Shown: positions 1 through 51,823 of the stretch, piece after piece
Layout of the letters: every line of letters starts with the position of its first letter
Position numbering within the stretch: the first letter of the stretch is position 1
From: Opitutaceae bacterium
GTDB taxonomy: Bacteria; Verrucomicrobiota; Verrucomicrobiia; Opitutales; Opitutaceae
Assembly (NCBI GenBank): GCA_026125215.1
Contig: JAHCLN010000006.1
Location: forward strand, 1-51,823
Reading direction: 5' to 3'
DNA length: 51,823 nt
Notes under the pieces: generated by a model
The model's input: the letters and a program-made list of their open reading frames with translations, nothing else
Databases searched by the model: none
What the model was told of the DNA's origin: nothing
Program-made: the position numbers and the translations under genes

Positions 1-894
1 GCCGCCCACGTCGAGGAAGTTGGCCGGCTCGGCGCCGAACAGCTTGATGGTGTCCATCGTCGCCATGGCCAGGCCGGCGCCGTTCACCAGGCAGCCGATG
101 TTGCCGTCGAGGGAGATGTAGGTGAGGTCGAACTTGGAGGCCTCGATCTCGGCCGGGTCCTCCTCGTCGAGGTCGCGCAAGGCGACGATCTCGGGGTGGC
201 GGAAGAGCGCGTTGGAGTCGAAGTTGATCTTGGCGTCGAGGGCGAGGACCTCGCCGGTCGGGGTGGTGATGAGGGGGTTGACCTCGACCATGGCGGCGTC
301 GGTTTCCCAGAACATGGTGTAGAGGTTCTTGATGAGCTTCGCGGCGTTCTTGGCCTCGGCGCCGGTGAGCTCCAGCGCGGCGATGAGCTGGCGGAGCTGG
401 AAGTCGGCGATGCCGTAGGCGGGGTCGATGACGACCTTGGTAATCTTCTCGGGGGTGTCGTGGGCGACCTTCTCGATTTCGACGCCGCCCTCGGTGGAGG
501 CGACGATGACGGGGCGGGAGGAGGCGCGGTCGAGGAGGACGGCGAGGTAGTATTCCTTTTTGATGTCGCTCGCGACGGTGAAGTAAACGGTCTGCACCTT
601 GCGGCCGGCGGGACCGGTCTGGAGGGTGACGAGGGTGTTCCCGAGCATTTTGCCGGCGATGTCCGCGGCCTCGGCCTTGGTTTTGCAGAATTTGACGCCG
701 CCCTTGAAGCCGTCGGTGAAGGTGCCTTTGCCCCGTCCGCCGGCGTGGATCTGGGACTTCACCATGGTGGGGCCCTCGGGCAAGCTGGCGAGGGCGGCGG
801 CGAACCCTTCCCGGGTGGTGGCGGCGGCGCCCTTGGGAACCGGCACACCGAATTTTTCAAAGAGAGCCTTGGCCTGATACTCGTGGATGTTCAT
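1..894 (-). CDS. sucC: Succinyl-CoA synthetase, ADP-forming, beta subunit (3' end outside the window)
   Basis: ATP-grasp subunit of the TCA enzyme that joins succinate and CoA using ATP. Translating the minus strand from ATG at 894 gives [20 protein letters not shown], the classic SucC start, followed by a glycine-rich ATP-grasp loop ([10 protein letters not shown] near residue 50), a VEVNPL motif near residue 205 and [20 protein letters not shown] near residue 270. The frame is open to base 1, so about 298 of the usual 385-400 residues are present. sucD would be expected just beyond the window edge. It lies 128 bp downstream of a membrane protein gene on the same strand. Identity is near certain from the sequence. 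Confidence 0.96.
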
Positions 895-1022
895 GGGGAA
901 TTATCCGCTCATCTAGCCACAAAAGCCGGAGGGAAGACACGTTAAAAAGCAGGCGGGCCGCAGTCGTTAGCCCGTTTGGACGGGTGGAAACAGCCGGCTA
1001 ATGCGGCTCTGGCAGGGGGCAG

Positions 1023-1718
1023 CTACCACCGAACCTGAACTTGCTGCACTTCCTCATCGTTGTAGGCCAAGACCACGGCGTGCCCGCTCGTGCGGCCGGC
1101 TTGCTTGTGCACCTGCCAGGAGATCACCTGGTAGTCGTATGCGTCGCCCAGTTCAGCCCGGGCTTGGGCGACGGCTTCCGCGGTCCAGCTTCCTTGCATC
1201 AGCAGCAAAGCCAATTTTGCCAGCAACAAGGTTGGCAGCGCACCCAAGGCGGCCAACACCGGGGCCCGCGACCAAGTCTGGCGTGGCCCGCCAGCCGCCT
1301 GCACGCGGCCGGCTTCCCATGCCAACCAACCCAAAATCAGGCCGGCGAGCAGCGCATGAACCAAATGGAGGGTTGTCGCCTGAGGGCTGTGCAGCAGCAG
1401 GGCGCGCAACAGCCGCCAGGGCAGAAAGAGTCCGCCGGCCAGAAACAGGCCCAAGATGAGACCAAGGCCGATCGGCGCCAGATAGAGCAGGACTCGCCAG
1501 ATTCCGCGCCGGCCGCGCCAGACCAACCACGCGGCCAGACCCAGGGCCAGGGTGCTGAAGGGTGCGGTCAGCGAAAGCGAGCCGCCGTTCTTCAGCCAGA
1601 CGAAGGCGCTCCAAGCCTGCATTGACAGGTCGAGGAGCGCGAAGACCACCAGTCCGGTCACGACCCGCAGGGAGCCCGCCGGACGTTGCGTCGTTGGCAA
1701 CACGGGGGGCGTTTGCAT
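1023..1718 (-). CDS. Hypothetical multi-span membrane protein
   Basis: I do not recognise a family. The 231-residue product has about four hydrophobic helices (roughly residues 20-40, 48-66, 75-100 and 110-130, with another near 150-175), and then a soluble tail of about 50 residues rich in polar residues (QVISWQVHKQAGRTSGHAVV). The tail may be a small extramembrane domain. The start is ATG at 1718, 15 bp downstream of the rph stop on the same strand, so it probably forms the tail of the lpt-hprK-rph transcription unit. Codon use and GC are like its neighbours. Confidence 0.7.
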   Translation of the reverse strand: MQTPPVLPTTQRPAGSLRVVTGLVVFALLDLSMQAWSAFVWLKNGGSLSLTAPFSTLALGLAAWLVWRGRRGIWRVLLYLAPIGLGLILGLFLAGGLFLPWRLLRALLLHSPQATTLHLVHALLAGLILGWLAWEAGRVQAAGGPRQTWSRAPVLAALGALPTLLLAKLALLLMQGSWTAEAVAQARAELGDAYDYQVISWQVHKQAGRTSGHAVVLAYNDEEVQQVQVRW

Positions 1719-1733
1719 GGGCGGGCGCTCCGG

Positions 1734-2486
1734 CTACCGCGCCAGCAGGCGCTTGGTGAGAAAGGCGGTCTGCAGGCCGCTGATTTCCTTGAGGCCCCGT
1801 TGGGCGAGGGCGATCAGGCCGGTCAGCTGTTCCTGGCTGAAAGTGGCTTCTTCGCCGGAGCCCTGGACCTCCACGAATTTCCCCTGCCCGGTCATGACGA
1901 TGTTGAAATCCACCTCGGCGTCCTTGTCCTCGATGTAGTTCAGATCGAGCAGCTCCTGGTTATTGAACACGCCGACGCTGACGGCGGCCACGGAATCGGT
2001 GAGCGGATTCTCCGCCAGTTTCTTGTCGTCGAGCAGCCGCTGCACGGCGAGGCGGGCGGCGAGATACGCGCCGGTGATGGAGGCGGTGCGGGTGCCGCCG
2101 TCGGCCTGGAGCACATCGCAGTCCACCCAGAGGGTGTTCTCGCCCAGTTTCTGCAGGTCAATGATGGCGCGAAGGGAACGGCCGATGAGGCGCTGGATCT
2201 CGACGGTGCGGCCGTCGAGTTTGCCTTTGGATATGTCGCGCGGTTTCCGGTCGAGCGTGGAGTAGGGCAGCATCGAATACTCCGCGGTCAGCCAGCCGCC
2301 TTTGACGCCCTGCTGCCGCATCCACGCGGGCACCTTGGGCTCGATGGTGGCGGCGCAGATGACGCGGGTGGCGCCGAACGAGACGAGCACCGAGCCGGTG
2401 GCGTGGGGCGCGATGTCGGGCTCGAAACTGATGGGACGAAGTTGGGCGGCCCGGCGGCCGTCAACGCGGGTGGGAGTGGCGGACAT
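1734..2486 (-). CDS. rph: Ribonuclease PH
   Basis: Phosphorolytic 3'-5' exoribonuclease that trims the 3' ends of tRNA precursors. The 250-residue length is typical of the family. Visible signatures are the N-terminal R-x-DGR-x-x-x-QLRP, [19 protein letters not shown], the [20 protein letters not shown] region and [20 protein letters not shown], which carries the conserved phosphate- and metal-site residues. The gene starts 4 bp after the hprK stop on the same strand, so the two are very likely co-transcribed. Nothing in the sequence suggests loss of function. Confidence 0.97.
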
Positions 2487-2489
2487 AAA

Positions 2490-3494
2490 TCAGGTCTCGA
2501 TATTGCGGCTGTCGCGCTCGAAGGGCTGGATCTTGGTGGAGGGGGCCTCCGCTTCGCGGGCCATGTGGGCGATCAGCCGTTCGTTGAATTCCTTCGCGGG
2601 GTCGTGGCCCATTTTTTTGAGGGCCTGGGTGAGCGAGGCGACCTCGACGAGCCGGGCCATGTCGCGGCCGGGCCGGACGTAGAGCTCGATGTGCGGCAGC
2701 CGCCGGCCGAGGATGGTGTAGTAGTTCTCCTCCAGGCCGGTGCGTTCCTCGACGACCTCGGGGGTCCATTCCTGGAGCGAAATCACCAGGTCGAGGCGTT
2801 TTTCGAGCCGCACGGATTTCACGCCGAACATCTCGGCGATGTTGATGATGCCGATGCCGCGGCACTCCATCCAGCCGCGGTTGAGCGGGCGGCTGGTGGC
2901 CATGAGTTCGCGTTCGTCCAGCAGCTTGATGACGGTGAGGTCGTCGGCGACGAGCGAGTGGCCGCGCTCGATGAGGGCGAGGGCGCACTCGCTCTTGCCG
3001 ACCCCGCTGGAGCCGCGCAGCAGCACGCCCACGCCCTTGATGTCGAGCGTGGTGGCGTGCTCGGTGGTGGAGGGGGCGAACTCGTTGTCGATGCACAGGG
3101 TCGCGAGGTTCACGAAATTCATCGTGATCATCGGGGTGCGGAAAACGGGCAGGCCGAGTTCGCGGGCGACCGCCATCATGGCGGCGGTGCCGTGATAGTT
3201 GCGCGTCAGGACGAGGCAGGGGATGTGCCGCTTGATCATCTCGCGCATGATGCCGGCCTGCGCGGACTCGGAGAGGGTCTTCACATAGGTCATCTCGGCC
3301 GCGCCGAAGACCTGGACGCGCTTGTTGGCGAAATACTTGAAGAACCCAGTGAGGGCGAGCGAGGGCCGGTTGATGGAGCCCTCCTTGATGAGGCGGTGCA
3401 GGCCGGCCCCGTCGGTGAGCAGCTCGAGCTTCAGCTTTTCGCGGTAGCTCTCGTAAAAATGCGCGACGGTGATCCCGTGGATGGCTTTTTGCAT
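2490..3494 (-). CDS. hprK: HPr kinase/phosphorylase
   Basis: Bifunctional enzyme that phosphorylates and dephosphorylates a serine of HPr, linking carbon status to gene control. The 334 residues show an N-terminal HPrK domain, a Walker A loop GSSGVGKS near residue 160, and the family signature MECRGIGIINIAEMFGVKSV near residue 208. No gene for HPr is in the window. It sits directly after lptB (5 bp apart) at the end of the kdsC-lptC-lptA-lptB run; in Proteobacteria ptsN and hprK also lie near the lpt genes, so the arrangement is partly conserved. Confidence 0.96.
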   Translation of the reverse strand: MQKAIHGITVAHFYESYREKLKLELLTDGAGLHRLIKEGSINRPSLALTGFFKYFANKRVQVFGAAEMTYVKTLSESAQAGIMREMIKRHIPCLVLTRNYHGTAAMMAVARELGLPVFRTPMITMNFVNLATLCIDNEFAPSTTEHATTLDIKGVGVLLRGSSGVGKSECALALIERGHSLVADDLTVIKLLDERELMATSRPLNRGWMECRGIGIINIAEMFGVKSVRLEKRLDLVISLQEWTPEVVEERTGLEENYYTILGRRLPHIELYVRPGRDMARLVEVASLTQALKKMGHDPAKEFNERLIAHMAREAEAPSTKIQPFERDSRNIET

Positions 3495-3499
3495 GCGCG

Positions 3500-4237
3500 T
3501 CAGAGGTTGAAGTCTTCGCCGAGGTAAAACTCCCGGGCCTGGGCGTCGTTGATCAGGAATTCGCTGCTGCCCTGCGTGAGCATTTTCCCGCGGTGGATCA
3601 GGTAGGCCCGGTCCACGATGCGCAGGGTCTCGCGGACGTTGTGGTCGGAGACGACCACGCCGATGCCGCGCTGCTTGAGCCGGAGGATGATTTTCTGCAC
3701 CTCGGCCACGGAGATGGGATCGATGGCGGCAAAGGGCTCGTCCATCAGCAGAAACTTCGGCTTGGTGACAAGGGCGCGGGCGATTTCCAGCCGGCGGCGC
3801 TCGCCGCCGGAGAGGGTGAAGGCCTTTTGTTTCGCCACGTGGCCGAGGCCGAGCTCCTCCAGGTGGTGGCGCACGGCGGCCGGCCGATCGCGGCGCGGGA
3901 TGCCGGCAACCTCGGCGATGGCGAGGATGTTTTCCTCGACGGTGAGTTTGCGGAAAACCGAGGCCTCCTGCGGCAGGTAGCCGATGCCGTGGCGGGCCCG
4001 TTGGTGCATGCGCAGGCGGGTGACGTCCTTGCCGTCGAGCAGCACACGCCCCCGCGTGGCCGGCACCAGCCCGACAATCATGTAGAAGGTGGTGGTCTTG
4101 CCCGCGCCGTTGGGCCCGAGCAGGCCGACCACCTCGCCGGCGGAAAAATTGAGGTCCACGCCGTCCACCACATGGCGCGCGCCGTAGGTCCGGACCAGAC
4201 CTTCCGTGCGGATTTCCGACTGGGCGGCGGCGGGCAT
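3500..4237 (-). CDS. lptB: LPS export ABC transporter ATP-binding protein LptB
   Basis: Cytoplasmic ATPase that powers extraction of lipopolysaccharide from the inner membrane together with LptF/LptG and LptC. The 245 residues show Walker A GPNGAGKTT near residue 40, the Q-loop in GIGYLPQEASVFRKLTVEEN, the signature LSGGERRRLEIARAL, Walker B FLLMDEPFAAIDP and the H-loop VVVSDHNVRETL. The GYLPQEASVFR and DHNVRETL motifs are characteristic of LptB rather than other ABC ATPases. It lies 9 bp downstream of lptA. lptF/lptG are not in the window. Confidence 0.97.
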   Translation of the reverse strand: MPAAAQSEIRTEGLVRTYGARHVVDGVDLNFSAGEVVGLLGPNGAGKTTTFYMIVGLVPATRGRVLLDGKDVTRLRMHQRARHGIGYLPQEASVFRKLTVEENILAIAEVAGIPRRDRPAAVRHHLEELGLGHVAKQKAFTLSGGERRRLEIARALVTKPKFLLMDEPFAAIDPISVAEVQKIILRLKQRGIGVVVSDHNVRETLRIVDRAYLIHRGKMLTQGSSEFLINDAQAREFYLGEDFNL

Positions 4238-4246
4238 GACGGCGGA

Positions 4247-4798
4247 TTACCGGGAGGGCCCGGCCTCCTTGTTTTCCTCGTCGAAGCCGAGATCCTTGAG
4301 CGCGGGCAGCGTGATGCGCGCCCGGTCATCCGGCTCACCCTCGATCACCGCGCGGCGCTGGCCGCGGTAGAGCACCAGCCGCGGACCGGTGGCCACATAC
4401 TGGTCGTCGAGGCTGCGCACGACGGGTGCTTCGCTCAGCACAATGCGGTCCTCGCCCGGAAAAACCTCGGCGCGGCCGCAGGTGGCCTCGCGGTCGCCCT
4501 GCACGATGCGCACGTTGCCGGTGGCGACGAGCGACTTGAAGTTGCCGTAGCCGCCGAGCGTGTCGGCGGGATCGCCCTTGCGGGTGGCCACGACCTGCAG
4601 GAAATCGCAGAAAATCTTCAGGTTGTTGCCCGAGACCACGACCTGGTCGCGAAAGGTCGCGACCGTCTCGGTGTCGGTGCTGACGGTCTCGGCGAGGCCG
4701 GCGCACTCGATCACGGTGGGCGGCGGCTCGGTGGCGCACAATCCCGCGGGCAGGGCCGGGATGATGAGGGCGAGGAGGAGCGGCAGGCGGCGGTTCAT
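4247..4798 (-). CDS. lptA: LptA/OstA-like LPS transport periplasmic protein
   Basis: A 183-residue exported protein with a Sec signal (MNRRLPLLLALIIPALPAGL, cleavage near CA/TE). The mature part is a run of alternating beta strands with the repeated pattern seen in OstA_N domains (VVVSGNNLKIFCDFLQVV, GNVRIVQGDREATCGRAEVF, VATGPRLVLYRGQRRAVIEG). It would form part of the periplasmic LPS bridge. ATG overlaps the preceding lptC stop (ATGA at 4795-4798), and lptB follows, so context supports the call strongly; sequence alone would justify only an OstA-like label. Confidence 0.85.
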   Translation of the reverse strand: MNRRLPLLLALIIPALPAGLCATEPPPTVIECAGLAETVSTDTETVATFRDQVVVSGNNLKIFCDFLQVVATRKGDPADTLGGYGNFKSLVATGNVRIVQGDREATCGRAEVFPGEDRIVLSEAPVVRSLDDQYVATGPRLVLYRGQRRAVIEGEPDDRARITLPALKDLGFDEENKEAGPSR

Positions 4799-5223
4799 TT
4801 GAGGATGTCGGGCAATTGGGCGCGAAACACTATCCGGGCGTCCCGGGTGATGGAAACTTTTTTCTGGGCGTGGTCGTAACGCCAGCCATGGCCCGTGATC
4901 TCAAGGTCGTCGCGGATGACGCGCACCACTCCGGCGCCCTCGACCTCTTCACTCTCCGGGTTGACGGTGGCGACCGGGCTCAGGATGACCGTCTCGACGA
5001 GGTTCCGGGCATCTCCGCTGAACAGCGTCAGCGTCATCTCCCGAAGCTCGATGCGGGCGGCCGTGACCAGCGCGGCCGAGCCCTGCAGCAGCATGGACCG
5101 GTGGCCTTCGCGCGTGAAGGTGGGCAGCCGGAAGCTTTCGACCGGCGTGCCGGCGGTAAGGGTCTGGGCGGACAAGCCCAACGGCAGCGCGCCGAGCAGC
5201 AAAAGGAGGCGGATAAAGTTCAC
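4795..5223 (-). CDS. lptC: LptC-like LPS export protein
   Basis: A 142-residue protein with one N-terminal hydrophobic segment (FIRLLLLLGALPLGLSAQ), then beta-rich sequence ending in VIRDDLEITGHGWRYDHAQK, a pattern shared by LptC/OstA-type beta-jellyroll proteins. I chose GTG at 5223 because it overlaps the kdsC stop as GTGA; an in-frame ATG at 5265 would put 14 extra charged residues before the membrane segment and overlap kdsC by 46 bp. Assignment as LptC rests mainly on its place between kdsC and lptA; the segment could equally be a cleaved signal peptide. Confidence 0.65.
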   Translation of the reverse strand: MNFIRLLLLLGALPLGLSAQTLTAGTPVESFRLPTFTREGHRSMLLQGSAALVTAARIELREMTLTLFSGDARNLVETVILSPVATVNPESEEVEGAGVVRVIRDDLEITGHGWRYDHAQKKVSITRDARIVFRAQLPDILK

Positions 5224-5756
5224 GATGCGGTGTCCTGACCGCGGGCGGCGAGGATATGTTCGCAAATCTCGCGCACGGCACCGTGGCCGGCGGCGCGACG
5301 GGTGACATAACGGGCGGCGCGCAGCGCGGCGGGCATGGCGCCGGGCACGCTGATGCCGACGCCGGCCCAGGCGATAGCCGGGGCGTCGATGTCATCGTCG
5401 CCCATGTAGGCGCAGGCGGCGGCGGGCAGTTTCAATTGCGCCGCGAGTTCCTGCAGGGCGGTGAGCTTGTCGGTGCGGCCCTGAATCAGGTGGGGGATGC
5501 GCAGCTCCTTGGCGCGGGCGGTGGTCGCACCCGAGGGCCGGCCGCTGATCCAGGCGACGGCAAGATTGTTCCGGTTGAGCCGCACCAGGCCCATGCCATC
5601 GAGGATGGAAAACGATTTCGACTCGGTGCCGTCGGAGGAGATGCGCACCGTGCCGTCGGTCAGCACGCCGTCCACATCCATCGCGAAGAGGCGGATGGCG
5701 GCCCATGCCTGCCGGCTGATTTTCGATTTTTGATTTTTGATTTTCGACTGGGGCAT
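5220..5756 (-). CDS. kdsC: KDO 8-phosphate phosphatase (HAD family)
   Basis: Removes phosphate from KDO-8-P in the synthesis of the KDO sugar of lipid A/LPS. HAD motif I is AMDVDGVLTDG, motif II is WISGRPS, and motif IV is GDDDIDAPA. With start ATG at 5756 the product is 178 residues, normal for KdsC. A longer reading from 5846 would add 30 residues by reading through an AT-rich repeat and overlap the upstream gene, so I reject it. Even with the chosen start, codons 2-13 (PQSKIKNQKSKI) are encoded by one arm of that repeat. Confidence 0.92.
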   Translation of the reverse strand: MPQSKIKNQKSKISRQAWAAIRLFAMDVDGVLTDGTVRISSDGTESKSFSILDGMGLVRLNRNNLAVAWISGRPSGATTARAKELRIPHLIQGRTDKLTALQELAAQLKLPAAACAYMGDDDIDAPAIAWAGVGISVPGAMPAALRAARYVTRRAAGHGAVREICEHILAARGQDTAS

Positions 5757-5812
5757 GCGTGGCGGTGAGCGAAGCGGAATAATCGAAAATCGAGAATCAA
5801 AAATCGAAAATG
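5719..5812. repeat. AT-rich word-repeat inverted repeat around the kdsC start
   Basis: Two arms of about 32 bp (5719-5750 and 5781-5812) are built from variants of the word gattttcgatttttgatt and are complementary to each other at about 28 of 31 positions. They are separated by 30 bp that hold the kdsC start codon. On the minus-strand transcript this would be a long hairpin directly after the E1 stop codon, with the kdsC ATG in its loop. The composition is very unlike the surrounding GC-rich genes. Confidence 0.85.
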
Positions 5813-5814
5813 TA

Positions 5815-7842
5815 TCACCCCATCCAGCCGGTGATGGCTTCGACAACCTTGTCCTTGGTCGGGCGGTAGGCCTGCTCCAGCTCGGCGGCGAAGGGCACGG
5901 GGATGTCGAGGGCGCCGAGACGGAGCGGGGCGGCCTTGAGGGCGGCGAAATGCTCCTCGGTCAGGCGGGCGACCAGTTCGGCGCCGAAGCCGTGCGTGCG
6001 GCGGCCTTCGTGGAGGACGATGAGCCGGCCCGTGCGGGCCAGCGAGGCCTTGATCGCATCGAGCCGCAGCGGGGCGAGCCCGCGCAGGTCGAAGAGGTCG
6101 AAGGCGGCTTCGTATTCGCTGGCGAGGTAATCGCACACCTCCGCGGCCATGTGGGTGGCTTCGCCGTAGGTGACGAACGTGCCGAAGTCGCCGTGGCGCA
6201 GTTGGCGGGGCAGCCAGACCTGGCGGTAGTCGGGGTTCCACTGCACCGGCTGCTTGCCGCGGCGGTAGAGGGCCTTGTTTTCGAAAAGGATGACGGGGTT
6301 GTTGTCCTCGTAGGCGGCAAGGAGCGCGTCGAAGGCGTCCTGCGGCGTGCTCGGGTAGAGGGCTTTGAGGCCCGGCAGGGAGAGAAACATGGACTCGAGC
6401 TCCTGCGAATGGAAGGAGCCGAGCTGCACCGTGCCGCAGGGGAAGCGGAACACGACCGGGCAGGCCGCGCCGGAGCGGAAGTGGTAGGTCGCGGCGTTCT
6501 GCGTGATCTGGGTCACAGCTTCGGTGGCGAAGTCGGCGAACTGGAACTCCTCGATGGGGCGGTGGCCGTTGACGGCCATGCCGATGGCGTAGCCGGTGCA
6601 GGCGCTTTCCGCGAGCGGGGTGTTGAAGACGCGCGCCCGGCCGAACTCCTTGAGCAGGCCCTCGGTGACCTTGAAGGCGCCGCCGTATTTGCCGATGTCC
6701 TGGCCGAGCACGATGGATTCCGGCCGCTCGGTCAGGATTTTGCGGTGGGCGGCGTTGATGGCTTGGGCGAGATTGAGGGACTGGGGCTGGGCCGGCTCCG
6801 GTCGCCAAGGCAGCGCTGGGGCGTCGGGGGCAAAAACTTCCGTGACCATGTCGCCGGGCGCCGGCCGGGGGACGGCGAGGCAGGTCTTGACGCAGGCCTC
6901 GAGAAAAGCGCCGAGCTCGTGGTCGATCTCGTCCAGCCGCGCCGCGTGGCCGTCGGCAGCGAGTTGAGCCCGCAGGCGGGGCAGGGGATCCTGCGCAAAG
7001 AAGGCCTCCGACTCGCCGGGCTGCATGTAGTCGCAGGTGTCGTAGGCCGCGTGGCCGCGGAGCCGCAGGGTGCTGACTTCGATCAGGACCGGACGCGAAG
7101 TGGTGCGGACTTTTTCGATGGTGGAGGCGAGGGTGCGGGTGAAGGCGGGGACGTCGGTGGAGTCGGCGGCAAAGCCCTCGATGCCGTAGCCGGCGGCCCG
7201 CTGCCAGAGCTCGGCGCCGGCGTATTGTTCGTTCAACGGCGTGGAGTAGGCGTAGCGGTTGTTCTCGATGACGAAAATGACCGGCAGCGAGAGCAGCGAG
7301 GCGAGGTTGAGGGACTCGTGGATGTCGCCGGTGCTGGAGGAGCCGTCACCAAAAAAGGCGAAGCCGACCGCGGGCCGGCCCTGCCGACGCTGGGAATCGG
7401 TCGCGCCGACCACATTCGAAAGCATGATGCCAAGGTGGCTGATCATGGGCAGCGAGCGGTTGGCCGGGTCGCCGTGGTGGATATTGCCCTCCCGGGCCTT
7501 CGTGGGGCTGAGGGCGTTGGCAAAATACTGGTTGAGGTGCTCGCAGAGATGACCGCTCCAGATGATATGGCCGCCGAAGCCGCGATGGGAAAACGAGATG
7601 ACGTCGTGCGTCTTGTCCGCGAGCAGCGTCAGGGGCACGATGAGCCCTTCGTTGCCCATGCCGCCGGTGACGGTGCCCTTGATCAGGCCCTGACGAAAAA
7701 GGTCGAGGATGCGGTTGTCGGCCGTGCGGGCGAGTTGCATCCAAGCGTAGATGCGCAGGAGGGAGTCGGCGGGTGATTTTTCCAACTCAGGTCCGCGCAG
7801 ATCGCGCGAGGCCAGGATGGCGGGAGGTTCGGGAAATGCCAT
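5815..7842 (-). CDS. Fused 2-oxoacid dehydrogenase E1 (alpha plus beta), TPP-dependent
   Basis: The roughly 675-residue protein joins both E1 subunits in one chain. The N-terminal half has the TPP-binding motif GDGSSSTGDIHES...IENN and the GHAAYDTCDYM loop of E1-alpha. The C-terminal half, from about LNLAQAINAAHRKILTERPE, has E1-beta features (VLGQDIGKYGGAFKVTEGLL, FNTPLAESACTGYAIGMAV, VLHEGRRTHGFGAELVARL). It is probably a branched-chain or pyruvate-type E1; substrate cannot be read from sequence. No dedicated E2 lies next to it. ATG at 7842 is chosen; an ATG at 7869 and a GTG at 7893 are in frame upstream. Its stop abuts the word-repeat hairpin before kdsC. Confidence 0.92.
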   Translation of the reverse strand: MAFPEPPAILASRDLRGPELEKSPADSLLRIYAWMQLARTADNRILDLFRQGLIKGTVTGGMGNEGLIVPLTLLADKTHDVISFSHRGFGGHIIWSGHLCEHLNQYFANALSPTKAREGNIHHGDPANRSLPMISHLGIMLSNVVGATDSQRRQGRPAVGFAFFGDGSSSTGDIHESLNLASLLSLPVIFVIENNRYAYSTPLNEQYAGAELWQRAAGYGIEGFAADSTDVPAFTRTLASTIEKVRTTSRPVLIEVSTLRLRGHAAYDTCDYMQPGESEAFFAQDPLPRLRAQLAADGHAARLDEIDHELGAFLEACVKTCLAVPRPAPGDMVTEVFAPDAPALPWRPEPAQPQSLNLAQAINAAHRKILTERPESIVLGQDIGKYGGAFKVTEGLLKEFGRARVFNTPLAESACTGYAIGMAVNGHRPIEEFQFADFATEAVTQITQNAATYHFRSGAACPVVFRFPCGTVQLGSFHSQELESMFLSLPGLKALYPSTPQDAFDALLAAYEDNNPVILFENKALYRRGKQPVQWNPDYRQVWLPRQLRHGDFGTFVTYGEATHMAAEVCDYLASEYEAAFDLFDLRGLAPLRLDAIKASLARTGRLIVLHEGRRTHGFGAELVARLTEEHFAALKAAPLRLGALDIPVPFAAELEQAYRPTKDKVVEAITGWMG

Positions 7843-7923
7843 GTCCAAAACCCGACGTTGGGCGGGCATATCGTCGCGGGCAAGCCTGCGCACCGGGGGC
7901 TTTTGCGAAGATTTTGCGCTGTG

Positions 7924-8607
7924 TCAGAGAGACAAGCTCTCGCCGGCGGCCAACACCCGCACGGCGTGTCCCGCGGCGGTTGCTCGACGTGCGAAAGCCT
8001 CGGGGTCGGTGCGGATCGCGTCGAAGGTGTTGTAATGCATCGGCACCGCCAGCCGGGGACGAAGCAGGGCAAGTGCTTCCAAGGCTTCCTCCGGTCCCAT
8101 GGTGTAACGGTCGCCGATTGGAATCAGCGCGAGGTCCAATCTGTGCCGGCCGATGAGTGCCATGTCGCCAAACAGCGCGGTGTCGCCCGCGTGGTAGAGT
8201 GTGCGGCCGGCGGCCTTGATCAGATAGCCGCTCGCGACGCCCATGGCGCGGTTTTCTCCGTCGGGCAGTTCCAGGGCCGAGCTGTGAACGGCAGGTGTCA
8301 TCTGGATGCGGCCCCAAGGCAGGTCGAGGCCGCCGCCGGGCATCAGGTCGATGCTCTTGGCGCCCTGCGCGGCGAAGTGGTTGGCCAGCTCAAACGGTGC
8401 GATCACCGTCGCACCGTGCAGGCGGGCCAGCGCAAGGGCGTCGCAGATGTGGTCCTGATGGGCGTGGGTGCAGAGGATGTAATCGCACCGCACCGTGGAG
8501 GGATCGACGGCGCCGTGGGGATTTTCGGAAAGAAAGGGATCGATCACGAGCACCGCCCCGGGCAACTCGACGCGGAAACAGGAGTGGCCGAAATAGGTCA
8601 GGCGCAT
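7924..8607 (-). CDS. Metallo-beta-lactamase-fold hydrolase, UPF0173 (UlaG-like)
   Basis: A 227-residue single-domain hydrolase. Metal ligands are visible as THAHQDH near residue 48, AVHSS near residue 108, GDTALF near residue 140 and PMHYNTFD near residue 187, and the N-terminus MRLTYFGHSCFRVE is typical of UPF0173. The natural substrate of the family is not settled. Start ATG 8607 is chosen because it aligns with the family start and lies 5 bp after the stop of the upstream small membrane protein; an upstream in-frame start at 8646 would overlap that gene. Confidence 0.9.
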   Translation of the reverse strand: MRLTYFGHSCFRVELPGAVLVIDPFLSENPHGAVDPSTVRCDYILCTHAHQDHICDALALARLHGATVIAPFELANHFAAQGAKSIDLMPGGGLDLPWGRIQMTPAVHSSALELPDGENRAMGVASGYLIKAAGRTLYHAGDTALFGDMALIGRHRLDLALIPIGDRYTMGPEEALEALALLRPRLAVPMHYNTFDAIRTDPEAFARRATAAGHAVRVLAAGESLSL

Positions 8608-8612
8608 CGGCG

Positions 8613-8960
8613 TCAGTATTTTTCCATCACCTGGAACATGATCCAATAGAGCCCGAGATTGAGCACGAGCAGCACCCCGGGCAGCAGAATTGAAATCAAC
8701 TGGCTCGACGGCAGCAGGAACCAGAGCAGGCCGCCCAGTCCGTTGCCCGCGATCATCAGCAACCAGTAGTCCCGGGTGCGTTTGGTGCGGTGATCCGTGA
8801 GGTCCATGGGTTTGGCGTCCTCAACCGCCTGCCCGTGCGCAAGGTTGGCCCGCAGAATTTCATGCACCGAAGGCGCGGGCGGTGTGGCCGGTTGGTTCTC
8901 CTTCTGGAATTCCCGGGCCTTAAGACCGTAGCGTTGGGGCGGCGGATCGGCGTCAGGCAT
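8613..8960 (-). CDS. Small hypothetical membrane protein
   Basis: A 115-residue protein with a proline/charge-rich cytoplasmic-looking N-terminal half and two hydrophobic helices at about residues 65-83 and 87-108 (GLGGLLWFLLPSSQLISILL, LGLYWIMFQVMEKY). No family recognised. It precedes the UPF0173 hydrolase by 5 bp and is probably co-transcribed with it. Confidence 0.65.
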   Translation of the reverse strand: MPDADPPPQRYGLKAREFQKENQPATPPAPSVHEILRANLAHGQAVEDAKPMDLTDHRTKRTRDYWLLMIAGNGLGGLLWFLLPSSQLISILLPGVLLVLNLGLYWIMFQVMEKY

Positions 8961-8993
8961 GGGGCCGAGCCTGCACGAGCCGGCCGCCCTTGT

Positions 8994-9611
8994 CTAGCGG
9001 CGCACGAGAAAATCCTGTGCGGCGGCGAGGTCGGCGGAGGTGAGGTTGTGGCCGGCTGGAGCGGAGTGCAACGTGGCGTCGGCTCCTCCAACCCGCAGCA
9101 AGGCCGCGAGGCGGGCCGGATGATCCGGCGGCACGATCGGATCATGTGTGCCGCTGGCGATGAGGATGCGCTTGCCGGTGAGGGAGCCGGCGGCGGCAGA
9201 CTGATCGAGCACCACCATCGGGCGGAGGAGGACGGCCCCGGCGAGGGTTTCGGGACGAAGCTGCAACAGGGTGGCCGCGATGTTGGCGCCGTTGGAGAAG
9301 CCGACGGCCAGCAGGCGGCCGGGCGCGATACCGTGATGGGCGGTGGCTGTGGTGATGAAATCGGCCAACGCATGCGTGCGGCGGGTGACTTCGGCGGGAT
9401 CGAAGACGCCTTCGGCGAGCCGGGCAAAAAAGCGCCGCGCACCGTGCTCGTTCACATCCCCGCGCGGACTCAGGAGCGCCGAGCCGGGGGAGAGTTGCCG
9501 GGCGAGCGGCACGAGGTCGTGCTCGTTGCCGCCGGTGCCGTGGAGCAGGAGCAGCGGCGGTGCCGCGGAGTCGGTGCCGGGTTGAAAGAGGTGATGATAG
9601 GAGAGATTCAT
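8994..9611 (-). CDS. Alpha/beta hydrolase, phospholipase/carboxylesterase type (MhqD-like)
   Basis: A 205-residue serine hydrolase. The oxyanion region is LLLLHGTGGNEHDLV, the nucleophile elbow is VGFSNGANIA (Ser near residue 107), and the acid and base are IASGTHDPIVP and PAGHNLT. The short form and the HGTGGNE motif match MhqD-like hydrolases, which in Bacillus subtilis belong to the methylhydroquinone stress regulon. It follows a VOC dioxygenase, a DoxX protein and a MarR regulator on the same strand, the same set of families as that regulon. About 96 bp separate it from the dioxygenase, so it may have its own start of transcription. Confidence 0.88.
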   Translation of the reverse strand: MNLSYHHLFQPGTDSAAPPLLLLHGTGGNEHDLVPLARQLSPGSALLSPRGDVNEHGARRFFARLAEGVFDPAEVTRRTHALADFITTATAHHGIAPGRLLAVGFSNGANIAATLLQLRPETLAGAVLLRPMVVLDQSAAAGSLTGKRILIASGTHDPIVPPDHPARLAALLRVGGADATLHSAPAGHNLTSADLAAAQDFLVRR

Positions 9612-9630
9612 GATGGCTCAGAAGAAATTG

Positions 9631-9655
9631 CCACGGAGGCGCGGAGACACGGAGG
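9631..9655. repeat. CACGGAGG-type spacer repeat
   Basis: The spacer between the hydrolase and dioxygenase genes holds imperfect tandem copies of a word close to cacggaggc (cacggaggc, gcggaga, cacggagga). I have seen similar purine-rich tandem words in spacers of Verrucomicrobia and Planctomycetes, but this is memory, not a search. It has no coding potential that I can support. Confidence 0.45.
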
Positions 9656-9707
9656 AAGATACGATCTGCACTGTTTGGCTCCGCGGCTCGGTGTTTCCGG
9701 GGCAGAT

Positions 9708-10643
9708 TTAAGTCAGCTTGGGCAGGGCGGCCTCGATCTCGGCCCGGTGGGGTTCGAGGTGCGGCGGCAGGCCCAGCTTGCTGGCGAGGGTTTCGGCCGG
9801 TTCGTCGATGGTGAAGCCGGGCTGGTCGGTGGCGATTTCGAAGAGCACGCCGCCGGGTTCGCGGTAGTAGACCGACTTGAAGTAGGCGCGGTCGATGATC
9901 GGGCTGATGTGCAGCCCGCCCTGTGCAACCTCCCGGTGCGCCTGCACGTGGTCGGCATCGGTGGCGACGCGGAAGGCGACGTGGTGGATGGTGCCGGTGC
10001 CGTTCAGCCCGCGAGGGAGAGACGGATCGACCAGCAGATCCACGTAGGTGCCGGGGCCGCCGCCTGCGACGGTGTAGCGGGCGCGGTGGCCGGCGTCGGA
10101 CTGGGCGGCGTGGCGGTAACCCATGGTCTTGACGAGGGTGGTGGCGGTGGCCGTGGCATCGGTCAACGCGATGGTCGAGCTGTGGAAACCTCGGATCGCA
10201 AATTCGGCCGGCACATCCTTGGACGGCGCGGGCGGGCGCTTGTCTGTTTCGGCCGTGGCGACGAGTTCGAGCCGCAGACCATCGGGATCGAGGAAAGGGA
10301 GGACTTGGTCACCGAAGCGTTCTTCGACGGGGAGCGCGGCGACATTCAGCTTCGCGAAGCGCTCCAACCAGTAGGTCAGCGAATCGGCGGGCACGGAGTA
10401 AGCCGTGGCGTAAGCCTGGCCATGCCCGGGCCGGCCCCGGCGCAATCCGGCCCAAGGGAAAAACGTGAGCACGGTGCCGGGCGAGCCGGTGTAGTCACCG
10501 TAGTAGAGATGATAGGTGCCGGGATCGTCCTGATTGACCGACTTCTTGACGAAGCGGAGCCCGAGCACGCGGGTGTAGAAGTCGAGGTTGGTCCGCGGAT
10601 CGGAGGCGATCGCGGTGATGTGATGAAGCCCCAGGAGTTTCAT
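9708..10643 (-). CDS. VOC-family ring-cleaving dioxygenase (MhqO/MhqA-like)
   Basis: A 311-residue glyoxalase/vicinal-oxygen-chelate protein made of two tandem VOC modules. The first opens with LLGLHHITAIASDPRTNLDF and has YHLYYGDYTGSPGTVLTFF; the second opens with FHSSTIALTDATATATTLVK and contains TIHHVAFRVATDADH and a metal-site glutamate in GGVLFEIATDQPGF. Members open aromatic rings of hydroquinones or catechols. The motif set matches the MhqO/MhqA group. It lies between a DoxX protein and a MhqD-like hydrolase, which supports a role in quinone detoxification. Confidence 0.9.
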   Translation of the reverse strand: MKLLGLHHITAIASDPRTNLDFYTRVLGLRFVKKSVNQDDPGTYHLYYGDYTGSPGTVLTFFPWAGLRRGRPGHGQAYATAYSVPADSLTYWLERFAKLNVAALPVEERFGDQVLPFLDPDGLRLELVATAETDKRPPAPSKDVPAEFAIRGFHSSTIALTDATATATTLVKTMGYRHAAQSDAGHRARYTVAGGGPGTYVDLLVDPSLPRGLNGTGTIHHVAFRVATDADHVQAHREVAQGGLHISPIIDRAYFKSVYYREPGGVLFEIATDQPGFTIDEPAETLASKLGLPPHLEPHRAEIEAALPKLT

Positions 10644-10658
10644 GGTGAGCGCAGGTTG

Positions 10659-10683
10659 AAGTGTAACCCAATGGGTTACACTT
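10659..10683. promoter_or_regulatory. 25-bp near-perfect palindrome between doxX-like and dioxygenase genes
   Basis: Arms aagtgtaaccca and tgggttacactt are perfect 12-bp inverted repeats around a single central A. The doxX-like stop codon (TAA, complement at 10676-10678) lies inside the right arm, and the dioxygenase ATG is 16 bp beyond the left arm. No T-run follows it in the direction of the genes, so it is not a standard terminator for this operon; T's follow it only on the plus strand. It could be a repressor operator or a translation-coupled hairpin. Confidence 0.7.
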
Positions 10684-11131
10684 TTTGTGGGTTGAGGGAG
10701 CGGGAGAGGCGGGCGTCGGCGGAGAGTGCGCCGCCGCCTGAGACGATGAGCGCGATGGACATCGCGAAGAGGCTGAGGGTGAACTCCATGCCGTTGGGCA
10801 GGAAGAACGCGTTGGGGTGCACCGTGACGATCGCCACGAGCATGATGATGGCGGTATTCACGGCGGCGAGGCGCGTGGCCAAGCCGATGATGAGCAGGAG
10901 GCCGCCGAAGAATTCGCCGCCGCCGGCCAGGCCGGCCCAGAAGAGGCCGGGCTTCAGGCCGAGGTTATCGGCAAAAAATCCGGCGGTGGCCTGGAGGCCA
11001 TAGCCGCCGAACCAACCGAATAGCTTTTGCGCGCCATGACCGGCCATGACGAGACCGAGGGCAAGTCGGAGGGTAACAGGGACCCAATCATTTTGGCGGA
11101 TGCGGAGGAGGTTTTGGATCTGGGTTTTCAT
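10676..11131 (-). CDS. DoxX family membrane protein (MhqP-like)
   Basis: A 151-residue protein with four predicted membrane helices. The DoxX signature is visible as RLALGLVMAGHGAQKLFGWF near residue 25 and AGLAGGGEFFGGLLLIIGLA near residue 68. DoxX proteins are linked to redox or thiol stress functions at the membrane; precise biochemistry is not known for this one. It sits 38 bp downstream of a MarR regulator and upstream of the VOC dioxygenase, the same partners as MhqP in Bacillus. Confidence 0.9.
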   Translation of the reverse strand: MKTQIQNLLRIRQNDWVPVTLRLALGLVMAGHGAQKLFGWFGGYGLQATAGFFADNLGLKPGLFWAGLAGGGEFFGGLLLIIGLATRLAAVNTAIIMLVAIVTVHPNAFFLPNGMEFTLSLFAMSIALIVSGGGALSADARLSRSLNPQKV

Positions 11132-11169
11132 GGTAATAATTTTAACTCAAAATATAGGGAAAAATAAAA

Positions 11170-11649
11170 TCACGCGGACTTTGGGGGCGAAGCCTGCTCG
11201 GTTGTCCGACGGCCAGTGCCGAGCTTGCGGCACAGCCACCCGAGGGTGAACTGCTCTGCGGGGGAGAGGACCGAGAATTCCGCGGCCAGGCTGGCGGCGA
11301 TCTTGGGGAACAGCCCGCTGATGTAGGTGCGGCCGGCGTCGGTGAGGGAAACAGTGATGAAGCGGCGGTCGTCCGGGTTGCGCTCGCGGCGGACCCAGCC
11401 GGCCTTTTCAAGATTGTCCACGATCAGGGTGAGATTGCCGCCGCTCTTGAGGAGCTTGTCGGCGAGCTCCCCTTGGCAGAGCGGGCCGCGGTGCAGAAGG
11501 GCTTCGAGGACTCCGAACTGGGCGAGAGTGATTTCTTTCGGTAGCACGGCATGGGAACGGGCAGTGACCGATTCCGCCGCCCGCATCAGCTTGATGTAGG
11601 CGTTGAGCGCATCGATTTCGGCTTTGGTGCCTTGGTAATGGGTTCCCAT
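11170..11649 (-). CDS. MarR family transcriptional regulator (MhqR-like)
   Basis: A 159-residue winged-helix regulator. Residues about 40-110 carry the MarR fold: ITLAQFGVLEALLHRGPLCQ, a recognition helix in LLKSGGNLTLIVDNLEKAGW, and the wing RNPDDRRFITVSLTDAGRTY. It is first in the run DoxX, dioxygenase, hydrolase, all on the minus strand, so it very likely controls them and itself. No cysteine is near the N-terminus; one lies in LCQGELADKL and one in the C-terminal part, so thiol sensing by quinones is possible but unproven. The promoter candidate just upstream contains an inverted repeat. Confidence 0.9.
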   Translation of the reverse strand: MGTHYQGTKAEIDALNAYIKLMRAAESVTARSHAVLPKEITLAQFGVLEALLHRGPLCQGELADKLLKSGGNLTLIVDNLEKAGWVRRERNPDDRRFITVSLTDAGRTYISGLFPKIAASLAAEFSVLSPAEQFTLGWLCRKLGTGRRTTEQASPPKSA

Positions 11650-11658
11650 AACAATTCG

Positions 11659-11688
11659 ATATCAAAACATCACATATTTAGATGTCAA
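11659..11688 (-). promoter_or_regulatory. Candidate promoter/operator of the MarR operon
   Basis: Reading the minus strand, TTGACA (complement of 11683-11688) is followed after 18 bp by TGATAT (complement of 11659-11664), about 10 bp before the MarR start codon. Between them acatc and gatgt (11667-11671, 11681-11685) form an inverted repeat, and gatatcaaaa/gatgtcaaaa is a direct repeat 23 bp apart. This is what an autoregulated MarR promoter would look like, but the -10 match is weak and the implied leader is only a few bases. Confidence 0.45.
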
Positions 11689-11776
11689 AATAATTATTCG
11701 CCTAGATGCTTAAGCCTATCTCATACGGGGATATGAGGACGAAATCGTCGGGCAATCCCCGCGGGCAGTGGCGGGT

Positions 11777-12220
11777 CTATGCCATGGAATCCAGCTTCCG
11801 GATGCGCGGGATATGACGCTCGCCCTCGAAGGGGGTGGCGAGCCAGACCCGGACGATGTGCAGGGCCTCGGATTCGGTGATGGTGCGCTGACCGAGGGAG
11901 AGGCAGTTGGCGTCGTTGTGGGCGCGGTTCCAGATGGCGACCTGTTCGTTCCAGCAGACACCGCAGCGCACGCCTTTCACGCGGTTGGCGGCCATCGCCT
12001 CGCCGTTGCCGGAGCCGCCGAGCACGATGCCGCGCTCATACTCGCCGCTGGCGACGGCGCGGGCGACGGGAAAGCAGAAGTCGGGGTAATCGCAGCGTTC
12101 GTCGGAATGGGTGCCGAAGTCGCGGACGGTATGCCCCTCGGCGAGGAGCATGGCCTTGATGGCCTCCTTGTAGGCGAAGCCGGCGTGGTCGGAGCCGATG
12201 GCGATGGAGAAAGATTTCAT
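11777..12220 (-). CDS. rpiB: RpiB/LacA/LacB family sugar-phosphate isomerase
   Basis: Probable ribose-5-phosphate isomerase B (147 residues). It starts MKSFSIAIGSDHAGFAYKEA and has the catalytic-cysteine/anion-hole region YERGIVLGGSGNGEAMAANR and the RCGVCWN motif. In this group the usual GTGIG loop reads GGSGNG, which is common in RpiB variants. ATG 12220 is chosen over an upstream in-frame start at 12280 because it matches family starts and is preceded by a good Shine-Dalgarno (GGAGG about 8 bases upstream). The lipoprotein gene is divergent, 74 bp away. Confidence 0.88.
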   Translation of the reverse strand: MKSFSIAIGSDHAGFAYKEAIKAMLLAEGHTVRDFGTHSDERCDYPDFCFPVARAVASGEYERGIVLGGSGNGEAMAANRVKGVRCGVCWNEQVAIWNRAHNDANCLSLGQRTITESEALHIVRVWLATPFEGERHIPRIRKLDSMA

Positions 12221-12294
12221 GGGGAGAACCTCCGGAGGATTGCGGTGTCCCATCACCGCGGACCATGCTCCCGGTCGCAAAACAAATTTCCACC

Positions 12295-12714
12295 ATGAAA
12301 CCCATCGTCCCCCTGTTGTTGCTCACGTTGCTCCTCGGTGCCGGCTGCAGCACCCTTGGGTCCCGGATTGCCGGGTCGCAGGCGGCCTTCAATTCCTGGC
12401 CAACGGCTGTGCAGGACAAGATCTTGGCCGGTGAAGCGGACATCGGGTTCACGCCCGAGCAGGTGCGCGTGGCCCTGGGTGATCCGCAGAAAAAATACAC
12501 GCGCAAGTCCGGTGAAGGCACGGCGGAGATCTGGGCCTATACGCGGGGCGGCACCGGCTTTTCCATCGGGCTGGGTCTGGGCTCGGCGCGCGGTCGCAGC
12601 ACCTACGGTGGCGGCGTGGTCTATGATACGAATGCGGGTGCTTACGACGACGAGCGGCTGAGGGTTGTTTTCCAGGACGGCCGCGTTGTTGCCCTCGAGA
12701 GCCGGGTTCATTGA
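12295..12714 (+). CDS. Small lipoprotein with BamE/SmpA-like core
   Basis: A 139-residue exported lipoprotein: signal MKPIVPLLLLTLLLGAGCST with a clear lipobox (LGAGC, Cys near residue 18). The mature part has DIGFTPEQVRVALGDPQKKY followed by EIWAYTRGG and a C-terminal RLRVVFQDGRVVALE, a layout reminiscent of SmpA/OmlA (BamE) domains. A glycine/serine-rich stretch (GLGLGSARGRSTYGGGV) interrupts the domain. Function unknown; the BamE resemblance is by eye. ATG 12295 is chosen since an upstream start at 12265 would add residues before the signal peptide. Confidence 0.7.
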   Translation: MKPIVPLLLLTLLLGAGCSTLGSRIAGSQAAFNSWPTAVQDKILAGEADIGFTPEQVRVALGDPQKKYTRKSGEGTAEIWAYTRGGTGFSIGLGLGSARGRSTYGGGVVYDTNAGAYDDERLRVVFQDGRVVALESRVH

Positions 12715-12745
12715 ACCACGAAGCCCGCGCCAAGATATGGCCGGG

Positions 12746-13447
12746 TCATTCGGCGGAAGGCACGCCAATGGTCCGCAGAAACGCTGCGGTGTCCGCGAGG
12801 TTTGGAAAAACCACGGTCGGCTGATGCACGGCCAATTGGGCCACGCTGTGCTGGCCCGTGGCAACCGCCATGGTGTGCGCACCGATGACCTTGCCGCACG
12901 CGATATCGTGCGGCGTGTCGCCGATGATCCAGGTGCGCTCCGGGACAAAGTCATGGCCATGGATTTCCTTGGCGCGGCGCAGGGCGTGGGGACCCAGTTC
13001 GTTGCGGTGCGGGCTGTCGTCGGCGAACGCACCGAAACCGAAGTAATGCCAGACCCCATAATGGGTCAGCTTGTGTTCCGCGCCGCGCCGCAGGTTGCCG
13101 GTCAGCAGGCCTTGAACCACATCCGGGCGTTGATGGAAGAGGTCCAGCAAGGTGGTGACGCCGGGCAGGAGCTGACCTTGCGGGCCGCTCCGCAATTCTC
13201 CGGGGAGCAGCTCCAGGTAGACCTCAAGATACTGGCGGGCGTTGGTCGGTGTGTATTCCAAACCCACATGACGGAGCACCTCGGTGACAATCCAGCTGTC
13301 GGTGCGCCCGGCCCAATCGATAACGCTGAGATCGCAGCTCACGCCGAAGCACTTCGTCAGGGCACGCTCCATGGCGCGGACGCCTGCACCGTGCGAAACG
13401 ATCAGCGTGCCGTCGATGTCCCAGAGCAGGAGGGTGGATTTGGTCAC
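12746..13447 (-). CDS. HAD family hydrolase (phosphoglycolate-phosphatase-like)
   Basis: A 233-residue HAD phosphatase with cap domain. Motif I is LLLWDIDGTLI at the N-terminus, motif II is VVQGLLTGN, motif III the lysine in RRAKEIHGHDF, and motif IV IIGDTPHDIACGK. The overall form matches Gph-like phosphatases, but substrate cannot be assigned. Convergent with the lipoprotein gene (31 bp apart). Confidence 0.88.
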   Translation of the reverse strand: MTKSTLLLWDIDGTLIVSHGAGVRAMERALTKCFGVSCDLSVIDWAGRTDSWIVTEVLRHVGLEYTPTNARQYLEVYLELLPGELRSGPQGQLLPGVTTLLDLFHQRPDVVQGLLTGNLRRGAEHKLTHYGVWHYFGFGAFADDSPHRNELGPHALRRAKEIHGHDFVPERTWIIGDTPHDIACGKVIGAHTMAVATGQHSVAQLAVHQPTVVFPNLADTAAFLRTIGVPSAE

Positions 13448-13557
13448 GCAGCGAGTAGCGGTTTGACCCGGTTGCAGGGCAAGCCGCTTCGCCGCAGATA
13501 ATATTCATTTATGATTTTGGTGGATGGCGCGAAGCCGGCCAACCTACATGGGCGCCG

Positions 13558-14400
13558 ATGAATCCCGCCGTTGCCACACCCGATTATGGTGCGCCTGCCG
13601 CGCTCAAGCCCACGCGCCTGCTCACGCCCGGGCAGATCGCCTTTTACCACGAGCATGGCTATCTCTCCATCGACTCGCTGATGCCGGCGACGGATGTCGC
13701 CGAGGTCCGGAAAATCTACGACCGCCTGTTCAACGAGGACAGCCGGCGCGCGGACGGCGATCTCTACGATCTCACCGGTGCGCGCGAGGCCGGGAAGAAA
13801 ATTTCCATCCCGCAGATTCTCAACCCCGCGAAATATGCGCCCGAGTTGCTGGCCACGCAAATGGTGGCCAACCTGAAGGCCATGATGAAGCAACTGCACG
13901 GCGCGGAGACGAAGATGGTGGGCGACCACGCCATCAACAAGCCGCCCCACAACGCCGCGCCCACGCCCTGGCATCAGGACGAGGCCTACTGGGACCCGGC
14001 GAAGGAGTATTCCAGCCTGAGCGTGTGGATTCCGCTCCAACCCGCGACGAAGCAAAACGGCTGCATGTATTTTGTGCCGGGCTCGCACAAGCTTGAGATC
14101 GTGCCGCACCGGCCGATTGGCGACAACCCGCTGACGCCGGGACTGGAAGTGGAGCCGGGGGCCTTCGATTTCAGCTCGGCCGTGGCCTGTGAACTCCCGC
14201 CGGGCGGGGCAACCTTTCACCACGGCCGGACACTCCATTACACGCCGCCGAACAACTCGGAGGACTACCGCCGCGCCTACATCGCCATGGGCTCGGCCTA
14301 CGAGCGCAAGCTCGCCACGCCGCGCCGGTTCCCGTGGAAGGAGCGGCAGGCAGCCGCGAAGGCGCAGCATCCGGCAGCGAAACTGGCCAAGGGTGAGTAA
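13558..14400 (+). CDS. Phytanoyl-CoA dioxygenase family protein
   Basis: A 280-residue Fe(II)/2-oxoglutarate oxygenase of the PhyH family. The iron-binding facial triad appears as HQDEAYWD near residue 140 (H-x-D) and the distal histidine in FHHGRTLHYTPPNNSEDYRR near residue 220-228; the following arginine would bind 2-oxoglutarate. The substrate is unknown; the family includes hydroxylases of small molecules. It stands alone, with the EamA transporter convergent 12 bp downstream. Confidence 0.88.
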   Translation: MNPAVATPDYGAPAALKPTRLLTPGQIAFYHEHGYLSIDSLMPATDVAEVRKIYDRLFNEDSRRADGDLYDLTGAREAGKKISIPQILNPAKYAPELLATQMVANLKAMMKQLHGAETKMVGDHAINKPPHNAAPTPWHQDEAYWDPAKEYSSLSVWIPLQPATKQNGCMYFVPGSHKLEIVPHRPIGDNPLTPGLEVEPGAFDFSSAVACELPPGGATFHHGRTLHYTPPNNSEDYRRAYIAMGSAYERKLATPRRFPWKERQAAAKAQHPAAKLAKGE

Positions 14401-14412
14401 GCTGAGAGCCGA

Positions 14413-15300
14413 TCACCGGCGCACAGTGGGCCACGCCGTGCCGCCGAGGATCAATGCGGCACCGAGCAGTTCGGTCGCAGTATGCTGTTCGCCAAACAGG
14501 ATGACGCCGCCAACAGCGATGCCCAAGGGCACGAGCATCTGCAGCAACGAACCTTCGCCCACAGGCAGATCGCGGAAGGCCCGGGTCATGCTGATCTGCC
14601 CGGCACCCGAGCAAAAGGCTGACGCTACGATCAGCAGCCAGACGATGGCATCGGGAGCGCTCCAGTTGAACAGGGCGGGACCGAGACACAGCAGCAACCC
14701 GTAGCTGCACTGTGCGCCGAAAATAGTCGAGGTATGTTCACCTTCGGCATGGAGCTGGCGGATGGTCACGATGACGTAGGCCGATCCCAAGGCGCCGACG
14801 ATGGCGATCCAATCGTAGAAACTGATGCCGACGCCTGTCCCAAAGGCGTTGGTGAGAAGCGCCAGTCCCGTCAAAGCGAAGAAGCCGCCGAGTGCGACCG
14901 ACCGGCGAAAGCGTTCACCCAGCATGAGCACGGCCAGTAGCGCGCCCATGATCACGTAGGTGTTGTTGATAAAGGCGGCCCGGCCCGCGCCGAGCTTCAC
15001 GATGGTCAGGTAGTAAATGTAAACCCCGAGTGCGCCCACGATGCCCCGGGCGATCAGCCGTGGCCGGCGGTAAAGATGGCGGGGTTGGAAGCCGTCAGGG
15101 CCGGTGCGATAAAGTAGCAGGATCAGGCCGAGCCCCGTGATGAACCGGATGCTCGCGAGAAACCAGACGTCCACGGCTTGCACCGTGCCGAGTGCACGGA
15201 TCATGAGGGCGTTGGCCGCAAAGCAAAAGGTGGAGAACACCATCAGCAGGATGCCGTGGCGGTGACGGGTTTGGTCGAAGGAGGTAGAGACCGGGTTCAT
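14413..15300 (-). CDS. EamA/DMT family transporter
   Basis: A 295-residue, ten-helix drug/metabolite-type transporter with two EamA repeats: the first from HGILLMVFSTFCFAANALMI, the second from GVGISFYDWIAIVGALGSAY. The end of each repeat shows the usual helix with P/E signatures (MGALLAVLMLGERFRRSV and VPLGIAVGGVILFGEQHTAT). Substrate unknown. ATG 15300 is chosen; a TTG start at 15471 in the same frame would add 57 low-hydrophobicity residues encoded by the upstream leader. A terminator hairpin and a structured region precede the start. Confidence 0.9.
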   Translation of the reverse strand: MNPVSTSFDQTRHRHGILLMVFSTFCFAANALMIRALGTVQAVDVWFLASIRFITGLGLILLLYRTGPDGFQPRHLYRRPRLIARGIVGALGVYIYYLTIVKLGAGRAAFINNTYVIMGALLAVLMLGERFRRSVALGGFFALTGLALLTNAFGTGVGISFYDWIAIVGALGSAYVIVTIRQLHAEGEHTSTIFGAQCSYGLLLCLGPALFNWSAPDAIVWLLIVASAFCSGAGQISMTRAFRDLPVGEGSLLQMLVPLGIAVGGVILFGEQHTATELLGAALILGGTAWPTVRR

Positions 15301-15324
15301 GCGAAGTTGTGTGGCCGGCGTGGA

Positions 15325-15356
15325 AAACGAAAAACCGCGCCGGGTATGGCGCGGTT
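15325..15356 (-). terminator. Rho-independent terminator between lpdA and the EamA gene
   Basis: On the minus strand AACCGCGCC (complement of 15348-15356) and GGCGCGGTT (complement of 15333-15341) form a 9-bp stem around a 6-base loop, followed directly by TTTCGTTTT. It ends about 25 bases before the EamA start codon and about 160 bases after lpdA, so it may end lpdA transcripts or act as an attenuator in the EamA leader. Confidence 0.8.
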
Positions 15357-15385
15357 GCGATGGATTGCGGATTCGGTGTGCAGGA

Positions 15386-15475
15386 TCACCAACCGCTGCC
15401 TGCGCAAGCGCACCTGTGTCCGTCGGAGAGGACACGCCAGAGGGCGGCTTTAGGCAGGCGAAGAGAGTCAATCAT
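15386..15475 (-). promoter_or_regulatory. Structured leader with possible 29-codon leader peptide upstream of the EamA gene
   Basis: Three adjacent hairpins can be read: 15435-15446 (cgcc/ggcg, 4-base loop), 15416-15435 (gtgtcc/ggacac, 8-base loop) and 15401-15412 (tgcgc/gcgca, 2-base loop), enclosed by ctgcct (15396-15401) pairing with aggcag (15452-15457). The same stretch is also an ORF from ATG 15475 to TGA 15386, ending RCACAGSGW. It lies 30 bases before the terminator. It could be a riboswitch, a leader-peptide attenuator, or chance pairing in GC-rich DNA. Confidence 0.4.
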
Positions 15476-15517
15476 GGCTGCGTAGCGTGGCGTTGGGGTC
15501 GGGCGGTGCAAGCGAGA

Positions 15518-16963
15518 TTAGAGCGCGTGGATCGCGCTCTTGCTCACCGCCAGGCCGGCTTCCTTGACCGCTTCGCTCATCGTCGGATGGGCGTGGATGG
15601 TGCGGCCGAGGTCCTCGGCACTGCCGCCGTATTCCATGTGGGTGACGACTTCGCTGATGAGTTCGCCGGCGTTCTTGCCGAGGATCTGGGCGCCGAGGAT
15701 TTTGTCGGACTTGGCGTCGGCGATGATTTTCACGAAGCCGTCCGCGCTATCGTTGGCATGGGCGCGGGCGTTGGCGGCGAAGTTGAACTTGCCGACATTG
15801 ACCGCGATGCCCTTGGCCTTGGCGGCGTCCTCGCCCAGGCCCACGGTGGCGATCTCGGGATCGGTGTAGATGATGGCGGGCATGAGGTCCCAGTTGATGT
15901 GGCCGGCCTTGCCGGCGATCCATTCGGCGACGGCGGCACCGTCCTCCTCGGCCTTGTGGGCGAGCATGGGGCCGTCCACCACGTCGCCGATGGCCCAGAT
16001 GTTTTTCGCGCTGGTGCGCAGGTGGCCGTCCACCTTGATGCGCTTCTTGTCGGTGAGTTCGACGCCGGCTTTTTCGAGGCCGAGTCCGTCGGTGAACGGA
16101 CGGCGCCCCACGGACACGAGGACTTTGTCCGCCTCGAATTCCAGCGGTTTGCCGTCGCGCTCGGCGGTGAGGATTGACCGGGGCGAGGGCGCCCCGGCTC
16201 CACCGGGGGCGGACTTCAAGCCGGTGACCTTGGCGTTCACCTCGATCTTCAGGCCCTGTTTTTGCAGGATGCGGGTGAAGGCGCGCACGACATCGGCGTC
16301 GGCGGTGCCGGCAATTTGGGGCAGAAACTCGACGACGGTGACATCCGCGCCGAGCCGCGCCCAGACGGAGCCAAGCTCCAACCCGATGGCGCCGCCGCCC
16401 ACGACGACCAGCCTGCCCGGAACCTCGGTGAAGGCGATGGCGTGATCGGAGGAAACGACGGTCTTGCCGTCGAACTTGAGGAAGGGCAGCTCGACGGGGG
16501 CCGAGCCGGTGGCGATCACGAAGTGTTTCGCGGTGAGCGAACGCGGCGAGGGCGCCGCGTCCCCAACAACCTGCACTTCAGTCGGCGACACAAAGCTGGC
16601 GGTGCCGGTGATGACGGTGACCTTGCGGGCCTTGGCGAGGGCGGTGAGGCCGCCGGTCATTTTGGCGACGATGTCCTCCTTCTTCTTGAGCATCACGGGC
16701 ACGTCGATGGCGAGGCCGTCGAGCTTGATGCCGTGCGCCGCCGCGTGGTGCCGGTTGAAGGCGAAGTGTTCCGAGGAGGCGAGCAGGGCCTTGCTCGGGA
16801 TGCAGCCGACATTGAGGCAGGTGCCGCCGAGGGTGGCGCGTTTTTCAACGAGGGCGACCTTGAGGCCGAGCTGGGCGGCGCGGAAGGCGCACACATAGCC
16901 GCCGGGGCCGGCGCCGATGACGGCCACATCGAAAGACATGGATTGGGAAGATTCGGAGGACAT
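15518..16963 (-). CDS. lpdA: Dihydrolipoyl dehydrogenase (E3)
   Basis: FAD flavoprotein that reoxidises lipoamide of 2-oxoacid dehydrogenase complexes (481 residues). It shows the FAD loop VIGAGPGGYVCAFRAAQLG, the redox disulfide GGTCLNVGCIPSK, the NAD loop VVGGGAIGLELGSVWARLG, the second FAD motif NIWAIGDVVDGPMLAHKAEE and the C-terminal HAHPTMSEAVKEA with the catalytic His-Glu. Two short inserts, each reading APSPRS, sit in surface loops near residues 135 and 255 and are encoded by palindromes. An alternative start is ATG 16939 (MSFDVAVIG). It follows sucB, so it serves the 2-oxoglutarate dehydrogenase. Confidence 0.97.
   Translation of the reverse strand: MSSESSQSMSFDVAVIGAGPGGYVCAFRAAQLGLKVALVEKRATLGGTCLNVGCIPSKALLASSEHFAFNRHHAAAHGIKLDGLAIDVPVMLKKKEDIVAKMTGGLTALAKARKVTVITGTASFVSPTEVQVVGDAAPSPRSLTAKHFVIATGSAPVELPFLKFDGKTVVSSDHAIAFTEVPGRLVVVGGGAIGLELGSVWARLGADVTVVEFLPQIAGTADADVVRAFTRILQKQGLKIEVNAKVTGLKSAPGGAGAPSPRSILTAERDGKPLEFEADKVLVSVGRRPFTDGLGLEKAGVELTDKKRIKVDGHLRTSAKNIWAIGDVVDGPMLAHKAEEDGAAVAEWIAGKAGHINWDLMPAIIYTDPEIATVGLGEDAAKAKGIAVNVGKFNFAANARAHANDSADGFVKIIADAKSDKILGAQILGKNAGELISEVVTHMEYGGSAEDLGRTIHAHPTMSEAVKEAGLAVSKSAIHAL
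16178..16197. repeat. In-frame palindromic insert 2 in lpdA
   Basis: ccggggcg and cgccccgg form a perfect 8-bp inverted repeat around aggg. The coding strand here reads GAPSPRS, in the loop between LKSAPG and ILTAER, where dihydrolipoyl dehydrogenases are usually shorter. Same loop bases and same encoded peptide as the copy at 16541-16560. Confidence 0.75.
16541..16560. repeat. In-frame palindromic insert 1 in lpdA
   Basis: acgcggcg and cgccgcgt form a perfect 8-bp inverted repeat around aggg. The coding strand reads AAPSPRS, between VQVVGD and LTAKHF. The stem differs from the other copy by paired changes that keep base pairing. Confidence 0.75.
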
Positions 16964-16982
16964 TGAGCAATGTGGAGTTGAA

Positions 16983-17050
16983 GCTTTAAGTTTAAGTTGA
17001 AGTGGAGGGCCGCACTTGCGGGGACAAAAACTTCAACTTCTCACTTAAAC
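16983..17050. repeat. Word-repeat spacer between sucB and lpdA
   Basis: The spacer contains the words aagctttaagtttaagttgaagt at its left and acttcaacttctcacttaaac at its right, largely complementary with a short indel, separated by about 25 bp of GC-richer sequence. This is a second, different-sequence example of an inverted repeat made of short near-repeated words (compare 5719-5812). Confidence 0.7.
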
Positions 17051-17062
17051 TGATCGGCATCG

Positions 17063-18265
17063 TCAGATGCCGATCGCCAGGCGGGCGGGGTCCTCAATGG
17101 CTTGCTTGACCTTCACGAGGAAGGTGACGGCTTCCTTGCCGTCCACGAGCCGGTGATCGTAGCTGAGGGCGAGATACATCATCGGGCGGATGACGACCTG
17201 ACCGTTGGCGGCGACCGGACGCTCGTTGATGGCGTGGAGGCCGAGGATGGCGCTCTGCGGGGCGTTGAGGATCGGGGTGGACAGCATCGAGCCGAAGATG
17301 CCGCCGTTGGTGATGGTGAAGACGCCGCCCTCCAGGTCGGCGAGGGTGATCTTGCCGTCGCGGGCCTTCTTGGCGACGTCGCCGATGGCCTTCTCGATGT
17401 CGGCCATGCCGAGCGTGTCGCAACCGCGGATGACGGGGACCATGAGGCCCTTCTCCGTGGAGACGGCGACGCCGATGTCGTAGTAATGGTTCTGCACGAT
17501 CTCATCGCCGGCAAACTGGGCGTTGATGGCGGGCACGTCCTTGAGGGCCTGCACGACGGCCTTGGTGAAGAAGGACATGAACCCGAGCTTCACGCCGTGC
17601 TTCTTCACGAAGTCGTCCTGGTATTTTTTGCGCAGGTCCATGACGGCGGACATGTCCACCTCGTTGAACGTGGTGAGCATGGCGGCCTCGTGCTGGGCCT
17701 GCACGAGGCGCTCGGCGATGCGCTTGCGCAGCGGGCTGAGCTTCTTCCGCGTCTGCTTCGCAGACGCGGAAGAAGGATTGGGGGTGGCGGATTGCGGAAT
17801 GGGCGCAGGGGCGGCGGTGGTCTCCGCAGGCTTGGGAGAGGAGGCCGCCAGCATGTCGCCCTTGGTGACACGGCCGCCCTTGCCGGTGCCCTCGACCTTG
17901 GCGGGATCGATGCCGGTCTCGGCAGCGATCCGGCGCACGGCGGGGGATGGTTCAGCGGCCAGAGGCCGGCTGTCAGAAGCCTGAGGTGCCGCTGCAGGTT
18001 TGGAGCCGGCTTCTGATTTCTGAGCGCCGGCCTCCGGATCGATCGTGGCAACAACCGCGCCGATCTTCACCTCGGTGCCCTCGGCGACCTTGAGGGTGAT
18101 CTGGCCGGCGGACTCGGCGGTGCCTTCGGACGTGATCTTGTCCGTTTCCAATTCGAAGAGCGGCTGGTCCTTTTTGACGACATCGCCGTCCTTGACGTGC
18201 CACTTGGCGAGCACGCCGGAATTGATGGATTCGCCCATGGGCGGGATTTTGACTTCGAGGGGCAT
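17063..18265 (-). CDS. sucB: Dihydrolipoyllysine succinyltransferase, E2 of 2-oxoglutarate dehydrogenase
   Basis: Core acyltransferase of the 2-oxoglutarate dehydrogenase (400 residues). The N-terminal lipoyl domain has the lipoylated lysine in [13 protein letters not shown] near residue 43. A Pro/Ala linker leads to a peripheral-subunit-binding domain ([20 protein letters not shown]), and a second linker to the catalytic domain ending [20 protein letters not shown] with the active-site histidine and aspartate. ATG 18265 ([13 protein letters not shown]) is chosen because it starts the lipoyl domain; the frame is open 98 codons further upstream through a spacer repeat and the end of sucA. Between sucA and lpdA on the same strand. 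Confidence 0.97.
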
Positions 18266-18277
18266 GTTGGGAAGGTA

Positions 18278-18310
18278 AGGAGTGAGTAGCGCGTAGCGAG
18301 GAGTGAGTAG
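18278..18310. repeat. Direct repeat aggagtgagtag in the sucA-sucB spacer
   Basis: The 12-base word aggagtgagtag occurs at 18278-18289 and 18299-18310, with cgcgtagcg between. It is immediately upstream of the sucB start on the minus strand and is a further example of word-built spacer DNA in this window. Confidence 0.7.
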
Positions 18311-18378
18311 GGTTCCGTAACGGAATTGCGGATATGATGGCGATGCCCGGCATCCCATGGTCCGCTGTGTCCGCCAGG

Positions 18379-21174
18379 TCAGATGGTAAAGGCGTCTTTC
18401 AGGAAGGCGGCGAGCTCGTGCTTGTGCAATGCCAGCGAGCCGACGGCGGGCGAGGCCGAAGCGTCGCGGCCGGCGTAGAGCGGCACGACGCCGAAGGCTT
18501 CCGTGAGGTGCGGGGCGATGAAGCTCCACGCCCCCATGTTCTGGGATTCCTCCTGGCACCAGACGATGCGGGCGCCCTTGTATTTGCGGGCAATCTCTGC
18601 AAGGCGCTTGCGGTGCAGCGGGTAGAGCTGCTCCAGGCGCACAATGGCGGTGCCGGAATGCTGGTTTTTTTCCCGATATTCACAGAGGTCGTAGTAGACC
18701 TTGCCCGAGCAGAGGATGACGCGCTGCGGCGGTTCGACGCCGCGGGCGAAGGGGGCGCGGGTGCCGCTGCCGGCGGTGGCGAAGAGCGGGTCGTCGAGAA
18801 TCTCCTCGAAGGAGCCGCTGGTGAAATCCTCCAGCCGGGAGACCGCGGCGGGATGGCGGAGGAGGGACTTCGGTGACATCACGATGAGCGGCTTGCGGAA
18901 GTCGCGCTTCATCTGGCGGCGCAGCACGTGGAAAAAGCCGACCGGGGTGGTGATATTGACCACCTGCATGTTGTTCTCGGCGCAGAGCTGGAGGAAACGT
19001 TCGAGACGGGCGGAGGAGTGTTCCGGGCCCTGGCCCTCGTAACCATGGGGCAGGAGCAGGGTGAGGGCGCTGGCGCTTTGCCACTTGGATTCGCCGGCGG
19101 CGAGAAACTGGTCGATCACGACCTGCGCGCCGTTGGCGAAATCGCCGAACTGGGCCTCCCAGATGCAGAGCATCGAGGGGTAGTCGAGCGAGTAGCCGTA
19201 GTCGAAGCCGAGGACGGCGGCCTCCGACAAGAGGGAATTGTAAACACAGAACTTGGCCTGGCCCTCGGCGAGATGGAGCAGCGGCGTGTAGGTTTCGAGC
19301 GTGTCGGCCTCGTGCAGGACGGCGTGGCGATGGCTGAAGGTGCCGCGCTGGCAGTCCTGGCCGCTGAGGCGCACGGGCGTGCCCTCCAGCAGGAGGGAAC
19401 CGAAGGCAAGGGCCTCGGCAAAACCCCAGTCAATCGGGCCGCCCTCGCGGTGGGCTTGGGCGCGGTTGGCGAGGAAGCGCTTGATCTTGGGGTTGAGCTT
19501 GAAGTTCTCCGGGACGGTGGTGAGGCCGCGCGTGACCGTGGCGAGCACCTCGGGGCTCACGCCGGTGATCACGGGCTTGAAGTGGAAGTCGGGCTGGAAC
19601 TCCGCGGTGGAGCCCTCGAACTTCTTGGCTTCGAGGGCCGCGGCGCGCTTGGCGCTCTTGGCTTCCTCCGAGGCGCGGGCTTTCTCCAGGTTGGTTTCGA
19701 GGGCCGCGGTGTATTCGGCCTTGATGGCCTCGGACTCGGCCTCGGTGATGCTGCCCTCGGCGACGAGCTTGCGGCTCAGCACGACGGAGACCTGCGGGTG
19801 GGCCGCGATCTTCTTGTAGAGGACCGGCTGGGTGAAGGCGGGTTCGTCGCTCTCGTTGTGGCCGTGCTTGCGGTAGCAATACATGTCGATGACGACGTCA
19901 CGCTGCCATTTCTCGCGAAACTCGAGGGCGAGGCGGGCGACGTAGCAGACGGCCTCGGGGTCGTCGCCGTTCACGTGGAAGACGGGGGCCTCGATCATCT
20001 TGGCGACATCGGTGCAGTAGCGCGTGGAACGGGCGTCGCTGGGATCGGTGGTGAAGCCGATCTGGTTGTTGACGATGATATGGAGGGTGCCGCCGGTGCG
20101 GTAGCCGGGTAGCTGGGAGAAATTCATCGTTTCGGCCACGATGCCCTGGCCGGCAAAGGCGGCGTCGCCATGGATGAGCAGCGGCAGCACGCGGCGGCGT
20201 TCGGTGTCGCCGCGGATGCGCTGGCGGGCGCGGGCCTTGCCCTCGACCACGGGGTTGACGATTTCCAGATGCGAGGGGTTGGCGGCGAGGCGGACCTCGA
20301 CCTGCTGGCCGCCGGTGGTGGTGAGCACGGCCTCGTAGCCGAGGTGGTATTTCACGTCGCCATCGCCGCCGACGGCGTCGGGGATGTAGTTTTCCGAGAA
20401 CTGCTCGAAGAGCAGGTCGAAATTTTTCTTCATCACGCTGGTGAGGATGTTGAGCCGGCCGCGGTGGGCCATGCCCATGACGACCTCCTCGACCCCGACG
20501 TGCGGGGCGTGCTCGATGATCTGGTCCACGGCGGCGATGAGCGTTTCTCCGCCCTCAAGGGAGAAGCGCTTCTGGCCGACATATTTCGTGTGCAGAAAAC
20601 GCTCGAACAGCTCGGCCTTGTGCACGCGGCGCAGGATGCGGATCTTTTCGTTGCGGGCGAAGTTGGGCTGGTTGCGGACGGCCTCCATCTTGTCCTGCAG
20701 CCAGCGGCGCACATCCACATCCTGAATGTGGGTGTATTCGACGCCGATGTGGTCGCAATAGGTCGTGCGCAGCGCGATTAGAATCTCGGCGAGCTTCATC
20801 TGGCCGCCGCCGAGGTAGGTGCCCACGTCGAACGTGGTGTCGAGGTCTGCTTCGGTGAGGTCGAACTGACTGAGGGACAGTTTGGGGTGGGGTAGCGGCG
20901 GCTCGCTGAGCGGATCGAGATGTGCCTCCAGATGACCGATGGCGCGGTAAGTATTGATGAGGTAGTGGACGTGCGACTGCTTGAGGCTGTCGATGATTGA
21001 GGCGCCGCTGGTGGCGACTGAGTCGGTCAGGGTGCCGCCGCTGTTGCCGAGGGCGAAACCTTGGAAAAAGGCGCGCCAAGTGGGGTCAACGGAGTCGGGG
21101 TTTTCCAACCACGACTGATAGGCAGCCTCAATGACGGCCGCATTGGCGTGGGTGGGAAGGGTGGAAGGGCTCAT
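18379..21174 (-). CDS. sucA: 2-oxoglutarate dehydrogenase E1 component
   Basis: Thiamine-dependent E1 that decarboxylates 2-oxoglutarate in the TCA cycle (931 residues from ATG 21174). Family landmarks: N-terminal [20 protein letters not shown], the HRGRLNIL motif after MGMAH near residue 240, the TPP/Mg region [20 protein letters not shown] followed by [12 protein letters not shown], and the C-terminal [20 protein letters not shown] and [13 protein letters not shown]. An ATG six codons upstream (21192) is also possible. First gene of sucA-sucB-lpdA; sucC lies about 17 kb away on the same strand. Confidence 0.97.
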
Positions 21175-21362
21175 GGGTGATAAGAAAAACACATAGCAGA
21201 GTGCCGGGATGGGGAGGTTCTGCTGGGTGTGCTATTAGCGATAATTGTATGATACCCCATCACGAGATGGTCCCGGACTCAAGGACGCGGCGAATTGGGA
21301 TAGGTGATTGCAAACGCGCTTAAGGTCGGTAGCAGAGGAATTAGATTGTTCATCACCCCACT

Positions 21363-21605
21363 ATGGAGACCCAGATTAAAGATTCCCTTATTCTGCTGCT
21401 TGATGGCATCAAGCGGGCTGATGGCCAGGTCATTGCCGAGCAAATGGCATGGCTGGATACGGCGCTCGAACAGGGTCGAGGGGCATTGCATCCGCAACTT
21501 GTTCATTTCCTAGAACGTAGGAGCTACGCCAAGGCCCTGATGTTTTTGGGCGGAGAGCAGAATATCCCGGTGGGCGTCTGCGGTGGCCGGGCGGGGAAAG
21601 GCTGA
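21363..21605 (+). CDS. Small protein of unknown function upstream of SUI1
   Basis: An 80-residue product starting METQIKDSLILLLDGIKRAD, amphipathic and helical in its first 45 residues, then HFLERRSYAKALMFLGGE, and a small glycine/cysteine tail (VGVCGGRAGKG). It reads like a real compact domain and I believe homologues occur next to SUI1 in related genomes, but cannot verify that. It is followed after 27 bp by the SUI1-like gene on the same strand. The spacing is filled by a gctgaa word repeat. Confidence 0.6.
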   Translation: METQIKDSLILLLDGIKRADGQVIAEQMAWLDTALEQGRGALHPQLVHFLERRSYAKALMFLGGEQNIPVGVCGGRAGKG

Positions 21606-21632
21606 AGGGCTGAAGAACTGAAAGGCTGAACC
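21598..21632. repeat. gctgaa word repeat before the SUI1-like gene
   Basis: The stretch consists of variants of aaaggctgaa (aaaggctgaa, gggctgaa, gaactgaa, aggctgaa) covering the end of the small upstream ORF and the spacer up to the SUI1-like ATG. It has no separate coding signal. Confidence 0.65.
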
Positions 21633-22019
21633 ATGGCGAGCAGAGGCAAGATTTCGACCGATGGGGGCGGCGGGCTGGGGCAGAATCCTTTTGCAACGCT
21701 GAGCAACGCAGGCTTGCCGGCCACACCGGCCCGTCCAAGCGAGAATCCAAAACCCGAAATCGAAAATCCCCAAAACCGCGGCCGGGTGGATATCAAGCGC
21801 ACGACGGCTGGCCGCGGTGGCAAAACCGTCACGGTGGTGACCGGGTTTATGGGCATCGGCCTGCCGGAAAAGGAGTCGCTCTGCAAAAAGATGCGCAACG
21901 CCTGCGGCTGCGGCGGCACGGTCAAGGACGGAGCGATTGAGATCCAAGGCGACCAGCGCGAGAAAATCGCCGCGATTCTCCGCGAAGCCGGTTTCCGGCC
22001 GGTGTTTGCGGGCGGATGA
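21633..22019 (+). CDS. SUI1/eIF1-like translation factor (YciH family)
   Basis: A 128-residue protein with the SUI1 fold in its C-terminal two thirds: RVDIKRTTAGRGGKTVTVVT, then GLPEKESLCKKMRNACGCGG and TVKDGAIEIQGDQREKIAAI. Homologues of eukaryotic eIF1 occur in many bacteria; in E. coli YciH affects initiation fidelity in vitro. The N-terminal 45 residues are low-complexity, and part (ENPKPEIENPQN) is encoded by word-repeat DNA like that seen near kdsC. Convergent with metF 6 bp downstream. Confidence 0.9.
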   Translation: MASRGKISTDGGGGLGQNPFATLSNAGLPATPARPSENPKPEIENPQNRGRVDIKRTTAGRGGKTVTVVTGFMGIGLPEKESLCKKMRNACGCGGTVKDGAIEIQGDQREKIAAILREAGFRPVFAGG

Positions 22020-22025
22020 CGGCCC

Positions 22026-22904
22026 TCATGCCGCCAGCCCGGCGGCCAGGGCGAGAGCGCTCTTGGCGCGGTTCATGATGTAGAGATGGTAACCGGGTGC
22101 GCCGTAGGCGAGCAGGTCGCGGATCTGGTCGAGCGCCCAGTCCACGCCGATGATTTCGACGACATCAGGATTTTCCGCCGCGACTTCAAGCCGGCGCAGC
22201 AGGGCTGCGGGCAGCGTGGCACCGCACAGCGTCGTAAAGCGCTGGATCTGCTTCAGCGAGAGCACAGGCATGATGCCGGGCACGATGGGCACCGTAATGC
22301 CCGCTTTCCGGCATGACTCGACAAAACGGTAATACACCGCGTTGTCGAAAAACAGCTGGGTGGTGATGAAATCGGCGCCGGCATCAACCTTGCGCCGAAG
22401 GTGGTCCAGATCGGCCGCGGGCGAGGGGGCTTCGGGGTGCTTTTCCGGGTAACCGCCCACGCCCAGACAGAAATCCGGGTGGCGCGCCTTCAGCAGCGCC
22501 ACGAGGTCGCCGGCATAGCGGAGGCCGTCGGCGCAGGGGGTGAAACTGGTTTCGCCCTTCGGCGGATCGCCGCGGAGGGCCATGATGTTGCGGAATCCGG
22601 CGGCATGGATGCGGTCGGCCATCGCTTCGAGTTCCGGGCGCGGATGTCCGACGCAGGTAAGGTGGGGCATCACGGTGAAGCCGAATTCACCGCGCAACAG
22701 CGTGCTCACCTGGGCGGTGCGGTCACGGGTGGTGCCGCCGGCCCCGTAGGTGACCGACACGAAGTCGGGCCGGATCGAGCGCAGGGCCGTCGCCGTCGCC
22801 CGCAACGCCTCCACGCCGGCGTCGTCCTTCGGCGGGAAGAATTCCAGCGAACGGGCGGGACGATGCGCGCTGAACAAGGAGGCGATGGGCCGGTCGGGAG
22901 GCAT
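22026..22904 (-). CDS. metF: Methylenetetrahydrofolate reductase
   Basis: Flavoenzyme that makes 5-methyl-THF for methionine synthesis (292 residues). The N-terminus has the catalytic glutamate in SLEFFPPKDDAG, followed by FVSVTYGAGGTTRDRT, the FAD region NIMALRGDPPKGE, and the substrate loop DAGADFITTQLFFDN. ATG 22904 is chosen; the frame is open far upstream into rlmN but that sequence is a shadow of rlmN. An inverted repeat sits immediately upstream and may control the gene. Confidence 0.96.
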   Translation of the reverse strand: MPPDRPIASLFSAHRPARSLEFFPPKDDAGVEALRATATALRSIRPDFVSVTYGAGGTTRDRTAQVSTLLRGEFGFTVMPHLTCVGHPRPELEAMADRIHAAGFRNIMALRGDPPKGETSFTPCADGLRYAGDLVALLKARHPDFCLGVGGYPEKHPEAPSPAADLDHLRRKVDAGADFITTQLFFDNAVYYRFVESCRKAGITVPIVPGIMPVLSLKQIQRFTTLCGATLPAALLRRLEVAAENPDVVEIIGVDWALDQIRDLLAYGAPGYHLYIMNRAKSALALAAGLAA

Positions 22905-22907
22905 GCA

Positions 22908-22937
22908 ATCAACACATACGGTTTTGTTGATATGTGT
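22908..22937 (-). promoter_or_regulatory. Inverted-repeat operator candidate upstream of metF
   Basis: atcaaca (22908-22914) and tgttgat (22925-22931) are perfect 7-bp inverted repeats 10 bp apart, overlapped by acacata (22912-22918) and tatgtgt (22931-22937). The AT-rich block lies 4-33 bases before the metF start in an otherwise GC-rich spacer, a position suited to a repressor site. The regulator is not known. Confidence 0.5.
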
Positions 22938-22987
22938 AAAGAAGGAAGCGGGCGGCTTCGCCCCGGGCGCAACCGGGCGGGAGGCGA

Positions 22988-24097
22988 TCAGGCGGAGGCG
23001 CGGGTCTGCTCGGTCTTGAGCCGGAGCTGACCGCAGGCGGCGTCGATGTCGTGGCCCTTCTCGCGGCGGAGCGTGACGGAGACGCGGGCGCGGCGCAAAA
23101 TTTCGGCGAACCGTTCCTGCCGGGTGATCGACGGGCGCTTCCAGGGCAGCCCCTCGACGGTGTTGTAGGGGATGAGGTTGACGTGGGCGTGCAGGTCGAG
23201 GGCGATGTCGCGCAGCTTTTCGGCCTGCTCCAGCGAGTCGTTCACGTCCTCGATCAGGATGAACTCGAGGGTGACCATGCGGCCGTGCTTTTCCGAGAAG
23301 GCCCTGATTGCCGGCAGCAGCTTGGCGAGCGGAAAGGCTTTGTTCACCGGCATGATCTGCTCGCGGACCTCGTCGGTGGCGCCGTGCAGCGAAATGGCGA
23401 GGCGAAGGCCGAGCGGCTCGTCGGCGAGCTTGAGAATCTTCGGCACGAGCCCGCTGGTCGAGAGGGTGATGCGCCGGGCGCCGAAACCGAGGCCCCATTC
23501 GGCATTGACGATGGTGAGGGCGCGGATGACGGCGTCGTAATTGGCGAGGGGTTCGCCCATGCCCATGACGACGATGTTGTCGAAGGAGGCGAGTTCGGTG
23601 CGGGCGCGGGGCGTGCGCGCGTCCTCGCGGTAGCAGACCTGCAGGAGCTGGGCGACGATCTCGCCGGCGTTGAGGTCGCGCTTCAGGCCGGCGAGGCCGG
23701 AGGCGCAGAACACGCAGCCCATGGCGCAGCCGACCTGGGTGGAGATGCAGATGGTCTTGCGCGAATGCTCGAGGCCGACGCCCTCCTGCGGGACGCGGAT
23801 GATGACCGTCTCGATCAGGGCGCGGTCGCCAAGCTCGAGGAGAAGCTTGTCGGTGACATCCTCGGACTGCCGGTTGAGCACGAGGGTGGCGGGCATTAGT
23901 TCGAAGGTGTCGTCGAGCCAGCCGCGCAGCGGCTTGGGCAGGTTGGTCATGTCGTCCCAGGTGCGGGCGCGCTTTTTGTAAACCCAGTCGAGGATCTGGC
24001 GCGCGCGGAAGCCGGGTTCACCGCGCTCCTGGAGACGGGCGGTGAGGGTGGCGAGCGTCTCGCCGGTGAGCGGCGGTTTCGCGGGCGAGTATTTCAT
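22988..24097 (-). CDS. rlmN: Dual-specificity RNA methyltransferase RlmN
   Basis: Radical-SAM enzyme that methylates C2 of A2503 in 23S rRNA and A37 in tRNAs (369 residues). The cluster motif is CAMGCVFCASG near residue 125, followed by NIVVMGMGEPLANYD and LSTSGLVPKI. The second catalytic cysteine is near the C-terminus (DIDAACGQLR), and LAISLHGATDEVREQIMPVN is typical of RlmN. ATG 24097 is chosen, 22 bp downstream of the leuA stop. Confidence 0.97.
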   Translation of the reverse strand: MKYSPAKPPLTGETLATLTARLQERGEPGFRARQILDWVYKKRARTWDDMTNLPKPLRGWLDDTFELMPATLVLNRQSEDVTDKLLLELGDRALIETVIIRVPQEGVGLEHSRKTICISTQVGCAMGCVFCASGLAGLKRDLNAGEIVAQLLQVCYREDARTPRARTELASFDNIVVMGMGEPLANYDAVIRALTIVNAEWGLGFGARRITLSTSGLVPKILKLADEPLGLRLAISLHGATDEVREQIMPVNKAFPLAKLLPAIRAFSEKHGRMVTLEFILIEDVNDSLEQAEKLRDIALDLHAHVNLIPYNTVEGLPWKRPSITRQERFAEILRRARVSVTLRREKGHDIDAACGQLRLKTEQTRASA

Positions 24098-24119
24098 GCG
24101 CCGGAGGTTGGCGCGAAAG

Positions 24120-25787
24120 TCAGCGCTTCGCGAGCGCGCGGTTGAGGGCGCTGACGACGGCCTTGATGGAGGCCAGCTCGATGTTGGTGTCGATGCCGGC
24201 GCCGAAGAGGGTGAGGCCGCGGTCGGTCTTGATCTGGATGTAGCTCACGGCGCGGGCCTCGGCGCCCTTGCCGAGCGAGTGCTCGGCGTAGCTGAGCACC
24301 TCGAACTTGGGCAGCGTGGTGCCGCCGAGCGCGCGCACGAAGGCGTCGATGGGGCCGTTGCCGCTGGCGGCGAGCTTGTGGCCCTTGCCGTCGATGGACA
24401 GGCGGACCTCGCACTTCACGTCGCTGTCCCGCTCGGTGGTCTTGAACTGCTCCAATGCCACCGGACTGGTGCGGGCGAGATATTCCTGCCGGAAGGCGGC
24501 GTGGATCTCGTCCGCGGTGAGCTCGCGGCCGGTGGTGTCGGCGAGATCGTTGATGATGCGGCCGATCTCCTTGTGCATGAGCTTCGGCAGGGTGAAGCCG
24601 AACTCGTTCTCCAGCACGTAGGCGACGCCGCCCTTGCCCGACTGGGAGTTGATGCGGATGATGGCCTTGTAGCTGCGGCCGATGTCGGCGGGATCGATGG
24701 GGATGTAGAGAACGTCCCACGGTTCGCCGGCCTGCTGCTTTTCCCAGGATTTCTTGATGGCGTCCTGATGCGAGCCGCTGAAGGCGGTGAAGGTGAGCTC
24801 GCCCGCATAGGGCGCCCGCGCCGGGACCTCGAGTTTGGTGCAGCGTTCGTAAATCTCGCGGATGCCGTTGATGTCCGAGAAATCCAACCCCGGGTGGATG
24901 CCGTGCGTGTAGAGGTTCAGCGCCACGGTGACGATGTCGAGGTTGCCGGTGCGCTCGCCGTTGCCGAAGAGCGTGCCCTCGACGCGGTCGGCGCCGGCCA
25001 GCAGGGCGAGCTCCGTGGCGGCGATGCCGGTGCCGCGGTCGTTGTGGGTGTGGAGCGAGATGAGGGTGCGGTCGCGGCGTGTCAGATGGCGGTCCATCCA
25101 CTCGATCTGGTCGGCGTGGACGTTGGGCATGGCGTATTCAACCGTGGCGGGGAGGTTGAGGATGATCTTGTTCTCCACGGTCGGCTGCCAGACGTCGGTC
25201 ACCGCTTCGCAAATCTCGAGGGCAAACTCCAGTTCCGTGCTGGTGAAGCTCTCCGGCGAATACTGGAAGCGCACGCGGGTGCCGGCGGCGGCGAGGGCCT
25301 GCGTATGCTGCTTCACCCATGCGGTGCCGCGGGTCGCGATTTGCACGATGTCGGCCGGCGTGGCGTTGAAGACATATTTGCGCTGGGCCGGCGAAGTGGA
25401 GTTGTAGAGGTGGAAGATGATGTTCTTCGCCCCGCGCAGGGCCTCGCAGGAGCGGATGATGAGCTCCTCCCGGCACTGGCAGAGAATCTGGATGGCGACA
25501 TCGTCGGGGATGCGGCCTTCCTCAATGAGGCGGCGGCAGAAATCGAACTCGATCTGGGAGGCGGACGGAAACCCGACCTCGATTTCCTTGAAGCCGATTT
25601 TTACCAGCAGGTCGAAATACTCGAGTTTCTCCTCCACGCTCATCGGTTGGGCCAGGGCCTGGTTGCCGTCGCGCAGATCCACGCTGCACCAGAGCGGCGG
25701 GCGGGTGAGGGTGCGGCCGGGCCACCGGCGGTCGGGCAGATTGACGGGCGGAAAGGGACGATACTTCGTGACAGGAGCTGGTTGCAT
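24120..25787 (-). CDS. leuA: 2-isopropylmalate synthase (long LeuA type)
   Basis: Condenses acetyl-CoA with 2-oxoisovalerate, the first step of leucine synthesis. The 555-residue length and start (KYRPFPPVNLPDRRWPGRTL) mark the LeuA2 class. The DRDGNQAL-like metal site reads CSVDLRDGNQALAQPMSVEE, SLHTHNDRGTGIAATELALL is the second metal motif, and residues from about 425 on form the regulatory LeuA domain (VRLSIDGKGHKLAASGNGPI). Spacer upstream (25788-26070) is divergent with a sigma-factor gene; I see no convincing leucine leader peptide there. Confidence 0.97.
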   Translation of the reverse strand: MQPAPVTKYRPFPPVNLPDRRWPGRTLTRPPLWCSVDLRDGNQALAQPMSVEEKLEYFDLLVKIGFKEIEVGFPSASQIEFDFCRRLIEEGRIPDDVAIQILCQCREELIIRSCEALRGAKNIIFHLYNSTSPAQRKYVFNATPADIVQIATRGTAWVKQHTQALAAAGTRVRFQYSPESFTSTELEFALEICEAVTDVWQPTVENKIILNLPATVEYAMPNVHADQIEWMDRHLTRRDRTLISLHTHNDRGTGIAATELALLAGADRVEGTLFGNGERTGNLDIVTVALNLYTHGIHPGLDFSDINGIREIYERCTKLEVPARAPYAGELTFTAFSGSHQDAIKKSWEKQQAGEPWDVLYIPIDPADIGRSYKAIIRINSQSGKGGVAYVLENEFGFTLPKLMHKEIGRIINDLADTTGRELTADEIHAAFRQEYLARTSPVALEQFKTTERDSDVKCEVRLSIDGKGHKLAASGNGPIDAFVRALGGTTLPKFEVLSYAEHSLGKGAEARAVSYIQIKTDRGLTLFGAGIDTNIELASIKAVVSALNRALAKR

Positions 25788-26070
25788 GACGAAACGGGCT
25801 TAAAAATGGGAGGGTAGGGAGAACGGACGGGCAAACGCACGCTCAGGGCGGCGGAGACAGCAGGCAGGCGGAACGCACGATCGGCCGTTAACGGCAATCA
25901 AAGACCGTGCGCGGTCGTAAGTCGGAGGGCCTGCAGGAAAAAGCGCATTTCGCGCCGCAAGTGAGCCGGGCCCGCCGGGCCGGGTCAAGCCGCGGATTCG
26001 TCATACCGGTGTAACCCCGGGAACCGCGCGGCGTCTTGCGTGTTGTGTATGCGAACGCCTCACTCCTCCC

Positions 26071-26661
26071 ATGCCCGACGATGCGCCGTTTGATCTGCCC
26101 GGCTGCCTGGCCCGCGTGCGCCGGCGGGACCAGGCGGCGGCGCGCGAGCTGGTGGAGCACCTTTACCCGTTGGTCATACGCATCGTGCGCGGCCGCCTGC
26201 CCCGGCGAACGGCCGAGGAGGACCTCGCGCAGGAGGTTTTTATGAAAATGTTCGCCCGGCTCGACCAGTATCAGGGGGCCGTGCCCTTTCCCCACTGGGT
26301 CTCCCGCATCGCCGTGACGACCTGCATCGACCACCTGCGGGCGCAGCAACGCCGGCCGGAGTTTCGCTGGGCGGATCTTTCCGAGCAGGAAGCCGAAGTG
26401 CTGGACGCCGTGACCGCCGATGAAGCGGCGGCCCGTCCGGCGGACGCGTTGGCCGCCCGCGAGCTGGTGGACAAGCTGCTCGGCCAGTTGAAACCGGAGG
26501 ACCAGCTGGCGATCCGGTTGCTCGACCTCGAGCAAAAGTCCATGGTTGAGGTCCGGGAGCTGACCGGCTGGAATATTCCCCTCATCAAAGTCCGCGTTTT
26601 TCGCGCCCGGCGAAAACTGCGGCAACTGTTCAAGGCATTGGAAAACTCGGAACGATCATGA
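26071..26661 (+). CDS. RNA polymerase sigma factor, sigma-70/ECF family
   Basis: A 196-residue sigma factor with region 2 (EEDLAQEVFMKMFARLDQYQ, FPHWVSRIAVTTCIDHLRAQ) and region 4 (QLAIRLLDLEQKSMVEVREL, IPLIKVRVFRARRKLRQLF), the layout of ECF sigma factors. It heads a three-gene operon in which the next start overlaps its stop (ATGA at 26658-26661). The downstream genes, a small membrane protein and a Spy/CpxP-like protein, suggest envelope or metal stress signalling. Confidence 0.93.
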   Translation: MPDDAPFDLPGCLARVRRRDQAAARELVEHLYPLVIRIVRGRLPRRTAEEDLAQEVFMKMFARLDQYQGAVPFPHWVSRIAVTTCIDHLRAQQRRPEFRWADLSEQEAEVLDAVTADEAAARPADALAARELVDKLLGQLKPEDQLAIRLLDLEQKSMVEVRELTGWNIPLIKVRVFRARRKLRQLFKALENSERS

Positions 26662-26960
26662 ATTCCACCGACAAAAAATGGCAACGGCTGGCCGCCGCCG
26701 CGCGGCAGGCGCCGGAGGAGCGCGACAGCACCGCGCCCTATGGTTTTGCCGCCCGGGTGGCGGCGCGGGCCCAGGCTGCCGCACCGGAGGCGGGACTCCC
26801 GCTGGAGCGTTTGGCTTTCCGCGCGCTCGGTGTCGCGTGCCTGCTCGCCGTGCTCGGCGTTTTGCTCAACCTGAATCCCGCCGCCCAGCCGGCGGCCGCA
26901 CCGGAGGACTGGTTTTTCATGACCGAGGACCCGGCGGCCATCCTGCTGGAGCTGACCTGA
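26658..26960 (+). CDS. Small single-span membrane protein, possible anti-sigma partner
   Basis: A 100-residue protein with a charged N-terminal half (about 45 residues), one hydrophobic helix near residues 53-72 (RALGVACLLAVLGVLLNLNP) and a short outer tail. Topology and position right after the sigma gene fit an anti-sigma factor or its partner, but no anti-sigma domain motif is recognisable. Confidence 0.7.
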   Translation: MNSTDKKWQRLAAAARQAPEERDSTAPYGFAARVAARAQAAAPEAGLPLERLAFRALGVACLLAVLGVLLNLNPAAQPAAAPEDWFFMTEDPAAILLELT

Positions 26961-26961
26961 C

Positions 26962-27438
26962 ATGAGCACGACTTGGAAAATCAGCCTCGCCTTTCTGGGC
27001 GTGTTTGCCGCCGGCGCGGTGTTTGGCGGATTTTTTGCCCAGCGGCTTGCCCGCCCGGCCCCCGCCGACGTGGCTCCGCCCCGGGCGGAGCGGCCCGCCG
27101 ACGGCCAGTTTGCGGTGATGATCCTCAAGCGCCTGAGCCAGCGGCTGGAACTGACGCCGGAGCAGGAGGCGGCGATCCGGCCGATTGTTGCGCAGGCCGA
27201 TCAGGAAATGCGCCGCCTGCGCCGCGAGGGCTTCCGCGAAAGCCTGGCGGTCGCCGAGCGCATGCACGCCGAGGTTGCGACCATTCTCACCGAGGCGCAG
27301 CGCCGGCAGCTCGAGCAGATGAAGCAGGCCATGCGCGAACGTTGGGCGCAGGACCGGCACCGCCGCTGGGGCGAGGGACCGCCGCCGAACGGCGAGCCGC
27401 GCCGAGAGCGGCCGCGCCCCCCGCCGGACGGCGGCTGA
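26962..27438 (+). CDS. Spy/CpxP/ZraP-like periplasmic protein
   Basis: A 158-residue protein with an N-terminal membrane anchor or signal (SLAFLGVFAAGAVFGGFFAQ) and a helical body with the LTPEQEAAIRPIVAQADQEM motif followed by LTEAQRRQLEQMKQAMRERW, the repeated LTxxQ pattern of Spy/CpxP/heavy-metal-resistance proteins. The tail is arginine/proline-rich (RRERPRPPPDGG). Last gene of the sigma operon, starting 1 bp after the previous stop. Confidence 0.85.
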   Translation: MSTTWKISLAFLGVFAAGAVFGGFFAQRLARPAPADVAPPRAERPADGQFAVMILKRLSQRLELTPEQEAAIRPIVAQADQEMRRLRREGFRESLAVAERMHAEVATILTEAQRRQLEQMKQAMRERWAQDRHRRWGEGPPPNGEPRRERPRPPPDGG

Positions 27439-27491
27439 GCGGGCGCAAGTTTGCAGTTGCTTGCCCCGGACCCGGGCCTACGGTCCGCGAC

Positions 27492-27587
27492 GGCCAGGTG
27501 CCATGCATGGGCAGGCGCGTGAACTCCGCCAGGACCGGAAGGTAGCAACGGCAACGACGTTCTCCCAGTGCCGTGGAGTGCCTGGCC
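27492..27587 (+). ncRNA. ffs: Signal recognition particle RNA (4.5S, small bacterial type)
   Basis: The conserved apical tetraloop and internal loops are visible as CAGGACCGGAAGGTAGCAAC at about 27530-27549 (compare CAGGTCCGGAAGGAAGCAGC in E. coli). The ends GGCCAGG (27492-27498) and CCTGGCC (27581-27587) pair. A U-rich stretch (acttatttttatttt) follows as a terminator. It lies just upstream of dnaX, a common neighbour of SRP RNA. Exact ends are my estimate from pairing. Confidence 0.9.
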
Positions 27588-27642
27588 ACTTATTTTTATT
27601 TTGGATTTGCGCTTCCGGGGTTTGGATTTGGGCTAGCGCACG

Positions 27643-28791
27643 GTGTCGAGTTCCTACCAAGTCATCGCGCGCAAGTGGCGGCCCCAGACGTTTGCCGACG
27701 TGGTCGGCCAGGACCACGTGGTGCGCACCCTCCGCAATGCCATCGAGCGGAACCGTATCGCCCATGCCTATCTCTTCGTCGGGCCGCGCGGCACCGGCAA
27801 AACCTCGACGGCGCGCATCTTCGCCAAGGCCCTCAACTGCACCGGCGGACCCAAGGCCGATTTCGACGTCAACGACCCCGTGGTGAAGGCCATCGGCGAC
27901 GGCTCCTCGCTCGACGTCATCGAGATCGACGGCGCCTCGAACAATTCGGTGGACCAGATCCGCGACCTGCGGGACGACGTGCGCTACGCGCCGACGCAGG
28001 GGAAATACAAAGTCTACATCATCGACGAGGTGCACATGCTCTCGAACCAGGCGTTCAACGCGCTGCTCAAGACCCTCGAGGAGCCGCCGGAGCACGTGAA
28101 GTTTGTGTTCGCCACGACCGACGTGCAGAAGGTGCTGCCGACCATCCTGTCGCGCTGCCAGCGTTTCGACCTGAAGCCGATCCCGGCGGAGCTGATCATC
28201 GCCCGCCTGCGGCAGATCGCGACGGAGGAAAAGGTGCAGGTGACGGATGCGGCCCTCCAGTGCATCGCCCGGATGGCCGACGGCGGCATGCGCGACGCCC
28301 AGTCCATCTTCGACCAGATGATCTCGTTCTGCGGCGCCCAGATCACCGAGGCCGATGTGCTGGATGTCTACGGTCTTGTGGCCGCCGAGAAGATCGCGGC
28401 CCTCGCCGCCGCGGTGGCGGCGGGCGATCACCGGCGCATCGTGGCGCTGGTGGACGAATGCGACGCGGCCGGGCGCGATCTGGTGCGCCTGCTGGCCGAC
28501 CTGCAGGCGTTGGTGCGGCAGGCGCTGCTCGATGCCATTGCCAAAGGCGGCCGCAGCGAGCTGCTCGGCGGGGAATCCCTGACGACCGAGCAGCTGACCC
28601 GTCTGCTCGACGGCCTGCGCGAAGGGGAGGGCAGCGTGAAGCTCGGTCTGGCCGAAAAGATCAATTTCGAGGTCACCCTGCTCAAGGCGGTCGAGGCCAG
28701 CCGGGCGCGTGCGATCGACAGCCTGATCAAGGAACTGGCGGCGCTGGCCGAGGAAACGCCGGCAGCGGCGGGCGAAAAAAAAAAGGACTGA
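27643..28791 (+). CDS. dnaX: DNA polymerase III gamma subunit (zero-frame dnaX product)
   Basis: Clamp-loader ATPase. The 382-residue product starts at GTG 27643 ([20 protein letters not shown]), has Walker [14 protein letters not shown] near residue 45, Walker B with [20 protein letters not shown] near residue 125, the sensor-1 region [20 protein letters not shown], and clamp-loader domain III to about residue 370. It ends soon after an A10 run, with GEKKKD then stop. Unlike most DnaX, no zinc-module cysteine quartet follows Walker A; only one cysteine (ALNCTGG) remains. Confidence 0.95.
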
Positions 28792-29192
28792 TTGACCGTC
28801 TGGAGGCCCGGCTGCAGGCCCGGCCCGGGGCAGCCATTGCCATATCGTCGGCGCCTGTCGCGGGTCCGGTGGCGGAAGCGGTGCCGCCGGTGGATGCCGT
28901 GCCGTTGGAGGACGACATGCCGCCCCTCTGGCCGGATGCCGCCGCGGAGGAAGCTTATCTGGCCGAGCAACGGACGGCACAGCCCGTCCCGCCGGCCCGG
29001 CCGGCGGCCGTGACCGAGGAAGCGCCGGAACCGCCGGGCCCGCTGCCGCCGCTTGAAACCCTGCTGCCGCGGATTCCTCCGGCGGTCAGGGAGGCGCTGG
29101 ACGAACATTTTCGCGCCAAGTTTGTGAAGGTGCAGCGCGTGCCCAGGGCTGCGCTGAATGCCGCTGGTTCCGGCTCAGACCGGCCAATGTGA
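27643..29192 (+). CDS. dnaX: DNA polymerase III tau subunit (-1 frameshift dnaX product)
   Basis: A -1 slip on the A10 run (28775-28784) continues translation through [19 protein letters not shown] to a stop at 29192, adding about 135 residues to the first 381 (about 516 in all). The extension has a Pro/Ala-rich linker and a folded-looking end ([20 protein letters not shown]), as expected of tau domains IV-V that contact polymerase and helicase. It overlaps the convergent cyclotransferase gene by 18 bp. Confidence 0.75.
28775..28784 (+). promoter_or_regulatory. A10 slippery site in dnaX
   Basis: In zero frame the run reads GGC GAA AAA AAA AAG GAC TGA, so a stop comes two codons after the slip point; in the -1 frame a long ORF continues. 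An SD-like gagga is about 20 bases upstream, and a GC-rich region that can fold lies just downstream. Ribosomal slippage (as at A AAA AAG in E. coli) or transcriptional slippage (as on A9 in Thermus) are both possible. Confidence 0.8.
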
Positions 29193-29564
29193 GCCGAGCT
29201 GCGTCCGGCCGGCGAGGTCGCGCGCGTAAAAATAGGTTTCCGCGGCGGTGATGCCCGGCGGGGCCGCCAGCGCGACGGGTTGCCTCAGGTAGAGTCCTTC
29301 CGCGAGGCCCTCCAGTTCGTCCAGCCGTGCCAGGCAGCCGGCGTCCACCTGCCAGAGTTCGCCGGCAACACCATCCGCGTCCCGCGGGTCCGCGACCAGT
29401 CCGGGATAGTTGCCGAGCGAATACAGCGTGAAACCCGGAACGGTGCGGGCCGGGCCGAGGCAGGTCTGCCCGGCGAGCCAGCGGTGGTTTTCCCCGCCGT
29501 GCTTGAGCGTGCCGTAGATGAAAAGCCGGGTGGCGGGCGGGCGCGGTTCGCGGTCGCCGCTCAT
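29175..29564 (-). CDS. Gamma-glutamylcyclotransferase-like (AIG2/GGCT) family protein
   Basis: A 129-residue GGCT-fold protein. The family start RLFIYGTLKHGGENHRWL has the YGTL substrate loop, and the conserved acid appears in [37 protein letters not shown] is the usual end. It may cyclise gamma-glutamyl amines or peptides. ATG 29564 overlaps the PP2C stop (ATGA), which decides the start; the frame upstream is a shadow of PP2C. Confidence 0.9.
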   Translation of the reverse strand: MSGDREPRPPATRLFIYGTLKHGGENHRWLAGQTCLGPARTVPGFTLYSLGNYPGLVADPRDADGVAGELWQVDAGCLARLDELEGLAEGLYLRQPVALAAPPGITAAETYFYARDLAGRTQLGSHWPV

Positions 29565-30415
29565 GGGGCGGTCTCCGGCTCCGTTTCGATCACGATGGCG
29601 GTGATGTTGTCGCGGCCCGAGGCTTCGAGCGAGGCTTCCACCAGGCGGCGAGCCGGCTCCTTGGCGGCGGCCCCGGCGTCGGGTTCGCGGATGAGATCCT
29701 GGAGTGCCCGGTCCCACAGGCCGTCGGTCAGGCCGTCGGAGCAGAGGAGAAAGCGGTCGCCCGGCTGGTAACCGACGGCGCCGACCTGCGGATCGATGAA
29801 CTGGTGGCCGGCGCCCAGGGCCTGGTTGAGGGCGTTGCGCAGCGGATGCGAGCGGGCCTCGCGCTCGTTGATCCGGCCCTGCCGGCGCAGCCAGCCGACA
29901 TGGGAGTGGTCGTGGGTCAGCTGGGTGAAGCCGCCTTCGCGCGGGAGGTAGTAGATGCGGCTGTCGCCGATATGGCCGAAGTAAAGCCAGCCGGGGGTGA
30001 TCCAGCACAGGCTCAGCGTGGCGCCCATGCCCGCGCATTCCTCGTAGCTGCGGCCGTGCCGGAGCATGACCTGATGGATGTCGGTGAACAATTCCTGGAG
30101 AACGTCGGTGAAGCCGCTGGCCAGCCCCATGGCCGACATGCGGAAGCTTTTCGGCATGAGCTTGGTGATGTGGTCCACCGCGATCCGGCTGGCGAATTCG
30201 CCGGAGTTGGCGCCGCCCATGCCGTCGCTGACCGCAAAGACAAAGTCGGTCCTGCGGGCCGAGGCTTCGCCGGTCTTGCCGAGGAAATGCAGCTCATGGC
30301 CGTCGAAGTTCAGCGCGAGGAACGAATCCTCGTTGTTGGGTCGCACGCGGCCGCGGTGGGTCATGGCGGACCAGCGCAGCCGGCAGGGTGGGGACGGATT
30401 CGCGTCAGGTGACAT
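29561..30415 (-). CDS. PP2C-family serine/threonine protein phosphatase
   Basis: A 284-residue stand-alone PPM phosphatase. Metal-site motifs are RPNNEDSFLALN near residue 25, VSDGMGGANSGEFASRIA near residue 60, FLLCSDGLTDGLWDRALQ near residue 222 and GRDNITAIVIE near residue 268. An alternative start is ATG at 30364. It overlaps a minimal kinase-like gene upstream (11 bp) and the cyclotransferase downstream (4 bp), so the three are one transcription unit. Confidence 0.95.
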   Translation of the reverse strand: MSPDANPSPPCRLRWSAMTHRGRVRPNNEDSFLALNFDGHELHFLGKTGEASARRTDFVFAVSDGMGGANSGEFASRIAVDHITKLMPKSFRMSAMGLASGFTDVLQELFTDIHQVMLRHGRSYEECAGMGATLSLCWITPGWLYFGHIGDSRIYYLPREGGFTQLTHDHSHVGWLRRQGRINEREARSHPLRNALNQALGAGHQFIDPQVGAVGYQPGDRFLLCSDGLTDGLWDRALQDLIREPDAGAAAKEPARRLVEASLEASGRDNITAIVIETEPETAP

Positions 30416-30809
30416 CGGGGGCGGATGACGGTTGGGCGTCGATCAGGGTGGCGAGCTCGAAATCGATGATGCAGAAGCGGCCGTCGGCGATGCGGTAGGT
30501 CACGTTGCGCAGGAAGGGGTCGTCGTGCCGCACGCCGTATTTCTCCAGTTCGCCGAAGAGCGCTTTCAGGCGTTCGTCGTTCATGTGGTCCACGCGCGAC
30601 CCGCAGTTGGTGGTGATGAGCAGGAGTTTTTCGGGCACGGCCTCGAGCACGCGGGGCACGAAATCGCAGCCTCGTGCCTCGAGGTGGCGGAGGACGCGGA
30701 CTTCGTTCTCAAACCGTTCCCGCGCCTGGTGGCCGCGGAAGGTCTTGTGCACCCGGCCGTCGTAGCCGATGTGCACGTGCGCGCGGGCGGTGTCTTTGGC
30801 GTCGGGCAT
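30405..30809 (-). CDS. Minimal protein-kinase-like protein
   Basis: A 134-residue protein that keeps the kinase core but little else: a glycine-containing strand with lysine (HIGYDGRVHKTF, near residue 20), an alpha-C-like FENEVRVLRHLE, a catalytic loop RHDDPFLRNV near residue 95 with the H-x-D-x4-N spacing of RIO/APH-type kinases, and a metal-binding IDFE near residue 117. Almost nothing follows IDFE, so most of the C-lobe is missing. ATG 30809 is chosen over 30878 since family-like sequence begins there. Partner of the PP2C gene. Confidence 0.75.
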   Translation of the reverse strand: MPDAKDTARAHVHIGYDGRVHKTFRGHQARERFENEVRVLRHLEARGCDFVPRVLEAVPEKLLLITTNCGSRVDHMNDERLKALFGELEKYGVRHDDPFLRNVTYRIADGRFCIIDFELATLIDAQPSSAPDVT

Positions 30810-30932
30810 GAGGGCGGTTGAAAGGGTTCGCGGCGCGATCCAGGGACGGGTTTGCGGTGGATTTGTTTCGTAAAACAAAATCTGTCAGCGATTTTCGTCA
30901 AATCCAGTCATGGTGCAAGTTCCGGCTTTCGC

Positions 30933-30948
30933 TGGCATGTAAGGTGCT
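30933..30948 (+). promoter_or_regulatory. Sigma-54-type promoter candidate for glutamine synthetase
   Basis: TGGCATGTAAGGTGCT has GG and GC separated by exactly 10 bases, as in the -24/-12 consensus TGGCAC-N5-TTGC. It lies about 87 bp before the glutamine synthetase start. A half site like the NtrC box (tggtgca) is at about 30911-30917. Sigma-54/NtrC control of glutamine synthetase is classical, so the match is plausible, though one base of each block departs from consensus. Confidence 0.55.
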
Positions 30949-31034
30949 ATTTGGTGGGTGGTCTCGGAGTTCAGCCGCCAACAAACCGCGCGGTTGCTGC
31001 CGCGGCTAAAACCCTACAATCCACATCACCGCAT

Positions 31035-32063
31035 ATGGCCAAATACAAACTGGAATACATCTGGCTCGACGGCTACACGCCGCTCGCCAGCCTGCGCAGC
31101 AAGACGCAGATCAAGGAATACGCCGGCTTTCCCAAGCTGGAAGAGCTCCCCAACTGGGGTTTCGACGGCAGCTCGACCCAGCAGGCGGAGGGCAAGAGTT
31201 CCGACTGCGTGCTCAAGCCGGTCGCCGTATTTCCGGATGTCACCCGGCGCAACGGCGTGCTGGTCATGTGCGAGGTGATGATGCCGGACGGCAAGACGCC
31301 GCATCCGTCGAACACCCGCGCCACGATCCCGGACGATCCGGACACCTGGTTCGGCTTTGAGCAGGAATATTTCTTCTACAAGGACGGCGCGCCCCTCGGC
31401 TTCCCCGCGGGCGGCTTCCCCGGGCCGCAGGGTCCCTACTACACGGGTGTCGGCTACAAGAATGTCGGCTCCGTCGCCCGGGAGATCGTCGAAAAACACA
31501 TCGACCTCTGTCTTGACGCCGGCATCAACCTCGAAGGCATCAACGCCGAGGTCGCCAAGGGTCAGTGGGAATTCCAGATCTTCGGCAAGGGATCCAAGAA
31601 CGCGGCCGACCAGATGTGGGTGGCCCGTTACCTCCTGACCCGCCTGACCGAGACCTACGGCATCGACATCGAATGGCAGTGCAAGCCCATCCGCGGGCCT
31701 TTCAACCAGCCGCTGGACTGGAACGGCTCGGGCATGCATTCCAACTTCTCCACCAAGCGCATGCGCGAGGTCGGCGGAAAGGAATACTTCGAGAAACTCA
31801 TGGCCGCCTTCGCCAAGCACATGGACGAGCACATCGCGGTTTACGGTCCGGACAACCACCTCCGCCTCACCGGCCTGCACGAGACGCAGTCCATCGACAA
31901 GTTCACCTACGGCCTGGCCGACCGAGGCGCCTCGATCCGCATCCCCCACAGCTTCATCAACAGCGGCTACAAGGGCTACCTCGAGGACCGGCGTCCGAAT
32001 TCCGCCGCCGACCCGTATCTGGTCGCCGGCCGGATTCTCAAGACGATCCTCAGCGTTGGCTGA
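31035..32063 (+). CDS. glnII: Glutamine synthetase type II (GSII, eukaryote-like)
   Basis: Makes glutamine from glutamate, ammonia and ATP. At 342 residues it is far shorter than GSI (about 470) and has GSII landmarks: EYIWLDGYTPLASLRSKTQ, NWGFDGSSTQQAEGKSSDCV (substrate-side loop), WFGFEQEYFFYKDG (metal glutamates), GQWEFQIFG, SGMHSNFSTKRMR and ADRGASIRIP. ATG 31035 (MAKYKLEYIW) is chosen; the in-frame extension upstream would cross the promoter. A strong terminator follows. Bacterial GSII occurs in rhizobia, actinobacteria and some other groups, often by old transfer. Confidence 0.96.
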   Translation: MAKYKLEYIWLDGYTPLASLRSKTQIKEYAGFPKLEELPNWGFDGSSTQQAEGKSSDCVLKPVAVFPDVTRRNGVLVMCEVMMPDGKTPHPSNTRATIPDDPDTWFGFEQEYFFYKDGAPLGFPAGGFPGPQGPYYTGVGYKNVGSVAREIVEKHIDLCLDAGINLEGINAEVAKGQWEFQIFGKGSKNAADQMWVARYLLTRLTETYGIDIEWQCKPIRGPFNQPLDWNGSGMHSNFSTKRMREVGGKEYFEKLMAAFAKHMDEHIAVYGPDNHLRLTGLHETQSIDKFTYGLADRGASIRIPHSFINSGYKGYLEDRRPNSAADPYLVAGRILKTILSVG

Positions 32064-32082
32064 TCGTTGACTGCTTTTGGGC

Positions 32083-32112
32083 AAGCGCCGGCCTGCGGGC
32101 CGGCGCTTTTTT
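32083..32112 (+). terminator. Rho-independent terminator after glutamine synthetase
   Basis: aagcgccggcc and ggccggcgctt form a perfect 11-bp stem around tgcg, followed by four further T's. It starts 19 bp after the glutamine synthetase stop and separates it from the ligase gene. Confidence 0.92.
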
Positions 32113-32186
32113 GTGTCCGCACCCTGCGGTTGTGGGCGGTTTTTGGATCGCGCCGGCCGCCCGGGCGGGATGTGCTCGGGCATCGA

Positions 32187-34085
32187 ATGATGGCGGCAAG
32201 CGCACCTTCCAGTCCTTGGTCCGGCCGGCTTGAGTGGCTGCAGGCGCTGGTCCTCGCGGCGAACCTCGGCTGGACCACGCTTGGCCTCGGCGGCTACCGG
32301 CCGGAGACGATGGTGGTGACGAGCGCATTGACCGGCGCCCTGCTGCTGCTGCACGGCCTGCGGTGGGGTTTGTTCCGCCCGGCCGCCCGGTTGCATCCGG
32401 CCGGCTGGTGGTTTTTGCCCTTCCTCGTTTACGCCGCGGCCAATGTGATGTGGGTCACGCCCGTGCGGTGGCTCGGTTGGCACGACTGGCTCTGGTGGGC
32501 GCAGATGATCACGGTGTTCTGGGTTGTTCTCAACGACATCACGCGCCCGCGTCCACGGTTGCTGTTGGCGGCAACCCTCGGGCTGCTGGGCTTCGTTGCC
32601 GTGGTGCTGGCGGCTTACCAGACCTTCGTGCGGCCGGATTGGTTGATGTTGGGACGCACGCAGGCCGAACAGTTTCTCGGCCGGGCGAGCGGGCCGTTTG
32701 GCATCCCCAACAGTCTGGCCGCGCTGCTGCTGCTGTTTTTCCCGCCGGCAGTGATGGTCGCTTGGCGGTCCGGTCCGGCCGCCGGCCGGCTGTTGGCGGG
32801 TTATTTGGCGCTGGCCTATCTGTTCGGGCTGGTGCTCACGGTGAGCCGCGGGGCCTGGCTGGGGCTGGGATTGGCTGTGTGCCTGTGGCCCTTGTTGGCG
32901 CCGGGCCGCACTTGGCGGCGGCGCCTGGGTTTGGCGTTGGGAGCCGGCCTGCTGGTCGTGAGCATCGGATGGAGCCTGTATGCGACGGTTCCGCCGATGC
33001 GGGAGCGATTTGATGCGCTGGTGGCCGAAGCGGGAGAGCGGACGCGGCCGGTGATGTGGCGCGGCGCCTGGGCGCTCTTCCGGGAGAATCCGGCCTGGGG
33101 CAGCGGGGCGGGCAGTTACAACGTCGCATTCGAGAAGCACCGGCCCGAGCATTACCAGCTGGACTCAAAATGGGCACATAATGACTACCTCAACACCCTG
33201 AGTGACTACGGTGCCGTGGGCTTCGCCTTTTTCTTCGGCGCGGTAGCGGCGGTCGCCGGAATCTGCCGCTGGCGCGCCGGCGAAGCGGCTCCAACCCAAG
33301 CGGCGGCGGACGGTTGGCTAGATGATCCGCGGGTGCGTCAGGGGATTGGGCTCGGCCTGCTGGCCTTTGCCTTCCAGCTGTTCGTTGACTTCCACCTGAA
33401 GATTCCGGCTTTGGCCATGACCTTGGCCGCGATCGCGGCGTTGCAGGTTCAGCGGTTGTGGGCCGTGCCGCGCCCGCAAAGCGGATCCACAGGTGGCCGC
33501 CGGTTTGGGATGCTGGCCTTGGCCGCGGTGGTGGCGGCGGGAGTGCCGCTTTTCGTTACCACTCATTATCGGGCGGAAACGTGGCGCTACTCGGCCCGGC
33601 AGGCGATGGACCGGTTGGTAGATGCGGAGGTGACGGCTTATCGCGAGGTATTGGAGCCGGTGCAGGCCGCGCTGGCGCGGGCGACGCAAACGGACGCCGG
33701 CAACGCCCAGGCTTGGGCCGACCGCGCGCAGGCGACGATTTTGTGGGCGCATGTGGAGCCGGTGCGAACGCGGGAGTTGGGGGTGGAAGCGGAACAATAT
33801 GCCCGTCGCTCGCTGGAGCTTTCGCGCGCCGGCATCGAGCCATGGCTCCGGCTGGGTGCCGCGCTCAACATGCAGGGACGCTGGCCCGAGGCCGGCGATG
33901 CTTTCGGCGAAGCCATGGCACGGGCGCCCAACAATGCGCGGGCGTGGTTCCATCAGGCTTACCATCTGAGCCTTAACCCCATGACCCGGGCGGCTGCCCG
34001 CTCTGCGGCGGCGGTCAGCTTGCGTCTTGACCCCGGTTACCGTCCGGCACAGGTTTTACGCCAGCAATTGGCATCAGCACCCTGA
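32187..34085 (+). CDS. O-antigen ligase/polymerase-like membrane protein with C-terminal TPR-like region
   Basis: A 632-residue protein with about 11 membrane helices in its first 430 residues. The large periplasmic loop holds RGAWALFRENPAWGSGAGSY and HNDYLNTLSDYGAVG, the pattern of the Wzy_C/WaaL ligase domain. After the last helix, residues about 500-630 form helical repeats (NAQAWADRAQATILWAHVEP, EAGDAFGEAMARAPNNARAW) like TPRs. It may add or polymerise surface polysaccharide. Start ATG 32187 or 32190 is chosen since the earlier frame crosses the terminator. Confidence 0.88.
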   Translation: MMAASAPSSPWSGRLEWLQALVLAANLGWTTLGLGGYRPETMVVTSALTGALLLLHGLRWGLFRPAARLHPAGWWFLPFLVYAAANVMWVTPVRWLGWHDWLWWAQMITVFWVVLNDITRPRPRLLLAATLGLLGFVAVVLAAYQTFVRPDWLMLGRTQAEQFLGRASGPFGIPNSLAALLLLFFPPAVMVAWRSGPAAGRLLAGYLALAYLFGLVLTVSRGAWLGLGLAVCLWPLLAPGRTWRRRLGLALGAGLLVVSIGWSLYATVPPMRERFDALVAEAGERTRPVMWRGAWALFRENPAWGSGAGSYNVAFEKHRPEHYQLDSKWAHNDYLNTLSDYGAVGFAFFFGAVAAVAGICRWRAGEAAPTQAAADGWLDDPRVRQGIGLGLLAFAFQLFVDFHLKIPALAMTLAAIAALQVQRLWAVPRPQSGSTGGRRFGMLALAAVVAAGVPLFVTTHYRAETWRYSARQAMDRLVDAEVTAYREVLEPVQAALARATQTDAGNAQAWADRAQATILWAHVEPVRTRELGVEAEQYARRSLELSRAGIEPWLRLGAALNMQGRWPEAGDAFGEAMARAPNNARAWFHQAYHLSLNPMTRAAARSAAAVSLRLDPGYRPAQVLRQQLASAP

Positions 34086-34105
34086 ACTTCGACGCTGTGT
34101 TTCCC

Positions 34106-34957
34106 ATGCATAAAAAAATACTGACTTGGCTGTGGATGATTGGATTCGCCGCTCTGCTTACCGCCGAAGCCCAGGCGCAGACCGCCGCACCGGGCCAGAT
34201 CAAAGCGGCCCGGGTCACCGGTTCCGTAACGGCCACCAAGGACGGCGTCACCATCAACGTCGCGAACGGCACGGAGCTTTCCCAAGGCTATGTCGTCAAC
34301 ACGGCCCAGAATTCCAGCGTGGTGCTCGTGTTTTCCAACGGCGCCACGATGAACCTCGCGCAGGAAACCTCCCTGGCGATCGATGAATTCACCCAGGACC
34401 CTTTTGCCGATGAAATCTCCGTCGCGCAGCTCACCGCCGAGCCTTCGGCTTCGCGCACCCGGCTCAATCTCAGCCGCGGCGAACTGGTGGGCAACGTCAA
34501 GAAGCTGAACTACGACGCCGGTTCCAGCTTCGAGGTCCAGACCCCGGTCGGCGCCGCCGGTATCCGCGGCACCACCTTCCGGATCGTCTTCCGGCCCGAT
34601 GGCACCGGCAAGGCCTTCTTCTCGCTCACCACGCTCGAGGGCAATGTCGTGCTGGCCTCGGGCTCGGTCAACCTGCCCACCGAAACCTCGGTGCCGGACA
34701 ACCAGGAAATCGAAGTCGTGTTTGACGTGACCGTCGATGCCGAGACCGGCGCGGTCAGCGTCGTGATTGACGGTGCGCCGCCGATCGTCGTGCGGGATGC
34801 CGCACCGACCACACTGGCGCAGTTGGCCCAGACGGTGCAGCAAATCGCCACGGTCGTGGCCGAAACCGTGATCACGCCACCCCGGACCGATTCACCGCCA
34901 CCGCCACCGGCCGACGGGGCCCCGCCCCGGACCACGCCGGGCGACGGCCGCGGATAA
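34106..34957 (+). CDS. FecR domain protein, exported
   Basis: A 283-residue protein with a signal peptide (MHKKILTWLWMIGFAALLTA, cleavage near AQA/QT), and a FecR beta-solenoid domain at about residues 35-190: VTGSVTATKDGVTINVANGT, NSSVVLVFSNGATMNLAQET and GSSFEVQTPVGAAGIRGTTF, the last being the family hallmark. The C-terminal 40 residues are proline-rich (TDSPPPPPADGAPPRTTP). The ATG at 34097 is an alternative start. It is followed by a terminator and a CHASE2 cyclase; FecR and CHASE2 proteins are frequent neighbours in bacteria. Confidence 0.9.
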   Translation: MHKKILTWLWMIGFAALLTAEAQAQTAAPGQIKAARVTGSVTATKDGVTINVANGTELSQGYVVNTAQNSSVVLVFSNGATMNLAQETSLAIDEFTQDPFADEISVAQLTAEPSASRTRLNLSRGELVGNVKKLNYDAGSSFEVQTPVGAAGIRGTTFRIVFRPDGTGKAFFSLTTLEGNVVLASGSVNLPTETSVPDNQEIEVVFDVTVDAETGAVSVVIDGAPPIVVRDAAPTTLAQLAQTVQQIATVVAETVITPPRTDSPPPPPADGAPPRTTPGDGRG

Positions 34958-34971
34958 GCCCCGCGCAAGCC

Positions 34972-35002
34972 AAAAAGCCGGATCTTCGGATCCGGCTTTT
35001 TT
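34972..35002. terminator. Bidirectional terminator with TTCG loop after the FecR gene
   Basis: aaaaagccggatc and gatccggcttttt form a perfect 13-bp stem around ttcg, with a T-run on both strands. It lies 15 bp after the FecR stop. Confidence 0.95.
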
Positions 35003-35076
35003 GTTTCCGAACGGAGGCGTGGTGCGGCGGATTTTCTCATGGCTTCACGCGCAAATCGGCCTAGGAATTGTGGCCG

Positions 35077-37347
35077 ATGGCTCCCCCGAAGGCGAAGATC
35101 ACGTCCCACCTGCGCTGGCTCGTGCTTTTGCCGATACCGCTGCTCTGGAGCATCTGCGCGCATTTGGGCTGGCTGGATTTTTTGGAAAACCGGACCACGG
35201 ACTGGCGGTTCCAGTTTCGCGGGCCGATCGAGAGTCCCGTCAAGGTCGTGTATGTGGACATCGACTCGCAGGCGCTGAGCGAGATCGGCGGGTTTCCGTG
35301 GAGCCGCAGTTATTTCGCCCGGGTGTTGCCCGCTTTGATTGAAAAGGCCGGCGTCAAGGCGGTGGGCGTGGACATCGTGTTTTCCGAAACCGGCGTGGCC
35401 GAGGCCATCGACTGGCGCAAACGCGTGGAGGGCAACCGCGAGCTCGCCCGCTATCTCGCGAAGAATCCGCCGGTCGTGGTCGCGGCGTCCTATGCGGCCT
35501 CGGTGGACCGCGATATCAACGGCCGGCTGGTTTACCGCACGCTGCCGCTGGTCAGCCGGCTCAAGGATATTGACAGCGCCGAGCCGCCGGAGGCGCCTGC
35601 TTTCCGGATCAGCGAAAATGATCCCCGCCGCCTCTGGTCCCCGGCCACGGTGGGACTGATTGATTCGCTGCACGGGGAAACGCGGATGGTGCCGGCCTAT
35701 GCGCCGAGTTACGTGCGGACCTACCACCACATGTCGGTGGAGCTGGCCCGGCTGCATTTCGGGGTCACCCCCGACGGGGTGAAGATTGCCGACGACCACA
35801 TCGATCTGGTGCGGCCGGACGGCACGCGGGCCGCGCGCATTCCGCTCATCGACCGGCAGATGGTGGAGATCAACTGGTTTTCGCGCTGGATGTCGCCTGC
35901 GCACAATCCGCGCATCAGCTTCTCCACCGTCTACCAGTATGCCGACATGCTGGCGTCGGAGGACGAGGCGGAGCGCACCGCGGCGGAGCGCTTTTTCGCC
36001 CAGCCCGACTTCCGCGACGCGGTGGTGCTGATCGGCCCGGTGGATCCGCTCCTGCAGGATCTGGCCGTGACCTCGTTTGACGAAATCCCGGTGCCCAAGG
36101 TCGGGGTGCACGGCAACATGGTGAAAACCATCGCCTCGGGGCTCTACCTCAACCGGCTTTCCCCGGCGACGAAGCACGGTATCATCTTCGCGCTGACGCT
36201 GCTGGTCAGCGCGTTTGCGGCCGCCGGTGGCACCAAGGGGGCCCGCACCAAGCTCACGGCCGCGCTGCTGCTCACCGCCTACGTGTGGTTTTCCTTCCGG
36301 CTGTTTGCCGACCATCACATCGTGTTGCCGATGGTCGCACCGCTGGCGGCGGCCCTGAGCACGAGCTTCGCCGCCATCATCTGGCAGCTGATCGTCGAGG
36401 AGAAGCAGAAGGGCCGCATCAAGGGCATGTTCGGCGCGTATGTGTCGCCGCAACTCGTGGAGCGCATGGTGGAGTCCGGCGAGGATCCGCAGCTCGGCGG
36501 CCACGACGGTGAAATCACGGCCTATTTCAGCGACATCCAGTCCTTCTCCACGTTCTCGGAAAAGCTCGGCTCCGGTCCGCTGGTGGACCTGATGAACGAA
36601 TACCTGACGGCCTGCACCGACATCGTGCAGGCGCAGGGCGGCACGCTCGACAAATACATCGGCGACGCCGTGGTCGCGATGTTCGGCGCCCCCTTGCCCC
36701 TGAAGGATCACGCCTACCGGGCCTGCGTGGCCACGCAGCTCGTGCACCTGAAACTGGCCGAGCTGCGGCAGAAATGGCGGTCCGAGACCGGCAAATGGCC
36801 GGAAATCGTGCACAACATGCAGACCCGCATCGGCCTCAACACCGGCGTCTGCATGATCGGCAACATGGGCAGCCGCACGCGCTTCAACTACACCATGATG
36901 GGCGACAACGTGAACCTCGCCGCCCGCATGGAGAGCGGCGCCAAGAGCTGGGGCGCCTACACGATGTGCGCCGAGGCCACACGGCTGGCCTGCGTGGAGC
37001 ACGGCGGCGACCATGTGGTCTTTCGCCCGCTGGGCCGCATCGTCGTCAAGGGCCGCACCCAGGCGGTGCCGATCCACGAGATTGCCGGGCTCAAGGAGCA
37101 CACGAGCGACCAGGCCCGTGAATGTTTCGCCCTGTTCTCGCAGGGACTGGAGAAGCACTACGCCCGCGACTGGGACGGGGCCATCGCTCTCTTCAAAAAG
37201 AGCGCGATGCTGGAGCCCAACCAGCCGGGCATCACTCCCGGCGTGTCGAGCAACCCCTCGCTCGTTTACATCGGCATCACCGAGCACTACAAGCACGAGC
37301 CGCCGCCGGCGGATTGGGACGGCGTGTATGTGATGAAGGAGAAATGA
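35077..37347 (+). CDS. CHASE2-domain adenylate/guanylate cyclase
   Basis: A 756-residue membrane sensor. Residues about 12-30 are a membrane segment, residues about 35-350 the extracytoplasmic CHASE2 domain (VKVVYVDIDSQALSEIGGFP, GVDIVFSETG), then three helices (LTLLVSAFAAAGGT to APLAAALSTSFAAIIWQLIV). The class III cyclase domain follows: metal aspartates in YFSDIQSFSTFSEKL and LDKYIGDAVVAMFGAP, transition-state Asn and Arg in MMGDNVNLAARME. The purine-selecting Lys (DKY) and the residue pair suggest adenylate cyclase. ATG 35077 has taggaa about 9 bases upstream; a TTG at 35068 is also open. Confidence 0.93.
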   Translation: MAPPKAKITSHLRWLVLLPIPLLWSICAHLGWLDFLENRTTDWRFQFRGPIESPVKVVYVDIDSQALSEIGGFPWSRSYFARVLPALIEKAGVKAVGVDIVFSETGVAEAIDWRKRVEGNRELARYLAKNPPVVVAASYAASVDRDINGRLVYRTLPLVSRLKDIDSAEPPEAPAFRISENDPRRLWSPATVGLIDSLHGETRMVPAYAPSYVRTYHHMSVELARLHFGVTPDGVKIADDHIDLVRPDGTRAARIPLIDRQMVEINWFSRWMSPAHNPRISFSTVYQYADMLASEDEAERTAAERFFAQPDFRDAVVLIGPVDPLLQDLAVTSFDEIPVPKVGVHGNMVKTIASGLYLNRLSPATKHGIIFALTLLVSAFAAAGGTKGARTKLTAALLLTAYVWFSFRLFADHHIVLPMVAPLAAALSTSFAAIIWQLIVEEKQKGRIKGMFGAYVSPQLVERMVESGEDPQLGGHDGEITAYFSDIQSFSTFSEKLGSGPLVDLMNEYLTACTDIVQAQGGTLDKYIGDAVVAMFGAPLPLKDHAYRACVATQLVHLKLAELRQKWRSETGKWPEIVHNMQTRIGLNTGVCMIGNMGSRTRFNYTMMGDNVNLAARMESGAKSWGAYTMCAEATRLACVEHGGDHVVFRPLGRIVVKGRTQAVPIHEIAGLKEHTSDQARECFALFSQGLEKHYARDWDGAIALFKKSAMLEPNQPGITPGVSSNPSLVYIGITEHYKHEPPPADWDGVYVMKEK

Positions 37348-37397
37348 GGCCGCGACGGTCCTAGCTGATGCTGAAGCCGGTTTCCGGCCCGCACCAG

Positions 37398-37418
37398 TTG
37401 TCATATAATAGATGACAA
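37398..37418. promoter_or_regulatory. 21-bp palindrome with TATAAT in its spacer
   Basis: ttgtcat and atgacaa are perfect 7-bp inverted repeats around ataatag; tataat is at 37404-37409. It lies in the 166-bp spacer between the convergent cyclase and ilvB genes, where neither gene needs a promoter. ttgtcata recurs upstream of ilvB at about 39369. No -35 or ORF on either side supports a transcript. Confidence 0.4.
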
Positions 37419-37513
37419 ACAGCGCGGGGTGGAGCGGGGCAAATGCCCCGGTGGACCGGACCGGTGCCGAAGGGACAGGCAGCGGACGAGTGAGGCCGTA
37501 AGGTCCGGGCGGC

Positions 37514-39301
37514 TTACTTCAGCAGCATGTCCTTCACCGTCTTGCCGGCGGGGATCATGGGGAGCACGTGTTCGGTGTAGGGCACGATCACGTCGAGGAC
37601 GTAGGGGCCGTCGTGGTCGAGCATCTCCTGGATGGCTTCGCGGAGTTCGCTCTTTTTGATCACGCGGCGCCCCTTCACGCCAAAGCCTTCCGCGACCTTC
37701 ACGAAGTCGGGATAGAGGCCGGCGGGATTGTCTGGGCTGCCGATGTTCTTCTCGTCGCCGAGGATGGTGTTGCCGCGGATGCTGCCGTAGAAGCGGTCCT
37801 CCCACTGCACGACCATGCCGAGGTGCTGGTTGTTCAGGATCATGGCCTTGGCGGCGATCTTCTCGATGTGGCAGGTGGCGAGTTCCTGCACGTTCATGAC
37901 GAAGGAGCCGTCGCCGTCGATGTCGATGACCTGTTTGTCGGGGCAGGCGACCTTGGCGCCCATGGCGGCGGGATAGCCGAAGCCCATCGCGCCGAGGCCG
38001 AGCGAGCTGATGTAGCGGCGGGGCTCGTTGAAGCGGTAGAATTGTGCGGCCCACATCTGGTGCTGGCCCACGCCGGTGGTGATGATGGCGTCGCCCCGGG
38101 TGAGCTCGTAGAGCGTGGCCACGGCTTCCTGCGGGAGGATGTGCGGGCTGTCGCCGAAGCCGGCTTTGCCGTCGAAGGGATGCTCCTGCTTCCACTTGGC
38201 CACCTGCGCGTGCCAAGCCTTGGTGTCGGGGGCCTTGAACTTCGCGGCGTCAGCCAGCTCGGTGAGCCGGCCGAGGGCGTGCTTCACGTCGCCGGTGATG
38301 GCAAGGTGGGCGCGCTTGTTCTTGTGGTGTTCGGAGGCGTCGATGTCGATGTGGACGATCTTGGCGTGGGTCGCGAAGTGCTTGGTGTCGCCGGTGATGC
38401 GGTCGTCGAAGCGTGCGCCGGCGCAGATGAGCAGGTCGCACTGGTCCACGGCCCAGTTGCCGTAGGCGGAGCCGTGCATGCCAAACCACTGGAGCGAGAG
38501 CGGGTGGGTTTCCGGGAAGGCGCCCACGCCCATGAGGGTGGTGGCCACCTGGATGTTGGCGCGCTCGGCGAAGGCCTTCAGCTCCACGTGGGCGTTGGCG
38601 GAGATGATGCCGCCGCCGACATAGAGCACGGGCTTTTTGGCCTCGGCGATGAGACCGAGCACTTCGCGGAGCGATTCGTCGTCGGCCTTGTGCTCCCGCG
38701 CGATGTAGGGGTTGGAAAATTCCACCGTGGCGGGAAACACGGGCTGGAACTTCGCCTGCTGCACGTCCTTCGGGATGTCGATGATCACCGGGCCGGGCCG
38801 GCCGCTGCGCGCGAGGTGAAAGGCCTCCTTGAAGATGCGCGGCAGGTCGTGGACGTTCGTGATGAGGTAGGAGTGCTTCACGATCGGCAGCGTCATGCCG
38901 TAGAAGTCGGTCTCCTGAAACGCCATCTTGCCGATGTATTTGGTGAACACCTGGCCGGTGATGGCCACGAGCGGCACGGAATCCATGAACGCGTCGGCGA
39001 TGGCCGACACGAGATTGGTGGCGCCGGGACCGCTGGTCGCCATGCACACGCCGACCCGGCCGGTGGCTCGGGCATAGCCCTCGGCGGCGAAGGAGCCGCC
39101 CTGTTCGTGGCGGGGGAGGATGACGCGGATCTTGTCGGTCCGGGCCAGGGCCTGGTGCAGTTCCTGGGAGGCGCCGCCGGGATAGGCGAAAATGACATCG
39201 ACCTGCTCGCGGATGAGGCACTGGACGACAGCGTCGGCGCCCTTCATTTCGCGACCGATTTCGGGCTTGGGAAACGCAGCGGGAGAGGTCGAGGATTTCA
39301 T
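37514..39301 (-). CDS. ilvB: Acetolactate synthase, large (catalytic) subunit
   Basis: TPP- and FAD-dependent enzyme for valine, leucine and isoleucine synthesis (595 residues). The TPP glutamate region is [18 protein letters not shown], followed by [40 protein letters not shown], and the TPP/Mg motif [17 protein letters not shown]...[17 protein letters not shown], where the tail is characteristic of biosynthetic AHAS. An alternative start is ATG 19 codons in. The regulatory subunit ilvN is not in the window. Confidence 0.96.
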
Positions 39302-39421
39302 GGTCGGGACAAAGGGAGACGAGCAAAGCGCCGCCGGGCGGGGTCGGCAAGCCTCGGCACGGGGGATTTGTCATAACATTTAGCCATTGGCGCGGCCGGA
39401 TCCGGGCGGCATTTTCGGCCC

Positions 39422-40201
39422 ATGCTGAAACTGCTTTTCATCGGTGACATCGTGGGCCGGCCCGGCCGCGAGCTCGTGCTCGACCGGCTGCCGCGGCTCC
39501 GCACGGAGCATGCCGTGGATTTTGTCATCGCCAATGCCGAGAACGCCGCGGCGGGGGCGGGCATCACGGGGGGCATCGCGCGCTCGCTGCTGGCCGGCGG
39601 GGTGGACGCCCTCACCTTGGGCGACCATGTGTGGGACCAGCGCGGCTGGGAAAACGAGATTGGGCAGATGGAGCGCGTGTGCCGGCCGGCGAACCTGCCG
39701 CGATCCTGTCCGGGCTGGGACCATCTCGTGATCGAGGCGCGTGGCTTTCGGCTCGCCGTGTTCACCGTGCTGGGCCGCCAGTATCTGGGGATGAAGGCCG
39801 AGTGTCCTTTTCTCTGTGCAGACCGGATGCTCGAGCAGCTGCGGGCGCAGGCCGATGCGATCATCGTGGAGGTGCATGCGGAGGCGACTTCGGAAAAACA
39901 GGCGCTCGGCTGGTATCTCGACGGGCGGGTGACGGCCGTCATCGGCACCCACACGCATGTGCCGACGGCGGATGCGCAGGTTTTGCCCAAAGGCACCGGG
40001 TTTATCTGCGATGTCGGCATGACCGGCCCCTATGCCTCGGTGCTTGGCCGCGAGACCGAGCCGGTGATCGCAAAGTTTCTCGACGGCATGCCGCGCCGGT
40101 TCGAGGTGGCGACGGGCGATGTGCGGCTTTCCGGTGCGCTGGTCGAGATCGCGCCGGGATCCGCGCAGACCACGAAAATCGAGCTGCTGACCGCCCGCTG
40201 A
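39422..40201 (+). CDS. YmdB-type metallophosphoesterase (TIGR00282 family)
   Basis: A 259-residue calcineurin-like phosphoesterase. Metal ligands are visible in [47 protein letters not shown] and [12 protein letters not shown]. YmdB proteins hydrolyse 2',3'- or 3',5'-cyclic nucleotides and influence biofilm and spore programmes in Bacillus. Often next to rny, but here it lies between divergent ilvB and convergent accA. Confidence 0.93.
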
Positions 40202-40208
40202 GGGCGGC

Positions 40209-41186
40209 TCAGCGGGCTGCGGCGGCTTCCTCGAATACGCCCAGCCGGCGGTAGCGTTCGTAGCGCATGGCCAGCAGTTTTTCCGCATTCAGGCCGCGGA
40301 GGTCGTTCAGGTGTTTTTGCAGCGCATACCGCAGGGTGGCGGCGGCCTGCGCGGGGTCGTAGTGGGCTCCGCCCATCGGCTCGGCGATCACCTCGTCCAC
40401 GACGCCCAAGGTCTCCAGGGTGGCGGCGTTGAGCTTTAGCGCCTCGGCGGCCTTCGGGGCGGCGGCGCCGTCCTTCCACAGAATGGCCGCGCAGCCTTCG
40501 GGCGAGATCACGGAGTAATAGCTGTTCTCGAAAATGAGCACGCGATCGGTCACGCCGATGCCAAGGGCGCCGCCCGAGCCGCCTTCGCCGACGACCACGG
40601 CAATGGAAGGGGTCTTCAGCATGGCCATTTCCCGCAGGTTGACGGCGATGGCTTCGGAGACGTGCCGGGCCTCGGACTCGATGCCCGGATAGGCACCGGG
40701 CGTGTCAATGAAGCACAGCAGCGGCAGCCGGAACTTCTCGGCCAGCTTCATCAGGCGGAGGGCCTTGCGGTAGCCCTCGGGCTGGGGCATGCCGAAATTG
40801 CGCGCGATCTTCTCCTTGGTGTCGCGGCCTTTCTGCTGGGCGACGACCATGATGGCTTCGCCGTTGAAGAAGGCCGTGCCACCAATCAGGGCGCGGTCGT
40901 CGTTATACTGCCGGTCGCCGTGCAGCTCCTGGAAATTCTCGAGGATCTGGCCCACATAGTCCAAGGCGTAGGGGCGCTTGGGGTGCCGGGCGATCTGCAC
41001 GCGCTGCCACGGGGTGAGGTTGGTGTAGATCTCGCGCTGGGTGGCCTCGATCTTCCGTTCGATGGACTGGATCTCGGCCTTGAGATCCACGCTGGTTTCC
41101 AAGGACTGCTGCTGCAGGGCCTCAAGTTGCTTCGAGAGCTCGCGGAGCGGCTTCTCGAATTCCAGCGCGTAGGTGGGTTTTTCCAT
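40209..41186 (-). CDS. accA: Acetyl-CoA carboxylase carboxyltransferase subunit alpha
   Basis: Transfers carboxyl from biotin to acetyl-CoA to start fatty-acid synthesis (325 residues). It opens YALEFEKPLRELSKQLEALQ and shows ARHPKRPYALDYVGQILENF, GDDRALIGG-like DDRALIGGTAFFNGEAIMVV, the FIDTPGAYPGIESEARHVSE motif, and GEGGSGGALGIGVTDRVLIF, all typical of AccA. accD is not in the window. Convergent with the YmdB gene, 7 bp apart. Confidence 0.97.
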   Translation of the reverse strand: MEKPTYALEFEKPLRELSKQLEALQQQSLETSVDLKAEIQSIERKIEATQREIYTNLTPWQRVQIARHPKRPYALDYVGQILENFQELHGDRQYNDDRALIGGTAFFNGEAIMVVAQQKGRDTKEKIARNFGMPQPEGYRKALRLMKLAEKFRLPLLCFIDTPGAYPGIESEARHVSEAIAVNLREMAMLKTPSIAVVVGEGGSGGALGIGVTDRVLIFENSYYSVISPEGCAAILWKDGAAAPKAAEALKLNAATLETLGVVDEVIAEPMGGAHYDPAQAAATLRYALQKHLNDLRGLNAEKLLAMRYERYRRLGVFEEAAAAR

Positions 41187-41234
41187 TTCAGTCAGGCTAG
41201 GTAGAGGGGTGGAAACCTGTCAACGAGCCGTCAG

Positions 41235-41597
41235 TCAGTTAATGCCATCCGCTTGCTCTGCGGGGTTCTTCAGCTGGTCCTTCCAACTGAGGATTTTGGC
41301 CTGGGCGCCGAATTTTTCCGCGGTCGGCTTGTCGCCGCGCTCCATCCAGATGCGGGAGAGGGTGGTGTTGATGAAGAGATCGTCCGGCCGGAGCGCATGG
41401 GCCTTTTCCGCGGCGGCCAGGGCGGCGTCGAGCCGGCGGAGGCTGAAATTGATCTCGGCCAGCGCGTGCCAGGCTTCGAACGAGTCGGGCGCAGCCGCGG
41501 TCGCGCGGGCCAGCTTGGCGAGGGCCGGATCGGTGTCGCCCATCGAGTAGTCGAAGGTGGCGTCGTCGATCAGGGTTTGAATTTCATCAGGCGTCAC
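41235..41597 (-). CDS. Small TPR-like protein
   Basis: A 120-residue protein (from GTG 41597, TPDEIQTLIDDATFDYSMGD) with two or three tetratricopeptide-like helix pairs: FEAWHALAEINFSLRRLDAA and LAAAEKAHALRPDDLFINTT. No catalytic residues visible; likely a binding scaffold. GTG is chosen since the frame upstream crosses a terminator. Starts 49 bp upstream of accA on the same strand. Confidence 0.75.
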   Translation of the reverse strand: MTPDEIQTLIDDATFDYSMGDTDPALAKLARATAAAPDSFEAWHALAEINFSLRRLDAALAAAEKAHALRPDDLFINTTLSRIWMERGDKPTAEKFGAQAKILSWKDQLKNPAEQADGIN

Positions 41598-41620
41598 GGG
41601 GCCACGGTAGCAGGGTGGGG

Positions 41621-41666
41621 ACAAAAAGAAAGGCCCGCCTTCGCCGAGCATTCGGCGGGCGGGCCT
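41621..41666 (-). terminator. Rho-independent terminator after yceI-like gene
   Basis: On the minus strand a stem of AGGCCCGCC (complement of 41658-41666) with GGCGGGCCT (complement of 41631-41639), extended inside by a second stem tcggcg/cgccga, is followed by TTCTTTTTG. It lies 27 bp after the YceI-like gene. Confidence 0.9.
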
Positions 41667-41692
41667 GCTGGTTGGCGGTTATCCGGTAAAGT

Positions 41693-42310
41693 TCAGCCTT
41701 GGACCGGGCCGCCGACGATGGCGAGCGTGAGCTTCACCTCGGGGTTGACCTTGTCCTCGTTGCGGCCGGGCTGGATGCCGTAGTCGCCGCGCTGGATGGT
41801 GAATTCGCCGCGCAACACCAACAGGTCGCCGGGGGCCTCGGGCTTGTTGATGCGCTTGCCGAAGGCGCCTTCCAGATGGGTGAGGCGCACCGGCACGCTG
41901 ATTTCCTTGGTCACGCCCTTCAGCGTGAATTTGCCCGTGGCGGTGGCGGAGGTCGTGTTGCCCTCGGTTTTGATGTCGGTGAGCGCGGCCAGCTCGAAGG
42001 CGATCTCCGGGTGCTGGGCGACATTGAGCCAATTGTCGCCGTGAAGATGCTCGGTCATCATGGTGTTGGACACTTTCAGCGAGTTGGCGGCGACGACGAT
42101 GCGGCCGGTGGTAGCGGCGGGATTGGCCGGGTCGAAGCTCACGGTGCCGGAGACGCCGCCCGCGGTGCCGGCGATGGGCTCAAGCAACGAATCGAGGTGG
42201 AACTGGATGGCATTGACGCCCTTGGGGTCCTTGAAGTCATAGACCGAGGGGGCGGCGGCGAGGCCGAGACCGGTGAGGGCGGTGGCGAACAGGAGGACGA
42301 GTTTTTTCAT
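41693..42310 (-). CDS. YceI family protein, exported
   Basis: A 205-residue lipocalin-like YceI protein with signal peptide MKKLVLLFATALTGLGLAAA. The mature part starts PSVYDFKDPKGVNAIQFHLD and has SFDPANPAATTGRIVVAANS, the MMTEHLHGDNWLNVAQHPEI signature and GKFTLKGVTKEISVPVRLTH. YceI proteins bind polyisoprenoids or amphiphiles in the periplasm. The usual HS/N sequence near the start (FxxxHxxFS) is replaced by AIQFHLDSLLEPIAG. ATG 42310 is chosen for the signal peptide. Confidence 0.92.
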   Translation of the reverse strand: MKKLVLLFATALTGLGLAAAPSVYDFKDPKGVNAIQFHLDSLLEPIAGTAGGVSGTVSFDPANPAATTGRIVVAANSLKVSNTMMTEHLHGDNWLNVAQHPEIAFELAALTDIKTEGNTTSATATGKFTLKGVTKEISVPVRLTHLEGAFGKRINKPEAPGDLLVLRGEFTIQRGDYGIQPGRNEDKVNPEVKLTLAIVGGPVQG

Positions 42311-42311
42311 G

Positions 42312-42620
42312 TTACGTTGGGTTGGTTTTTCGACGGGGAACAAAAGTGACGGCGAAAAGCAGGAGGCCGGCGGCCACGCCGAGGCTGAGCAGCTCGATGC
42401 CGGGGATGAAGGCATCCACCCACTCGATGTATTCGATGCCGGTGATTTCGTCCACCTTCACCGTTTCGACGCGGTTCTTGGTCCAGCCGCGGTTGTAGCC
42501 GGACGCGGCCCAGCGGGCAAAAGTGGCGAGGGCGATGAAAGGTCCCAGCAACCGCAGGAAAATCCGCCACGCCGGGACGCCGGGCGGGTGGGTAGGGGAA
42601 GTTGAGGTGGAGGCGGACAT
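42312..42620 (-). CDS. Small membrane protein upstream of yceI-like gene
   Basis: A 102-residue protein with two hydrophobic helices near residues 20-38 (AWRIFLRLLGPFIALATFAR) and 77-95 (GIELLSLGVAAGLLLFAVTF), and a positively charged end (VPRRKTNPT). No family recognised. The stop codon is 1 bp before the yceI-like start, so the two are coupled. Start ATG 42620 is chosen; one at 42695 would overlap queA's end. Confidence 0.65.
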   Translation of the reverse strand: MSASTSTSPTHPPGVPAWRIFLRLLGPFIALATFARWAASGYNRGWTKNRVETVKVDEITGIEYIEWVDAFIPGIELLSLGVAAGLLLFAVTFVPRRKTNPT

Positions 42621-42691
42621 CAACGGGTAAAGCGGGATGTTTGTCAGCGCCGGCGACTTTGCAAGCGGGGCGCAGCATTTGCTGCGACTGC

Positions 42692-43765
42692 TCAAAGGAT
42701 CAGCATCGCATCACCGTAGCTGAAAAAGCGGTATTCGCGGGCGATGGCCTCGGTGTAGATTTCCTTGAGCCATGCGATGCCATCCGTGGAGCCCGGCGTG
42801 AGAAAGGCAGACACCAGGCAGAGCAGGGTGGAGCGGGGCTGGTGAAAATTGGTGATCAGCGCATCGGTGCCGCGGAATCGGAAGGGCGGGTAAATATAGA
42901 TGTCGGCTTCGCCGGCAAAATCGCCCTCCGGCACCGGCCCCGCGGCAAGATAATGCTCGATCGTCCGCACCGTCGTGGTGCCGACCGCCACCCGCCGCCG
43001 CCCCGGCTGCACCAGCGCGGTCCGTGTTGCGGCCGGCAGTTCATAAAGCTCCCGGTGGATCGCATGCTCCTCGACCGTCTCGGTCACGATGGGTTTGAAC
43101 GTGCCGAGGCCGACATGGAGAATGACATCCGCCAGCGCCACGCCGCCGCCGCGCAGTTGGGCGAGGAGCGGCTCGGTGAAGTGCAGGCCTGCGGTCGGGG
43201 CCGCCACGGCGACCTGCCGGGCGGGATTGGCATAAACGGTTTGGTAGCGCTCCCGGTCCTGTCCCTGCCGGGCATCGTCCTGCCGCTCAATGTAAGGCGG
43301 CAGCGGCACCTGGCCCAGCCGGTTGGCCACGCTTACGATGGACTCGTCGCCCGGGGTGGAAAAACGCACCACGGCCGATCCGTCCGCCTCCTTGGCGAGA
43401 ATTTCGCCGGAAAACGCCCCCGCTTCGCCGGTGAACGTGGCACCGACGGGTAGCCGTTTGCCCGGCTTGACAAGGCAGCGCCAGACTTGGCCGCCATCGG
43501 TCGGCCGCAACAGGAAGCATTCGACCTGTCCGCCCGTGGGCCGTCTGGCGGACAAACGGGCCGGCAGCACGGCCGCGGTGTTGCGGACGAGCAGGTCGCC
43601 AGACTGCAGAAACCGGGGCAGATCGGAGAAGACGTGGTGGGCGACCGTGTGTCGCGCCCGGTCCACGACCAGCAGCCGCGAGGCATCGCGCCGTGCGGCC
43701 GGGGTCTGGGCCACGAGCCGGGGCGGCAGTTCATAATCGAAAAGATCGGTCGAGAGCGGCGGCAC
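42692..43765 (-). CDS. queA: tRNA preQ1(34) S-adenosylmethionine ribosyltransferase-isomerase
   Basis: Converts preQ1 in tRNA to epoxyqueuosine with SAM as ribosyl donor (357 residues). Landmarks: N-terminal LFDYELPPRLVAQTPAARRD, SRLLVVDR, LVRNTAAVLPARLSARRPTG, and ERYQTVYANPARQVAVAAPT-AGLHFT with HVGLGTF. The C-terminal ITNFHQPRSTLLCLVSAF is the QueA signature (usual form TNFHLPKSTLLMLVSAF). It ends next to the tRNA-Thr island on the other side of its promoter. Confidence 0.97.
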   Translation of the reverse strand: MPPLSTDLFDYELPPRLVAQTPAARRDASRLLVVDRARHTVAHHVFSDLPRFLQSGDLLVRNTAAVLPARLSARRPTGGQVECFLLRPTDGGQVWRCLVKPGKRLPVGATFTGEAGAFSGEILAKEADGSAVVRFSTPGDESIVSVANRLGQVPLPPYIERQDDARQGQDRERYQTVYANPARQVAVAAPTAGLHFTEPLLAQLRGGGVALADVILHVGLGTFKPIVTETVEEHAIHRELYELPAATRTALVQPGRRRVAVGTTTVRTIEHYLAAGPVPEGDFAGEADIYIYPPFRFRGTDALITNFHQPRSTLLCLVSAFLTPGSTDGIAWLKEIYTEAIAREYRFFSYGDAMLIL

Positions 43766-43827
43766 GGGAGGGGAAATGAAGGCTTGCGCTTGCCTTGGCG
43801 ACGGGTTTCTTCCGCAATCCCCTCAGC

Positions 43828-43865
43828 GCCGAGCTAGCTCAGTTGGTAGAGCAACGCTTTCGTAA
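43828..43865 (+). pseudogene. Left attachment site: 5' half of tRNA-Thr(CGT)
   Basis: Thirty-eight bases are identical to positions 1-38 of the intact tRNA at 49599, from the acceptor 5' strand through the anticodon loop; then the sequence changes to tcagacac, with no 3' half. This is the original tRNA 5' end cut off by integration (attL). The native tRNA promoter presumably still lies to its left. Confidence 0.92.
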
Positions 43866-44004
43866 TCAGACACTTACAAAATTTCCTGAGTGGTCTTGGC
43901 TAATCCTGCTTCAACTAGTGTCTTCATGGCAGAGAATTGCGAAATTTGTGTCATCATCCTGAATGAGCCTCAATTCTCGTCAAAAGTCGGAAATTTGAAC
44001 ATCG

Positions 44005-44025
44005 GGTGACAACTCAGGGTGACAA
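44005..44025 (+). promoter_or_regulatory. Left tandem GGTGACAA boxes (integrase arm sites)
   Basis: GGTGACAA at 44005-44012 and again at 44018-44025, 13 bp apart. The same pair with the same spacing is at 49523-49543 near the right end. The left pair is about 140 bp inside the left repeat. Confidence 0.7.
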
Positions 44026-44971
44026 CAATTCAGAGGGTAGAGCAACGACCCGTAAGTTAGTTGCTCAACTCCCAGCCACTCGGCTGGTGCCTCCATTCGC
44101 CGGCGTTACCCTCGTCGAGCATCGCGACCGGATCGAACTGTGCCCGACCTATTGGGTCCGGGAATTCGTTGCCTTGGGAAAAATCAAAGCCGGAGACATC
44201 GACACCTCGCAGAACCATTTCATGCGCGCGGTTTACGAAGGCGTGAAGCCCGACCGGGAGATTTGGGCTGTGGCGGTCTGGCAGCGATACGAGGACGGGC
44301 AGGAGGAAGCCGACCTGATCGACTATCTCGATCCTGACGCATCCGAGGAAGACGCCCAGAAAGCGTTCCAGCACATGGTGCGTTTCAAAGGTAAAACCAA
44401 GAAGGAGCTGCAGGATTTGGCATCGATGTTTGCAGCCACCGAAGACGATCTGGCCTACATTGAAAACCGGTTTCCGGAGGCGAAGCTTGGCCCGCCCCAG
44501 TCTGGCAACATCGACGATAAGGACCTATATCAAGCCCGCCTCAAGGTCTTCGCGGGCATGCAGCCCAAAACCGTTGAACTGATTTGCAAGGCCGACGAAT
44601 GCGAAGACCCGACGGAACGCGCAAAATACGAGAAGGAAGCAGTCCAAGCCTACTTTGCCGAGATGGCCCATTGCATGACCGAGGACGAAGTCATCACCTG
44701 GCAGCGCACCAATCCGGTCGGCACAACCTGGATGTGCGAATTCGCCCGGGTGTTTAGCGAACCGGAAAAGGAAATCGACCAGATCAATTACGAGCTGGCG
44801 CTGAATTGGCTGCGCAACAAATACAACCTTCTCACCGCCGAGGAACTCTCGGACATCATTCTCGCCAGAACCGGGCAGCGCCTGATGCCGGGCACGCTAA
44901 AAAAGCGACGTGAGCGCCTCGGCCTGACCACCAAGCGCCAGCCCGGACCCCGACCAAATTCAGAGCGATAG
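44006..44971 (+). CDS. Unknown protein encoded by the island, C-terminal HTH-like
   Basis: A 321-residue product that I do not recognise. The middle is acidic and helical (QEEADLIDYLDPDASEEDAQ, AKYEKEAVQAYFAEMAHCMT). The last 50 residues (LLTAEELSDIILARTGQRLM, LKKRRERLGL) look like a helix-turn-helix with a basic tail, so DNA binding is possible. The start is doubtful: GTG 44006 lies inside the left GGTGACAA boxes, and a tRNA-like 12-mer follows; translation may begin further in, for example at the in-frame GTG near codon 28. Confidence 0.65.
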   Translation: MTTQGDNNSEGRATTRKLVAQLPATRLVPPFAGVTLVEHRDRIELCPTYWVREFVALGKIKAGDIDTSQNHFMRAVYEGVKPDREIWAVAVWQRYEDGQEEADLIDYLDPDASEEDAQKAFQHMVRFKGKTKKELQDLASMFAATEDDLAYIENRFPEAKLGPPQSGNIDDKDLYQARLKVFAGMQPKTVELICKADECEDPTERAKYEKEAVQAYFAEMAHCMTEDEVITWQRTNPVGTTWMCEFARVFSEPEKEIDQINYELALNWLRNKYNLLTAEELSDIILARTGQRLMPGTLKKRRERLGLTTKRQPGPRPNSER

Positions 44972-45010
44972 AGATTGGGACGGTGGCACCCGGCGTGGTG
45001 TCCCAATCTC
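44971..45010. other. Perfect 11-bp inverted repeat, origin candidate
   Basis: gagattgggac (44971-44981) and gtcccaatctc (45000-45010) pair perfectly around an 18-base loop containing ggtggcacccggcg. It lies between the unknown gene and the HTH-Rep pair and has no T-run, so it is not a normal terminator. HUH Rep proteins nick at hairpin origins, often close to rep; this is the best such hairpin in the island. Confidence 0.5.
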
Positions 45011-45044
45011 CTGCGCGAGAAATTCAGGGCGCTAAGGTGCGCTC

Positions 45045-45254
45045 ATGAATTCAGAAACCCTCACCAGTGCGCCGCCCAAACTGGCGCTCACCCGCGAAGA
45101 GGCCGGCGAATGTCTCGGCCTCAGCGCGATCACCGTGGACCGCCTCGCCAAGCGCGGTCTGCTCCGGCCCTCCCGGGCCACCCGTCGGCCGCTCTATCCC
45201 GTCTGGGAGATCGAGCGGTTCCTCCGCGAAACCTCCGCGCATCTCGAGCCATGA
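45045..45254 (+). CDS. Small HTH protein (excisionase/AlpA-like)
   Basis: A 69-residue helix-turn-helix protein: LTREEAGECLGLSAITVDRL then AKRGLLRPSRATRRPLYPVW and EIERFLRE, the winged-helix pattern of excisionase/MerR-like HTH_17 domains. It could direct excision with the integrase or regulate rep, whose ATG overlaps its stop (ATGA, 45251-45254). Confidence 0.85.
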   Translation: MNSETLTSAPPKLALTREEAGECLGLSAITVDRLAKRGLLRPSRATRRPLYPVWEIERFLRETSAHLEP

Positions 45255-46114
45255 GCGTGGACCCTCGCCACTATCCCGACCTGGCGCGCGCCTACGCACA
45301 CGCGCCCAACCCCGCCAGCATCCTCCGGCCCTACCATCCCGCCTCATGGTTCCACCCCGTCGGCATCTGGAAAGTCCTCGCGAAGCTCAAACCCCGGCTG
45401 CCCGACGTCGGCGGCAGGCTCTTTCTGACCTTCACCCTCAACCCAACCCTCTTCGCCAATCCGTCCCTCGCCTTCGAGACCGGCCGCGACCAGCTCCGCC
45501 GCGTCTTCTTCAAACTCCGCCGCGGCGTGGAGTGGGAGGGCAGGCGCTACGTCATTGATGCCCCCTACTGCGTCAAAGTGGAGTTTCACGAAAACGGCTG
45601 GGCGCATTTCCACGTCGTCTTCCTCACCCGCCGCTTTCTGCCCGGCCCGCTCCTCAACGACATCTGGGCCTACGGCCGCACCAACGTCCGCCGCATCCGC
45701 AACGACGAATTTCACTACCTCCTGAAATACGTCACCAAAGGCGCCGGCCTGCCCGACTGGATCAAAAACCGCACCCGCCTCCGCGTGTTCCAGTCCTCCC
45801 GCGGCTTCTACCGCACGCCGGCCGCCGCCAAACCCCCGTCGAAGCCCACCGGCCGCAAACGCAAAACCAGCCTCATCGGCGAACGCCTCCTCCGCTGGTC
45901 CCGCACCGCGCTGCTCCAAACCGGCGAACAGTTCCGGCAACTCATCCTCGGCGCTCCCTTCGCGGATCTCCTCGCCGAGCACATCCTTTCCGTCGCTCAG
46001 GACCGTCGTTACCTGGGCAACGGGCATATCCTGATCAACGACCTAACCCAACTCATCCCATGGATAAGAAACCAGTCAGAATCAGCACCGGGGGTCTTTA
46101 CCTCCGCGGCCTAG
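45251..46114 (+). CDS. HUH endonuclease replication initiator with two tyrosines
   Basis: A 287-residue rolling-circle Rep. Motif I is FLTFTLNPTLF near residue 60, motif II WAHFHVVF near residue 119 (H-hydrophobic-H), and motif III YLLKYVTK at residues 156-163, which matches the Y-x-x-K-Y-x-x-K form of phiX174 gene A and related Microviridae/inovirus initiators. Such enzymes nick one strand of the origin and use the two tyrosines in turn. ATG 45251 overlaps the HTH gene stop. The C-terminal 100 residues are basic and unlike the core. Confidence 0.85.
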   Translation: MSVDPRHYPDLARAYAHAPNPASILRPYHPASWFHPVGIWKVLAKLKPRLPDVGGRLFLTFTLNPTLFANPSLAFETGRDQLRRVFFKLRRGVEWEGRRYVIDAPYCVKVEFHENGWAHFHVVFLTRRFLPGPLLNDIWAYGRTNVRRIRNDEFHYLLKYVTKGAGLPDWIKNRTRLRVFQSSRGFYRTPAAAKPPSKPTGRKRKTSLIGERLLRWSRTALLQTGEQFRQLILGAPFADLLAEHILSVAQDRRYLGNGHILINDLTQLIPWIRNQSESAPGVFTSAA

Positions 46115-46401
46115 TGGTATCCAGCTCCGCCCATGCGTTCCAACGCAAGGACGGCTCCGGAACCGTTGTCAGAGTCCAGCACGAGATCGCCACCCAACCC
46201 GGGGTCGTGCTCTTCGAGCAATACCTCAGCCCGAGCGAAAACCCCGAAGTGAAAGTGGAAGGGGACAAGGTGACCGCCTACCCGCAGTTGCCGCAGTTCC
46301 ACACCCTCACGCTCAAAGTCACCCGTTACCGGATGGACCGCGAGCGGTTGGTGGTCACCGCCGGTGAAGAGATCACCGGCCCGGAAAGCGCGTCGGGCTA
46401 G
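46060..46401 (+). CDS. Possible single-stranded-DNA-binding protein of the island
   Basis: A 113-residue beta-rich protein (RISTGGLYLRGLVVSSSAHA, GTVVRVQHEIATQPGVVLFE, FHTLTLKVTRYRMDRERLVV). Its size and place directly after rep (55-bp overlap) are like gene V-type ssDNA-binding proteins of filamentous phages, but there is no sequence motif that proves it. Otherwise unrecognised. Confidence 0.6.
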   Translation: MDKKPVRISTGGLYLRGLVVSSSAHAFQRKDGSGTVVRVQHEIATQPGVVLFEQYLSPSENPEVKVEGDKVTAYPQLPQFHTLTLKVTRYRMDRERLVVTAGEEITGPESASG

Positions 46402-46591
46402 GCGACGCAAGAAGCTCGCCCTGGCGAGCCGGCGTCTCGTGGCCGAACAGGACGCGAGTCGTAGGAATCCCAGCGCCACGAAGGGTCAGACCAAAGTGAA
46501 ACCGAGCAATCGGAGTAACGGCGGGATGACATTTCGTGGCGCTTTTTATTCCCCCGGCTGGACCGCTCGGGCCATCCCAAACCGAAACTAG
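46364..46591 (+). CDS. Possible small basic protein
   Basis: A GTG-started 75-codon frame with a very basic N-terminus (RSPARKARRARRRKKLALAS) that overlaps the preceding gene by 38 bp. It could be a small nucleic-acid-binding protein of the element, or a chance ORF before the terminator. I see no family signal and the later residues are low-complexity. Confidence 0.3.
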   Translation: MKRSPARKARRARRRKKLALASRRLVAEQDASRRNPSATKGQTKVKPSNRSNGGMTFRGAFYSPGWTARAIPNRN

Positions 46592-46619
46592 TTCATCACC
46601 CTGACAAACTCAGGAAATC

Positions 46620-46681
46620 GGCCCGGTTCCGGATGCGGATGCGGCCGTCAGGCCGCACCGCATCGGCACCGGGCCTTTTCC
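46620..46681 (+). terminator. Long hairpin terminator after the Rep module
   Basis: Nested arms ggcccggt/accgggcc, gatgcgg/ccgcatc and tgcggcc/ggccgca close on loop gtca and are followed by TTTTCC. It ends the HTH-Rep transcript. From 46682 to 46781 there is an AT-rich leader for the next operon in which I see no gene; a weak promoter may be there. Confidence 0.82.
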
Positions 46682-46781
46682 TTGTTTCTATGGTTAATAA
46701 GTGTCCAGCTAGTGGAACTCTTGAGATTATGCTAAGTCACATTTTTAAAACCTTGAAGCTTGCTATGCCCAAGCAGGCTGC

Positions 46782-47555
46782 GTGAAAGTCATTCAACTCT
46801 TCCTACCTTTGCAGATTGCCCAAGTCCAGTTCGTAACGGCGTTTCCTGCCCAAGAATCGCTACTATCGCGCTTGGACACTGTTTTAAACAAACTGTCCAA
46901 AGCTTTAAATGGCCAGCGAATAAATCCTAAGGTCTCGAGTCATAACGCGCCCGCAGAAATACCGCGTAGCCTCATCATTGCCCAAAATACATTTGTTCAG
47001 GTCGCTTTAAATCGCATCGAGATGCGTCTTTCCCCCCCAGAGCATGTGTCTGGCTCTGTTGACGCCTCGGTAAAGTATTTCGGCGATGTCCTAAAGGGAC
47101 TATTTGGTGAAATGTTAACTGTAGCTCCAAGGGCAGATTGGGTAGGAGCTGTTCTTACGGTTCAATATCCAACAAGGCATGCAAAGACCGCTATCCAAGC
47201 AGTTCATCCGGCTTTTAAAAAACTTCTGACCATACCGGACCCAGGTGATAACCTATCCGCATTTCATTTCATGTATGGAGTAAGGCATGGCGATCACTTT
47301 AAGCATATAACAGTTCAAGGATATCACACGAGTGAATTTCAGGCAGACATAAAGCCGGGTGAGGTCGTTAATATACCACTTGAACAAGCAACAATCAAAG
47401 AAGTTGGTCTACAGCTTCTACTTGATGTAAATAATAAGCCTTCTCCAACTAAACAGGGGACAAGCGAAGAGTTTATGAAGGTCCTTTCCGCGTTGCAGGA
47501 TTATGCTAGAACAGCACCCAATGAGCTAGGTTTAGACATTATTTTGAATCAATGA
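46782..47555 (+). CDS. Cargo protein A of unknown function (AT-rich operon)
   Basis: A 257-residue product from GTG 46782. It alternates strands and helices (RSLIIAQNTFVQVALNRIEM, GDVLKGLFGEML, WVGAVLTVQYP, GVQLLL-like VGLQLLLDVNN), weakly reminiscent of the TIGR04255 family of small proteins found in defence and accessory regions; I cannot confirm this. There is no membrane segment or obvious catalytic motif. Codons are rich in A/T in contrast to all neighbours, a sign of recent transfer. The next gene starts inside its stop (ATGA). Confidence 0.7.
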   Translation: MKVIQLFLPLQIAQVQFVTAFPAQESLLSRLDTVLNKLSKALNGQRINPKVSSHNAPAEIPRSLIIAQNTFVQVALNRIEMRLSPPEHVSGSVDASVKYFGDVLKGLFGEMLTVAPRADWVGAVLTVQYPTRHAKTAIQAVHPAFKKLLTIPDPGDNLSAFHFMYGVRHGDHFKHITVQGYHTSEFQADIKPGEVVNIPLEQATIKEVGLQLLLDVNNKPSPTKQGTSEEFMKVLSALQDYARTAPNELGLDIILNQ

Positions 47556-47899
47556 ATACCGCCACAAAACCTCAATCAACTATTAGTATTGTAAGAGATG
47601 CTCAACACACTGGAACACTTTCGAATTCCAAGTATGACTTTATTGTGGACCAAGTAGCTGCAGGACTTATTAACGACCCTTCCTTTATTGAATGTCTGGC
47701 TGAAAAAATGATCACTCAGGAATTTATCGAAAAAATAGCAGCAGCAGTTTCAGTATCTGGCAGCGACCCATTTGATAGTATCTACATTTCAGACTTAAAG
47801 CCAGATGCACTCAGTGCTAAGATCATTGCGGATATTGATAATGTTTCCGGCATAACAGACGTCTCTGATATAATCACGTTCGACGACGATTTAGATTAA
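47552..47899 (+). CDS. Cargo protein B, small acidic (AT-rich operon)
   Basis: A 115-residue acidic protein (DPFDSIYISDLKPDALSAKI, ending ITFDDDLD). It has a helical first half (FIVDQVAAGLINDPSFIECL) and looks like a small partner or inhibitor rather than an enzyme. No family recognised. Overlaps both neighbours by 1-4 bp, so it is translated with them. Confidence 0.7.
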   Translation: MNTATKPQSTISIVRDAQHTGTLSNSKYDFIVDQVAAGLINDPSFIECLAEKMITQEFIEKIAAAVSVSGSDPFDSIYISDLKPDALSAKIIADIDNVSGITDVSDIITFDDDLD

Positions 47900-48405
47900 T
47901 GTTCCTCACGGATGCCGAAGCCAATTTTGGGAGACTGCTGCAGGGGGACGTAATCAAAGACGTTCCACTGGTTTCGACTTTGGCTTTAGACAGAGTTCAA
48001 GCTGTAGGACAATCTGCTTGGGCGTATAACGGTAGCCTAAAAACAGGCTATTGTGCTGTGCTTTCCCATTCTTGTGAAATCGCCATCGAAAACGGTGAGA
48101 AAGTTACAAGCTGTATTCTTGCACCAATACGCAAAGCAGATGGGGCGACTACACCGGAACTCTTTGAAATATTACGAAGAAATGAAGTGAAAGAGGGTCA
48201 GAGTAACTTTATTAAATATTTCTATATTCCGATGCATGAGAAATTGGATTATCCAAGGGGTTCACTTGTGGATTTATCCAAATTGTTCAGTGTAAGGAAG
48301 ACTTCAATAGAGCAATTAATTAATGGAAAAATCCTAGAAATGACCGACGATAATAGGGTGCTATTTGCAAGAAAATTGGCTCTATATTTTTACCGTGGGC
48401 CATGA
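47899..48405 (+). CDS. Cargo protein C with SHSCEI motif (AT-rich operon)
   Basis: A 168-residue protein. It has LLQGDVIKDVPLVSTLAL followed by GYCAVLSHSCEIAIENGEKV and SCILAPI. I recall a loose group of accessory proteins with a GDII-x-(D/N)-x-P start and a SQSCDI/SHSCEI motif near residue 55, present in defence-like loci, but know no established function. The paired His-Ser-Cys-Glu could bind metal or act catalytically; this is speculation. Convergent with the integrase (5 bp). Confidence 0.7.
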   Translation: MFLTDAEANFGRLLQGDVIKDVPLVSTLALDRVQAVGQSAWAYNGSLKTGYCAVLSHSCEIAIENGEKVTSCILAPIRKADGATTPELFEILRRNEVKEGQSNFIKYFYIPMHEKLDYPRGSLVDLSKLFSVRKTSIEQLINGKILEMTDDNRVLFARKLALYFYRGP

Positions 48406-48410
48406 CTGTC

Positions 48411-49508
48411 TTAGAAGATTACGCGGCGAATCATTGTAGTGCTGTGCTGTTGTCGTAGGTGGCCATAAACACGCATTGCCAGTGCCCCGCCGTCTTTGTG
48501 ACCTAGCCATCTGCTCACGGTGGGAATGTCCACCCCCGATTCAATGCATGTGGTTGCAAAGAAATGCCTGAAGTCGTGGTGCGTAAAATGCGGATAGCCT
48601 AGACGGCGGCAGGCGGTGGCGATGCACTTCTTGGCGCTGTCGATCTTGCTCACGAAATCCTCGGGCTTCGGCTTCTGCTCCAGACTCAGCCGCTCCAGGA
48701 GCGACCGCAGGGCTGACGTCATGGGCACGGTCCGGGTCTCGTGGTTCTTCGTGCCTCCTTCACCGCCGGTAATCGTCACGGTGTTCTTCTCGAAATCCAC
48801 GTGCTTCCATTGCAGCGACGTCCCTTCCGACAACCGGCACCCCGAGTAGGCCAGCAGTTCGACCAGATCGGCCCCATCCTTGGCCTTGCGCTGGCTGTCG
48901 GCCCGGCCGTCGGACTCCCGGATGGCGGCAATCAGCTTGTGGAACTGCTCCTTGCTCGGAATCTCAATCCGGGCCTGCACCACCTTCCGGCGCGGGATGT
49001 CGGCCGCAGGGTTGTTCAACATCAGCCCCAGCTTGATCGCGTAATTGAACACCGACCGCATCAGCTCCAATTCCCGGTTAAACGTCATCCCAGCCACCTT
49101 GGGCGAACGCTCCGCCGCCCACCGCTCGCAATGGTGCCGCTGGATGTTCCGAATCGTGACGCTGGCGAAGTAGGGGGCCAGCGTGGCAGCGCATTCTTCC
49201 CGTCGCTGGGCCGACCTGGGCTTCAGGCTATGCACCGTTGAGGCCATCCACCGCTTGGCCACTTCCTCAAAGGAAGAGCGCGCATCCTCGGTCACCCGCA
49301 GGTTCGAGACCTGGCTGCGGAGTTCGGCCAGCCGTCGCTCGGCCAGCTTGCGGTCCTTGGTCTTGAGCGACCGGCGAAATTGCTTGTCACCCCGCTTGAG
49401 CAAAGCGTAATACCCGCCACTCTGTTCCAAGCGATAGAGGTTTTCCGCCACCCGATGAAACACCAACTTACGAGCCGCCTTAGCCTGTCCAAGAGCTTCG
49501 GTTTTCAT
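48411..49508 (-). CDS. Tyrosine-family site-specific integrase
   Basis: A 365-residue recombinase. It has an N-terminal arm-binding-like domain (YRLEQSGGYYALLKRGDKQF), a SAM-like core-binding domain (FEEVAKRWMASTVHSLKPRS to FNYAIKLGLMLNNPAADIPR) and the catalytic domain with Arg I in AYSGCRLSEGTSLQWKHVDF, H-x-x-R in THHDFRHFFATTCIESGVDI, histidine in WLGHKDGG, and Tyr in MRVYGHLRQQ. ATG 49508 is chosen; starts at 49520 and 49562 are also in frame but run into the arm boxes. It lies 90 bp from its target tRNA. Confidence 0.95.
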   Translation of the reverse strand: MKTEALGQAKAARKLVFHRVAENLYRLEQSGGYYALLKRGDKQFRRSLKTKDRKLAERRLAELRSQVSNLRVTEDARSSFEEVAKRWMASTVHSLKPRSAQRREECAATLAPYFASVTIRNIQRHHCERWAAERSPKVAGMTFNRELELMRSVFNYAIKLGLMLNNPAADIPRRKVVQARIEIPSKEQFHKLIAAIRESDGRADSQRKAKDGADLVELLAYSGCRLSEGTSLQWKHVDFEKNTVTITGGEGGTKNHETRTVPMTSALRSLLERLSLEQKPKPEDFVSKIDSAKKCIATACRRLGYPHFTHHDFRHFFATTCIESGVDIPTVSRWLGHKDGGALAMRVYGHLRQQHSTTMIRRVIF

Positions 49509-49522
49509 GCTCAAAAGCATAT

Positions 49523-49543
49523 GGTGACAAAAGCGGGTGACAA
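49523..49543 (+). promoter_or_regulatory. Right tandem GGTGACAA boxes (integrase arm sites)
   Basis: GGTGACAA at 49523-49530 and 49536-49543, 13 bp apart, just upstream of the integrase start and 56 bp from the right repeat. Same orientation and spacing as the left pair. They may also let the integrase repress its own promoter. Confidence 0.7.
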
Positions 49544-49598
49544 CTCCAATATCCCGGGGCAAAAGTTCATTCGTAACTCATTGTTCCAACAGTAATTT

Positions 49599-49674
49599 GC
49601 CGAGCTAGCTCAGTTGGTAGAGCAACGCTTTCGTAAAGCGTGGGTCGTCGGTTCAAGTCCGATGCTCGGCTCCA
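49599..49674 (+). tRNA. tRNA-Thr (anticodon CGT)
   Basis: Seventy-six bases with a 7-bp acceptor stem (GCCGAGC/GCTCGGC), D-arm agctcagttggtagagc, anticodon loop TTCGTAA (anticodon 49632-49634), T-arm gtcggttcaagtccgat, and encoded CCA. Its first 38 bases are the right copy of the island repeat, so the 5' half here was brought in by the element and its upstream flank is element DNA. Confidence 0.97.
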
Positions 49675-49679
49675 TTTTC

Positions 49680-49720
49680 AACCCCGTCCGGCGTCCCGCC
49701 GTGGCGGGGTTGTTAATTTT
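49680..49720. terminator. Terminator after tRNA-Thr, shared with the Lon-domain gene
   Basis: aaccccg (49680-49686) and cggggtt (49705-49711) enclose cggcg/cgccg, followed by gttaatttt. It lies 5 bp past the tRNA CCA and right after the stop of the convergent Lon-domain gene, so it probably serves both strands. Confidence 0.8.
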
Positions 49721-50396
49721 CCGCAATGCGGTCGTCGGCGAGGCCACCCTGCAGCTTGTGGTGGAGGCGGAGTTCCGCGACTTCGCGGCGGAGGTGGGTG
49801 GCGAAAAGCTGGAGGCGTTGGCGCACATCCAGGGATTCGAGCAGGCGCTGCTTCAGGCCGCTGTCGTCGCAGAGACTGAAGGCCGCGAGGTCCACGAACG
49901 TTTCCGGATCCTTCACCGTGCGCAGAAAATCGGCCATCTCCTTGGGCAGGGGCGAGCCGAACTTGCGCTTGAGCGCGATGAGCCGGGCGAGTTCGGTGCG
50001 GAGACGGTCGTGTTCGTCGGCGTCGCCTCCCGGCTGGCTCGAGAGGGTGCGGATGCGCACGCGGCGGAAGGGCTGTTCGCTGACGATCTCGAGAAATTCC
50101 ACGCGGCAGAGACCCTGGATCAAAAGATTGGAGGTGCCGTTTTCGTTTTTCTGGCAGGCGCGGACGATGCCGACGGTTGCCACCCGATGCGGGGGTTCGA
50201 AGGCCTCGGGGTCTTCGGCGCGGGCGGGATCGATGCCGGCGACGGCAAAGAGGCGGTTGGAAGCGAGCACCTCGCGCAGCATCTGCCGGTAGCGGGGCTC
50301 GAAGATATGGAGGGGGAGGAGGGCCTGTGGGAAAAAGACCAGATTGGGCAGCGTCATCACCGGCACCTCTTCGGGCACCACGATTTCCATTTCCAT
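49713..50396 (-). CDS. Lon substrate-binding (LON) domain protein
   Basis: A 227-residue stand-alone protein with the N-terminal domain of Lon protease but no ATPase or protease domain: VPVMTLPNLVFFPQALLPLH, IFEPRYRQMLREVLASNRLF, VATVGIVRAC and NLLIQGLCRVEFLEI. The C-terminal half is helical. Function of such proteins is not settled; it may recognise unfolded protein. It is divergent from dnaK, with palindromic boxes between, hinting at a link to heat shock. Confidence 0.92.
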   Translation of the reverse strand: MEMEIVVPEEVPVMTLPNLVFFPQALLPLHIFEPRYRQMLREVLASNRLFAVAGIDPARAEDPEAFEPPHRVATVGIVRACQKNENGTSNLLIQGLCRVEFLEIVSEQPFRRVRIRTLSSQPGGDADEHDRLRTELARLIALKRKFGSPLPKEMADFLRTVKDPETFVDLAAFSLCDDSGLKQRLLESLDVRQRLQLFATHLRREVAELRLHHKLQGGLADDRIAEN

Positions 50397-50432
50397 GTCC
50401 GGAGGGTAGGGGCCTCGGCGGGAAATTCAACT

Positions 50433-50452
50433 GTGTCAGGGAAATGTGACAC
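50433..50452. promoter_or_regulatory. Palindromic box 1 between Lon-domain gene and dnaK
   Basis: gtgtca (50433-50438) and tgacac (50447-50452) are inverted repeats 8 bp apart, about 37 bp upstream of the Lon-domain gene start. It is related in sequence to box 2. Confidence 0.6.
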
Positions 50453-50476
50453 GTTTGGCCGTGAATGAACCGACTG

Positions 50477-50493
50477 TGTCACAAAGTGTGACA
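50477..50493. promoter_or_regulatory. Palindromic box 2 between Lon-domain gene and dnaK
   Basis: tgtcac and gtgaca are perfect 6-bp inverted repeats around aaagt. It is about 43 bp from box 1. It is not the CIRCE sequence (TTAGCACTC-N9-GAGTGCTAA). Downstream, 50540-50590, is an AT-rich stretch that probably holds the dnaK promoter. Confidence 0.6.
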
Positions 50494-50618
50494 GGATGAC
50501 GTGAAGGAGGACGGTTTGCGGGCCTTGCTGGGGCAGAATAATTTTTTAAATATCTTATATTTATATACTAACACAATTGTAAAAAACAGGGCACGCGTGT
50601 TGCTTAGGATTGGGCATC

Positions 50619-51823
50619 ATGAGCAAAATTTTAGGCATCGACCTGGGCACCACCAACTCCTGCATGGCCGTCATGGAAGGCGGCGAGCCGGTGGTCATTC
50701 CGAATGCCGAGGGCGCCCGCACCACGCCCTCCGTGGTGGCGTTCACCAAGAGCGGCGAGCGTCTCGTCGGCCAGGCGGCCAAACGCCAGGCCGTGACGAA
50801 CCCGCGCAACACCATTTTCTCGGCGAAGCGCCTCATCGGCCGCAAATTCTCCGAGGTCAAGGCCGAGGCCGCCAACATGCCCTTCAAGGTTGTCGAAGGC
50901 AAAAACGGCGACGCCTACATCGAGGTGCAGAACGGCGACAAGACCGAGCAGTTCGCCCCGCAGCAGATTTCCGCCTTCGTTCTCGGCAAGCTGAAGGCCG
51001 ACGCCGAGGCCTACCTCGGCGAGAAGATCACGCAGGCCGTGATCACCGTGCCCGCCTATTTCAACGACTCGCAGCGCCAGGCCACCAAGGACGCCGGCAA
51101 GATCGCCGGCCTCGAGGTCCTCCGCATCATCAACGAGCCCACCGCCGCCTCGCTCGCCTACGGCCTCGACAAGAAGAAGGACGAGAAGATCGCCGTGTTC
51201 GACCTCGGCGGCGGCACCTTTGACGTTTCCGTCCTCGAGATCGGTGATGACCTGATCGAAGTGCTCAGCACCAATGGCGATACGCACTTGGGCGGCGACG
51301 ACTTCGATCAGCGGCTGGTCAACCACATTTCAGAGCAGTTCCAGAAGGAACATGGCATCGATCTGCGGAAAGACGCCATGGCGCTGCAGCGTCTGCGTGA
51401 AGCCGCGGAGAAGGCGAAGAAGGAACTGTCGTCGCAGCAGACGACCGACATCAACCTGCCGTTCATTTCGTACGACGCATCGGGGGCCAAGCACCTGCAG
51501 ATGTCGATTTCGCGGTCGGACTTCGAGCGTCTGATTGACGACCTGGTCGAACGCTGCCGGATTCCGGTCGAAAACGCGCTGAAGGACGCCAAGCTCTCGC
51601 CCGAGCAGATCGATGAAATCGTGCTGGTGGGCGGTTCGACCCGCGTGCCCAAAGTGCAGGAGATGGTCAAGAAAATCTTCAAAGGGAAAGAGCCGCACCG
51701 CGGCGTGAATCCCGATGAAGTGGTGTCGATTGGTGCGGCCATTCAAGGGGCGATCATCACCGGCGACGTGAAGGACGTGGTGCTGCTCGACGTGTCTCCG
51801 CTGTCGCTGGGGATCGAAACCGA
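50619..51823 (+). CDS. dnaK: Chaperone protein DnaK, Hsp70 (3' end outside the window)
   Basis: ATP-dependent chaperone. Translation from ATG 50619 starts [20 protein letters not shown], then [71 protein letters not shown] and [20 protein letters not shown]. It covers the whole ATPase domain and the linker region ([16 protein letters not shown]), to the window edge at about residue 401. The substrate-binding domain is outside. The long AT-rich upstream spacer is unlike its GC-rich surroundings. Confidence 0.98.

Follow-up and report, generated by a model that had tools for sequence, protein, structure and literature searches.

The operon at positions 46782–48405 of the window (the whole 51,823-nucleotide stretch of Opitutaceae DNA that was analyzed) raises the question of what three overlapping, AT-rich genes do when they are carried between a replication gene and an integrase. 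The original prediction described these genes as a translational unit of unknown function in the usual cargo position of defense or anti-competitor genes. The operon comprises:

46782–47555, plus strand: P1, 257 aa with a GTG start; it stands where related operons have their TIGR04255 gene, is very divergent, and has no profile match
47552–47899, plus strand: P2, 115 aa, acidic (net charge -13), in the position of a small partner or putative antitoxin
47899–48405, plus strand: P3, 168 aa, a member of the phrog_4575 family with a predicted MazF/CcdB fold, a putative effector toxin

All three ORFs were confirmed, with P1 and P2 overlapping by 4 nt (ATGA) and P2 and P3 by 1 nt (TAATG), and the middle protein is small and acidic, as described. 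The sharp difference in base composition claimed for the operon is also real: its GC content is 42.3% versus 64.1% for the whole window, of which it is the lowest-GC 1.6-kb segment, and the GC3 of its genes is 33–39%. A scan for promoters and terminators gave results at chance level.

No Pfam or NCBIfam model identifies any of the three proteins, PADLOC 2.0 found no match for them at E ≤ 1, and its best match for three homologous operon sets reached only E 0.057. Weak Pfam matches of P3 to nSTAND_NTPase4 (E 0.04) and Pox_E10 were dismissed as chance. Direct searches with the window P1 and P3 found no homologs among phages and plasmids, in viral or genome contigs, or in 195 genomes belonging to the phylum, and solved structures searched by sequence gave no match for the P3 or P1 families. 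In keeping with the original prediction, none of the three proteins matches a housekeeping or phage structural family.

The surroundings of the operon are more readily recognized and include the following features:

43828–43865, plus strand: left att repeat, a copy of the tRNA-Thr 5' half and an exact 38-bp direct repeat
44006–44971, plus strand: backbone ORF of 321 aa with no family match
44975–46114, plus strand: Rep, a REP_ORF2-G2P rolling-circle initiator (PF23343 E 1.7e-10, residues 149–256)
45045–45254, plus strand: HTH_17 protein, excisionase- or regulator-like (PF12728 E 3.7e-6), conserved in sister elements
46060–46401, plus strand: gene of 113 aa following Rep, with 37–70% identity in five sister elements
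48411–49562, minus strand: tyrosine integrase (PF00589 E 5.2e-22; phrog_1 E 2e-59)
49599–49636, plus strand: right att repeat, lying in the intact tRNA-Thr(CGT) gene (49599–49674) as its 5' half

The operon is thus the cargo of a 5.8-kb element at tRNA-Thr, in which 38-bp att repeats, an integrase, and a replication gene are all present. Rep and the integrase flank the operon, so its location is as originally described. The true start of Rep probably lies further inside the listed ORF, and a single-strand-binding role for the 113-aa product is a guess. No recognized structural or transfer genes were found among the ORFs checked in the element (43828–49636).

Sister elements in the bacterial family of the host combine related Rep, HTH, and g5-like genes with other AT-rich cargo; those at L118 and L119 share a related integrase too, and at L118 38 nt of the tRNA-Arg 5' half are likewise duplicated. 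The cargo at L118 is an FRG protein (PDC-S15; 2820–3866) and at L120 a SIR2 protein of 1312 aa (4003–7941; PADLOC Dsr1 E 3.4e-53), each encoded in the interval from the g5-like gene to the integrase, while at L119 an FRG/PDC-S15 protein (2808–3914) is encoded among others downstream of the g5-like gene. Based on this FRG and Dsr1-like cargo, the cargo space of this element family holds defense-type genes, which bears out the reading of the operon's position as a cargo slot, the g5-like gene/integrase interval being used in two of the three sister elements. The cargo at L119 also includes a RadC-like gene and unknown AT-rich genes. Judged by a Rep match, 12 of 120 (10%) sampled genomes of the host's family have a related element that carries other cargo. 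In the chromosomal part of the window, positions 32001–33000 show a strong AT skew (-0.436) over a membrane-protein-like gene.

Relatives of the operon were reached through a second Verrucomicrobiota genome (G129), in which matches to phrog_4575 and TIGR04255 share a contig, separated by a 142-aa ORF. The same three-gene order is found on the Phocaeicola plasmid OY726032, and the three-gene set is present in the Pseudomonas phages Dobby and VW-6S. The P2 gene of VW-6S (L015, 3666–3983) is labeled "integrase" through a truncated ORF (VW6S_17), a label that is probably wrong. A three-sequence P3 alignment used as the query retrieved 36 genome loci and 40 viral contigs; by record title, the genome loci belong to Pseudomonadota, Desulfobacterota, Bacteroidota, Verrucomicrobiota, Campylobacterota, Cloacimonadota, Hydrogenedentota, Actinomycetota, and Bacilli.

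The original prediction had called for a survey of co-occurrence, and the full three-gene set recurs at 74 of these 76 loci, with P2 (~93–168 aa) and P1 upstream of P3 on the same strand and in the same order. The P1 proteins are mostly 234–294 aa long and mostly TIGR04255, and the intergenic gaps are mostly -41 to +26 nt. The two exceptions are a locus at a contig edge (L080) and one whose P3 reading frame is interrupted (L081). Because the loci were retrieved with P3 alone, the upstream P1 and P2 genes constitute independent evidence. The window operon shows the same gene order on one strand, with its overlaps of 4 and 1 nt, and is a divergent member of a widespread three-gene cassette on phages and mobile elements.

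Within Verrucomicrobiota the P3 family is rare, occurring in 3 of 388 genomes including that of the window, and no closer relatives of the Bacilli type were found among viral contigs. Close copies of a related operon are present in 92 of 5426 E. coli genomes, where they are annotated as "TIGR04255 family protein" followed by two hypotheticals. In the one E. coli record inspected, the operon belongs to a lambdoid prophage and lies between the Q antiterminator and holin genes on the opposite strand, a usual site for cargo genes. Among 127 neighboring proteins of the genome loci, Phage_integrase is the commonest family (six proteins) and some defense-related models are matched; the enrichment of integrases and defense genes is modest.

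The link of the window to this family is clearest for P3, which matches phrog_4575 at E 7.8e-6 and the P3-family HMM at E 4.4e-15 (hhalign probability 98). The PHROGs entry for phrog_4575 carries neither a function nor a link to the two upstream genes. The family, traced through the 76 loci in several phyla, is marked by the motifs QGD and S-N-[ST]-C-D and by a C-terminal Arg. Both sequences noted in the original prediction, GDVIKDVP and SHSCEI, are present in the window P3 and map onto the first two of these motifs, which are invariant or nearly so: across 47 sequences the polar residues Q, D, S, C, and R are found in all, and N and D in 46. The window P3 retains Q15, G16, D17, S56, C59, and R166; alone among the 47 it has H57 instead of N and E60 instead of D, changes that may have altered or weakened it. 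The persistence of invariant polar residues across such great divergence suggests an active or binding site.

P1 was originally said to weakly recall TIGR04255, a family that NCBIfam describes as a sporadically distributed protein. This was right about the position, as a clear TIGR04255 gene stands there in most homologous operons and the E. coli copies bear that NCBI label, but the window P1 itself falls below any threshold: it has no NCBIfam match at E ≤ 1 (the TIGR04255 cut-off is 30 bits), the TIGR04255 model has zero matches in the genome of the window, and the protein is unrecognized by P1-family profiles. The P1 proteins of Bacilli (L050–L053) are missed by the P1 profile too, though they belong to the same operon. 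In global alignments with the window P1, 57 family P1s score higher as a group than 197 control proteins (p=3e-11); the best family pair, with L050, has a z-score of 5.5, and the best unrelated control 4.5. No trustworthy alignment of the window P1 with its relatives was obtained, and on these statistics kinship with the family P1s is likely.

A structure model of a TIGR04255-type family P1 (L086; pLDDT 90.3) shows a two-lobed sheet-and-helix protein with no clear fold relative, the best VIA score being Z 8, to S-adenosylmethionine decarboxylase. An AdoMetDC/prozyme fold was considered, as it filled the top rows of Foldseek, and was rejected; because the TM-scores were poor and VIA Z values did not exceed 8, the fold of the P1 family is left without assignment.

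Most family P2s contain a hydrophobic stretch, which in most cases lies close to the N terminus (the 17-residue KD mean is at least 1.6 in 25 of 57 and exceeds 1 in most), together with an acidic body and a conserved C-terminal F-W-D-L-like end. The window P2 agrees with them in size, acidity, and position alone: its hydrophobic maximum is 1.06, its C terminus is unlike that of the family, it has no profile match, and an alignment test for kinship gave p=0.11. Only its position speaks for membership of the window P2 in the P2 family.

A model of the window P3 built on 47 family sequences (pLDDT 74.8, pTM 0.74) resembles toxins of the MazF/CcdB class. Foldseek ranks MazF first (4mzp_A, E 4.4e-5, probability 1.00), VIA gives MazF-mt3 a Z of 11.7 (103 residues at 2.4 A), CcdB about 10, and Kid 8.8, and among viral models (BFVD) phage PemK-like proteins rank first. 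The original statement that no protein has a familiar enzyme motif holds at the sequence level, although the fold predicted for P3 points to toxins of this class. As in the MazF/Kid/CcdB superfamily, a GD motif lies on the first strand and the P3 gene directly follows a gene for a small acidic protein. In contrast to that superfamily, P3 is longer, has a separate set of invariant features (QGD, SN-x-CD, and a C-terminal Arg), and belongs to an operon of three genes, the first encoding a 250-aa protein.

When the P3 family is aligned with MazF of E. coli K-12, with the motifs as anchors, the catalytic residues Arg and Thr of the latter (E. coli R29 and T52) are not conserved: the matching P3-family columns hold V/T/A (with R in 4 of 47) and I/V/F/L, respectively. 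Because this catalytic pair is absent, ribonuclease activity of P3 is unsupported, and the name "mRNA interferase" should not be applied to it. Instead, P3 would either have a different active site, for which the residues around Q-G-D and S-N-x-C-D and the C-terminal Arg are candidates, or block a target by binding, by analogy with CcdB.

As P3 is predicted to adopt a MazF/CcdB-like fold, the most likely role of the operon is that of an anti-phage system of the toxin-antitoxin type, and we consider it fairly probable that it is a divergent, mobile, three-gene module of abortive infection. In the uninfected cell, P3 would be produced together with P1 and P2 and be held inactive by both, P2 acting as the putative antitoxin and P1 as a possible sensor or stabilizer. 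Infection would upset P1 or P2, releasing P3, and the freed P3, if it is a toxin, would halt growth or translation so that the infection aborts. The mobile element, here an integrative element and elsewhere a temperate phage, would gain by having its host shielded from competing phages.

One possible form of this mechanism, about which we are tentative, resembles a toxin-antitoxin-chaperone system: P1 would hold the hydrophobic segment of an aggregation-prone antitoxin, P2, until a phage product displaced P2 from P1, whereupon P2 would be degraded and P3 released. In CmdTAC, which offers a precedent, the antitoxin is dislodged from its SecB-like chaperone by the capsid protein of the phage (PMC11618068). 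The cassette resembles CmdTAC in its three genes, its toxin-like effector, and a small partner that, in most family members, has a hydrophobic segment, acidic body, and F-W-D-L-like end; the confident, two-lobed P1-family model, which is without enzyme likeness, is also compatible with such a role. However, the gene order differs from that of CmdTAC, and no SecB-like chaperone was found in the P1 family, SecB being absent from the chains compared with the L086 model. The hydrophobic stretch of P2 could instead be a membrane helix, and the wiring is weakest in the window itself, where P2 lacks a strong hydrophobic segment.

The folds of MazF, CcdB, and Kid are those of classic addiction toxins, and the operon is found on integrative elements, phages, and one plasmid, as would be expected of an addiction module that stabilizes its element or prophage and has no role in phage defense. 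We regard this as unlikely: the FRG and Dsr1-like cargo of the sister elements is of the defense rather than the addiction kind, the E. coli prophage carries the operon in a moron position, and there are three components, not two. Less probable again is that P3 is a non-toxic protein of MazF fold, such as part of a sensor or regulatory complex acting on host or element genes. The absent MazF catalytic residues and the lack of an enzyme signature in P1 and P2 would suit such a role, but the invariant polar residues of P3 point to an active or binding site, and in other TIGR04255 operons the third position is held by PIN or HEPN-like genes. That the AT-rich ORFs have decayed or arose by chance and serve no function is very improbable, for although the window P1 and P2 are unrecognizable by sequence and P3 deviates at N57 and D60, the three ORFs are intact and translationally coupled, P3 matches its family and keeps all other key residues, and the architecture is that of 74 other loci.

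The other TIGR04255-headed operons also bear on the anti-phage reading. In the Verrucomicrobiota locus L011 the third gene encodes a PIN protein (PF01850 2.8e-11); in L004 it is HEPN-like (PF05168 5e-4, 20.5 bits versus a cut-off of 22) and in L126 more weakly so (0.11). Third genes of other Verrucomicrobiota operons of this type come from unknown families, and the middle gene at L005 contains an HTH. The 265-aa third gene of L005 (2961–3758) has a QGS...ITQACDL pattern that by eye is like the QGD...SN-x-CD of P3; the P3 profile does not match it. A further TIGR04255 operon recurs at L006, L008, L009, and L129, with a middle gene of ~175 aa and a third gene of ~145–163 aa that contains the motif ARFLTQ and, in the L129 copy, has no Pfam match.

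These observations suggest that TIGR04255 operons have a common front part and exchangeable effectors. A broader proposal, plausible though somewhat short of an even chance, is that they are undescribed three-component defense modules borne by phages and islands, in which a conserved P1, as sensor or stabilizer, and a small, variable P2 control interchangeable toxins (MazF-fold, HEPN, PIN, and others). On that same footing, the MazF-fold effector would have a new active site, and the window would represent a strongly divergent MazF-fold branch.

Our literature search found no paper mentioning TIGR04255 or its function and no description of the operon or of the E. coli proteins, and the main text of DefensePredictor mentions neither MazF nor PemK nor TIGR04255; the three-gene cassette is apparently previously undescribed. 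TIGR04255, annotated in many genomes and so far without a role, is now tied to a fixed cassette with a MazF-fold third gene. Together with the presence of this cassette in temperate phages, including E. coli prophages, this link yields a specific function to test and an experimentally accessible laboratory system. If the defense hypothesis is correct, the cassette would be a new module with exchangeable effectors, one of them possibly a protein of MazF fold whose action does not depend on the active site known from MazF.
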